From NCBI GenBank assembly GCA_017483185.1, contig JAFULM010000039.1, forward strand, positions 1-41,303: DNA of 41,303 nt. Direction: 5' to 3'. The position numbers and the translations under genes are program-made. Source of the stretch: Prevotella sp. (GTDB lineage: Bacteria > Bacteroidota > Bacteroidia > Bacteroidales > Bacteroidaceae). The notes under the pieces are model-generated. The model had not been told where the DNA came from and did not search any database. It saw nothing but the letters and a program-made list of their open reading frames with translations. This document shows positions 1 through 41,303 of the stretch, in pieces (the stretch's first letter is position 1; each line of letters opens with the position of its first letter).

Positions 1-250
1 GCCATGCCTGTTGCGGTTTTCTTTGTCTTTGGATTCGCAACACTAAGGTAAGTGAAAACGCTGACATGGCAAAAACCTGGGCAACAAAATGTTGCTCAGG
101 AACTTATAAAAATAATTATCAATTATGTTGCGGAATTAAGGTTTAAAAGATGAAGACTCTAAACCATATAAGCCTGGAGAGGGAGGTGATGACATGTATT
201 AACAAATGAAAAAACTTATAAAACGAAATCTTATAATTTATATATAATCA
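1..250. other. Left-edge stretch without a clear gene
   Basis: Frame 1 is open from base 1 to a TAA at 49-51 and could be the last 16 codons of a gene that begins outside the window (hydrophobic end, then FATLR). A near-perfect hairpin lies at 76-100 (CCTGGGCAACA / TGTTGCTCAGG, one G-T pair) but has no T-run after it. A 19-codon ORF at 150-209 cannot be judged. The rest is AT-rich. Confidence 0.3.
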
Positions 251-436
251 ATGGATACATATTTAATGGCAGTCCTTTTTGTGCTTGTAATAGCATATCT
301 TATAGGACTTGCGGCTATTGATACAGCCGCTGAACAGAGAAAGAACGTAAATAAAGGTCAGGCAATAATGCTTGGATTGTTTTTTTACGCCAGTTACGGG
401 ATTGATTTTCTGCTTGTGCTTTCCTCCAAAGGATAA
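251..436 (+). CDS. Small membrane protein, unknown function
   Basis: A 61-residue protein with two hydrophobic stretches (about residues 4-23 and 39-57) separated by a short charged loop (EQRKNVNKG). It looks like a two-helix inner-membrane protein. It precedes module 1 and is followed by a terminator at 472-505, so it seems to be the last gene of an upstream unit. There is no clear Shine-Dalgarno sequence, which is common in this phylum. Holin-like size and topology are possible, but a better holin candidate lies at 16105. Function unknown. Confidence 0.6.
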   Translation: MDTYLMAVLFVLVIAYLIGLAAIDTAAEQRKNVNKGQAIMLGLFFYASYGIDFLLVLSSKG

Positions 437-471
437 TGAAACAGAGAATAAAGAGTCAAAATGAGTATAAA

Positions 472-505
472 GAAAACGGCGAGGAAATTTTCCCCGCCGT
501 TTTCT
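472..505 (+). terminator. Terminator after the 61-aa membrane gene
   Basis: A 16-bp stem (472-487 with 488-504, one A/C mismatch) is followed by TTTCTTTG. The 3' arm is part of the duplicated module and reappears at 19156; the 5' arm is not. Confidence 0.75.
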
Positions 506-535
506 TTGCCATCCCATTTTTTCTCATTACCTTTG
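505..535 (+). promoter_or_regulatory. Bacteroidota promoter of module 1
   Basis: TTTG at 505-508, a 19-nt spacer, then TACCTTTG at 528-535, matching the Bacteroidota consensus TTTG-N19-21-TAnnTTTG. The expected transcription start is about 541, inside repeat A of the leader. The same promoter with the same spacing occurs at 19174-19204. Confidence 0.8.
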
Positions 536-538
536 CCG

Positions 539-764
539 ATGCTTACAAATGGCGAAAGTATTCGCTCCGTTGGACATCGGTTAATTGTCCGGCAATATTG
601 CAGGGCTTTTTTTATGCCCTCATTATATCGTATAGGCGGTTGCCATTCCGTAAATGAAATTAGCCCAACGGGTGAAGTCGTCATTTGTAAGCAGCGGGAT
701 GTGCAGCCGCTTTCTGTATCTCCGTGCCGAGCGGAACTCGGCGATGCTTACAAATGATGCAATT
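539..764 (+). promoter_or_regulatory. Structured leader RNA, copy 1 (A/B/C repeats)
   Basis: Seen in the sequence: A = TGCTTACAAATG at 540-551; B = TCATTTGTAAGCA at 681-693; C = TGCTTACAAATGA at 745-757. B and C form a perfect 13-bp stem (15 with a G-U and a C-G pair outside). A is a direct copy of C and can pair with B instead. Inside the B-C loop are two hairpins: GCGG-GATGTGCAG-CCGC (694-710) and GCCGAG-CGGAA-CTCGGC (726-742). Between A and B lies AGGGC-T7AT-GCCCT (602-620). C ends 7 nt before the ATG at 765, so the B:C fold would cover the translation start region, while A:B would free it. Inference: an RNA switch controlling the module genes. Class not recognised. The reading frame through it (ATG at 539) is not kept in copy 2, where the matching frame stops at codon 3. 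Confidence 0.7.
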
Positions 765-1028
765 ATGCGACAAAAAGAAATTTCCATTGGTTGGGCAATG
801 ACCCAGCCCAATGTGTCCGCGGCTCTCGACCGCGTGCTTGCGAACATACGTTCGCTCAGTGACAAATCAAAAACATGGCTCGATGCCAAAAGTGAGACAT
901 TCACCGCCCTGTGCGGTACAGAGGGCGACACCTTCACCCGTCGTGACGTCGTGCGTGCCCACCTCTATCTCGTGGCCTTGTTCGCAATCGCATGCGTGGC
1001 CGGATGGCTGGAAGGAGGTGCCGCATGA
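765..1028 (+). CDS. Module gene 1 (87 aa), C-terminal membrane segment
   Basis: The start is set by comparison with copy 2 (19475): identity begins at this ATG and the upstream codons do not match. The first 55 residues are polar and helical (WAMTQPNVSAALDRVLANI), followed by FTRRDVVRAHLYLVALFAIACVAGWLEGG, which ends in one probable transmembrane helix near residues 66-82. It differs from the copy at 19475 at 5 of 87 residues. The stop overlaps the next start (ATGA), so the genes are translationally coupled. GGAAGGAGG near its end serves as ribosome binding site for the next gene. A small membrane-anchored phage protein of unknown function. Confidence 0.75.
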   Translation: MRQKEISIGWAMTQPNVSAALDRVLANIRSLSDKSKTWLDAKSETFTALCGTEGDTFTRRDVVRAHLYLVALFAIACVAGWLEGGAA

Positions 1029-1399
1029 TATTCATGACAGATTTTTATTCGGCCACAAACTTGCCGGTCTCCTTGGTCTGCGTGACAGACATGATGCGCA
1101 AGGCTGATAACGTCCTGTTTCCCAATAATACGGATTTGGATAGATTCGTGGAGATGTTGGCCGATACACTCAATAGAGACAGGCATCCACGGAGTACCGC
1201 GTATATTGATTTGCATCGTTTGCATAACGGCAAGGGTGGTGTCATCTTGGTTTATAAAAAAGAGAATGATGATGATTCTGTCGTCCGTCTGTCCTATCGC
1301 AAGGTAAAGTCCATTCTTGAGTATGATGCCGATGCTGGAGACATGTTTGATATCAGTGACCGGTTTGTTGATTTATTAGAGGAAGGAGGTGCGTCATGA
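1025..1399 (+). CDS. Module 1 extra gene (124 aa), absent from module 2
   Basis: The ATG overlaps the previous stop (ATGA) and has a strong ribosome binding site, GGAAGGAGG. The protein begins MIFMTDFYSATNLPVS and has a mixed alpha/beta pattern without membrane segments; the middle holds a basic stretch (RDRHPRSTAYIDLHRLHNGKG) and the end is acidic. In module 2 gene 1 leads directly into gene 2, so this gene is an insertion in copy 1 or a deletion from copy 2. It is bounded on both sides by the same ribosome-binding-site/start sequence (about 1011-1028 and 1381-1399). No family recognised. Confidence 0.7.
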   Translation: MIFMTDFYSATNLPVSLVCVTDMMRKADNVLFPNNTDLDRFVEMLADTLNRDRHPRSTAYIDLHRLHNGKGGVILVYKKENDDDSVVRLSYRKVKSILEYDADAGDMFDISDRFVDLLEEGGAS

Positions 1400-1617
1400 G
1401 CGCAACCATCAATCCCGAAGCCTTGGCCGCCGCCCTTGAATTCTGCTATGCAGACGCGCTTGAGAACAACATCCGGCTGATGGAAGAATCCATCGACTTC
1501 ATCATCGACGATGACAGTATCCCAGCCGACGAGCGCATCGACCTCGTATCGGCATACCGGCGTCTCGGCAAGCAATTCCGGAGAATCCACTCATTAATAA
1601 CCGATAAACCCGCATAA
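1396..1617 (+). CDS. Module gene 2 (73 aa), acidic helical protein
   Basis: Starts MSATINPEALAAALEF and overlaps the previous stop by ATGA behind GGAAGGAGG. A soluble, acidic, probably all-helical protein (ALENNIRLMEESIDFI; ERIDLVSAYRRLGKQF). It is the fastest-changing gene of the module: the copy at 19735 differs at about 15 positions and ends three residues earlier. Function unknown; size and charge fit a small regulator or partner-binding protein, which is only inference. Confidence 0.7.
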   Translation: MSATINPEALAAALEFCYADALENNIRLMEESIDFIIDDDSIPADERIDLVSAYRRLGKQFRRIHSLITDKPA

Positions 1618-1619
1618 TC

Positions 1620-1913
1620 ATGGCAAACAATATAACAGACAAAGACAATCGTGACAACAGTTTCGTTACCGACCTTCTTGACGCATACTTTACCCACCGG
1701 CGCAATCTTCCCGGCGAATTCGCCGGCCGTGCGCTCATGGAGGAGCCCAAGAACACCTATGACATCATCGACGACCTTGCGCCCATGACCAACCTGTATG
1801 ATGCCAAGGATGCCGTCGTGAGCTACATGCAGAGCCACGGCTACGGTTTTACGACGTTGGCCGACGGCAGCGTCAAGTGGGCCATCTGGCGAATCGTCGA
1901 AGGTGACTTCTGA
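1620..1913 (+). CDS. Module gene 3 (97 aa), conserved small phage protein
   Basis: Begins 2 nt after the previous stop. The sequence starts MANNITDKDNRDNSF and includes HRRNLPGEFAGRALMEEP and a C-terminal ADGSVKWAIWRIVEGDF. Soluble, acidic, no membrane helix. The second copy at 19961 differs at only 4 of 97 residues, the best-conserved gene of the module, so it is probably under purifying selection in both places. Followed by the GNRA hairpin at 1956. No family recognised. Confidence 0.75.
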   Translation: MANNITDKDNRDNSFVTDLLDAYFTHRRNLPGEFAGRALMEEPKNTYDIIDDLAPMTNLYDAKDAVVSYMQSHGYGFTTLADGSVKWAIWRIVEGDF

Positions 1914-1955
1914 TACGACCATATCATTTTTTTAATCATTCATTTTTTTTCTGCC

Positions 1956-1985
1956 CGGCCCGCTGTCTGCGAAGATGGCGGGCCG
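1956..1985 (+). repeat. GNRA-capped hairpin, copy 1 of 3
   Basis: The stem CGGCCCGC / GCGGGCCG continues through U-G and G-U pairs and UCU/AGA to a GCGA tetraloop, about 13 bp. A T-rich run (GTTATTGTATTTTTA) follows, so this copy can act as terminator of module 1. Other copies: 17445-17472 and 20295-20324. Confidence 0.75.
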
Positions 1986-2017
1986 TTATTGTATTTTTAT
2001 TTCGTGGCAACCTCCGG

Positions 2018-2025
2018 TATCTTTG
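2018..2025 (+). promoter_or_regulatory. Probable -7 element for the structural operon
   Basis: TATCTTTG matches TAnnTTTG and lies 20 nt before the ATG at 2046. About 20 nt upstream there is only a T-run (1993-1997), so the -33 part is weak. Confidence 0.5.
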
Positions 2026-2045
2026 CCGTATAAATATCGCATGGC

Positions 2046-3083
2046 ATGATAACAATATTACAAGGACTATCCGGCAAATACTTCTCCTGCAACATTCCTG
2101 ATGTTGAATTTGCAATATCCGGTGAGAATCTTCCTGTGGAAATAACAATAGATGGAGAATCTGTTTTCAATGAAATCCTATACCCAATCGACGGAGTAAT
2201 TACATTGCATGATTTGTCTGGATTATTCAACTCTTACGCCCGTCAACGGCTTGTTATTGATATCAGTGTTACTATAGGTGTCAGTCAAGCCGATGATTCT
2301 CAGACAATGACGGCATCTGTCATATATGGTTCAGCCGACGTTGGAATCGATGCTGATACATTCTGCAGTAATTATTTCCTGAGCATACTCATGGGAGCCA
2401 AGGAAACAGCTGTCGGTCGTCTTGAGTATCTTCATTATATAGGCACAGATTCGGCGGAGTGCCGGGCTTTCTATGCCGATGGTCAGATAGAGACTTTCAG
2501 TGTTGATGTCGTCGGTGGTAACGACAGGTACACCACCATCGACGTTTCTCCGCAGAAGTTCTTGCGTTCTTCTGATGGAGCAGAGCCGGAGTCTTACACG
2601 GTTATCGCCGGAGACAGGCGGCAGCAATTCACCATCAACCATGAATGTCCGGACTGTGCTCCAATCCTCATTTTCGTCAACTCATTCGGCTGTGATGAGC
2701 TGCTCTATTGTACAGGTGTCCACAAGGTGGCGCCGAGCTACAAGCGTTCGTCTTCCTATATTTCCGGCAAACTGCGCAATTATGACATCGAGGAGACACG
2801 TACATTTAAAGCTGATACGGGTATCCTAAATACTGCGATGGCTAACTGGTTCGACGAAGTGCTGCGCAGTGACTATGTCCGTATAGTCAATTTCATCGAC
2901 GGCAATCCGGACGTCGGGCGTGAGGTGGTAATCACTGATTCCAAGAGCGAACGTTCCAACGCATACGACGAACTGCCGCGCTTTACGTTTTCTTATCAGT
3001 ATTCGCAGCGCAATCACAATGTGCTTAACATGGGACGTGCGGGGCGTATCTTCGACAACACTTTCGACCGGACATTCAACTGA
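2046..3083 (+). CDS. Phage structural protein, unknown (345 aa)
   Basis: First gene of the overlapping structural operon. The start ATG-ATA-ACA is the only in-frame one near the promoter; an ATG five bases earlier runs into a stop. The protein is rich in beta-strand patterns, with no membrane segment or signal peptide. The C-terminal part (FTFSYQYSQRNHNVLNMGRA) is aromatic and Asn-rich, as in virion proteins. It directly precedes a small gene and the portal gene. Major capsid is unlikely, since a protease or scaffold gene would be expected nearby. A neck or tail component is possible. No family recognised with confidence. Confidence 0.65.
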   Translation: MITILQGLSGKYFSCNIPDVEFAISGENLPVEITIDGESVFNEILYPIDGVITLHDLSGLFNSYARQRLVIDISVTIGVSQADDSQTMTASVIYGSADVGIDADTFCSNYFLSILMGAKETAVGRLEYLHYIGTDSAECRAFYADGQIETFSVDVVGGNDRYTTIDVSPQKFLRSSDGAEPESYTVIAGDRRQQFTINHECPDCAPILIFVNSFGCDELLYCTGVHKVAPSYKRSSSYISGKLRNYDIEETRTFKADTGILNTAMANWFDEVLRSDYVRIVNFIDGNPDVGREVVITDSKSERSNAYDELPRFTFSYQYSQRNHNVLNMGRAGRIFDNTFDRTFN

Positions 3084-3090
3084 GAGGCTT

Positions 3091-3342
3091 ATGAGCAACA
3101 AGAGAGCAATGCACTTCACCGAGATGCTTCATCTGTTGTCCGAAGCTCACAAAACTGGGCTGCAGGTGAACCTGCGTGCATGGACAGCCGATGGCGGCAT
3201 AAACGATTATTCCGGATGGCTCGTGCATAGTGACTACTGGCGTGGTGGTTACATTCGTCTGCGTCATCCTATCAGTGGAGAGATTCGTCTCGTCCCGCAG
3301 ATTTACATCTTTGAATTCAACAGACATACTATATATCTATGA
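3091..3342 (+). CDS. Small phage protein (83 aa) before the portal
   Basis: Begins 7 nt after the preceding stop with MSNKRAMHFTEMLHLL. The core SGWLVHSDYWRGGYIRLRHP followed by RLVPQIYIFEFN looks like a small beta-rich fold. Its stop overlaps the portal start by ATGA, so it belongs to the operon. Function unknown. Confidence 0.7.
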   Translation: MSNKRAMHFTEMLHLLSEAHKTGLQVNLRAWTADGGINDYSGWLVHSDYWRGGYIRLRHPISGEIRLVPQIYIFEFNRHTIYL

Positions 3343-4811
3343 ACGAGACATCGCAATATACTGCTGTACGTACTGGGCAGCGTGGGGAGTGGGAACAGTA
3401 TCGGGTTATGCCTGGCGGCATCACATCGGCTGCTGCCCGCAATAATATCAGTTCCGAATACGGCGACGACACCAGTTCTGTCTTCGATGGCGATGAGCTG
3501 GGCGGCACCGACGGCCGTTCCCTCATGACCGGCCAAAACGGCCGCAAGGAGTACACATATATACCTTTCGGCGCTGACGACCAGTTGCCGTTTGAGATCA
3601 TGCAGCGCATCGGGTCCAACATGGTGGCGAGTCAGTGCCAGTCTTTCAATATCTTGGCGTGCTATGGTCAGGGTGTGCGTTTTGTCGACCGTGAGACACG
3701 GCGCGACGTCACACAGCCGGACATCCTCGATTTCTGCTTGCGCAACTCTCTTCACGAGACATTCCTTGAACAGGCTACTGACATGAAATATTTTTTCTTC
3801 TCCGTCACTGTCATCATCCTGTCCCGCGATGCCAGCCGTATCGTTCAGGTACGGCATAAGGAGAGCTGTTACTGTCGCTTTGAGAAAGCCGATGCCGCCG
3901 GACGCATCGGGCATGTCTTTTTTGCCAACTGGCGCAATCCCAGCCCGGCACCGGAGGATGTGGAGGTCATTTCCTTGCTTGACATATATGACCCGCTCGG
4001 TGATCTTCGGGTGCGTCTTGGTCAGGAACCGGACCCGGAGACAGGAGAGAAACGAAAGCTCGTAGATGGTTGTGCGGCTACCAAAGAACGCAAGTTTGCC
4101 ATCCTCAGCCGTATGCCGACGCCCGGATACCAGTACTATCCTATACCGTATTACGCGGCCATGTTCCGCGATTCGTGGTTTGACATCTACCGCCTTATCG
4201 GTATCGGCAAGCGGTTCATGATCAAGAACACATCTGCTCCTCGCATACAGATAGAGGTTCATTATAACTATTGGGATAACGTTTGCGATATAGAGGGTAT
4301 CACTGACGAGGCAGAGCGCGTGAAACGTAAGGAACAGGAGAAACGTAATATCGTGGACTTTGTCACCGGTCCGGAGAATGCCGGCAAGGCACTTGTGTCC
4401 GGCTACTACATGGATCCGAATGGCAAGGAGAACCGTATGGTGCGTATATATAACCTCAATGAGGGCGGCAAAGAGGGTGGCGACTGGGCTGATGACATGA
4501 GCGAAGCCAGTAACGCGCTTTGTTTTGCCCTGGGGGTGCATCCCAATCTCGTCGGTGCCACTCCAGGCAAGAGCCAGATGAACAACAGCGGCAGTGACAA
4601 GCGTGAGCTGTTTACACTCAAGCAGCGGCTGGAGAAGGCTTTTCATGACGTCATGTGCAAGCCGTATCACGTGATATCGCATTTCAACGGGTGGAACGAC
4701 CGTGTGACGGTCGACGTCCCCATCATAGAGCTTACAACGCTCGATGAGAACCGGGATTCCAAGGTCGTAACTAATTCTAACGCTGGATCTGATGAAGATA
4801 ATAATAAGTAA
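3339..4811 (+). CDS. Phage portal protein (490 aa)
   Basis: The portal forms the dodecameric ring at one capsid vertex through which DNA is packaged and to which the neck attaches. Length fits (portals are usually 400-550 residues). Seen here: the N-terminal ring-entry motif YIPFGADDQLPFEIMQRI; a middle alpha/beta body; and the typical C-terminal passage on binding and selection of replicates, NNSGSDKRELFTLKQRLEKA, followed by a soluble acidic tail (NAGSDEDNNK). It overlaps its upstream neighbour by 4 nt and the next gene by 20 nt. The terminase expected upstream of a portal is not in this window; module 1 sits where it might be. Confidence 0.75.
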   Translation: MNETSQYTAVRTGQRGEWEQYRVMPGGITSAAARNNISSEYGDDTSSVFDGDELGGTDGRSLMTGQNGRKEYTYIPFGADDQLPFEIMQRIGSNMVASQCQSFNILACYGQGVRFVDRETRRDVTQPDILDFCLRNSLHETFLEQATDMKYFFFSVTVIILSRDASRIVQVRHKESCYCRFEKADAAGRIGHVFFANWRNPSPAPEDVEVISLLDIYDPLGDLRVRLGQEPDPETGEKRKLVDGCAATKERKFAILSRMPTPGYQYYPIPYYAAMFRDSWFDIYRLIGIGKRFMIKNTSAPRIQIEVHYNYWDNVCDIEGITDEAERVKRKEQEKRNIVDFVTGPENAGKALVSGYYMDPNGKENRMVRIYNLNEGGKEGGDWADDMSEASNALCFALGVHPNLVGATPGKSQMNNSGSDKRELFTLKQRLEKAFHDVMCKPYHVISHFNGWNDRVTVDVPIIELTTLDENRDSKVVTNSNAGSDEDNNK

Positions 4812-5619
4812 AGAAGAACTGGAGCAGTTCATTCCTGTCATGGCGAGTAGCCATGACAGAGTGTATGAGGCGGTCCTGCCGGTACTGAACGATATATCGG
4901 AGCGTGTATGCATGGCTATACTCGGTCCCGTCGGCGAGGCAGCGTTGGACAACGATCCGAACGGAAGGCTCATGTTGGCGTTCAAGAGATATATCGCCCA
5001 CATGGCTGTCTTGGATGTATTCCGGCAGCTCGACATCGTGCTCACGCCGACGGGTTTCGGCGTTGTCAGCAATGACAACGTGAGCCCGGCGAGTAAGCAG
5101 CGCGTCGACGCGCTGGAGGCTTCGCTTCAGACCTCAAGGTGTCGCACGGAGTGGGTTCTCATCGACCGGCTGCGGCACGTTGAGAACTGGGGCCGGCAGG
5201 AACAGGCTGGTGTCATATCCTGCATCTACGACGGCACGACATTCTTCTCACGACCGGACCTCAATCGCACGGCAAAACAGTGGGAGGAGTTCCAGATTGG
5301 TGAGCTGTGGAATGTCGACGAGTTCATCCGGCAACAGATTGGTAGCCCGTTGGTTGACGACATCCTCATCGCTTACCGCACTGATGCGGAGCATTATCAG
5401 GCGTATTATGAGGTTGCCGTAATCATCAGGCGCATATTCGAACTCTGGTTCTCGGGCGGCCGCGACGCAGTGGACGTAACGTTGCGGCGGCTCATCGAAG
5501 TCATCGAGGCCGACCGGGATACATTCGCACTCTATTTCTCTTCTTCCGCTTTTGAACTTCATCATCATGAGACTTTTCAGAACACTAAGGACAGCGCAGC
5601 CTTCGTTTTCAACGGTTGA
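4792..5619 (+). CDS. Head-tail connector-like protein (DUF6712-like, 275 aa)
   Basis: Overlaps the portal gene end by 20 nt. The N-terminal half is helical with the passage LTPTGFGVVSNDNVSPASKQ, which I associate with the DUF6712 family of Bacteroidota prophages; this comes from memory of the family and is not verified. The second half is helical with an AYRTDAEHYQAYYEVA segment. Its place directly after the portal fits a head completion or adaptor protein. No membrane segments. Confidence 0.55.
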   Translation: MKIIISKEELEQFIPVMASSHDRVYEAVLPVLNDISERVCMAILGPVGEAALDNDPNGRLMLAFKRYIAHMAVLDVFRQLDIVLTPTGFGVVSNDNVSPASKQRVDALEASLQTSRCRTEWVLIDRLRHVENWGRQEQAGVISCIYDGTTFFSRPDLNRTAKQWEEFQIGELWNVDEFIRQQIGSPLVDDILIAYRTDAEHYQAYYEVAVIIRRIFELWFSGGRDAVDVTLRRLIEVIEADRDTFALYFSSSAFELHHHETFQNTKDSAAFVFNG

Positions 5620-6367
5620 CGGGTCTGTCAGCCTTACGGCCCCGCGGTCATGGCGTGAGCTCACGCCGGAACAGCTGCATTATGTGTTGTGGCTGCTTGC
5701 CTCTTTCGACAATCACACAGTGGTCAAGACATACATGTTCTGCCGTTTTACCGGAGTGCATGTCGTCTCACGTGACCGTTTCGGGTGGAAATGCTATGTC
5801 CGTACTTCGTGGCGTCGCCGTCATTACTTCACCATGCAGGCCTGGCAGGTTGAGTCTTTTCTGGCTCAATTGGGGTTTGTCGACTCATACGAGGACATGG
5901 GCGTTCGGTTGGAGGACGTCTGTGGCCTTCATGCGGTCGACACCCTGCTGCATGGTGTCGTTTTCGTCGATTATCTCAATGCGGAGAAGTATTATCAGGC
6001 GTACATGCTGCGCCATGATGACAGGTTCCTGAAGAAGCTCGCCTTGATACTCTACCGCCGGCGCAATGGCCATCTGGCGCATCGCATCAGGCTTGACCGG
6101 GCGGAAGCCCTCGGTGTGGTATTGTGGTTCTCATACGTCAAGGCCGAAATGTCACGGGCTTTCCCGCATTTCTTCCGGAAAGTCGACGCTGGTACAGCCG
6201 GCGATTATGACATGCTGGAGGCCATGAACACACAGATTCGGGCGCTGACCGACGGCGATGTCACCAAAGAACAAACAGTGCTTAACATCGACTGCTGGCG
6301 TGCTCTGACCGAACTCGATCAGAAGGCGCGTGAGGCAGCGGAATTCAAACGCAAATATGGAAAGTAA
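5567..6367 (+). CDS. Phage structural/assembly protein (about 266 aa)
   Basis: The likely start is the ATG at 5567 (MRLFRTLRTAQPSF); an in-frame ATG at 5552 is also possible. Either way it overlaps the preceding gene by more than 50 nt. It carries SWRELTPEQLHYVLWLLASF, a pattern of proteins that sense fill level or assemble tails, then a basic helical middle and an acidic C-terminus (ALTDGDVTKEQTVLNIDCW). This arrangement resembles tail-assembly chaperones in other phages, but I cannot confirm the family. Confidence 0.55.
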   Translation: MRLFRTLRTAQPSFSTVDGSVSLTAPRSWRELTPEQLHYVLWLLASFDNHTVVKTYMFCRFTGVHVVSRDRFGWKCYVRTSWRRRHYFTMQAWQVESFLAQLGFVDSYEDMGVRLEDVCGLHAVDTLLHGVVFVDYLNAEKYYQAYMLRHDDRFLKKLALILYRRRNGHLAHRIRLDRAEALGVVLWFSYVKAEMSRAFPHFFRKVDAGTAGDYDMLEAMNTQIRALTDGDVTKEQTVLNIDCWRALTELDQKAREAAEFKRKYGK

Positions 6368-6863
6368 CACTCAATTCGACGCTTTCGAGTATTTCAAGCT
6401 ACTCGCCGAGCATAACCGACTGGCACGGGAACACGAGTTCCTGCCTTGCTTTTGCAGCGGACCCGACGGTATCAACGACATCATTCAGGAGTTCCGCACT
6501 ACGGCAAACTTCATCATGATCGATGACACCACGTCACAGAATACATACAGCCGAGGCGTGGGCTTCTTCGATCGCAACGCCTACACGGTCTTCATCCTTG
6601 CGGCCTACAAGTTCGACGACATGACCGACCGAGAGAATAAGCTGAAGCTCTGCCGGCGTATCTTCCGACAGTTTCATAGCCGCATGATCCGCGACAAGGA
6701 GAGCTATGCCTACGGCGACAGCCTCGAATATCTGCAGGTACATCAGATATATTCCAAGGAGTTGCCGCGATATTCAATGAGCGGCGTCACGGGCCTGTAC
6801 TTCATGGTCAACAACGAGGAACCTGTCGACCTCACATACAATCCTAAGGAGTGGTATGAGTAG
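6357..6863 (+). CDS. Phage neck/tail completion candidate (168 aa)
   Basis: The start ATG at 6357 overlaps the previous stop by 11 nt. The protein contains an alpha/beta passage (SRGVGFFDRNAYTVFILAAY) and a helix (KLCRRIFRQFHSRMI), with LYFMVNNEEPVDLTYNPKEW at the end. Size and position between connector-like and tail genes fit a tail terminator or neck protein. That role is inferred from position only. Confidence 0.5.
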   Translation: MESNTQFDAFEYFKLLAEHNRLAREHEFLPCFCSGPDGINDIIQEFRTTANFIMIDDTTSQNTYSRGVGFFDRNAYTVFILAAYKFDDMTDRENKLKLCRRIFRQFHSRMIRDKESYAYGDSLEYLQVHQIYSKELPRYSMSGVTGLYFMVNNEEPVDLTYNPKEWYE

Positions 6864-7503
6864 TTTTACAGATTATGCTGCCGCCAAAGGCCGTGAGTCC
6901 GGTGGACGGATTTCCGATCGCCGCCTCACGCAGCAGGAACTCGACGCCTACAACAATGGATGGGCACAGTGCATGGTCGACATCTGGATGGAGAAGATAG
7001 ACATGCTCCGCATCTCTGATACGAGGACGCTGCGGGCGTCCCTTCAGGAGCTCGTCACCACCGGCACCGTAACGACCATCGAGCATAAGTTCATGATGTA
7101 CGGTATCTATGTCGCTGCGGGTGTCGGCCGTGGCTTCGAGCATGGTAATGGCGGCGACCTCCTGTTCATGGGCAACAGCTTTCGGGCAGCCAACGCCTCA
7201 CAATACAGCAGCCGGCCCGTCGGCCGCAGCTGGGCGCAGGGCCACATGCTCGCGCCGAGGTTCAAGCGGCAGAAAATCACCCGGGGACCGCACAAAGGCA
7301 AGGAAACGGCGCTGACGAGTGGCCACAAGAGGAGCCCACGTGACTGGTTCTTCAAGAAGTATTATTATTCGCTCCGGAGACTTAATGAGGAGAATGCCGC
7401 CTTTTTCGGCGCGGCATACAACGGCCTGATGTCCGACTTCCTGACGCGATTGTTCGAGGATGACAATGGAGACAATCCACGCATCAGGAGCAACAGGTGG
7501 TGA
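6856..7503 (+). CDS. Phage morphogenesis protein, unknown (215 aa)
   Basis: The ATG at 6856 overlaps the previous stop by 8 nt. The N-terminus is polar, the middle is Gly/Arg-rich and basic (RFKRQKITRGPHKGKE), and an aromatic helix follows (DWFFKKYYYSLRRLNEENAA). No membrane segments or catalytic motif. Last gene of the overlapping block. It may be a tail or head component of the HK97-gp10 type, but no diagnostic motif is visible. Confidence 0.5.
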   Translation: MSSFTDYAAAKGRESGGRISDRRLTQQELDAYNNGWAQCMVDIWMEKIDMLRISDTRTLRASLQELVTTGTVTTIEHKFMMYGIYVAAGVGRGFEHGNGGDLLFMGNSFRAANASQYSSRPVGRSWAQGHMLAPRFKRQKITRGPHKGKETALTSGHKRSPRDWFFKKYYYSLRRLNEENAAFFGAAYNGLMSDFLTRLFEDDNGDNPRIRSNRW

Positions 7504-7528
7504 TTTCATACAATATATTTATATAACT

Positions 7529-10282
7529 ATGGCACAATCGGATTTAGATAACTCCCTGAAGAAACAGTTTGAGCAGATACGTGACGAAACTCGCGAGCAT
7601 GCCAATACGGCTACCCGTATAGGAGGAGCCTTCCTTGCTTTGTTTTCATATCTCGGTTATTTCCTACGTAAAGATGGTAATGATGTCGTTAATGGGATTA
7701 TTACCTTCGTCAAGGGCATACTCATCGGCAAAGGATTCGGGTTTGCAGAAGATGGCGCTATTACGTCATCTTCCATTAATAACAGCGGTGCTATCAGTAC
7801 CAAGAATCTCACCGTGACGGGTAAGCTGACCGTATTTGAACTTGAAATCGAACGCGCGAAGTCTGTTGGCGGTTTGTTGATAGTGTCTCCTGCAGACTTC
7901 CGAGTGGATGCAGTGGAGATTATAGCCGGCGGTTGGCGTTGTTACATGTTGGCGGAGGATGAGACTTCCGGAGGCACGCCGCGCAAGTTGCGTCAGATGT
8001 GGCAAGCTGGTGATCAGGCTTTTTGTCAGCCGGTATCGTTGGATAATAATACAGGTGAGGTGCGATATTATTGGCGTGCCGTGACCGGTGTCTCGGCAGC
8101 GAACGTTGTGCTTGACGACGGCAAGGAGTATCTGTACATAGACCTCTCGGCAAGTGACTGCGATGCGTCGTCGACTGATGCTCCGGCGGTAGGTGACAGT
8201 ATTGTCCTATTAGGTAACCATGAATTGATAGACGGCGATGGCAACACCGTCGCTGCTGCCGACGAGGCGCGCCAAGGAGCGGAGGTGCTCTCGGCCTATC
8301 GGTCGGTAGACCCTTTTTTGGCAGACAAGGCTCCTTATAAAGCGCAGTACTGGGGTATCAACGACTATGACCTGACCGGACACTTGAAGACATACTTTGC
8401 CCGGGGCAAGAACCACATCGTGGGCGATATAGATATGACGGCAGGTTCGACAGTCGACGGCAAATCTCTCGGTGAGACACTGAAGGGGCTTGAGAAGAAC
8501 ATCGAGGCGGCCAAAGCTCAGAGCGATCAACAGATAGTGCTGTGGTTCGGCGATGAGACACCGACATTGGCGAACGAGCCATATACGTTGTGGGCAGACG
8601 ATGCCGAACGTAGCGAGCATGTGGGTGACATATATTATAACCGGAGCAAGACGGACAAGACGTCCGGCCATGCCTACGGGTTCAAGCAGGATGAGGATAG
8701 CGGAGTGTACTACTGGGAGGAGATAACAGACAGCGATGTGCTTTATGCTCTGGAACTTGCGGCTCAGGCTCGTCAGGATGCCACCGCGGCCCGTAACGAG
8801 GCGGCGACGGCGATGCGTGCTATAGGTGCTATGGCCGATGATAATGTGCTGACGGCATCGGAGAAACAGCGGCTTGGTCGGGAACTGACAAGCCTTTGGT
8901 ATGAGCGTTATGGCACGGATAAAACTGCGGGACTTGATGCCGACGGATGTTCGACGGGTGTGAGTACAGAGAAATACGACTCGGCATTTGATGCCCTGAC
9001 GAGTTATCTGAACGGCGGCGATGCTTGGGTTGGTCACATAGACGTTGACGGTCTGTTGGTGCAGCCGTCATTGCTGTCTACACCCGGTGATACTGAGATT
9101 AACGGCAAGGAATTTACTGACCGTTGGGCCTATTTCTATGCTTGTCGCACGGAGCTAATCAACGACATTGCTAATACCCATATAAGGTGTTTCGTGGGGC
9201 TTCCACAACCACCGTATAAAATAGGTGATATGTGGGTTAATGCCACGTGGCCGATAATACAAACGAAAGATGAGGAGCTGCTTTATGACAATGATACGCT
9301 TGTGTGTATCCTCGGACGTGCCCAGGACGATAAATTCAATATCAATGACTGGCGCCCGCAACAGAGATATACCACCAATATTATATCCAAACAGATACAG
9401 ATGCAGGACAGGATAGCATCGATAATCTGTGGTGATCAGAGTATCGACGATATACAAAACCTGATTGCGAACGCCACGGACTGGCAAGGGCTTGTTTCCG
9501 GACTCATCGGGCTGAAGGAGGATTACAACGTCCGCATGACGACCATTGACAGCACAATCTCGACTCTCCAGAAGTCCGTGACTGGTGTCCAAAACGACAT
9601 CAAGGGCTATGTACAGTCCAACTTCGTGCAATACGTCAAAGATGGTGAAGGTGGCCTGAAGCTATTTGCGAGCTATCTCGACGAGGAGGGCAATACAATC
9701 GAAACGGCTTCTTTGACACTGATGGCTTCAGCCGACGGTTCTAAACTCAAACTGACTGCCGATGATTTGATATTGGAAGGATTGGTTACTGCGAATGACA
9801 ATTTTAAGATACTTCAAGATGGCTCAATCGTGTCAAAGAATGCATCAATAACAGGTAAATTCTATTCAGAGGACAACCTCCGTGGAAATAAGATTATTAT
9901 TAGTGCAGAAGATGGATATATAAAGATGATAGGTCCGGTTGGCGTCGATGATGAATATCAAGATTTGCCAAGTTCTGATGAAAGAACAGATCTATTCAAG
10001 GTGAAGTTCGAAACAGATGCTGACACGTTGACACGTTATGCAACAATGTCTATAGACAGCAATACTTTGAGCATAACTATTAATCCTATGCAAAGAAGTA
10101 TCGTTTTTTATAATAAGAGTCAGGACTGTAATATATTAGAGCTTACACCTAACTGTTTCACAATGTTGACAAGCAATGGACGCGTAGACCTTAGTGATGA
10201 TGGCCTTTCTTTTCGTATAGGAGAGGCTGTAAAAACATATAAAGGATTGGAATATAACTTTAACACAGGTCAATATGAGTAG
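7529..10282 (+). CDS. Large tail-tip/baseplate protein (917 aa)
   Basis: The start at 7529 (MAQSDLDNSLKKQFEQ) follows a 25-nt AT-rich gap; the upstream in-frame codons overlap the preceding gene. A hydrophobic segment lies at residues 31-46. The body has beta-rich fibre-like repeats (AITSSSINNSGAISTKNLTV), and two copies of the tail-tip motif GD-[IM]-[YW]-[YV]-N: VGDIYYN near residue 363 and IGDMWVN near 563. A helical region with Ala-rich coiled-coil character lies between them. The C-terminal part is again beta-rich with GKFYSEDNLRGN. This fits a central tail-tip or baseplate protein that carries the fibre encoded next. Confidence 0.65.
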   Translation: MAQSDLDNSLKKQFEQIRDETREHANTATRIGGAFLALFSYLGYFLRKDGNDVVNGIITFVKGILIGKGFGFAEDGAITSSSINNSGAISTKNLTVTGKLTVFELEIERAKSVGGLLIVSPADFRVDAVEIIAGGWRCYMLAEDETSGGTPRKLRQMWQAGDQAFCQPVSLDNNTGEVRYYWRAVTGVSAANVVLDDGKEYLYIDLSASDCDASSTDAPAVGDSIVLLGNHELIDGDGNTVAAADEARQGAEVLSAYRSVDPFLADKAPYKAQYWGINDYDLTGHLKTYFARGKNHIVGDIDMTAGSTVDGKSLGETLKGLEKNIEAAKAQSDQQIVLWFGDETPTLANEPYTLWADDAERSEHVGDIYYNRSKTDKTSGHAYGFKQDEDSGVYYWEEITDSDVLYALELAAQARQDATAARNEAATAMRAIGAMADDNVLTASEKQRLGRELTSLWYERYGTDKTAGLDADGCSTGVSTEKYDSAFDALTSYLNGGDAWVGHIDVDGLLVQPSLLSTPGDTEINGKEFTDRWAYFYACRTELINDIANTHIRCFVGLPQPPYKIGDMWVNATWPIIQTKDEELLYDNDTLVCILGRAQDDKFNINDWRPQQRYTTNIISKQIQMQDRIASIICGDQSIDDIQNLIANATDWQGLVSGLIGLKEDYNVRMTTIDSTISTLQKSVTGVQNDIKGYVQSNFVQYVKDGEGGLKLFASYLDEEGNTIETASLTLMASADGSKLKLTADDLILEGLVTANDNFKILQDGSIVSKNASITGKFYSEDNLRGNKIIISAEDGYIKMIGPVGVDDEYQDLPSSDERTDLFKVKFETDADTLTRYATMSIDSNTLSITINPMQRSIVFYNKSQDCNILELTPNCFTMLTSNGRVDLSDDGLSFRIGEAVKTYKGLEYNFNTGQYE

Positions 10283-10571
10283 TATAAATTTTAAAGAATT
10301 CCCGATATTTAGGGACATTAAGCACGAAAAAACAAGTTATGTGGATATTCGCGAAGATTTCGCAAATGTCATATATATGAATGTGTGTGGTATTAGAGCC
10401 CATTCCCTCGCCATGAAGATATATCGTAGTGATGGAGTGTTGGAACTTTCAGATGATGAAATTAAGATTGTTGTCGACGCGGCCAATAAATATTGTTTAC
10501 CTGCATTTATTGACAGCTTGAACTTGCAGATTAATTGTGATGTTGTCCAAAATAACATTCAGACTCCGTAA
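10275..10571 (+). CDS. Small phage protein (98 aa) in the tail-fibre region
   Basis: Overlaps the preceding stop by 8 nt. Starts MSSINFKEFPIFRDIKHEK and is soluble. The C-terminal half is helical and acidic (LELSDDEIKIVVDAANKY). This gene and the end of the preceding one are more AT-rich than their neighbours, which suggests an exchanged host-range segment. Function unknown. Confidence 0.6.
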   Translation: MSSINFKEFPIFRDIKHEKTSYVDIREDFANVIYMNVCGIRAHSLAMKIYRSDGVLELSDDEIKIVVDAANKYCLPAFIDSLNLQINCDVVQNNIQTP

Positions 10572-10800
10572 TTCGACCATCGACGACGCAGGTCGCTACA
10601 GACAGGCCTCCATCCGCATGGTCACAGTTGATGATGCTGAGGAACTTGCGCGTCAGTGTGTGAACTATCCGAAGTATCTTGACGCGATAATAATGCACTC
10701 GTTGACTCACGTGCGCGACACAGTGCGGAGCTGCTACGGCAGCGGCCGTTGGTTGCCGGGCAAGCCGTGGCTTGGTAATGACCGTTGGAGGAGCAAATAA
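10540..10800 (+). CDS. Small phage protein (86 aa) before the fibre gene
   Basis: ATG at 10540 (MLSKITFRLRNSTIDD) with a GTG one codon earlier; it overlaps the preceding gene by 32 nt in another frame. Basic, with a helix (DDAEELARQCVNYPKYLDAI) and a C-terminus rich in Gly, Arg and Trp (GSGRWLPGKPWLGNDRWR). It may be a fibre assembly helper or a short fibre-attachment protein; only its position suggests this. Confidence 0.5.
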   Translation: MLSKITFRLRNSTIDDAGRYRQASIRMVTVDDAEELARQCVNYPKYLDAIIMHSLTHVRDTVRSCYGSGRWLPGKPWLGNDRWRSK

Positions 10801-10820
10801 TTAAACAAGGAGAAAAGAGC

Positions 10821-13800
10821 ATGATTGAGAATATGACAGAAGGCTGGGCGGGACATACCGGTCAGGAGGTAGAGGACTTTATCAAGGAGCAACTGACATC
10901 GGCAATAACCGGGTCGCGTGACAAGATCGGCTGGATAGACTATACCGCCGGCCGCGTTACGTTCTACGATGAGCAGGGCGGCACGCCTCTTGGCAGTTTC
11001 TCGCTGACCGGCACGGTGTACGCGATAGATCTGGAGTGTGACACGCCGACATCATTTTACATCCTGACGTCGGCAACATCACGCCCTGTCACGGTGCGGC
11101 CGACGACGCAGAGCGGCACGATAGGCGGGTCAATGACGGAGTATGCGGAGGACTACACCTATACGTTTGCGGTAGACAATGGCTCCGGTGTGTTCGTGGA
11201 GCGTGCCTCGGGTAGCTGCCGCGGCGGAGAGAGCCTTGTGGAGGATATCAGGGGCTGGGTGACGGTAGGTGCTAACCGTATCCGCGTGACGGTTACGGGA
11301 GTGAGCAGCCGGCAGTCGCGGTCGCTGGTGTTCTCATGCGTGGTGACGAGCCTGACGCTCCGGAGTGAGTTCGCGTGGTGGCGGCCGTTCGTCGAGGGCA
11401 GCACATACGCCATCGACGGGCTGTTCTTCTCCGGGAACCTGCAGAAGACGCTCTATGTGCGCATCGACGACGACCCGGAGCAGACTTACACGCTGACCTT
11501 CAGCAGCGGCACGAACTACGTCACCACTCCGTACTCGCTTGACCTGTCGTCACGCTTTCCGGCCGGAGGCACGGGCATCCACAAGGTGGAGGTGTGGATG
11601 GCGGGCGACGGTGTTGAGACGCAGCATTACGCATACAGGATCATGTGCGTGGCCAAGGACGACGCCAACAAGGTCTCGCTCGTTTGTGTCAACGAGGTGG
11701 CCGGCAAGGCCGTCAACTACGACACGCAGACGCTCTTTGCATACGCGACGTATAACGCCACGCAGGTTACGTTTGACATCGGAGCGACCGACGGTCTGCG
11801 CGATTACACCGTGGCCGACGGTCAGACCATCTCCGTGCAGACGCAGACGCGGCAGACATATACAACAAAACTTGAGATTGATACGGAGGCATCTGAGGGA
11901 CTTACGCTCAGTGTGGTGGCAGCCGTGAGTGGCAACAGCGAGCAGCTGACAATGGCCGTTGACAACAGCAATTCTTACGCGGCTGTGAGCGGCGCCCGTT
12001 TCTATGCAAATGCCGCCCTGCGTTCCAACGGTGCCGCCGACCGCACCGAGATACTCAACATCGCGGCCGGCGCGGACAAGACATCATACAAGGCGCAGTG
12101 GCAGGGTTTCGCATGGTCCGTGGACGGCTGGGCGGCCGACAGCGACGGCAACCGCTGCCTTTGCGTCAATGCCGGCAGCTCGGTGATAGTTCCGGATCTG
12201 ACGCCGCTGGCTGCGACTGGCGCCTCGTCACTGACGCTCGAAGTCAAGTTCCGTTGTGCGAATATCGCCGACTATGATACGCCGGTGCTGTCGTTCATGA
12301 GCGAGGAAACATACAACGAGGCGACGACGTCAGGCGTCATAATATTCCCGACAAAGATTCTCGTGCTCACAAGCGGTAACCGTCAGGTGGTGCCGCAGTC
12401 CGTCAACCTGACGGAAGATAGGGTGACGCATGCCGTGATAGTGCTGCAGCGCGGATATGGCAACACGGGGCGCAACCTGTGCCACATCTACGTCAATGGA
12501 GTGCGGCAGGCCGTCTTCGAATATGGTGGTAACGTGAGCTTCGGTAACGGCTGTCTGCGCATGGGACAGCCGTCGGCCGACCTCTATCTCTATATGCTGC
12601 GTTACTACGTCGGCCGGGCTTTTGAGTATAGCGACGTGCTGACAAATTTCTTGAATACCATCGTGGACGATGCGGAATATACCCGTGAGGGCGTGCGTAA
12701 GGACAACCGCATCATCGACGGCACGGAGATAAGTTACGAGCTGTGCAAGGCCGCCGGTTACAACCGCATGGTTATCGAGATGCCCGGAGATATAGACATC
12801 CCGAGCGTGGAGAATAACGTCAAGGTGAACTCGTCGGTGACGTTTGAGTACAACGACCATCCGGAATGGAACGTCCGCATCGACAACGCACCGATAGATG
12901 GTCAGGGTACCACCTCAATGAGGTATTACAGGTGGAACGTGCGCTGGAAGCTGAAGGATGCTGCGCTTTTTACCTACGCCGACGGCACTACCGACACCAA
13001 GGAGGGATATATCGCCGGCAAGGGACTGCACCCCAAGGTGTCGAAGATAACGGCCAAAAAAAACTATGCCTCGTCGACACAGGGTCACAAGATGGGAGCG
13101 TGCGGAATGTATGACGAATTGTATGAGCGCGTGGGGCTTAAGGCATCGCTACCATCGGCCGACAACCGCGTAGCTACGTATCAATACCCGTTCATGGGTT
13201 TTCAAAAGTATGCCGATGGTACATACAAGTTCATTGGCCTGTACACGGCGGGACCGGACAAGGGTGACAAGAAGACGTTTGGCTACGACTTCAAAGCATA
13301 CCCCGATTTGCTGCAGATAGAGGGACCTAATCACGCCCCGCTGGCGACGCGGTTCCTTCACCCGTGGCTCGACGTGGAGTATTCGGCCGACGACGAGACG
13401 CTGACCTTCGGCGGTCAGGAGGGCTGGGACGTGAGTGCATGCCGCTACGAGACCGACGATCCGGCCGCTGCAGCCGACATCCTCGCGCTCATGGAGCGTG
13501 AGTGGCGGCCAGCCTACGAGATTGTCTATAACTGCTCACCATATCTGTGTCCACTTGCCGAGGCCGGATATGCCACTCTCGACGCGCTCAATGCCGACGC
13601 CGATGGCTTCCGCCGGCGGAGCGGCATCATCGCCGGTCGTGACAATGGCGTGCTGCAGCTCTACGACAACGATTATAATCTTATATACTACCGTAACAAG
13701 ACGGCGCGCTACGAGGTGCTCGACGGTTTTGACATGATTGGCTATCTCGGCGATTATCTCACTAATAAGACCAATCCTTCAACGGCCGAGATTGTGGCGG

Positions 13801-16037
13801 CCCGTGCCGCCAAGTTCACTGCCGAGGGTGGAAATTACTGGAGCGTCGATGATGCTGAGTTTCATGACTGCTTTTGCGTGCTGATAGGCGCCACCGACAA
13901 CCACGCAAAGAACACCTATCCATTCAAGTTCAAAGCGCTGGCCGCCGGCGGCCGGTGGTGCTGGAAGGAGGACGACCTCGACTCTATCCTCATCACGGAC
14001 AACAACGGCCAAAGCACGAAGAGCTATTCGATAGAGCCGGGTGACGTGACGGCCGACGGCGTGGACATTTACCAAGGCTCGTCGTCGGCATTCTGGACAC
14101 TAATACGTACCTGTTTCGTGGCGGGCTGCAAGACCATGATGACGCGCATGGTGGGCGCGATGGAGACGATGGCCGGAGAACTTGGCATACAGGGGGCGTA
14201 TATTCACCGCACGGTGTTCAACGTGTTCGACCACTACTTCTGGAGTCATTCGGCGCGCTATTTCCCAGCGACGGCATACAATGAGGATGCGGCGTTCAGC
14301 TATCTTACGCCGTGGGTATTAGACCCTAACCGTACATATAATAATGTGTATCCATTGACACAGGCGCTTGGCACACAGTATGAGGCGGAACGGCTGTGGG
14401 TGGAGCGCCGCATTGCCTACGTGTTCAGCCTCTATGAGGTGGCGGCGTTCACCGGCAGCGGTGACGACGGCTACGGCCGCATCGAGTTCACGCCGGCCGC
14501 ACCTTTCGATTTTCACATCACGCCGGCCATCGACATGTATCCGTCGGGTAACCTCGGAGGCGGTCAGAACATCAAGGGTGTACGCACGCCGGCCGGAGAG
14601 GAGTGTATAATCCCCGCATCCTCTGACGGTCAGACGACATTTTATCTTAAAGCGCTCGACTGGTACACCTCGATAGGTGACCTGTGCGGCCTCACGCTCA
14701 CAAGTCGAGGCGGTGACGCCACGGTGGGAGCATCGCTCTCCATCAAGAGCAAGCGCTTGCGGTCGGTCAAGGTGGGTGACGCCGATGCCTCTAAGGTGAG
14801 TTTCAATGCTTCAACGTTGGCCGTGAGCGGTGAGAGTGTGGAGGTGATAGACGCCCGCAACGTGCCGTCATTGCGCAATGACGTGTCGCTGCTCGGCTGT
14901 CCGCGGCTCAAACGGGCGCTCTTTGAGGGGACCAACGTGCCCACGCTGCTCATTCCCGTAGGTGCGAAGATTGAGGAGGTGAGCTTCCCGAGCGGTCTGC
15001 AGACGCTGTTTCTTCACACTCTGCCGTTGCTCACCATGTCGGGGCTGCACATCCCAGACGATGCTCTAACTACTATCAACGGCATCTATTACCAGGAGTG
15101 TCCGGGCATCACGCCGTTCGAGATATTGCGCAAGGTCTTCAACGCAGTCGGCAATGTTCTGCAATTTATCACCATGATATGGACAACGCCCATCGACGGC
15201 ACGGCCGACGACCTTGACATGCTGGCTGCATTTGCCGGCAATTCATACAATCCGGATACGGGATTGGGGTATGGTTCCGTTGCGTATGATGCGGAGCGTA
15301 ACATCCTTACCAACACGGCGGAGAAACCAGCACTTGAGGGCGTCATAAACATCGACGGCTATGCTTACGAGGACTCCGCCGATGCTCTCAGGGCATTTTT
15401 CGGCGCTAATCTAACGATAAACGTGCTCAAAGGCTATTACATACGCTTTGCTGACGATGCCGTCAGGTGTATATGTGCCGAGATGTGGGGCGACGGTACG
15501 GGCATAACGAGAGAGATGGCGGCACAGGTCAAGACCATCGGCAATGAGTTCAGCGGCCGTACAGACCTTGTCTCTTTTGATGAGTTCAGATTCTTCACCG
15601 GTTTTACGGGCAACGGCACTTGCCTTAGGCATACTGGGTTAAACAGCGTTATATATCCGGCGACTGAACTCGTATTAAACCTTGCCTTAAAAAAGACAGG
15701 AGAGATTGATTACATCAAGATTATGCCGGGAAAGATAGTTACCAGAGCGGATTTGGGCGACACTGACAAAAATATCCATGTCAAATTAATCTATATTCCT
15801 GAATGTACCGCTTTTCATGATTATTTTTTCCGCGGCGTGAAGATAGACAAGCTGTATCTCCATTGCAGCACACCGCCCTCGATACATCTCGGTTTCGGTT
15901 CTAACATAAACAATGTCACCGAGTTTTACGTGCCTTTGGGATGCGGCGATGCTTATCAGGCTAATGTGGCACGGAAGGATGGCTATATTGAATATGATTT
16001 TGACGCGGATCCTGATGGGGTGATACCGACTTTGTGA
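10821..16037 (+). CDS. Giant receptor-binding fibre with CotH-kinase-like domain (1738 aa)
   Basis: The start at 10821 follows AAGGAGAAAAGAGC. N-terminus (about 1-40): GHTGQEVEDFIKEQL, a probable virion-attachment part. Residues 60-460: beta-sandwich repeats. About 470-610: a LamG/concanavalin-like domain (ALEVKF-type strands, IYVNGVRQ). About 665-1190: CotH-like kinase fold, with GQGTTSMRYYRWNVRWKL (compare the CotH RGNSTW..KK motif), a KNYASSTQGHK helix, a catalytic-loop-like DNHAKN at 1026-1031 and a metal-site-like DDLDSI at 1051-1056. C-terminal 250-300 residues: leucine-rich-repeat-like turns ending YVPLGCGDAYQ, as in BspA-type repeats. Known: CotH proteins phosphorylate protein on bacterial spores. 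Inferred: an adhesin-like tail fibre, with kinase activity possible but unproven. Terminator at 16023. Confidence 0.7.
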   Translation: MIENMTEGWAGHTGQEVEDFIKEQLTSAITGSRDKIGWIDYTAGRVTFYDEQGGTPLGSFSLTGTVYAIDLECDTPTSFYILTSATSRPVTVRPTTQSGTIGGSMTEYAEDYTYTFAVDNGSGVFVERASGSCRGGESLVEDIRGWVTVGANRIRVTVTGVSSRQSRSLVFSCVVTSLTLRSEFAWWRPFVEGSTYAIDGLFFSGNLQKTLYVRIDDDPEQTYTLTFSSGTNYVTTPYSLDLSSRFPAGGTGIHKVEVWMAGDGVETQHYAYRIMCVAKDDANKVSLVCVNEVAGKAVNYDTQTLFAYATYNATQVTFDIGATDGLRDYTVADGQTISVQTQTRQTYTTKLEIDTEASEGLTLSVVAAVSGNSEQLTMAVDNSNSYAAVSGARFYANAALRSNGAADRTEILNIAAGADKTSYKAQWQGFAWSVDGWAADSDGNRCLCVNAGSSVIVPDLTPLAATGASSLTLEVKFRCANIADYDTPVLSFMSEETYNEATTSGVIIFPTKILVLTSGNRQVVPQSVNLTEDRVTHAVIVLQRGYGNTGRNLCHIYVNGVRQAVFEYGGNVSFGNGCLRMGQPSADLYLYMLRYYVGRAFEYSDVLTNFLNTIVDDAEYTREGVRKDNRIIDGTEISYELCKAAGYNRMVIEMPGDIDIPSVENNVKVNSSVTFEYNDHPEWNVRIDNAPIDGQGTTSMRYYRWNVRWKLKDAALFTYADGTTDTKEGYIAGKGLHPKVSKITAKKNYASSTQGHKMGACGMYDELYERVGLKASLPSADNRVATYQYPFMGFQKYADGTYKFIGLYTAGPDKGDKKTFGYDFKAYPDLLQIEGPNHAPLATRFLHPWLDVEYSADDETLTFGGQEGWDVSACRYETDDPAAAADILALMEREWRPAYEIVYNCSPYLCPLAEAGYATLDALNADADGFRRRSGIIAGRDNGVLQLYDNDYNLIYYRNKTARYEVLDGFDMIGYLGDYLTNKTNPSTAEIVAARAAKFTAEGGNYWSVDDAEFHDCFCVLIGATDNHAKNTYPFKFKALAAGGRWCWKEDDLDSILITDNNGQSTKSYSIEPGDVTADGVDIYQGSSSAFWTLIRTCFVAGCKTMMTRMVGAMETMAGELGIQGAYIHRTVFNVFDHYFWSHSARYFPATAYNEDAAFSYLTPWVLDPNRTYNNVYPLTQALGTQYEAERLWVERRIAYVFSLYEVAAFTGSGDDGYGRIEFTPAAPFDFHITPAIDMYPSGNLGGGQNIKGVRTPAGEECIIPASSDGQTTFYLKALDWYTSIGDLCGLTLTSRGGDATVGASLSIKSKRLRSVKVGDADASKVSFNASTLAVSGESVEVIDARNVPSLRNDVSLLGCPRLKRALFEGTNVPTLLIPVGAKIEEVSFPSGLQTLFLHTLPLLTMSGLHIPDDALTTINGIYYQECPGITPFEILRKVFNAVGNVLQFITMIWTTPIDGTADDLDMLAAFAGNSYNPDTGLGYGSVAYDAERNILTNTAEKPALEGVINIDGYAYEDSADALRAFFGANLTINVLKGYYIRFADDAVRCICAEMWGDGTGITREMAAQVKTIGNEFSGRTDLVSFDEFRFFTGFTGNGTCLRHTGLNSVIYPATELVLNLALKKTGEIDYIKIMPGKIVTRADLGDTDKNIHVKLIYIPECTAFHDYFFRGVKIDKLYLHCSTPPSIHLGFGSNINNVTEFYVPLGCGDAYQANVARKDGYIEYDFDADPDGVIPTL

Positions 16038-16057
16038 TAATCATCGGTATTTTTATT
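16023..16057 (+). terminator. Terminator of the tail-fibre gene
   Basis: ATACCGA (16023-16029) pairs with TCGGTAT (16044-16050), followed by TTTTATT. The stop codon at 16035-16037 lies in the loop. Confidence 0.65.
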
Positions 16058-16062
16058 CTTCT

Positions 16063-16081
16063 ACGAAGATTTATATCTTTG
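16063..16081 (+). promoter_or_regulatory. Promoter of the lysis cassette
   Basis: The -7 element TATCTTTG is at 16074-16081, preceded by TACGAAGATTT. The same block precedes TATCTTTG at 17382-17404, which suggests a shared phage promoter motif. The ATG of the holin gene lies 24 nt downstream. Confidence 0.6.
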
Positions 16082-16104
16082 TCATGACAATATAAAGAGG
16101 TGCG

Positions 16105-16350
16105 ATGCAGAAAAATACAAAAGAGTGGATACAATACGGTTCCGCTATGTTCATGCTCGGCAGTGGTGTGATACTCACGTTCCTGTGCTTTTTCCTCAAC
16201 GAATATGAGGTGAAGGATTCGGTGCTGTGGTATGTGGCGCAATGCCTGTTATATGCCGGCAGTGTTTTCGGAGTTACGGTTTATGTCTCCACGAAATTCG
16301 GAGAGCTCAAGAATTTCATTGACAAGAAAAATCAAAATGAAGAGAAATGA
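16105..16350 (+). CDS. Phage holin (81 aa)
   Basis: Two transmembrane helices (about residues 12-30 and 40-60) joined by a short charged turn (NEYEVKDS), with a charged C-terminal tail ending KKNQNEEK. This topology and size are typical of class II-like holins, which make the membrane hole that lets lysin reach the peptidoglycan. The ribosome binding site is AAAGAGGTG. The stop overlaps the next start by ATGA. It sits between the fibre gene and the lysin candidate, the usual place for a lysis cassette. Confidence 0.75.
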   Translation: MQKNTKEWIQYGSAMFMLGSGVILTFLCFFLNEYEVKDSVLWYVAQCLLYAGSVFGVTVYVSTKFGELKNFIDKKNQNEEK

Positions 16351-16799
16351 TACTTACACTGAGAAGAATAGCGAGGCGTCCCGGATATACAATAGGCCGG
16401 CTCTATATAGATGGTGAGTATTTCTGTGACACGCTCGAAGACACTGATAGAGGGCTGTGTCAGGGACAGAGCGTCGACGCATTACGGCGCATGAAGGTCA
16501 AGGGTTCCACCGCCATACCTATGGGGCGGTACAAAATAACGCTCAATGTCGTGTCACCGAGATTCGGCAAGAGGGCTAAGTACAAGCGCATCGGAGGACG
16601 TCTGCCACGTCTGCTTGATGTTCCGGTATTCGATGGTGTGCTCATCCATATAGGTAACACCCCCAGAGATACCGAAGGGTGTATCCTCGTGGGTGAAAAC
16701 AAGGTCGTTGGACAGGTTGTGAACTCAACCGCAACTTTCTACAGATTGGTCGATAGGCTCAATGCTGCGGGGGACGATATTTGGATAGAGATAAGTTAG
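16347..16799 (+). CDS. DUF5675 protein, endolysin candidate (150 aa)
   Basis: The sequence follows the DUF5675 pattern closely: YTIGRLYIDGEYFCDTLED, a K-V-K-G-S-T-A-I-P-M-G-R-Y block, LLDVPVFDGVLIHIGN and DTEGCILVG. The H-x-G-N...GC arrangement (IHIGN, then EGC 12-14 residues on) recalls the L,D-transpeptidase/YkuD catalytic His/Cys pair. DUF5675 has no firmly shown activity that I know of. Coupled to the holin by ATGA, it is the only peptidoglycan-enzyme candidate in the cassette, so a lysin role is inferred from context. Confidence 0.7.
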   Translation: MILTLRRIARRPGYTIGRLYIDGEYFCDTLEDTDRGLCQGQSVDALRRMKVKGSTAIPMGRYKITLNVVSPRFGKRAKYKRIGGRLPRLLDVPVFDGVLIHIGNTPRDTEGCILVGENKVVGQVVNSTATFYRLVDRLNAAGDDIWIEIS

Positions 16800-16821
16800 T
16801 TTGTATATGTCAGTAGTTTTT

Positions 16822-16857
16822 GCGATATTCCGTTTGTGAAAATCGAATGTCGCTTTT
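16822..16857 (+). terminator. Weak terminator after the DUF5675 gene
   Basis: GCGATATTC (16822-16830) pairs with GAATGTCGC (16845-16853, one T-G pair), followed by TTTTC. Lies just before the next ATG at 16870. Confidence 0.45.
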
Positions 16858-16869
16858 CATGTTCTGATT

Positions 16870-17352
16870 ATGAGAAGTTTTTTGTTCTTTATATTTGGTA
16901 TTGTCGTAGGCATTTGTATAATATCATTGATATCATCGGCTGGCGATGGCCATCGTTCGGTCATCCACGAGATAGTCGTCGATACCGTTATTGATACCGT
17001 GGAGTATCCTAAGCCGGTACTGCGTGATAGTGTCGTTGTACGTTACAAGACCAGGCTGCTGCCGACAGTTCCGGCTTCAGGCAATGATACCGTGGCCCAT
17101 GACAGTGTGGAGGTTGTCATACCCATAACGCAGAAAATCTACGAGGACAGCACATACAAGGCTTTTGTCAGCGGCTATGACGTGTCCCTCGACAGCATAT
17201 CGGTATATCGCAAGACTGTTACCATACGGGAGAGGGAGCTGATAACCAAACACTCACGTGTCGGGTGGGGAATTGTTTGCGGAGCCGGATATGGCCGGCA
17301 AGGTTTTTCGCCGTATATAGGGGTCGGAGTGTATTACAGGATTGGGAAATAA
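16870..17352 (+). CDS. Anchored periplasmic protein, DUF6808-like, spanin candidate (160 aa)
   Basis: One N-terminal membrane helix (about residues 3-22, FLFFIFGIVVGICIISLI), then a long hydrophilic domain with VIHEIVVDTVIDTVEYPKPVLRDS-type beta repeats, DSTYKAFVSGYDVSLDSISV and a Gly/Tyr-rich C-terminal YIGVGVYYRIGK. From memory this pattern is the DUF6808 family of Bacteroidota prophages (not verified). Third gene of the lysis cassette. Topology would suit an inner-membrane spanin subunit, which joins the two membranes at lysis. The outer lipoprotein partner is not seen. Spanin function is inference. Confidence 0.55.
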   Translation: MRSFLFFIFGIVVGICIISLISSAGDGHRSVIHEIVVDTVIDTVEYPKPVLRDSVVVRYKTRLLPTVPASGNDTVAHDSVEVVIPITQKIYEDSTYKAFVSGYDVSLDSISVYRKTVTIRERELITKHSRVGWGIVCGAGYGRQGFSPYIGVGVYYRIGK

Positions 17353-17381
17353 CACATTTTCTAAACTAAAAATCCTATTAA

Positions 17382-17404
17382 TACGAAGATTTTTCATATC
17401 TTTG
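17382..17404 (+). promoter_or_regulatory. Promoter of the 17405-17600 structured transcript
   Basis: TACGAAGATTT followed by TATCTTTG at 17397-17404. No gene follows for over 300 nt, so it would make an untranslated RNA. Confidence 0.55.
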
Positions 17405-17600
17405 TATCATCAACCATATCAAGAGTTGCAAAATGCAGCTTAAGGGCCCGCTGTCTGAGAAGATGGCGGGCCGTATATGCCGGGCTGCCGACACCATAGA
17501 GATTTAGGCGAGGGCTGTAACTGCCCTTTGTTTGACACAAGTCGCCTGTCGCCTACAGGCGCAATCACAGCCCTGAAACTTTATTGTTCCGGGGCTTTTG
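17405..17600 (+). ncRNA. Candidate structured non-coding RNA
   Basis: No ORF with support lies here. Behind the promoter come: a GNRA hairpin with GAGA loop (17445-17472); an outer stem AGGGCTGT (17511-17518) with ACAGCCCT (17567-17574); an inner hairpin CGCCTGT-CGCCT-ACAGGCG (17543-17561); then a T-rich stretch around 17597-17606 (GGGGCTTTTGTTCTTTT) that could end the transcript. The stretch stays GC-rich although the cargo genes that follow are AT-rich. Function unknown; it could be a small RNA or the remains of a third copy of the module. Confidence 0.45.
17445..17472 (+). repeat. GNRA-capped hairpin, copy 2 of 3
   Basis: Same 12-bp hairpin as at 1956 and 20295 but with a GAGA tetraloop instead of GCGA, so the GNRA rule is kept. 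No T-run follows, so it is not acting as a simple terminator here. Confidence 0.7.
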
Positions 17601-17613
17601 TTCTTTTACGTGC

Positions 17614-17642
17614 AATTTTGCGATTAAATTAATCGCAAAATT
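17614..17642. repeat. 29-bp palindrome upstream of the cargo operon
   Basis: AATTTTGCGATTAA and TTAATCGCAAAATT form perfect 14-bp arms around one A. It lies about 45 bp before the -7 element at 17687. It may be a repressor operator, or a bidirectional terminator between the structured RNA and the cargo genes. Confidence 0.6.
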
Positions 17643-17660
17643 AATAATTAAACTTATAGA

Positions 17661-17694
17661 ATTGATAGAATCCTGATTTATTTGTTTAACTTTG
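17661..17694 (+). promoter_or_regulatory. Promoter of the cargo operon
   Basis: -7 TAACTTTG at 17687-17694 with a weak ATTG at 17661-17664. It supports the ATG at 17727 as the true start, because an earlier in-frame ATG (17682) lies upstream of the -7 element. Confidence 0.6.
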
Positions 17695-17726
17695 TAGCGA
17701 AATATAATAATCAAGTATATAATTGT

Positions 17727-18275
17727 ATGAAAGGCTATAAAGACTTTGTTGCTAATTTGGCAAGAAATAATGATAATCGTGTGTTTCTCAATTCAGATGA
17801 GAGACATGCACTTGTTGTTCTTGTTGAAATTTTTAAGCAAGCAAAGGATACGGTTAGAATATTTGCAGGGAATTTATGTGAGCATGTTGGAAATGAACCA
17901 GATTACATTGAAGCTGTCAGTGACTTTATAGAGCGAGGAGGAAAGATTCGTATTTTGCTTAATAAATTAGACGAGAAATCAATGAAATCATCCAACCTTT
18001 TTAAAAGATTGGCCTTTTATGAAGATAATCAGAATGACGTTGTAGTAAAAAAAACAACAGCAGAGCCATATTTTATGCAGGATGGAAATAAGAATTATGT
18101 TCATTTTACTATTGCTGATGAAAATGCGTATCGCATAGAGACAGATATAGAGAATAGAACAGCAGTATGTAATATGAATAATCCGGATATAGCTAAAGCC
18201 TATATAGCAATTTTTGATGAAATATTCTCTCAGGATTATTCTGTACAGGTCCAACTAAATGATATGTTTAAATGA
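17727..18275 (+). CDS. Cargo gene 1: PLD-like-fold protein (182 aa), defence candidate
   Basis: The start is chosen because the -7 element lies between this ATG and an upstream in-frame one. The protein reads like a single phospholipase-D/restriction-helicase-associated fold: a strand-helix pattern DTVRIFAGNLCEHV, then FIERGGKIRILLNKLDE, then a later VHFTIADENAYRIETDI. This resembles known PLD-like domains in arrangement, but the HxK catalytic motif is absent (YVHFTIAD in its place), so a sensing or binding role is more likely than hydrolysis. AT-rich compared with the rest of the phage. Coupled to the next gene by ATGA. Confidence 0.6.
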   Translation: MKGYKDFVANLARNNDNRVFLNSDERHALVVLVEIFKQAKDTVRIFAGNLCEHVGNEPDYIEAVSDFIERGGKIRILLNKLDEKSMKSSNLFKRLAFYEDNQNDVVVKKTTAEPYFMQDGNKNYVHFTIADENAYRIETDIENRTAVCNMNNPDIAKAYIAIFDEIFSQDYSVQVQLNDMFK

Positions 18276-19153
18276 GACTTGCTGATTTCTCTTCTTTTAT
18301 AGAAGTGGCGACTACACTTAATATAGCATTAGTCGCCATTGAATATGTTAAGACTTATACAAATGTTCTTTGTAGTCAGGTTTTTAATTTTCAAGATTTT
18401 ATAAACAAGTCTTTTGTAAAATGTGAAAAGATTTTGGTTGATAGAATGACGTTAGAACACATCCCCTCTGTTTCTGTAGAAGGACGTAGTACTAACAGTC
18501 TTATTGAGAAAGCGAAACGTGACAGAGAAAAAATTGAAGAAAAAATTGAAGATGAGAAAGGTCGTTTCAATAATAAGATAAAATCTGTGTGTGAGGCGAA
18601 AAACATATCTTCTGTGGGATTATGGCATTTCCTTTTAGGATTGGTCGCGTTATATGTTATAGGTATAGCTGGCGATACGGAAACGGCGGTTATGAAATCA
18701 ATATGGTGCTGTATGATTGTATGCACTATTGTTTATTCGGTTGTAGGTTGGCTTTCAAAAGAAGAGAGTGAAAACAATGTGTTTTGCAATTATTCATCTT
18801 TGCGTCATTCCATAGTATATTTTGTTTTAGCACTTGGAATTTCTTTATTGGTTAGTATTTTTTGTTGCGTTAATGGCTTCTTCTATAGTATTTGGGACTG
18901 GTTCCTACCAGTAACACTACCATTTATTTATTCCAATTTTTTGGCAGCTGTTATAAAAGTTTGGGGGAAAGCGCATGCGGTCAAAAATGAAATAAAAAAA
19001 TCTTCTGATGAAATTCAAAATAACTGTTCCAAACTTAAAGCTGAGGTTGACAGCTTACTGACAGTATGTAGTATTAGTAATCGATTAGGTGTTGAGTCGC
19101 CATCAATCGATGTTTCTGACAATCATTCACAAAACAATACCGGCAGGGAATAA
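18272..19153 (+). CDS. Cargo gene 2: multi-pass membrane protein (293 aa)
   Basis: ATG overlaps the previous stop. N-terminal 60 residues amphipathic; residues about 70-105 a highly charged coiled coil (KAKRDREKIEEKIEDEKG); then four to five membrane helices between about 115 and 230 (HFLLGLVALYVIGIAG; SIWCCMIVCTIVYSVVGWL; VYFVLALGISLLVSIFCC; LPVTLPFIYSNFLAAVI); a charged C-terminal tail with a second coiled coil. A soluble sensor-like protein coupled to a membrane protein is a common plan for abortive-infection systems and superinfection exclusion, so this pair is a candidate prophage-encoded defence. That function is inference. Its stop lies 3 nt before the module 2 repeat. Confidence 0.6.
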   Translation: MRLADFSSFIEVATTLNIALVAIEYVKTYTNVLCSQVFNFQDFINKSFVKCEKILVDRMTLEHIPSVSVEGRSTNSLIEKAKRDREKIEEKIEDEKGRFNNKIKSVCEAKNISSVGLWHFLLGLVALYVIGIAGDTETAVMKSIWCCMIVCTIVYSVVGWLSKEESENNVFCNYSSLRHSIVYFVLALGISLLVSIFCCVNGFFYSIWDWFLPVTLPFIYSNFLAAVIKVWGKAHAVKNEIKKSSDEIQNNCSKLKAEVDSLLTVCSISNRLGVESPSIDVSDNHSQNNTGRE

Positions 19154-19172
19154 ACATTTTCCCCGCCGTTTT
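19141..19172 (+). terminator. Terminator of the cargo operon
   Basis: CGGCAGGGAA (19141-19150, inside the last codons) pairs with TTCCCCGCCG (19159-19168), with an A/C mismatch at the same place as the stem at 472-505, then TTTTCTTTG. The 3' arm belongs to module 2. Confidence 0.6.
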
Positions 19173-19173
19173 C

Positions 19174-19204
19174 TTTGCCATCCCGATTTTTCTCATTACC
19201 TTTG
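19174..19204 (+). promoter_or_regulatory. Bacteroidota promoter of module 2
   Basis: TTTG at 19174-19177, 19-nt spacer, TACCTTTG at 19197-19204; same as at 505-535. Expected start about 19210, inside repeat A. Confidence 0.8.
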
Positions 19205-19206
19205 CC

Positions 19207-19474
19207 GATGGCTTAAAGATGATAGTTCCTTCTATCCGGATAGAGCACCGTCATGCTCACGCCTTGCGATGGGCTTTTTTATTGCCGTCACGGCAGCGGG
19301 TATCAGTACCCGTATCTTTGTGGGTAATTAGGCGATGCCACGATATAGCGGCTGCCATCTCGTAGATAAATCTGCTCTCCGGAGAAGACTACATCTTTAA
19401 GCCAACGGGATGTGCAGCCGTTTTCTGTATCTCCGCGCCGGCGGAACCGGCGATGGCTTAAAGATGTAGCAATT
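19207..19474 (+). promoter_or_regulatory. Structured leader RNA, copy 2 (A/B/C repeats)
   Basis: A = GATGGCTTAAAGATG (19207-19221); B = CTACATCTTTAAGCCA (19389-19404); C = TGGCTTAAAGATGTAG (19454-19469). B:C is a perfect 16-bp stem; A repeats 16 nt of the C region (19206-19221 and 19451-19466). Inner hairpins: ACGG-GATGTGCAG-CCGT (19405-19421) and GCCGG-CGGAA-CCGGC (19437-19451). The two loops are identical to copy 1 while the stems differ by paired changes. C ends 5 nt before the ATG at 19475. The A-B interval is not alignable with copy 1 except for a GGC-T-rich-GCC hairpin. A TATCTTTG at 19313 could be an internal promoter. Same inferred role as copy 1. Confidence 0.7.
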
Positions 19475-19738
19475 ATGCAACAAAAAGAAATTTCCATCGG
19501 TTGGGCAATGACCCAGCCCGATGTGTCCGCGGCTCTCGACCGCGTGCTTGCGAACATCCGTTCGCTCAGTGACAAATCCAAAACTTGGCTCGACGGCCGC
19601 AGTGAGACATTCACCGCCCTGTGCGGTACCGAGGGCGACACCTTCACCCGCCGTGACGTCGTGCGCGCCCACCTCTATCTCGTGGCCTTGTTCGCAATCG
19701 CATGCGTGGCCGGCTGGCTGGAAGGAGGTGCGTCATGA
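19475..19738 (+). CDS. Module gene 1, copy 2 (87 aa)
   Basis: Starts MQQKEISIGWAMTQPD and ends with one probable membrane helix and GWLEGGAS. It differs from the copy at 765 at residues 2, 16, 41, 42 and 87. The stop overlaps the next start by ATGA behind GGAAGGAGG. Keeping both copies nearly identical while the surrounding leader changes suggests both are expressed. Function unknown. Confidence 0.75.
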   Translation: MQQKEISIGWAMTQPDVSAALDRVLANIRSLSDKSKTWLDGRSETFTALCGTEGDTFTRRDVVRAHLYLVALFAIACVAGWLEGGAS

Positions 19739-19947
19739 GCGCAACCATCAATCCTGAAGCCTTGGCCGCCGTTCTCGAACTCTGCGACGACGATACTCTC
19801 GATACCAACATCCGGCTGATGGAGGACTCCATCGATGCCATCATCGACGAAGACAGTATTCCGGCTGACAATCGTCTCGATCTCGTTTCGGCATACCGGC
19901 GTCTCGGCAAACAGTTCCGGATAATCCAATCATTAATAACCCAATAA
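19735..19947 (+). CDS. Module gene 2, copy 2 (70 aa)
   Basis: MSATINPEALAAVLEL, an acidic helical protein; follows gene 1 directly, with the 124-aa gene of module 1 missing. About 15 differences from the copy at 1396, clustered at residues 13-24, so this part may carry specificity between the two modules. Ends LITQ instead of LITDKPA. Confidence 0.7.
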   Translation: MSATINPEALAAVLELCDDDTLDTNIRLMEDSIDAIIDEDSIPADNRLDLVSAYRRLGKQFRIIQSLITQ

Positions 19948-19960
19948 ACTCCGTATAATC

Positions 19961-20254
19961 ATGGCAACCAATATAACAGACAAAGACAATCGTGACAACA
20001 GTTTCGTTACTGACCTGCTCGACGCCTACTTCACCCACCGGCGCAATCTTCCCGGCGAATTCGCCGGCCGTGCGCTCATGGAGGAGCCCAAGAGCACATA
20101 CGACATAATCGACGACCTTGCGCCTATGGCTAACCTGTATGATGCCAAGGATGCCGTCGTTGGCTACATGCAGAGCCACGGCTACGGCTTTACGACGCTG
20201 GCCGACGGCAGCGTCAAGTGGGCCATCTGGAGAATCGTCGAAGGTGACTTCTGA
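19961..20254 (+). CDS. Module gene 3, copy 2 (97 aa)
   Basis: MATNITDKDNRDNSF; same length as the copy at 1620, with four substitutions (residues 3, 45, 57 and 68 approximately). Begins 13 nt after the gene 2 stop, against 2 nt in module 1. Soluble acidic protein, function unknown. Confidence 0.75.
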   Translation: MATNITDKDNRDNSFVTDLLDAYFTHRRNLPGEFAGRALMEEPKSTYDIIDDLAPMANLYDAKDAVVGYMQSHGYGFTTLADGSVKWAIWRIVEGDF

Positions 20255-20294
20255 TACGACAAATTCATTTTTTTTATCATTCATTTTTTCTGCC

Positions 20295-20324
20295 CGGCCC
20301 GCTGTCTGCGAAGATGGCGGGCCG
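20295..20324 (+). repeat. GNRA-capped hairpin, copy 3 of 3
   Basis: Identical to the copy at 1956-1985, including the GCGA loop. It is followed by GTTGACAAAG without a T-run, so termination here would be weak. Confidence 0.75.
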
Positions 20325-20356
20325 TTGACAAAGTGACTGAAATAACAGTCAAAAGA

Positions 20357-20388
20357 TTTGTTTATCACAAAATTAATCGTTAAATTTG
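20357..20388 (+). promoter_or_regulatory. Promoter of the 121-aa membrane protein gene
   Basis: TTTG at 20357-20360, a 20-nt spacer, TAAATTTG at 20381-20388: an excellent consensus match. The ATG is 25 nt downstream. Confidence 0.8.
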
Positions 20389-20412
20389 TAACAAAAAGAA
20401 AGAGAGGCGCGT

Positions 20413-20778
20413 ATGTTAGCAACGTTAGCATTTTTATATACAATCTTCGGTATCTGCTTGGTCATATACTTTTTAATTTTGGAGCCTATCGGCAAAGGGC
20501 TCAAGAAGATAGTGGAGGTTGACAACCAAAAACTTGTCGAAAGCCGTAAGCGTGAGGCAGCAAAGAAGCAAGAGTTTGATGCGAAGAAGTTCATAGAGAC
20601 GCGCGTTCCCGCATGTCCAAAGAAGCCATATGCCGATTGGACAGAGGAAGAGTTTACCAGATTAAGAAAACGGTATTTGCAATTATATAAGAAATATTAT
20701 TTTGAGCAAGGCAAAGGTGAAGAATGGGAAAGAGGTATGAACCATGCAAATAAGATTCTCAGCAAATACGACAAGTAA
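20413..20778 (+). CDS. Membrane-anchored basic protein (121 aa)
   Basis: One N-terminal membrane helix (LATLAFLYTIFGICLVIYFLIL), then a long basic coiled coil (NQKLVESRKREAAKKQEFDA) and a second helical region (FTRLRKRYLQLYKKYYFEQG). It has its own strong promoter and a strong terminator, so it is expressed separately from the tail genes. This suits a lysogenic or early role, such as superinfection exclusion, more than a virion part; that is inference only. Confidence 0.65.
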   Translation: MLATLAFLYTIFGICLVIYFLILEPIGKGLKKIVEVDNQKLVESRKREAAKKQEFDAKKFIETRVPACPKKPYADWTEEEFTRLRKRYLQLYKKYYFEQGKGEEWERGMNHANKILSKYDK

Positions 20779-20790
20779 TATTATAGTATG

Positions 20791-20826
20791 ATACGTCATC
20801 ATGGAGGACATGATGGCGTATTTTTA
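20791..20826 (+). terminator. Strong terminator before the tape measure gene
   Basis: ATACGTCATCATG (20791-20803) pairs with CATGATGGCGTAT (20809-20821, one T-G pair) around GAGGA, followed by TTTTT. Confidence 0.85.
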
Positions 20827-20878
20827 GAATAAAATGAGGTTATATACTTTTGAACAGTTTTTCAAATGTATATAGCCA

Positions 20879-23800
20879 ATGGCAAATAATGAGATATTCA
20901 CAACCACCATCAAACTCAATTCCGAGGAGGCAAAGAACAAGCTTGAGGAATTGAAGAAAAAAGTCGACGACCTTAAAGCAAAACGTCAGGAAGCATTTTC
21001 TTCCGGTGATGACAGCGTAATTGACAAATGGAGCAAAGACCTGAAGAAAGCTGAGAGCGAACTGCGCCTGTTCAAGCAGGAGACCATGTCCATCAAGGAC
21101 ACGCTCGAAAATATCGGCAGCGCCAACATCGGTCAAGTCGAGAAAGCCATGCGTTCGCTCAACCGTCAGCTGAAGACAGCTTCAGATCCGGAGGAAGTCC
21201 AGCGTCTGCAGACACAACTGCAGCAGTGCAGGGACCGTATCAACGAAATCACCGGCGCACACAATAGAGCGACGACGGCAGCCGAGCGGTATAACCGTGA
21301 ACTTCAGAGAACCAAAAGTGAAATGGCCGCCGTTCATGACAACACGGAGCTGATCAACCGTACGCTGGCCAATCTGAAGACATCGTCGGTCCGTGAGCTT
21401 GAGCATACCATCAGGGCTGTCAATGAAGAATTGAGAGGGGTGGAACGTGGCACCCCTAAATGGAAAGAATTGGCCGCCCAGCTGAAGAAGTGTAAGACGG
21501 AGCTGTCTTTGGTCAATGCCGAGACAAGAGAGGCGGAAAGCCGATGGTCGCAGTTCACCGGTTTCCTCAATAAGAACTGGGGTGCAATAACGCAGATCAT
21601 AGCGACATATTCCGGCACAGCCTACACCATAAAACAGTGCGTCGAGGCATACGCCGAGATGGACGAGGCCATGACCGACGTCCGTAAATACACCGGACAG
21701 ACGGCTGATGAGGTGGAGCGCATGAATGAGGACTTCAAGAAGATGGATACCCGTACGTCACGGGAGCAACTCAATGAATTGGCCGGAGCCGCCGGTCGCC
21801 TCGGTATCAGTGGCACAGAGAATATAGAAGAGTTTGTCGATGCTGCCGATAAGATAAATGTTGCGCTTGGCGACGACCTCGGGGAGAAAGCTGTTGACCA
21901 TATCGGCAAACTGGCCACGATGTTCGGCGAAGATGAACGTCTGGGACTCCGCGGATCCATGCTTGCCACTGGTTCGGCCGTCAATGAACTTGCTCAAAAC
22001 TCATCGGCAGCTGCCGGATATCTGGTTGATTTTACCGCCCGTGTTGCCGGTGTGGGCAAACAGGCCGGCCTTGCTCAGACTCAGATCATGGGCTTTGCGT
22101 CAGTTCTCGACCAGAACATGCAGCAGGACGAGACATCGGCCACGGCCTTCCAGAACCTTTTGACCAAGATGTTTCAGGAACCGTCAAAATTCGCGGAACT
22201 TGCCGGGCAGAACGTCAAGACGTTTTCTGAACTTCTGCGTACAGATGTCAATGAAGCCGTCCTGCAATTTCTTCAAGCCATGCACAACAAAGGCGGTTTT
22301 GCCGAATTGGCACCCATGTTTGAGGAGATGAGCATGGATGGCAGTCGGGCAACCGGAGTCCTCTCCGTCATGGCCGACAAGATTGACGATATACGCGCTG
22401 CTCAGTCGTTGGCCAATGAGGCGTACACCGATGGCACGTCTGTCATCAGCGAGTTCAATGTGCAGAACGAGAGTGTTCAGGCACAGCTTGACAAGGCCCG
22501 CAAGAGGTTCAATGATTTGGCTGTAGACCTCGGCCAGAAGCTCATGCCTGTGGCCCGGGTTGCTATATCCACTACTTCCATGGCCGTCAAGGCTCTATAT
22601 ACGATAATTTCTTTTTGCGAACAGCATATCACTGTGATTATTGCTCTTACAGCTACCATAGTTGCATTAAATGCCAAACGGCTTGCCGGTATAGCAGTAA
22701 CGAAGCTTGAAGTGTTGTGGAACACCCGTGTGGCTTCATCAATAAAGAGTATCGGGCTTGCCATCAAGGCAAATCCGTGGGGACTTGCAATAACGGCGTT
22801 GACTGTATTTGTAGGATTATTGGTCGATGCGGCATCAAAGAGCAAGAAAACCCGTGAGGAATTGACAGCTCTTGGCCGGGTAAACAAACAGGCTGCAGAG
22901 CAATATGAAGAGGAGGCCGCCAAAATCCATGTGCTGAACCGTATGGTACATGACAGTAATGTCAGTTATGAGACCCGCAAGGAGAAACTTGCGGAGTTGA
23001 AGCAGATTGTACCGGATTATCTTGCTGACCTTGATAAGGAAAAAGGACTTGTAAATGACAATACCGATGCTCTTAACACATATCTTGTCCAGTTAGAGAA
23101 GAAAATAAAGCTACAGGCTGCCCAGGATGAGCTTGAAGCTGCATACAAAAAGCGCAGACAACTTGATAAACAGAAAGACGAGGGAGAACAGGGCTTGAAG
23201 GACGCCCAAGGTTCATTGGCTGCCGCGCGTTTTTCTGCCAGCCGTAATGCCGGCAATCTCGGTACACGTGGTATGCAATCAATGTCCAAGGGACTTGATG
23301 CCGGCACAAAGCAAGCTCAGGATCGTGTCACTCATGCCACACAGATGCTCAAAGAGGTTAATGAGCAGATAGCCCGGAACAATGCAGATATAGAATCTCT
23401 GGAAGATGAAATCAAAAAAGGTTCTGCAGGTATAGCGCAAACAAAATCCAGTACTGGAGGCACTGGAGGCGGCGGGGATAAAGGAGACGGTTCTGGCTCT
23501 GACAAAGACCGCTATGCCGAGGAGCTCGCGGCGCTTGAAGAGTCATACAAGAACAAGAAGAATCTGCTGAAACAGCAGTATTCTGAATTCCTGCTGTCAG
23601 AATCAGAGTATCATGTTCAGTCGTTCTTGGCTGAATCTGAGCACCTCGCTGCGGTATTCGATTTGCAGGGCAGGTACGGCAAATCTCAACAGGACACACA
23701 ATCTAAGATACTCGATGCTATCATCAATGAGACCAAATATAAGTATGAGCAGGGCAACCGTGAGATGCAGTCCGAACTGTCTGCTGCAGACAGCAGTTAC

Positions 23801-24973
23801 AATGCTGACCGCATTGCGTTGAGCCAAATGTATATGAACGGAGAAATCAGGACCGAGAAAGAGTATAAGGATAAATTGCTTGAGGTTGAAGAGGACTATC
23901 AGCGGCAACGTCTGGCCATCATCCAAAAATATGGAGGCGATACATCACAGGTAAATCAGGACATCAACAAGATAGAGTTCGACAAGTTCAAACAGCAGAA
24001 GAGTACAAACAAAAATGATTTGGAAAAGCAGTATCAGGCAGCGGGCAGCGCAGAAGAGATGAACCGCATTAATGATATGATGTATGAGATGGACCTGATA
24101 AGTTATGAGGAGTATCAACAAAACAAGACAGATATCGCAGAACGTGAAAGAAATAAGCGTAAACGTGCAGAAGAAATCGCTTATCAAGCCATTTCACAAT
24201 TGCTTTCCGGTGCATCTGCGTATGCACAGGCTTGCTCGGATGCGGAAGTGGCACTGGTAACAAAGAACTATGACAAGCAAATAGAAGCTGCCGGCAAAAA
24301 CAAGAAGCAGGTTGAAAAATTAGAGAAGGAGAGAGATGAGAAAATCCGCGATATCAAGTCTCGAGCCAATAAAAAGGCTATGAAGATAGAGATTGCACAA
24401 GCTACTGCATCTACCGCAATGGCCGCAATCAACGCCTATTCTTCTGCTGCCCAGGTACCGTTTATCGGATATATTCTTGCGCCAATAGCAGCTGCAGCAG
24501 CGACAGCCGCCGGACTCTTGCAGATTGCCACCATCAAGAAGCAGCACCAGGCACAAGAGGCCGGATACTACGAAGGTGGATTCACCGGCGGCACCAATTA
24601 CCGCCGTCGTGCCGGTGTAGTGCATGAAGGTGAATTCGTCGCCAACCATCAGGCTGTGAACAATACGTCGATACTTCCCGCCCTGCAGCTTATAGACATG
24701 GCGCAGCGCAACAACACGGTGGGCAGTCTGACGGCGGCCGACGTCAGCCGAGCTGTCGGAGGTGGCGGCGGTTCTGCAGCAGTGGTGGCTCCGGTGGTGA
24801 ACGTGACTACCGATAATGAGGAACTGAGGTCTACAATATCATCGTTGAACGAGGTGATTGACTCTCTTAATATACAACTTACGGAGGGTATTAGAGCGGA
24901 GGTAAGCATCGATGGACGTGACGGCATTGCCGAAAAATTGAATTATTATAACAGATTAAAAAACAGGAAATGA
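20879..24973 (+). CDS. Phage tail tape measure protein, TP901 type (1364 aa)
   Basis: The tape measure sets tail length and helps DNA entry. N-terminal 200 residues: charged coiled coils (NSEEAKNKLEELKKKVDDL). About 235-420: TP901-type core (AYAEMDEAMTDVRKYTGQT; TSREQLNELAGAAGRLGISG; AAGYLVDFTARVAGVGKQAG; FASVLDQNMQQDETSA). About 575-650: hydrophobic helices (TVIIALTATIVALNAKRL; PWGLAITALTVFVGLLVDAA). Then long coiled coils, a Gly-rich linker near 860 and further coiled coils to about 1150; another hydrophobic Ala-rich segment near 1190-1220 (YILAPIAAAAATAAGLLQI). The length predicts a long non-contractile tail of roughly 200 nm by the usual 1.5 angstrom per residue rule. The gene has an unusual position, after the lysis genes. 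No promoter of its own was recognised between the strong terminator and its ATG. Confidence 0.92.
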   Translation: MANNEIFTTTIKLNSEEAKNKLEELKKKVDDLKAKRQEAFSSGDDSVIDKWSKDLKKAESELRLFKQETMSIKDTLENIGSANIGQVEKAMRSLNRQLKTASDPEEVQRLQTQLQQCRDRINEITGAHNRATTAAERYNRELQRTKSEMAAVHDNTELINRTLANLKTSSVRELEHTIRAVNEELRGVERGTPKWKELAAQLKKCKTELSLVNAETREAESRWSQFTGFLNKNWGAITQIIATYSGTAYTIKQCVEAYAEMDEAMTDVRKYTGQTADEVERMNEDFKKMDTRTSREQLNELAGAAGRLGISGTENIEEFVDAADKINVALGDDLGEKAVDHIGKLATMFGEDERLGLRGSMLATGSAVNELAQNSSAAAGYLVDFTARVAGVGKQAGLAQTQIMGFASVLDQNMQQDETSATAFQNLLTKMFQEPSKFAELAGQNVKTFSELLRTDVNEAVLQFLQAMHNKGGFAELAPMFEEMSMDGSRATGVLSVMADKIDDIRAAQSLANEAYTDGTSVISEFNVQNESVQAQLDKARKRFNDLAVDLGQKLMPVARVAISTTSMAVKALYTIISFCEQHITVIIALTATIVALNAKRLAGIAVTKLEVLWNTRVASSIKSIGLAIKANPWGLAITALTVFVGLLVDAASKSKKTREELTALGRVNKQAAEQYEEEAAKIHVLNRMVHDSNVSYETRKEKLAELKQIVPDYLADLDKEKGLVNDNTDALNTYLVQLEKKIKLQAAQDELEAAYKKRRQLDKQKDEGEQGLKDAQGSLAAARFSASRNAGNLGTRGMQSMSKGLDAGTKQAQDRVTHATQMLKEVNEQIARNNADIESLEDEIKKGSAGIAQTKSSTGGTGGGGDKGDGSGSDKDRYAEELAALEESYKNKKNLLKQQYSEFLLSESEYHVQSFLAESEHLAAVFDLQGRYGKSQQDTQSKILDAIINETKYKYEQGNREMQSELSAADSSYNADRIALSQMYMNGEIRTEKEYKDKLLEVEEDYQRQRLAIIQKYGGDTSQVNQDINKIEFDKFKQQKSTNKNDLEKQYQAAGSAEEMNRINDMMYEMDLISYEEYQQNKTDIAERERNKRKRAEEIAYQAISQLLSGASAYAQACSDAEVALVTKNYDKQIEAAGKNKKQVEKLEKERDEKIRDIKSRANKKAMKIEIAQATASTAMAAINAYSSAAQVPFIGYILAPIAAAAATAAGLLQIATIKKQHQAQEAGYYEGGFTGGTNYRRRAGVVHEGEFVANHQAVNNTSILPALQLIDMAQRNNTVGSLTAADVSRAVGGGGGSAAVVAPVVNVTTDNEELRSTISSLNEVIDSLNIQLTEGIRAEVSIDGRDGIAEKLNYYNRLKNRK

Positions 24974-26775
24974 CAGAGTTATATATTAATGACCAAAGGG
25001 TTTGTTTTGATGATAGCAAGCAAATCAAAATAACAGTAGAAAACCCTTACTTTTCTTTCGCGGGTAGTTATTCTCTTGAGGTTACAATTCCGATGAGTAT
25101 ATATCAAAACCGTAATGTATTCGGCAATATAGACAGAATAGAAGTGACGAAAGAGAATAGGGAAATGCCTGCTCGTCTTGTATTGGAGAATAGGACCCTT
25201 ATCAACGGCGTTGCAAAAATAACTAAAATAAACAGAGACACTGTTATAATACAGTTGTCTGGTAGAATGACCGGAGACAAATTCTTTGCGGAACACGGAG
25301 ATAAATATATAAATGAGATGGATTTGGGGACTCCGACTAAATTTGAGTGGGATACATCGGAAGCACATATTCCTGGAGTTCTCGGAGAATATGTATGTAT
25401 GCCGGTATATGATGAGACCAACGATAGAATATATAACGACATACATAGTCGATTGGGAGAAGACGGCTTAAAATATTTATCGTCGGGCTTTTCGTGTAAG
25501 ATGCCAAATTTTCTTCTTGTTCTGGATAGAATAATAAATTCATGTGGATATAAGATTGTAAGGAATGATGTTAAAGACCGACTTTTTGGGTGGGGACATC
25601 TATATATAGCATGTGCACATGAAATAGACAATTTCGGCGAAGCACTGCCTCACTGGAAAATATCAGACTTCATAACAGAAGTCCGTAACTTCTTCGATTG
25701 TTCTATACTTTTTGATGCGGACAAACATGAAGTCAGCATCGTAAGGAACACGACTTTCTTTGACGGCGGCATACAGACATATCCTGTCATTGACGAATAT
25801 GTGGTAGAGATGAAAAATGCAGATGAGAGTGAGAAGAGCCTGTCTTATTCTGATATAAGATATGATTTGAGTAATTCTTCTTCCCACCAATATGAGAGGC
25901 TGAGTGAAGAACTCTTGGAAAGGGTACCGTTAAAAGAGTTCGCTTCACATGACGAAACTGTCGTGTATGTGAATTCCTTATCGGAGAAAGATAAAAAATC
26001 ATATATATACAAAGACGATACCGGTTATTTCGTGTGGGGAGAAGAATATAATAACAACACACTAATTTGGAAATTGACACGGGTAAATCATTTTTGTAAT
26101 CTGAGCCGTCAACCGGATAATGAGAATACCATTGACTTAAAAATATGTCCGGTAGGTATTACACGTGAACAGGAGATGAGACATATGGAACAAATCTTTC
26201 ATACCGGTACACGCCCAGCTTATAAAGAAAGGTTTAGATGTCATGTTCCGATGTTGTCACTTGAAAACTCATTCGGCCCTCCGGAACAGTTTGTCGGACC
26301 CAGAAACAGAAATACACCTTGTGTCTGGGATATAATCACCGGAGAAGAGGATATGCCGGATAGTACTGAGCCGGAGGGCCGATTACAGGTATTCTTTGTT
26401 GATACTTATTTGCAGAGTTTACAATTGGATCTAGGGGGAACACTGTCGCCGAAGATTTTTTATCCGATGCCATTTACCGATTGGGAAAAAGACCTTTTGA
26501 CGACACTTGTTACTAACAGACACAATCATTGGTCTTTAAGTCTGCAAGAAATAGCTGGTACGGCCTCAATCGGTGATTTACATGCCAATAGTTATTTTAT
26601 CAAAACTGATATAGAGTTCCAGTTTGACTTTCAATCAAATGAAATTCCTGATATTAATAAGGTATTCATATTTAATAATAAACGTTATGTCTGCAGAAAG
26701 TTTGAATATGTATTGCTGAACAACAAGCTCAACAACATCATCCGCGGCTATTTCTACGAGATGATCGGGTCATAA
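24970..26775 (+). CDS. Distal tail/baseplate protein (601 aa)
   Basis: Overlaps the tape measure stop by ATGA, the classic place for a distal tail protein. N-terminus MTELYINDQRVCFDDSKQIK, then FSFAGSYSLEVTIPMSIYQN and IDRIEVTKENREMPARLVLE, a beta-sandwich pattern like the hub proteins of Bacteroidota phages. Middle: an alpha/beta segment with LDRIINSCGYKIVRND and a W-x-I-S-D-F-I motif at a putative adaptor helix (HWKISDFITEVRNFFDCSIL). C-terminal NKVFIFNNKRYVCRKFEYV. Its 3' end overlaps the integrase gene by 6 nt tail to tail, with no terminator between them. More AT-rich than the tape measure. Confidence 0.65.
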   Translation: MTELYINDQRVCFDDSKQIKITVENPYFSFAGSYSLEVTIPMSIYQNRNVFGNIDRIEVTKENREMPARLVLENRTLINGVAKITKINRDTVIIQLSGRMTGDKFFAEHGDKYINEMDLGTPTKFEWDTSEAHIPGVLGEYVCMPVYDETNDRIYNDIHSRLGEDGLKYLSSGFSCKMPNFLLVLDRIINSCGYKIVRNDVKDRLFGWGHLYIACAHEIDNFGEALPHWKISDFITEVRNFFDCSILFDADKHEVSIVRNTTFFDGGIQTYPVIDEYVVEMKNADESEKSLSYSDIRYDLSNSSSHQYERLSEELLERVPLKEFASHDETVVYVNSLSEKDKKSYIYKDDTGYFVWGEEYNNNTLIWKLTRVNHFCNLSRQPDNENTIDLKICPVGITREQEMRHMEQIFHTGTRPAYKERFRCHVPMLSLENSFGPPEQFVGPRNRNTPCVWDIITGEEDMPDSTEPEGRLQVFFVDTYLQSLQLDLGGTLSPKIFYPMPFTDWEKDLLTTLVTNRHNHWSLSLQEIAGTASIGDLHANSYFIKTDIEFQFDFQSNEIPDINKVFIFNNKRYVCRKFEYVLLNNKLNNIIRGYFYEMIGS

Positions 26776-27936
26776 TATACCTTCGTAATTCAGCAGTGCC
26801 TTGTTGGCCGCCTGTATATCTTTTGGCGTATATGTGTCGGTAATAAGTATCGAGGAGTGGCGTGCCTGGTCTCTTACCGTTAGCACATCATGGTTCGCTT
26901 TAATCATGTTGGTGATACCGGTATCCTTTAGGCTGTAGAACTTATATTGCGGAGGGAAGTCAAGGTCTTTGCACACATGACGTAGCCAGTAGTCGCGGAA
27001 GAACTTTTCGCTTTGCCTTTCCGGCCCGGGACGGAATTTCTCGCTGAACAGATAATAGCCGCCGGGATAGTTAAAAACACCGAGGTCAATCATCAGATGG
27101 ATGATTTTTGCCGGCATGGTCAGCACTGCGTCGTTGTGGTTTTTGGTATTCTCGCCGTGCAACTCCAATGTCTGCGCAGCAGGGTGAATGTCACATATCT
27201 TTATATATGTCATTTCGTGCGGTCTGATGAACATATAGTGCAACAAGTAACAGGCCAAAAGAAAATGCTTGTTGGTCTTCATGAGGTGCTCGTGGAGTCT
27301 GCCGAGAGTTTCATCAGGCAGTACATCCCTGTTCTTTTTCTTAGCCCTGCGCTGAACAGTCGTGAGTCCGTCCGTTGGATTTACTGATATATAGGTCCTC
27401 TGGAGCAGCCATGAGCAGAACGTACGTAACCAAGATAAATAATTATTGCGGGTCTGCAAGGTGTTGTTACGCTCTATAAATACATAGTCAAGGAAATCGC
27501 AGACTTTACGGCGGTTCAACTGATATATATAAACAATGTGTTCTCTTCCTGCCCATGCACGTAGTATTCGCAAGCTGCTCAAATAGCTTGCCAGAGTCTC
27601 CTCGCGCATGTCGTTGTCTTCAACCATCTTGTAAAGATATTGTGTGTATCTGTCACATACATCTGTGAATAATGTATATTCCATTGGTGCTGCCGCCTCT
27701 ATCCAAGGATTCCAACCGTCGAGCAACTTTTCTGTAAGCCGGTTGATTATCCCTTGTGCATATTTCTTTTGGGCTGTTTTCCCCTTGATACGCCCGAGCA
27801 TGATTTTTTTGCGTTTCATCCTACCGGAGGAGGGGTCAAAAGCGTAGAAACTTACATAACATTCCTTTCCCTGGCTAAAGGTTGGCGGTGTCCATCCCTT
27901 AACTTGGTTGATAACATCTTTTGTAGAAAAATTCAT
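26770..27936 (-). CDS. int: Tyrosine-type integrase of the prophage (388 aa)
   Basis: Integrates and excises the prophage. ATG at 27936 (MNFSTKDVINQVKGW) is preferred over a TTG four codons earlier. Residues 80-180: SAM-like core-binding domain; 200-388: catalytic domain. Catalytic set as read: Arg238 in FIRPHE, Lys265 candidate in TKNHNDA, the HxxR box replaced by YSLK at 334-337, His360 in ARHSSI and nucleophile Tyr369 in TDTYTPK. Changes of His to Tyr and Arg to Lys in the box are like other Bacteroidota integrases I recall. Located about 100 bp from the tRNA-Pro 3' end and reading towards the phage interior. Confidence 0.9.
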   Translation of the reverse strand: MNFSTKDVINQVKGWTPPTFSQGKECYVSFYAFDPSSGRMKRKKIMLGRIKGKTAQKKYAQGIINRLTEKLLDGWNPWIEAAAPMEYTLFTDVCDRYTQYLYKMVEDNDMREETLASYLSSLRILRAWAGREHIVYIYQLNRRKVCDFLDYVFIERNNTLQTRNNYLSWLRTFCSWLLQRTYISVNPTDGLTTVQRRAKKKNRDVLPDETLGRLHEHLMKTNKHFLLACYLLHYMFIRPHEMTYIKICDIHPAAQTLELHGENTKNHNDAVLTMPAKIIHLMIDLGVFNYPGGYYLFSEKFRPGPERQSEKFFRDYWLRHVCKDLDFPPQYKFYSLKDTGITNMIKANHDVLTVRDQARHSSILITDTYTPKDIQAANKALLNYEGIL

Positions 27937-28030
27937 TTTTTTGCTCAATTCATTTTCTGAAATGAGCTACGGTTAATAATATAATGTGTTCCGCACCGTC
28001 CGACTTCTGTCCGACCATTTCCGTGCGACC

Positions 28031-28060
28031 AAAAACAAAGGGGCTGAAAATCAGCCCCTT
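28031..28060 (-). terminator. Terminator of tRNA-Pro (minus strand)
   Basis: AAGGGGCTG / CAGCCCCTT stem (28038-28060) with a 5-nt loop, followed on the minus strand by TGTTTTT. It lies between tRNA and integrase, so it could be host-derived or supplied by the phage attachment region. Confidence 0.85.
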
Positions 28061-28070
28061 GCTTTTGATT

Positions 28071-28147
28071 TGGTCGGGATGACAAGACTCGAACTTGCGA
28101 CCTCACGCCCCCCAGACGCGTGCGCTAACCAACTGCGCTACATCCCG
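28071..28147 (-). tRNA. tRNA-Pro (anticodon GGG), probable phage attachment site
   Basis: 77 nt including encoded CCA (28071-28073) and discriminator A. Acceptor CGGGATG/CATCCCG is perfect; D-arm GCGC/GCGC; anticodon stem CGCGT/GCGTG (two wobble pairs) around CTGGGGG, giving anticodon GGG with G37 as in proline tRNAs; T-arm GCAAG/CTTGT with TTCGAGT. It reads proline CCC codons (and CCU by wobble). Its 3' end points to the integrase gene, the standard geometry for a phage using a tRNA 3' end as attB. The second att copy is not in this window. Confidence 0.95.
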
Positions 28148-28345
28148 TCCTTTGCAAATCATTTCTGCATTGCGGGTGCAAAATTACACATAATCTGTGA
28201 GAACTGCAAATTTTTTGTCGATATTTTTGGTGGCTTGTTGCGTTTTGTTGCGTTTTTCGTGTTGCTGTCGTCGTTGTTCCGTGATAGCATCCTGACGGAC
28301 AGGCCGTCGTCGCGAGCGCACGGCTTCATAATTATTGTTATTTGT

Positions 28346-28376
28346 TTTGTTATCTATCCGATTTCTGCTACCTTTG
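28346..28376 (+). promoter_or_regulatory. Promoter of aroA
   Basis: TTTG at 28346-28349, 19-nt spacer, TACCTTTG at 28369-28376; full consensus. The 5' leader is then about 40 nt. The stretch 28148-28345 holds nothing else recognisable. Confidence 0.8.
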
Positions 28377-28423
28377 TAGTCAGGAATACAGACACAACTT
28401 TGTCAAATACAACCAAGCCCGAT

Positions 28424-29683
28424 ATGCAATATGAAGTAACGGCATCGAGCCGTCTGAATCTCACCGTCGACCTGCCGTCGTCAAAGAGTGTGAGCAACCG
28501 TGCTTTGATCATCCACGCCCTTGCCGGCGGCGGTGAAATGCCGCAAAACCTGTCCGACTGTGACGATACGCGAGTAATGATGGACGCTCTATCCTCAATG
28601 CCTGATATCATCGACATCGGTGCGGCCGGAACGGCGATGCGTTTTCTCACAGCTTATCTCGCCGTGACCTCCGGCAGCCATATCCTGACCGGGACGGAGC
28701 GCATGCGCCACCGTCCCATCGGAGTGCTCGTGGACGCCTTGCGACGTCTCGGAGCGGACATCACGTATATGGGCGAAGAAGGATTTCCGCCCCTGCGCGT
28801 CAACGGCCGACCGCTTGACGGCGGACCATTGGAGATAGAGGGGAACGTCAGTTCACAGTATATCTCGGCCCTGCTGATGATTGGTCCCGCCCTGCGTCAC
28901 GGCTTGACGCTACGTCTGACTGGTGATGTCATCTCGCGGCCGTACATCGACATGACGCTCTGGATGATGGGAGAGTTTGGCGCAGAAGCTGAATGGACAG
29001 ACGCATCGACTATCGAGGTGAAGGCACGGCCATATACGCCGCGGCCCTACTGCATAGAAAATGACTGGAGCTCGGCGTCCTACTGGTATGAGCTGGTGGC
29101 GTTAGGCCCGGAGGACAGCGCGGTGACGCTGACCGGACTTAAGGATAGCAGCAAGCAGGGTGATTCTTCGGTGAGATATATTTTCAGTCTGCTTGGCGTG
29201 AAGACGGAGTTTTGCGGTGCGGTAGACCACAACCGTCCGACCACAGTCCGGCTGACGCGCAACGGCCGCCGCGTCCCGCGCTTGGAGTACGACTTCGTCA
29301 ATTCGCCCGATCTGGCCCAGACCGTCGTGGCCTGTTGCGCGGCGATGAACATGCCGTTCCACTTCACCGGACTCCAAACGCTGAAGATAAAGGAGACTGA
29401 CCGCATCGAGGCCCTTAAGGCTGAGTTGCTCAAGTTGGGCTATGTCCTGCGTGATATAGACGGTCGCGAACTACTGTGGGACGGTACGCGTTGCGAACCG
29501 CAGCCTGATCCGGTCGTCGAGACCTACAACGACCATCGCATGGCTTTGGCTTTCGCTCCGTTGGCCATGTGTCGTGAGCGAATGGTGATAGACAATCCGA
29601 TGGTCGTCACGAAGTCATATCCTCACTATTGGGAAGACCTTGCAAAAGCGGGAATGGAGATAAGAGTGAAGAATGAAAAATGA
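28424..29683 (+). CDS. aroA: 3-phosphoshikimate 1-carboxyvinyltransferase (EPSP synthase, 419 aa)
   Basis: Sixth step of the shikimate pathway: joins phosphoenolpyruvate to shikimate 3-phosphate in the cytosol. The ATG at 28424 (MQYEVTASSRLNLT) follows the promoter; the frame stays open upstream through the tRNA, but that part is not coding. Motifs: SSKSVSNRALI (residues 19-29, substrate-binding Lys21 and Arg26), GTAMR (69-73), VSSQYISALLM, a SRPYIDMTLWMM block, and the PEP-binding NDHRMA (369-374). Length is typical for Bacteroidota AroA. No neighbouring aromatic-pathway genes. Confidence 0.97.
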   Translation: MQYEVTASSRLNLTVDLPSSKSVSNRALIIHALAGGGEMPQNLSDCDDTRVMMDALSSMPDIIDIGAAGTAMRFLTAYLAVTSGSHILTGTERMRHRPIGVLVDALRRLGADITYMGEEGFPPLRVNGRPLDGGPLEIEGNVSSQYISALLMIGPALRHGLTLRLTGDVISRPYIDMTLWMMGEFGAEAEWTDASTIEVKARPYTPRPYCIENDWSSASYWYELVALGPEDSAVTLTGLKDSSKQGDSSVRYIFSLLGVKTEFCGAVDHNRPTTVRLTRNGRRVPRLEYDFVNSPDLAQTVVACCAAMNMPFHFTGLQTLKIKETDRIEALKAELLKLGYVLRDIDGRELLWDGTRCEPQPDPVVETYNDHRMALAFAPLAMCRERMVIDNPMVVTKSYPHYWEDLAKAGMEIRVKNEK

Positions 29684-29739
29684 AGAATTTGCTGCCGCCG
29701 TTCATTAAATGAAGAATGAAAAATGAAGCATCATTGTAA

Positions 29740-29815
29740 TTCCTAATTTTATAATTCATAATCGGCCGCAGGCCGACAACTCCTAATTCGTAATTCATAA
29801 TTCCTAATTAATAAA
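29740..29815. repeat. Intergenic repeats upstream of the 126-aa gene
   Basis: A run of AATTCCTAATT/AATTCATAATT units with the palindrome TCGGCCGCAGGCCGA at about 29762-29776. The same palindrome with flanking AATT-type sequence recurs at about 30213-30227 after the next gene. Confidence 0.7.
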
Positions 29816-30195
29816 TGTATATCCTTGTCATTGCCCTCATTGTCCTTGGAATAGTTGTGGCTATTGTGGCTAAATTCTCATCCGGAGAGGACGATGCGCA
29901 CGTGGTCACGGCGGAAAGCGATTGCGCCTCGTTTGGCGGCAACAACTCGCGCTGTATGCACGACTGCATGATGGAAGCCTCGGTCCGCGATGTTGTCTAC
30001 TATGATGACGAGGAACTGGACATATACGCCGGACGGCCGGAGGACAGATATACCAAGGCTGAAGTGGAACGCTTCAGGGATGTTTTGCTCACCATGCGGC
30101 CTGAAGAAGTGGCGGGCTGGAGTATCAGTCTCTCACGGCGCGGAATAACCCCGCCGGAGGAGATACGCGATGAAATGCTGCTGATGATGGAGTAA
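29815..30195 (+). CDS. Small membrane-anchored protein, unknown (126 aa)
   Basis: An N-terminal membrane helix (residues 2-19, YILVIALIVLGIVVAIVA), then a short Cys-containing region (DCASFGGNNSRCMHDCMM, three cysteines), and an acidic helical domain with YYDDEELDIYAGRPEDRY and EEVAGWSISLSRRGITPPEE. Sits between aroA and the porW operon and is bounded by repeats. Such proteins occur near aroA in Bacteroidales (from memory). Function unknown; the Cys cluster may bind metal. Confidence 0.75.
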   Translation: MYILVIALIVLGIVVAIVAKFSSGEDDAHVVTAESDCASFGGNNSRCMHDCMMEASVRDVVYYDDEELDIYAGRPEDRYTKAEVERFRDVLLTMRPEEVAGWSISLSRRGITPPEEIRDEMLLMME

Positions 30196-30204
30196 TGTCG
30201 ACAA

Positions 30205-30240
30205 CTTATAATCGGCCGCAGGCCGACAATTCGTAACTCG
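30205..30240. repeat. Second copy of the TCGGCC repeat
   Basis: AACTTATAATCGGCCGC followed by AGGCCGACAATTCGTAAC. Matches the repeat upstream of the 126-aa gene; the two bracket that gene. Confidence 0.65.
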
Positions 30241-30283
30241 CAATCCAAAACAATAAAAGCGCCGTTTTTTAGTTAATATTATT

Positions 30284-33200
30284 GTGAGATATTTGGCTCA
30301 AAGACATATCGTCATGCTTGTCGCAACTACACTTTTGTTCGTCGTGACAGCATGCTCAACGAAAAAGAACACCGCCGGCAGCCGCTGGTGGCACTCGTTC
30401 AATGCCCGTTATAACACTTATTATAACGGCAGTCTCGCCTTTATCGACGGCGCCGAGGAGCAGGAACGTGGCAATAAGGACAATTTTACCGAGATGATAC
30501 CCTTCACGATGGTCGGCAACAAGGCTACCCGCGAAATTGGAAAGTCCAATTTTGACCGTGCCATCGAAAAGTCGGAAAAGACCATCAAGCAACACAGCAT
30601 CAAGCGCCGACCCGAATGGACGAAGTCGAGACGCAAGACGGCCAAGGACATTGAGTGGCTGAGCCGCCGCGAATATAACCCATTCCTCTGGAAGGCGTGG
30701 CTCCTGATGGGCAAGTCGCAATACTTGAAAGGCCAGTTTGACGAAGCCGCCGCGACGTTCTCCTACATGTCCAGGCTTTATGCCACGCAGCCCGCCATCA
30801 ACGGCATCGCCCGTTCGTGGCTCGCCCGCAGCTATACGGAACTGGACTGGCTCTACGACGCGGAAGACGTCCTGACGAAAATGCGTCGCGACACCATCCA
30901 CTATCGCGCGCGGACAGACTGGGACTACGCTCAGGCTGCGTTCTACGTCCGCAGCCACCGATATGAAGAAGCCGTGCCGGCGCTGGCCCGCGTCATCAAG
31001 TATGAGCGTCGCAGGAAGCAGCGTGCCCGCCAGTGGTTTCTCATGGGGCAGATAGAGACGGAGTTGGGACACCGCGAACAGGCTTATCGCGCATATAAGA
31101 AAGTCATCCGCCTGAACCCGCCGTACGAACTGGAATTCAACGCCCGCATTGCCCAGACGGAGGTGATGGCCGCCGGCCGCTCCCGTCAGATGATACGCCG
31201 GCTGCGCCGCATGGCCGCATCGGACAACAACAAGGACTATCTCGATCAGGTCTACTATGCTATCGGTAACATCTACCTCGCCGAGCGCGACACCGCCGCT
31301 GCGATCGGCGCGTACGAGACGGGAAACAAGAAAGCCACGCGAAACGGCATTGAGAAAGGTGTACTGCTGCTCCATCTCGGTAATCTCTATTGGGCGAAGG
31401 AGCGTTACAACGACGCACAGCGGTGTTATGGCGAGGCTATCGGCCTGTTGGACAAGGAGCGCGACGATTATGAGGAACTGTCGGAGCGGTCGAAAGTGCT
31501 CGACGAACTCGTGCCATACACCGATGCTGTCCATCTGCAGGACTCGTTGCAGGTGCTGGCCAAGCTACCCGAGAAAGAGCGCAATGAGGCCATCGACCGT
31601 GTCATCGAGGCTCTGAAGAAAAAAGAACGTGAGGAGAAGCGGGCTGCTCAGGAGGCAGAAGCCGAGAAGACAATACAGCAGCAGAGCGCACAAGGTAACC
31701 GCAACAATACCCCCAAGCCGCCTATGCCTACGCCCGGCGGACAGCAGGGATTGTGGTACTTCTATAATCCGCAGGCCGTCAGCCAGGGCAAGGCCGCTTT
31801 CCAACGACAGTGGGGAAAGCGTGAGAATGTCGACGACTGGCAGCGCGTCAACCGTACAGTGGTCAATCTCAATCCTGCCGACAGTGACGCAGGGGAGGGG
31901 GAAGAACCGACCGACTCCATTGCTGCAGCAGTGGGAGAGGGTGGGGAGGTCGCAACCGACACGTTGGCAACGGACACCGCCGCTGCCGATCCACATACCC
32001 GTGAATACTATCTGGCGCAAATCCCGTTCACGGACGAGCAGAAGGTCGAGAGTGACAACATCATCAAGGACGGCCTGTTCCACTCCGGCGTCATTTTCAA
32101 GGACAAACTCGATAATTTGCCGCTCAGCGAAAAGGCGCTGACGAGGCTCACCGAACAATATCCCGACTATGAACAGACGGACGAAGCATGGTATCATCTC
32201 TTTCTGCTTTACTCCCGAATGGGACGTCACGACATTGCCGCTCGCTGTCTGGAAAGACTGCGTCTGGACCATGCGGAGAGCCAATGGACTACGCTTCTCA
32301 GTGACCCGCACTTTGCGGAAAACGCCCGCTTCGGTGTCCACATAGAGGACTCGCTCTACGCCGCGACGTATGATGCTTTCAAGGCTGACCGCTACGACGA
32401 GGTGAAGACCAACACCCAGTTGTCTGCCGACCGTTTCCCGTTGGGTGCAAACCGTCCCAAATTTATTTTCATCGAAGGCCTGAACCGGCTCAACGAGGGT
32501 GACGCAACGGCCTGCGTGACGGCGATGAAGGAGGTCGTGGAGAAGTATCCGGAAAGCGAAGTGACGGAGATGGCTGGTATGATAATCAAAGGCGTGCAGG
32601 CCGGAAGAGCCTTGTATGGTGGAAAGTTTGATATCGGGGACATCTGGTCGCGTCGTGGTGTTGCAATGGAGGCGGACTCTACGACAACTGACACTCTCAG
32701 TGCGGAACGTAACACGGGCTTTGTCTTCCTCCTGGCCTATCGTGCTGATTCGCTCGATGCCAATCAGTTGCTTTTTGAGATGGCCAAATATAACTTCTCA
32801 AACTTCATGGTCCGCAACTTTGATATCACTCTCGATCAGGACCAAGGCATCAGTCGTATGCTTATCAGCGGCTTCCTCAACTACGACGAAGCACTGCAAT
32901 ATGCTCGTCGTCTCTATGCTGATGAGGCAATGGCGGTCCGTCTCAACGGTTGCCGGCGCATCATAATAAGCGAAAACAACCTCAAAATGCTTGGCACACG
33001 ATATAGCTATGTCGACTATGAGGAGTTTTTTGAGCGGTCATTTGTGCCTCTTGAAATAAGTGACGAGGAACTGCTCAATATCCCCGAAGCAGTTGAGATC
33101 CCGAAGGAAGAAAGCGTAACGGATGACGGCTCAGCACCTGCCGGCAATGCTCCGTCGACACCGCAGATGGATGACATGAATGACCTCGGCCTTCCGCCTG

Positions 33201-33544
33201 CACCTGTCGGCAATGCTCCGTCGACACCGCGGACTGATGATATGAATGACCTCGGCCTTCCGCCTGCACCTGTCGGCAATGCTCCGTCGACGCCGCAGAC
33301 GGATGACATGAATGACCTCGGCCTTCCGCCTGCACCTGTCGGCAATGCTCTGTCGACACCACAGACGGATGACATGAATGACCTCGGTCTTCCGCCAGCA
33401 CCTGCCGGCAATGCTCCGTCGACATCGCAGACAGATGACATGGATGATTTGGGATTGCCGCAGAATATCGGTGGAGCAAATAACAATACAAACAACGAAC
33501 CGCCGGCCGACGTGTTCGACTTTGATGAGGATTTTTACAGATGA
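30284..33544 (+). CDS. porW: Gliding/T9SS lipoprotein PorW/SprE (1086 aa)
   Basis: A lipoprotein with TPR repeats needed for type IX secretion in Porphyromonas (PorW) and gliding in Flavobacterium (SprE). GTG at 30284 is chosen because it is in frame with a lipoprotein signal; an ATG at 30314 (MLVATTLLFVVTACST) is the alternative and also leaves the full signal. Lipobox VTAC. Family signature right after: STKKN, then WWHSFNARYNTYYNGSLAF. TPR-like helices follow from about 120 to 400 and 620-800. A low-complexity spacer lies near 440-560. The C-terminus carries five tandem 22-residue repeats (see 33134). It overlaps porX by ATGA; PorX binds the secretion machinery through PorW's system. Confidence 0.9.
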   Translation: MRYLAQRHIVMLVATTLLFVVTACSTKKNTAGSRWWHSFNARYNTYYNGSLAFIDGAEEQERGNKDNFTEMIPFTMVGNKATREIGKSNFDRAIEKSEKTIKQHSIKRRPEWTKSRRKTAKDIEWLSRREYNPFLWKAWLLMGKSQYLKGQFDEAAATFSYMSRLYATQPAINGIARSWLARSYTELDWLYDAEDVLTKMRRDTIHYRARTDWDYAQAAFYVRSHRYEEAVPALARVIKYERRRKQRARQWFLMGQIETELGHREQAYRAYKKVIRLNPPYELEFNARIAQTEVMAAGRSRQMIRRLRRMAASDNNKDYLDQVYYAIGNIYLAERDTAAAIGAYETGNKKATRNGIEKGVLLLHLGNLYWAKERYNDAQRCYGEAIGLLDKERDDYEELSERSKVLDELVPYTDAVHLQDSLQVLAKLPEKERNEAIDRVIEALKKKEREEKRAAQEAEAEKTIQQQSAQGNRNNTPKPPMPTPGGQQGLWYFYNPQAVSQGKAAFQRQWGKRENVDDWQRVNRTVVNLNPADSDAGEGEEPTDSIAAAVGEGGEVATDTLATDTAAADPHTREYYLAQIPFTDEQKVESDNIIKDGLFHSGVIFKDKLDNLPLSEKALTRLTEQYPDYEQTDEAWYHLFLLYSRMGRHDIAARCLERLRLDHAESQWTTLLSDPHFAENARFGVHIEDSLYAATYDAFKADRYDEVKTNTQLSADRFPLGANRPKFIFIEGLNRLNEGDATACVTAMKEVVEKYPESEVTEMAGMIIKGVQAGRALYGGKFDIGDIWSRRGVAMEADSTTTDTLSAERNTGFVFLLAYRADSLDANQLLFEMAKYNFSNFMVRNFDITLDQDQGISRMLISGFLNYDEALQYARRLYADEAMAVRLNGCRRIIISENNLKMLGTRYSYVDYEEFFERSFVPLEISDEELLNIPEAVEIPKEESVTDDGSAPAGNAPSTPQMDDMNDLGLPPAPVGNAPSTPRTDDMNDLGLPPAPVGNAPSTPQTDDMNDLGLPPAPVGNALSTPQTDDMNDLGLPPAPAGNAPSTSQTDDMDDLGLPQNIGGANNNTNNEPPADVFDFDEDFYR
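33134..33463 (+). repeat. Five tandem 66-bp repeats at the 3' end of porW
   Basis: Units start at 33134, 33200, 33266, 33332 and 33398. Each encodes A-P-[VA]-G-N-A-P-S-T-P-Q-T-D-D-M-N-D-L-G-L-P-P. Units 2-4 are near-identical at DNA level, so copy number is likely to vary between strains. Confidence 0.95.
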
Positions 33545-35109
33545 GCAACGGATTATTACTTTGGGCAGACGATGAGATAGAATTGCTGCGCGCACACTTG
33601 TTGTTCCTTGAGAAGAAGGGCTATGAGGTGGTCACGGTCAGCAACGGAACGGATGCCATAGAACAGTGTCGGACGCAAAATTTCGATCTTGTACTGCTTG
33701 ATGAGATGATGCCCGGACTGAGCGGATTGGAGACTTTGCAGCGCATAAAGGAGATCTCACCTTCGCTTCCCGTGGTCATGGTGACCAAAAGCGAGGAGGA
33801 AGACATCATGAATCAGGCCATCGGGTCGAAGATTGCTGACTATCTGATCAAACCGGTCAATCCCAATCAGATATTGCTGACGCTCAAAAAGAACATCCAT
33901 CGCAAGGAAATCGTGAGCGAAGTGACGCAAACGGGCTATCAGCAGAACTTCCAGCAGATCGCGATGCAGATCAGCGACTGCCGCACATGGCAGGATTGGG
34001 TGGAAATCTACAAACGTCTCGTTCACTGGGAACTGGAACTTAGCGGCACCGACAGCAGCATGACGGAGATGCTCGGCATGCAGAAAGAGGATGCAAACGC
34101 GGGCTTTGCGAAGTTTGTCAAAGCCAATTATCTCGATTGGGTGGACGCCATGACACCAACGTCACGACCTGCCGACCATCCGATGATGAGCCCGGAACTG
34201 TTTAAGAAGAAAGTGTTCCCGTTGCTCTCGGAAGGTGAAAAGGTCTTTCTCGTCGTGCTTGACAATTTTCGTTATGACCAGTGGCGGGTAATTGCGAGCG
34301 AGATTGGCGACGCATTTGATATCGAAGAAAACCTCTATTGCAGCATCCTGCCCACGGCGACGCAGTATGCCCGCAACGCAATCTTCAGCGGCCTGATGCC
34401 TAACAAGATAGCCGAGATGTTCCCTGACCTGTGGGTCGACGAGGACGAAGAGGAGGGGAAAAATCTCAACGAGGGCCCGCTCATCGGTACACAGTTGGAG
34501 CGCTATCGTCGTAAGAACAGCTATTCATATCACAAAATCAACGATTCCGCAGGAGCGGAGAAGTTTATCCAGCAGTTTCACAGGTTGGAGTCGAACGACC
34601 TCAATGTTGTCGTCTTCAACTTCATAGATATGCTCAGTCATGCCCGTACGGAGTCACGGATGGTCCGTGAGTTGGCCAGCAACGAGTCCGCCTACCGCAG
34701 CATTACGCTCAGCTGGTTCCGCCACTCGGTCATTTCCGAGCTTTTCAAGCTGTTGTCGCAGAGCGACTATCGGGTGATAGTCACCACCGACCACGGCTCT
34801 ATACGTGCCAACAAGCCGGTGAAAATTGTCGGTGACCGCAACACCAACACCAACTTGCGATACAAATTGGGCAAAAATCTATCCTACGACAACAAAGATC
34901 TCTTTGTCATCAAGGAGCCGCGCCGTGCTCAGTTGCCTTCACCCAACCTCAGCACGAGTTATGTCTTCGCCACAGGAGATTCCTTCTTTGCCTATCCGAA
35001 CAACTACAACTACTACGTGTCCTATTATAAGGATACGTTCCAGCACGGCGGAATATCAATGGAAGAAATGATAATACCTGTCATAAGCATGACTGGTAAA
35101 AAACGATAA
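33541..35109 (+). CDS. porX: Response regulator PorX with PglZ domain (522 aa)
   Basis: A cytosolic regulator of type IX secretion, partner of the sensor PorY. Receiver domain 1-120: acidic Asp10/Asp11, phosphoacceptor Asp54 (LLDEMMPGL), Thr82, and Lys104 in KPVNP. A helical linker follows from about 125 to 230, then a PglZ/alkaline-phosphatase-like effector from about 235 with Asp241 in LDNFRYDQW, Asp417/His418 in TTDHG and a C-terminal [12 protein letters not shown]. PglZ metal-site residues are all present, so it should be active on phosphoester substrates. It overlaps porW by ATGA and is followed 7 nt later by tsaE. No PorY is encoded here. Confidence 0.93.
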
Positions 35110-35116
35110 AGACATT

Positions 35117-35530
35117 ATGGAAATAAGAATAGACAGTCTGGACAACATCCGAGAGGCCGCACGACAGTTTGTCGAGGCTCTCGGCGATAACACGGTGATA
35201 GCTTTCTATGGCAAGATGGGAGCAGGAAAGACAACCTTCATCAAAGCCGTATGTGAAGAACTGGGCGTGGAGGACGTCATCACGTCGCCCACATTCGCCA
35301 TTGTCAACGAGTATCGGTCTGATACGACGGGTGAACTCATCTATCATTTCGACTTCTATCGCATCAAGAAACTTGACGAAGTGTACGACATGGGCTACGA
35401 GGACTATTTCTACAGCGGTGCCCTTTGTTTTATCGAGTGGCCCGAACTGATAGACGAACTACTGCCCGGCGACGCCCTGAAGGTGACCATCGCCGAGGCA
35501 GAGGACGGCTCGCGCGTCGTGACTTGCTGA
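35117..35530 (+). CDS. tsaE: tRNA t6A synthesis ATPase TsaE (137 aa)
   Basis: Part of the TsaB-TsaD-TsaE complex that makes threonylcarbamoyladenosine at position 37 of ANN-reading tRNAs. Walker [10 protein letters not shown] at residues 32-40; switch region [10 protein letters not shown]; Walker B-like HFDFYRI; and the family C-terminus [12 protein letters not shown]. Length is typical. Third gene of the porW-porX-tsaE unit, with no promoter in the 7-nt gap, so it should be co-transcribed. Co-occurrence with porX appears to be neighbourhood only, not shared function. Confidence 0.93.
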
Positions 35531-35574
35531 TTTAGGGGCTTGCGCATACTGCGTCTGGAGCTTGGCGCATACAA

Positions 35575-35635
35575 AAAAGAGAAACGGAGAGACAGAGTTT
35601 GCTTGATTGTAGCACTCTGACTCTCCGTTTCTTTG
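35575..35635. terminator. Bidirectional terminator between tsaE and the acidic gene
   Basis: A 19-bp stem with one mismatch (35580-35598 with 35614-35632). On the plus strand it is followed by TTTCTTT; the minus strand has CTCTTTTTTG. Serves the convergent units on both sides. Confidence 0.85.
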
Positions 35636-35663
35636 CGTCCGTAATGGGAATCGTAACGCGCAG

Positions 35664-35999
35664 TCACTCCTCCAGATTCTGCTCCTGAAAGTCCATGTCA
35701 GCCTGTACGACGAAGAAGACATCGTCTGCAGCAAACTCTCCTCGCTTGTCTTCGGCAGCCTTCCGGCATACGTATTCGGCTACGGCCTGCAAGTCGATGT
35801 CTATACATCCGTCCTCATCGCCGTCTCCGTCGAGCACGCCGCTTTCAAAATAGTATTCCACGATGGCATCCATCATGTAGAGAATGTCGTCCGTGGAGAA
35901 CTTCTCTTTCAGCTCGTTGGGCAGATTGTCGATGATAAATTCCGCCTCGCGGGCATTTTCCTCGGCATCCATCCGGAGCTCTTCCTCAAAGTCTGCCAT
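35664..35999 (-). CDS. Acidic hypothetical protein linked to trxA (111 aa)
   Basis: Very acidic (MADFEEELRMDAEENAREAE; a DGDGDEDGCIDIDL run), helical, no membrane segment. It begins 3 nt after the trxA stop, so it is in the same operon. A protein of this type follows thioredoxin near dnaE in other Bacteroidales, as far as I recall. Function unknown. Confidence 0.75.
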   Translation of the reverse strand: MADFEEELRMDAEENAREAEFIIDNLPNELKEKFSTDDILYMMDAIVEYYFESGVLDGDGDEDGCIDIDLQAVAEYVCRKAAEDKRGEFAADDVFFVVQADMDFQEQNLEE

Positions 36000-36002
36000 A
36001 GT

Positions 36003-36317
36003 TTAGAGCAGTGATTGGAATTTCTCTTCGAGTTTAGCCTTTGAGAGAGCACCGACAGTCTTGTCCACCATCTGGCCACCCTTGAAGTAGAGGATGGTCG
36101 GGATGTTACGGATGCCGAACTCTGCTGCTATCTCGTCGTTCTCCTCGACGTCACATTTTCCGACGACAATCTTGCCGTCATACTCGTTGGCCAGTTCTTC
36201 GATGATGGGGGCAATCATGCGGCAGGGTCCGCACCATGTGGCCCAAAAGTCTACCACGAAGGGCAATTCACCGTTCTTCAGTGTCTCAAAGTTGTCTTTT
36301 GTGATCTGTACTTCCAT
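36003..36317 (-). CDS. trxA: Thioredoxin (104 aa)
   Basis: A cytosolic disulfide reductant, no signal peptide. Active site WCGPC at residues 28-32 (Cys29, Cys32). Typical buried Asp in VVDFWATW (Asp23), and the cis-proline loop NIPTILYFKGG. The length matches E. coli thioredoxin (109). Own promoter at about 36387; upstream dnaE ends about 180 bp away. Co-transcribed with the acidic gene downstream. Confidence 0.96.
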   Translation of the reverse strand: MEVQITKDNFETLKNGELPFVVDFWATWCGPCRMIAPIIEELANEYDGKIVVGKCDVEENDEIAAEFGIRNIPTILYFKGGQMVDKTVGALSKAKLEEKFQSLL

Positions 36318-36386
36318 TGTTCTATGCTTTTAATTTGTTGATATTATGAATTCTTTTTTGTGTGTCTTTCGACTCCTTTTCTTTTG

Positions 36387-36420
36387 CAAAAATACGGAAA
36401 ACCGATGAGACGGCCAAGAA
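36387..36420 (-). promoter_or_regulatory. Promoter of trxA
   Basis: On the minus strand, -7 TATTTTTG at 36394-36387, with a CTTG-type -33 about 19 nt upstream. The leader is about 60 nt. Confidence 0.5.
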
Positions 36421-36496
36421 GCGGGCTGCTTTTTAAGTAGGGTTAACAGCTGACCGCCGTCTCCATCCGCCGTTTCATAAAAGACACCAACACCCT

Positions 36497-39400
36497 TTAA
36501 TTTATCTTGTAGTCCATCACCTCCTTGTTCTGTTCGATGTATGCGATGAGACATTGCTTGACGTTGACCGTGCGCCGGGTGCTTCTCAGGAGCACGTGGT
36601 TCTTGCCGCCGGAGTCGTGGAGCTGGAAGAAGAGTTTTGTCTCGCCCGGGTTTTCGGCGATGATTTCGTTCAGTTCCGTGACAATCTGGTCGTTGAGCTT
36701 GTCCGTAAGCAGCGAGATGGTGATGCGGTCGATAGCCTTGTCCTTGATGGTCTGGAGATATTCGATGTTCTGCACCTTCAGATCGAAGAACTTGCTGTCG
36801 CGGTATCTCTGCTGACATTTTGCCGTGATGTAGACCGTGCATCCCTCTTTGAACATGCCGCTCCATCGTCCCCACTCCTCACCGAACATGGCCAGCTCGC
36901 CCGAACCGTTGAAATCCTCGATGGTGACGAAGCCGCACGGCTTTCCCGTCTTGGTGAATTTGGACTTTATCGACGTGACGATACCGCCGATGATGACATC
37001 CTCCCGGTCGCTCAGAGCGGAGATGTCGGAAAGTTCGGAGCAGTGGGTGTTGCAGAGATTGTCCAGCACGATCTTGAATTCATCGAGCGGATGGGCTGAT
37101 ATGTAGATGCCGACGAGGTCGCGCTCACGGTTGAGTCGTTCGATGTCGCTCCAGATTTCACCTTTTATTATAGGCGGAGTTGATATTTCCACGTCGTCCT
37201 CAGCGGAGAAGAGAGAGTTCTGTATCTGCGTCTTCTCCATCTGATATATCTGTCCGTAGCGCATGAACGTGTCGATGAAAGCTTCTCCCTTGTTGTTGGT
37301 GGCGAAGAAGTCTTCGCGTCTGATGGTCCCGAAACTGTCGAAACCGCCGCTCAGCACGAGCGACTCGACGCACTTGCGGTTGACGGCGCCGAGGTTGACG
37401 CGCTGTATGAAGTCGAAAATGGTCTTGTAGGGGCCGTTCTTCTCGCGTTCGGAGATGATGGCGTCGGCCGCCGCGCTGCCTACGCCCTTGATGGCACTGA
37501 TACCGAAGCGTATCTCGCCCTTCTTGTTGACGCTGAACTTCTGGCGGCTTTCATTGACGTCTGGCCCCAGTGTCGGTATGCCCATCGAGCGACACTCGTC
37601 CATAAACTTCGTTATATCCGCGATGTTGTCGAGGCTTCGGCTCATGATGCCGGCCATGAATTCAGCCGGATAGTGGGCCTTGAGATAGGCCGTCTGATAT
37701 GCCACCCACGAGTAGCACGTGGCGTGACTCTTGTTGAAGGCGTAGGAAGCGAACTTCTCCCAGTCGCCCCATATCTTTTCGAGCACCTTCGGGTCGTGCC
37801 CGTTCTTCTTGCCGCCCTCGATGAACTTCGGCTTCATCGCGTCGACGATGGCCTTCTTCTTCTTACCCATCGCCTTACGCAGGGCGTCGCTCTCGCCTCG
37901 GGTGAAGTTGGCCAACTGGCGCGAGAGGAGCATGACCTGCTCCTGATAGACCGTGATGCCGTAGGTGTCCTTGAGATACTTCTCCATGCACGGGATGTCA
38001 TACTTGATCTCCTCGCGGCCGTTCTTACGGGCGATGAACGACGGGATATAGTCCATAGGTCCCGGACGATAAAGGGCGTTCATGGCGATGAGGTCTTCAA
38101 AGACCGACGGTTTCAGCTCACGAAGATACTTCTGCATGCCTGCCGACTCAAACTGGAATGTTCCGATCGTGCGTCCCTCGCAGTAGAGCTGATACGTCAG
38201 CGGGTCGTCGATGGGTATTTTGTCCAGGTCGATTATCTCTCCCGTGCGCAACCGGACGTTCTCCACGGCCTCTTTCAGCTGCGAAAGCGTCTTCAGCCCG
38301 AGGAAGTCCATCTTGATGAGGCCGGTCTCCTCGATGACGTGACCGTCATATTGCGTGCAGAGCAGCTTGTGCCCCGGGTCATTCTTGTCTTCCGCCGTCG
38401 ACACCGGCACCCAGTCGCTGATGGTGTCGCGGCAGATGATGGTGCCGCAGGCGTGTATACCAGTGTTGCGCACCGTGCCCTCCAACATCTTCGCGTAGCG
38501 TATCGTCTCGCTCTCCAGACGGTTTGTGCTGGCCTCCGCCTCGCGCAACTCGGGGATGACGCTGATGGCGTTGGTGAGGTTCATCTTCAGTCCGCCCGGC
38601 AGTTTGTCCGGTATCGCCTTGCAGAGCTGGTTGCTCCGCTCGAGCGGCAACTTCTCCACGCGGGCCACGTCCTTGATGGAGTTTTTCGTGGCCATCGTGC
38701 CGTATGTGATGATGTGGGCCACCTTGTCGTGGCCATATTTGTCCTCCACCCATTCGAGCACGCGGCCGCGGCCGTCGTCGTCGAAGTCGGTGTCAATATC
38801 GGGGAGTGAGATACGGTCGGGGTTGAGGAAACGCTCAAACAGCAGGTCATACTTGATGGGGTCAATCTTGGTGATGCCCAGACAGTAGGCGACGACGCTT
38901 CCTGCCGCCGAACCACGTCCCGGACCGACCATGACGCCCAGCTCCTCGCGGGCAGAGTTGATGAAGTCCTGAACGATGAGGAAGTAGCCGGGAAATCCCA
39001 TCGTCTTCATGATGTGCAATTCGAAGTTGACGCGCTCCTTCACTTCGTCGCTGAGAGGGTCGCCATAGAGCCTCTTCGCACCGTCGTAAGCCAATTTAGA
39101 CAGATAGTCTGCCTCAAACTTGATGCGGTAGAGGCGGTCATATCCGCCCAGCTTCTTTATCTTCTTCGCTCCCTCCTCGGGCGGCAGCGGATTCTCTCCG
39201 TTCTCGTCGCGGGTGAACTCTTCGTAGAGTTCCTGCTCCGTGATGCGCTGACGGTATTCGTCCTCCGAACCGAACTCCTCGGGAATGGGGAAGAAGGGCA
39301 TGATCGGGTCATGGTCGATGGAGTAGGTCTCGACCTTGTCAAGTATCTCGCACGTGTTGGCCAGAGCCTCGGGGATGTCGCTGAAGACGTCGTTCATCTC

Positions 39401-40216
39401 CTCGCGCGTCTTAAACCACTCCTGCTTGGAGTACAACATGCGCGTCGGGTCGTCGAGGTCTTTGCCTGTCGAGAGGCAGAGCAGACGGTCGTGAGCCTCG
39501 GCGTTCTCCTCGTCGACGAAGTGACTGTCGTTTGTGCAGACCAGTTTGACGTTGTGTTTGCGGGCCAGTTCGATGATGACGGCGTTGGCCTGCTGCTGCA
39601 GGGGGAATGTCTCGCGGTTGGCTCGTATCGTCGGATCCTTCACCTCGTGGCGCTGGAGCTCGAGATAGTAGTCGTCGCCGAAGACACGCTTGAACCACAA
39701 GACCGCTTCCTCGGCGCCGGCGATGTCGCCGTCGAGAATCTTCGCCGGCACCTCGCCGGCTATACATGCCGAGCAGACGATGAGGCCCTCGTGATGTTTT
39801 TCCAGTTCGACATGGTCCGTTCGCGGACGATTATAGAAACCGTCGGTCCACGCTTTCGACACCAGTTTGATCAGATTGTGATATCCGACCTCATTCTTCG
39901 CCAGCACGACGAGGTGGTTACCGCCGCCGTCGCCCATAGCCTTTTCCTTGTCGGTCAGCCGTCGTCCGTTGCGCACGACATACATCTCGCAACCGAATAT
40001 CGGCTTGAACGGTTCTTGCCCGGCATCCTTGCGCTTGCCGTTGAGTCCTTTGCAGTAGTTGAAGAACTCCTTTATGCCCATCATGTTGCCGTGGTCGGTG
40101 ATGGCCATGCCGCGCATGCCGTTGCCCACGGCCTTGTCGACCAGCTTCGGGATGCTGGCCTGTCCGTCGAGAATAGAATAGTATGTATGTACATGAAGGT
40201 GTACGAAATCTTCCAT
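36497..40216 (-). CDS. dnaE: DNA polymerase III subunit alpha (1239 aa)
   Basis: The replicative polymerase. The N-terminal PHP domain starts HVHTYYSILDGQ (residues 7-18) with FGCEMYVV near 70-80, so metal-binding residues are present. The polymerase core includes GPGRGSAAGSVVAY and the catalytic PDIDTDFDDDGR near 470-480, then the fingers and beta-clamp parts, helix-hairpin-helix around 840-900, and an OB domain near 1030-1100 (GGIVTSIKSKFTKTGKPCGF). Length and order fit DnaE of the Bacteroidota. Only one gene; ATG at 40216, with a good promoter upstream. Confidence 0.97.
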   Translation of the reverse strand: MEDFVHLHVHTYYSILDGQASIPKLVDKAVGNGMRGMAITDHGNMMGIKEFFNYCKGLNGKRKDAGQEPFKPIFGCEMYVVRNGRRLTDKEKAMGDGGGNHLVVLAKNEVGYHNLIKLVSKAWTDGFYNRPRTDHVELEKHHEGLIVCSACIAGEVPAKILDGDIAGAEEAVLWFKRVFGDDYYLELQRHEVKDPTIRANRETFPLQQQANAVIIELARKHNVKLVCTNDSHFVDEENAEAHDRLLCLSTGKDLDDPTRMLYSKQEWFKTREEMNDVFSDIPEALANTCEILDKVETYSIDHDPIMPFFPIPEEFGSEDEYRQRITEQELYEEFTRDENGENPLPPEEGAKKIKKLGGYDRLYRIKFEADYLSKLAYDGAKRLYGDPLSDEVKERVNFELHIMKTMGFPGYFLIVQDFINSAREELGVMVGPGRGSAAGSVVAYCLGITKIDPIKYDLLFERFLNPDRISLPDIDTDFDDDGRGRVLEWVEDKYGHDKVAHIITYGTMATKNSIKDVARVEKLPLERSNQLCKAIPDKLPGGLKMNLTNAISVIPELREAEASTNRLESETIRYAKMLEGTVRNTGIHACGTIICRDTISDWVPVSTAEDKNDPGHKLLCTQYDGHVIEETGLIKMDFLGLKTLSQLKEAVENVRLRTGEIIDLDKIPIDDPLTYQLYCEGRTIGTFQFESAGMQKYLRELKPSVFEDLIAMNALYRPGPMDYIPSFIARKNGREEIKYDIPCMEKYLKDTYGITVYQEQVMLLSRQLANFTRGESDALRKAMGKKKKAIVDAMKPKFIEGGKKNGHDPKVLEKIWGDWEKFASYAFNKSHATCYSWVAYQTAYLKAHYPAEFMAGIMSRSLDNIADITKFMDECRSMGIPTLGPDVNESRQKFSVNKKGEIRFGISAIKGVGSAAADAIISEREKNGPYKTIFDFIQRVNLGAVNRKCVESLVLSGGFDSFGTIRREDFFATNNKGEAFIDTFMRYGQIYQMEKTQIQNSLFSAEDDVEISTPPIIKGEIWSDIERLNRERDLVGIYISAHPLDEFKIVLDNLCNTHCSELSDISALSDREDVIIGGIVTSIKSKFTKTGKPCGFVTIEDFNGSGELAMFGEEWGRWSGMFKEGCTVYITAKCQQRYRDSKFFDLKVQNIEYLQTIKDKAIDRITISLLTDKLNDQIVTELNEIIAENPGETKLFFQLHDSGGKNHVLLRSTRRTVNVKQCLIAYIEQNKEVMDYKIN

Positions 40217-40247
40217 GCCTTTGCTCCTCTGTTTTGATTTGGAGGCG

Positions 40248-40279
40248 TAAAGTTACGCAGAAACCCTTAGACGGCCAAA
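40248..40279 (-). promoter_or_regulatory. Promoter of dnaE
   Basis: On the minus strand TTTG (40279-40276), a 20-nt spacer and TAACTTTA (40255-40248): one mismatch to TAnnTTTG. The leader is about 25 nt. Confidence 0.7.
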
Positions 40280-40352
40280 CGAAACGGGAAGAAAATAAGG
40301 ATCATCCGACATTTGGAGTGATTTGGAGTGATATTTCAAATAAAACCAATAT

Positions 40353-40455
40353 ACCAACCTCATTTGGAAGTCTTTATGTGGGCTAATCTCAGTCCCCTCC
40401 TTTCGAAGGAGGGGACTGAGATTAGCCCACATAAAGACTTCCAAATGAGGTTGGT
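40353..40455. repeat. Perfect 50-bp inverted repeat (103-bp palindrome)
   Basis: Arms 40353-40402 and 40406-40455 are perfectly complementary around TCG. The sequence runs from ACCAACCTCATTTGG inward to CAGTCCCCTCCTT. A diverged half copy lies at about 41130-41168. No ORF. The rest of 40217-40559 holds the dnaE promoter and two direct ATTTGGAGTG copies at 40314-40330. It may be a palindromic mobile element or a strong terminator between the two minus-strand genes. Confidence 0.85.
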
Positions 40456-40559
40456 GTGTTGATGTAAACTGAGATAAAGATGTGTAATTCGTTACTCCAG
40501 CTGTCGGATGAACCTAAAATAAACAGGAACAGCCGTCGGACCGCCTCGCCTGCCGTGCG

Positions 40560-40973
40560 TCATCGTCCGGCCTCGACCTTTATATCAGGATTGACGGCGC
40601 GCAGGTCGCCGACGAAACGCTCCTTGTCCTTCGGGGAGATGACGATGCTCCTGTCGCAGAGCTTCAGCTCCAGCCGGTCCAGCGACATTGCCGGTGAGCT
40701 GACGGGCGTCCGCGTCGGGCGGACGGCCGTGATGTCCATGATGTCACACCGCTCCTTCATCAGCGAGCCACAACGGACCGTCAGCGTCCGGCCGTCGATG
40801 ACGTATGTCGTGTTCACAACCATATCGACGAACACCAGCAGGACCACGCCGCTGATGACCAACCCTATCAGCGGTGCCTCATCAACGAGAATGAACGGCA
40901 ACGAGGCCGCAACGACAATACCGATGACCACCACCGCAAGCCATGTGTCAACCTTTGATTTATGCTTTTTCAT
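40560..40973 (-). CDS. PH-domain-like membrane protein (137 aa)
   Basis: Starts MKKHKSKVDTWLAVVV at 40973; an in-frame ATG at 41021 would add 16 residues, which look non-coding. Two membrane helices (about 11-31 and 34-55, PLIGLVISGVVLLVFVDMVV) are followed by a cytosolic bacterial PH-like barrel (TTYVIDGRTLTVRCGSL; DIMDITAVRPTRT; VISPKDKERFVGDLRAVNPD). The closing strand and helix fit the bPH2/DUF304 pattern. Function unknown. Confidence 0.8.
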   Translation of the reverse strand: MKKHKSKVDTWLAVVVIGIVVAASLPFILVDEAPLIGLVISGVVLLVFVDMVVNTTYVIDGRTLTVRCGSLMKERCDIMDITAVRPTRTPVSSPAMSLDRLELKLCDRSIVISPKDKERFVGDLRAVNPDIKVEAGR

Positions 40974-41129
40974 AATCTTCGTTTTTATGTTATTGATAAT
41001 AGAATATTCATTCACCGCCATTCACCGCCATTCCCGTCACGTCGGAGTATGGGCACAGCTGGCCATTCAGGCACGTTCGAGGGTGTAGCAAAATCATTGG
41101 ATTGTAGGGACGAGGGTGTTGCAGAACTC

Positions 41130-41168
41130 ACATGGAAGCCTTTAAGTGGGGTAATCTTAGTCCCCTCC
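41130..41168. repeat. Diverged half copy of the 50-bp inverted repeat
   Basis: CACATGGAAGCCTTTAAGTG then GGGTAATCTTAGTCCCCTCC. Compare 40360-40400: CATTTGGAAGTCTTTATGTG then GGCTAATCTCAGTCCCCTCC. One arm only. Confidence 0.75.
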
Positions 41169-41202
41169 TTCTATGTTGCTATCCAAATAATTGGATAAGT
41201 TT

Positions 41203-41210
41203 TATCTTTG
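41203..41210 (+). promoter_or_regulatory. Promoter of the gene beyond the right edge
   Basis: TATCTTTG matches TAnnTTTG, but no good TTTG is found at the right distance. A gene could begin at the ATG at 41285 or 41288. The remaining sequence (40974-41202) holds an 11-bp tandem repeat (CATTCACCGC, 41010-41031), the half repeat, and the inverted repeat ATCCAA/TTGGAT at 41181-41196. Confidence 0.4.
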
Positions 41211-41303
41211 TTTAACCGTTAATATTCAATTACTTATAAAAATTAACTGTTTTTATCCTGCGCATAGTATCACATGTCCGACACATGATGCCGGAAACCA
41301 AAA

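Follow-up and report, generated by a model that had tools for sequence, protein, structure and literature searches.

The difference in immunity between phages P1 and P7 rests on the pairing of a leader-encoded antisense RNA with its targets, and the mRNAs of hok-type systems display coupled three-way covariation, in which one strand has two alternative partners. For P4, PMC4825925 describes a CI RNA that causes termination through pairing with seqA on its upstream side and seqC on its downstream side; the same paper presents the IsrK/Gifsy-1 prophage leader, which is both an sRNA and an mRNA and acts on the antirepressor operon. As stated in PMC8198154, full repression of ant requires C4 RNA, and Icd inhibits cell division. 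PMC7567579 lists P1, P7, N15, P4, and phiR73 as phages or satellites that have such RNAs and refers to a 1996 paper about the immunity-specificity determinants of phiR73, while PMC2864571 gives the range of C4 as Proteobacteria and phages. In the P1 record AF234172, the order is promoter, a1/b1 targets, c4 RNA, a2/b2 targets, icd, and ant1, with icd comprising 74 codons including the stop and overlapping ant1 by 4 nt. A triple detector, which seeks only a word, its reverse complement, and the word again (A, B, and C below), recovers a1/a'/a2 and b1/b'/b2 in P1; in P4 it recovers one 8-nt and one 7-nt triple, with about 190-220 nt between A and B and about 30-80 nt between B and C. As a positive control, the Rfam C4 family (RF01695, clan CL00128) scored 68.8 bits on P1 and 74.9 bits on P4, and RF01394 matches beside P4's C4.

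The leader RNA described here constitutes a new RNA family and is most likely the Bacteroidales form of this known phage strategy. Two copies lie in the window, i.e., the whole 41,303-nt stretch analysed (Prevotella sp., assembly GCA_017483185.1, contig JAFULM010000039.1), which belongs to a 2.47-Mb genome of 61 contigs. From 1 to about 27950 the window looks like a prophage, judging by tail-protein and integrase Pfam matches, and a tRNA lies at 28074-28147. Further along are a 66-nt tandem repeat at 33134-33463 (seen as four 132-nt matches that overlap, each offset by 66 nt), inside a long ORF at 30284-33544, and a long inverted repeat at 40332-40476 with 71-nt arms, 89% complementary and 3 nt apart, one arm of which recurs at 41127-41171. 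The latter gave a sub-threshold Rfam microRNA match and is more likely a transposon-like hairpin.

Leader copy 1 occupies 540-764 and copy 2 occupies 19209-19474, directly before start codons at 765 and 19475; all features are on the plus strand. Each copy has a TTTG-N19-TACCTTTG promoter upstream and a cassette of small ORFs downstream, the latter closed by a GGCCCGC/GCGGGCC inverted repeat (1957-1984 and 20296-20323) that is a likely terminator. The promoters (505-535, with TTTG at 505-508, 19 nt, and TACCTTTG at 528-535; 19174-19204, with TTTG at 19174-19177 and TACCTTTG at 19197-19204) are of the Bacteroidales type. In copy 1, element A (TGCTTACAAATG, 540-551) lies at the predicted 5' end of the transcript and is adjoined by a GCGAA/TTCGC hairpin (552-565), followed by a GGACA/TGTCC hairpin (572-590) and a GGGC-UUUUUUUAU-GCCC hairpin with a conserved U-rich loop (603-619); similar hairpins are apparent by eye in relatives. 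Next come the 5' strand of a long helix spanning B (636-651), a small GCCC/GGGT hairpin (663-673), and element B (682-693), the reverse complement of A and C and the putative antisense segment. The 3' strand of the long helix (694-710) also harbours the hairpin GCGG-GATGTGCAG-CCGC, a competitor for CCGC, and is followed by a U-rich tract (711-720) predicted to be terminator-like, by a second hairpin, GCCGAG-CGGAA-CTCGGC (726-742), that is absent from some members, and by element C (745-756), which forms 13 bp with B when the next base is counted and stands 8 nt from the start codon. The long helix was delineated by covariation, which was also measured for B, the second hairpin, and C; A, B, and C were assessed by the swap test described below. 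In copy 2, A is TGGCTTAAAGATG (19209-19221), B lies at 19389-19404, and C at 19454-19469; a covariance-model search matched 635-767 and 19347-19477. All strings quoted in the sequence-only reading that had singled out this leader are present where that reading placed them, in both copies; it had missed the promoter that puts A at the transcript 5' end, the position of C at the ribosome-binding region, the helix around B, and the P4/P1 plan. The 40-50 nt directly before A, comprising a terminator and the promoter (within 480-540), recur elsewhere in the same genome (L005-L009), where the genes behind them are unrelated and one encodes a small secreted-looking protein with a hairpin leader of its own. 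Proteins like that behind L005-L007, with a signal-like N-terminus and a YCNIVGYNFWG-type motif, also occur by eye directly upstream of some phage leaders (L086, 1077-1505; L154, 8122-8496).

Relatives were collected in several ways. When the leader and first ORF were searched as DNA against 299 genomes of the genus, 31 had matches, of which about half were short or no more than promoter-like, and the triple detector found exact triples in most of the resulting loci and in viral contigs fetched via a downstream protein. R1, a covariance model built on the stretch from B to C, matched 16 of 399 genomes of the family (8 of 30 genera). Degenerate patterns contributed 15 named genome contigs plus 27, 1, 14, and 20 viral stretches, some of them overlapping. 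R1 was then run on 96 loci, a set that left out repeats of the same element as well as L061 (itself a family member, at 62.7 bits), and gave 96 hits from 92 loci. Among the four loci without a hit (L014, L015, L016, and L121), L015 and L016 have the triple, B and C being further apart, and L121 was discarded as a chance pattern match within a gene. With one truncated hit (L140) dropped, the remaining 95 reduce to 85 distinct cores, of which IMG/VR supplied 46 and genomes 39. They come from phages, prophages, and plasmid-like elements of Bacteroidales; 83 of these served for tests of A, with L087 and L130 having no upstream DNA. Two kinds of variant were observed: L015, L016, and L017 have 70-130 extra nt between B and C, with a weak model match (15.7-16.2 bits) and the triple retained in L016 and L017, and L020 (genome G272) and L054 (G625) have three tandem leaders that differ in tag and are spaced a few hundred nt from one another, the ORFs between them being shortened or fused.

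A second model, R2, matched 33 of 398 genomes of the genus, 7 of 393 genomes of the order (6 of 206 genera), and, in a phylum sample of 198 genomes, the window's own genome only; given this near absence from the phylum sample, R2 is specific and the family seems, within what was sampled, to be restricted to Bacteroidales. The sequence-only reading recognised no known RNA class, and this was borne out: no Rfam 15 family matches the element in the window or 12 relative loci at E up to 1. Four matches were set aside: mir-6644 in the window and PrrB_RsmZ in L053 (both below the gathering score and off the element), c4-2 at L145:2451-2530 (27.9 of 41 bits, badly paired, and off the element), and BTnc005 at L107:7153-7257 (26.8 of 174.8 bits, off the element). 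The cassette had no blastn match in phage or plasmid collections; three leaders, the 506-aa protein behind L071, and a 345-aa structural protein had none in the named phage and plasmid collections. For protein P0001, the pattern method returned no relative in viral or genome contigs, although relatives exist. A literature search, covering titles and abstract openings and few subscription journals, found no paper describing this RNA.

The central observation is that one sequence of 10-23 nt, the tag, is present as A, as its reverse complement B, and as C in all 83 members with upstream DNA, yet differs between members (75 distinct 14-mers, taken at the C ends, among the 83). In the B:C helix, changes on both sides occur at 12 of 12 modelled pairs, with 99.6% of cells paired. 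Over the entire alignment (A2, 86 distinct rows), 96.2% of cells are paired versus 69.2% in shuffles, 483 cells are changed on both sides versus 129, and the covariation score is 0.634 versus 0.160, with 0 of 500 shuffles reaching the observed score and slid versions scoring at most 0.136. As A2 was fitted to its structure, the alignment-free swap test carries more weight. There, B against a member's own C scored 15.5 on average (minimum 10) versus 6.0 (maximum 14) against the C of another member, and B against its own A scored 14.3 (minimum 10) versus 7.6 when swapped (maximum 14), for the same 83 members; swapped trials reached 12 in 10 of 984 cases for B:C and 9 of 984 for A:B. Own A:B scores were at least 12 in 77 members and 10-11 in the other six. 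The sequence-only reading had claimed that selection acts on pairing among A, B, and C and had called for a covariation test, which proved strongly positive; bar single weak members, neither fixed A, B, and C sequences, nor lost pairing, nor an absence of covarying pairs was encountered.

Additional support comes from a held-out test. R2 holds B and C without A, so that the presence of A could be scored independently in 20 newly fetched loci, those seen earlier having been left out and two (L144 and L182) not being parsed. A was present at a score of at least 13 in 15 of the 18 parsed loci (12 of 12 from the genus search and 3 of 6 from the order search), and was not found in L145, L146, and L147. 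Own A scored 13-17 at these 15 loci, as opposed to mostly 5-9 for swapped upstream regions, 3 of 306 of which reached 12 or 13. The long repeats shared by the window's two copies might, on their own, have reflected chance or the mere shared ancestry of two duplicated cassettes; this explanation, whose probability is negligible, is refuted by the 83 members with different tags, the covariation, and the held-out A.

The positions and the residual mismatches of the three copies are likewise informative. Upstream of A, TAnnTTTG ends 3-5 nt away in 71 of 83 members, with TTG 15-26 nt further upstream in 78 of 80 members tested, and the helix of C stops 4 nt short of ATG in 61 of 85 members (2-7 nt in 81 of 85). 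In the spans shared, Watson-Crick pairing on both sides accounts for 1150 of 1182 cells, and the other 32 comprise 26 with G.U only and 6 mismatched; departures from B are commoner in A than in C. Under simple models the G.U excess has p values from 3e-15 to 6e-11, which are too favourable since helix scoring penalises mismatches. Because G.U pairs occur in RNA only, these departures favour RNA-RNA contact and speak against DNA repeats as such. They thus count against a mobile RNA for which A and C would be target-site duplications and B a guide, a very improbable scenario that takes its appeal from A and C being direct repeats around a conserved unit, both matched by B. Such an element would also have to explain why A always follows a promoter and C always precedes a start codon, and no recombinase or reverse transcriptase is shared next to the RNA (1 integrase among 48 downstream proteins compared with Pfam and PHROGs). 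Taken together, the sequence comparisons show selection for pairing, at the RNA level, between B and each of A and C: the tag is replaced between members, and the three copies stay matched.

The tag also changes quickly. With the A-to-C stretch minus the tags taken as flank, the 13 pairs of members whose flank difference is 0-3% show an 18% difference in B, a ratio of 9.6, and the 32 pairs at 3-6% show one of 26%, a ratio of 5.4; in these comparisons helix-length differences count as distance, pairs are non-independent, and identical cores were collapsed beforehand. Restriction to B elements of equal length leaves 5 and 14 pairs, with B differences of 16% and 27%. Among close relatives, B thus diverges about 5-10 times faster than the surrounding RNA, as would be expected if new specificities are selected for, if some mechanism rewrites the three copies, or if both apply. 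The window's two cassettes share 91-94% of their coding DNA and have different tags; by eye, the copy-2 leader is closer to those of L029, L034, and L071 than to copy 1, a resemblance that suggests exchange of leaders. Co-resident copies, in 20 directed comparisons, cross-match with scores of at most 10 versus 10-20 for their own, a result that does not prove avoidance since random element pairs also rarely cross-match (20 of 2000 reach 12).

Around B, the conserved long helix pairs GCGGYTGCCAUUCCG before B with CGGGAUGUGCAGCCGY after it. It has 94.4% of cells paired and 66 cells changed on both sides versus 7.8 in shuffles, with 0 of 500 shuffles reaching it, while the number of further pair types is not above shuffles (399 of 500). 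This helix would hold B in an apical loop with the U-rich tract next to it, a tract with at least 6 T of 9 in 69 of 85 members and interrupted by C residues in most. The two extra helices proposed by the sequence-only reading are both present as quoted and fared differently. The first, with GCGG/CCGC in copy 1 and ACGG/CCGT in copy 2 around GATGTGCAG (columns 88-91/108-111), holds and covaries, with 98.5% of cells paired and an outer pair that is A-U in 52, G-C in 28, G-U in 3, and otherwise in 3; its 3' side belongs also to the long helix spanning B. Since both helices use the same CCGC/CCGU strand and both covary, they would be alternatives or parts of a pseudoknot. The second, with GCCGAG/CTCGGC in copy 1 and GCCGG/CCGGC in copy 2 around CGGAA, is only partly conserved, with 84.4% of cells paired over 2 modelled pairs and no counterpart found in several distant members.

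RNAfold pairs A with B in 82 of 83 RNAs ending at B, and in 77 of 83 RNAs ending after the U tract, where the long helix forms in only 6 of 83; at full length it predicts A:B in 43 of 83 and B:C in 25 of 83. Given this preference for A:B, a free B loop is not predicted by simple folding, and a terminator-like form is not claimed to be dominant. A switch acting only in cis could draw on such folds: A and C compete for B, with A:B forming first, so that A:B and B:C would be alternative states turning translation on or off under the control of a ligand, a protein, or transcription speed, and the tag would drift by compensation without any role in specificity. The full-length folds are split in just this way, and G.U intermediates exist, as in drifting helices. 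Drift, however, does not account for a tag that changes 5-10 times faster than its surroundings, nor for perfect matches among three strands, and between A and B the length is variable and no conserved pocket is obvious. We therefore regard an exclusively cis-acting switch as unlikely.

Turning to the genes behind the leader, copy 1 is followed by a first ORF of 87 aa with a hydrophobic C-terminal stretch (765-1028; no Pfam or PHROGs match at 0.1), a second of 124 aa (1025-1399), and a third of 73 aa (1396-1617), each overlapping its predecessor by 4 nt, and by a fourth of 97 aa (1620-1913) with relatives in 7 viral loci. Copy 2 is followed by a first ORF of 87 aa (19475-19738) that is 94% identical to that of copy 1, and by second and third ORFs at 19735-19947 and 19961-20254. 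First ORFs are complete in 78 of 85 members; of these, 71 are at most 110 aa long, 63 contain a hydrophobic stretch (by a crude Kyte-Doolittle cut-off), and 56 end in ATGA or GTGA, and 59 first ORFs begin with MQ. Among 48 first downstream proteins scanned against Pfam and PHROGs, no family emerged, the sole strong match being an integrase behind L110, where, within 10840-11902, the leader lies before a tyrosine recombinase gene. With the first gene placed in no known family, the gene itself gives no grounds for an immunity function.

In a few members, the downstream genes would fit antisense control of the P4/P1 kind. In L159 (the L029 element), the leader is followed by a Rep_3 initiator, DnaB, and ParA according to Pfam, with the Rep_3 protein having distant matches in 134 plasmid records, and Rep-DnaB-like operons are apparent by eye behind the leaders of L078, L071, L073, and L031. 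The leader of L145, whose A is poor, precedes a 77-aa AntA antirepressor fragment (E 3.4e-12); it is a variant (1277-1620, minus strand) in which C reaches the start codon. The settings of L152 and L156 are not phage-like from the ORFs listed. These genes bear on the idea of a module resembling type I toxin-antitoxin systems, in which the first gene would encode a small toxic membrane protein held down by the B RNA, with the tag keeping neighbours independent, much as in hok-type mRNAs with their coupled changes. The short, hydrophobic first ORFs would suit such a protein, and the tandem leaders of G272 and G625, which differ in tag, would suit such independence. Replication, integrase, or antirepressor genes follow some leaders instead, and the antisense segment lies on the same transcript rather than on the opposite strand; we accordingly give this idea little credence, noting that, since icd of P1 also harms the cell, it overlaps with antisense control.

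The reading that we favour is that the leader is probably an antisense control module of the P4/C4 type, different in sequence and structure, that confers on each element a silencing specificity of its own. Transcription would start at or beside A. A B-containing RNA would either be released by processing or terminate at the U tract that follows the long helix, whose loop would present B, and would then pair in trans with the A and C elements of new transcripts. This pairing would block translation of the first gene and hence of the coupled genes behind it, and may also end transcription early. A:B pairing within the same molecule would represent the other state, with C left free. An element would thus silence only transcripts bearing its own tag, making the tag a specificity code, i.e., an immunity or incompatibility group, and such a code would account for quick tag change and for neighbouring copies with different tags.

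A more far-reaching proposal, offered tentatively and with the odds somewhat against it, is that the tag serves Bacteroidales phages and plasmid-like elements as a code for self-recognition and is rapidly rewritten. Each element would silence only those that share its tag, as in superinfection immunity or incompatibility, new tags would be favoured, and copying between the inverted copies, akin to template switching, would rewrite A, B, and C together, with specificity groups turning over far faster than phage genes. For plasmid-like elements, a leader before a Rep-DnaB(-ParA) operon would be a determinant of copy number or incompatibility. The tag sequence would allow one to predict which prophages and plasmid-like elements silence one another, and the dominant order of the gut and rumen would offer dozens of natural specificities. 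The leader also offers a natural case of three-way coupled change that is fast enough for the study of compensatory evolution.

Ultimately, the plan of P4/P1-type antisense immunity, known from phages and satellites of Proteobacteria, recurs across Bacteroidales in an RNA of its own. The changes coupled across three strands recall hok-type mRNAs; there, however, the antisense gene lies on the opposite strand, and pairing within the mRNA controls its ripening. The IsrK/Gifsy-1 leader (RF01394) has no sequence match to the element. With the P4 CI RNA (RF01695), the element has in common an antisense segment between two complementary targets of one leader, found here in 83 of 83 members at a score of at least 10, and P4 holds its own replication genes in check, just as some leaders here precede Rep-DnaB operons. 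P4 is enterobacterial and uses two tags of 7-8 nt, in contrast to one continuous tag of 10-23 nt in Bacteroidales hosts. With the C4 of P1/P7, it shares the succession of promoter, targets, antisense segment, targets, and a small ORF overlapping the next by 4 nt; the downstream target lies before a small coupled ORF, as seen from the position of C, the ORF lengths, and the ATGA/GTGA ends. Control of ant may have a parallel in the one relative that precedes an AntA fragment. The two differ in sequence and structure and in having one long tag versus two short ones, the separate antisense segments a' and b' of the C4 family being replaced by a single continuous segment, and the downstream genes here are mostly unassigned. 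At E up to 1, RF01695 matches nothing in the window or 12 relatives, and R2 against P1 and P4 reaches at best 7.8 bits (E 2.1), which is no match. By the tests made, the element is not a member of the C4 family, but it probably works like P4/P1 antisense control.
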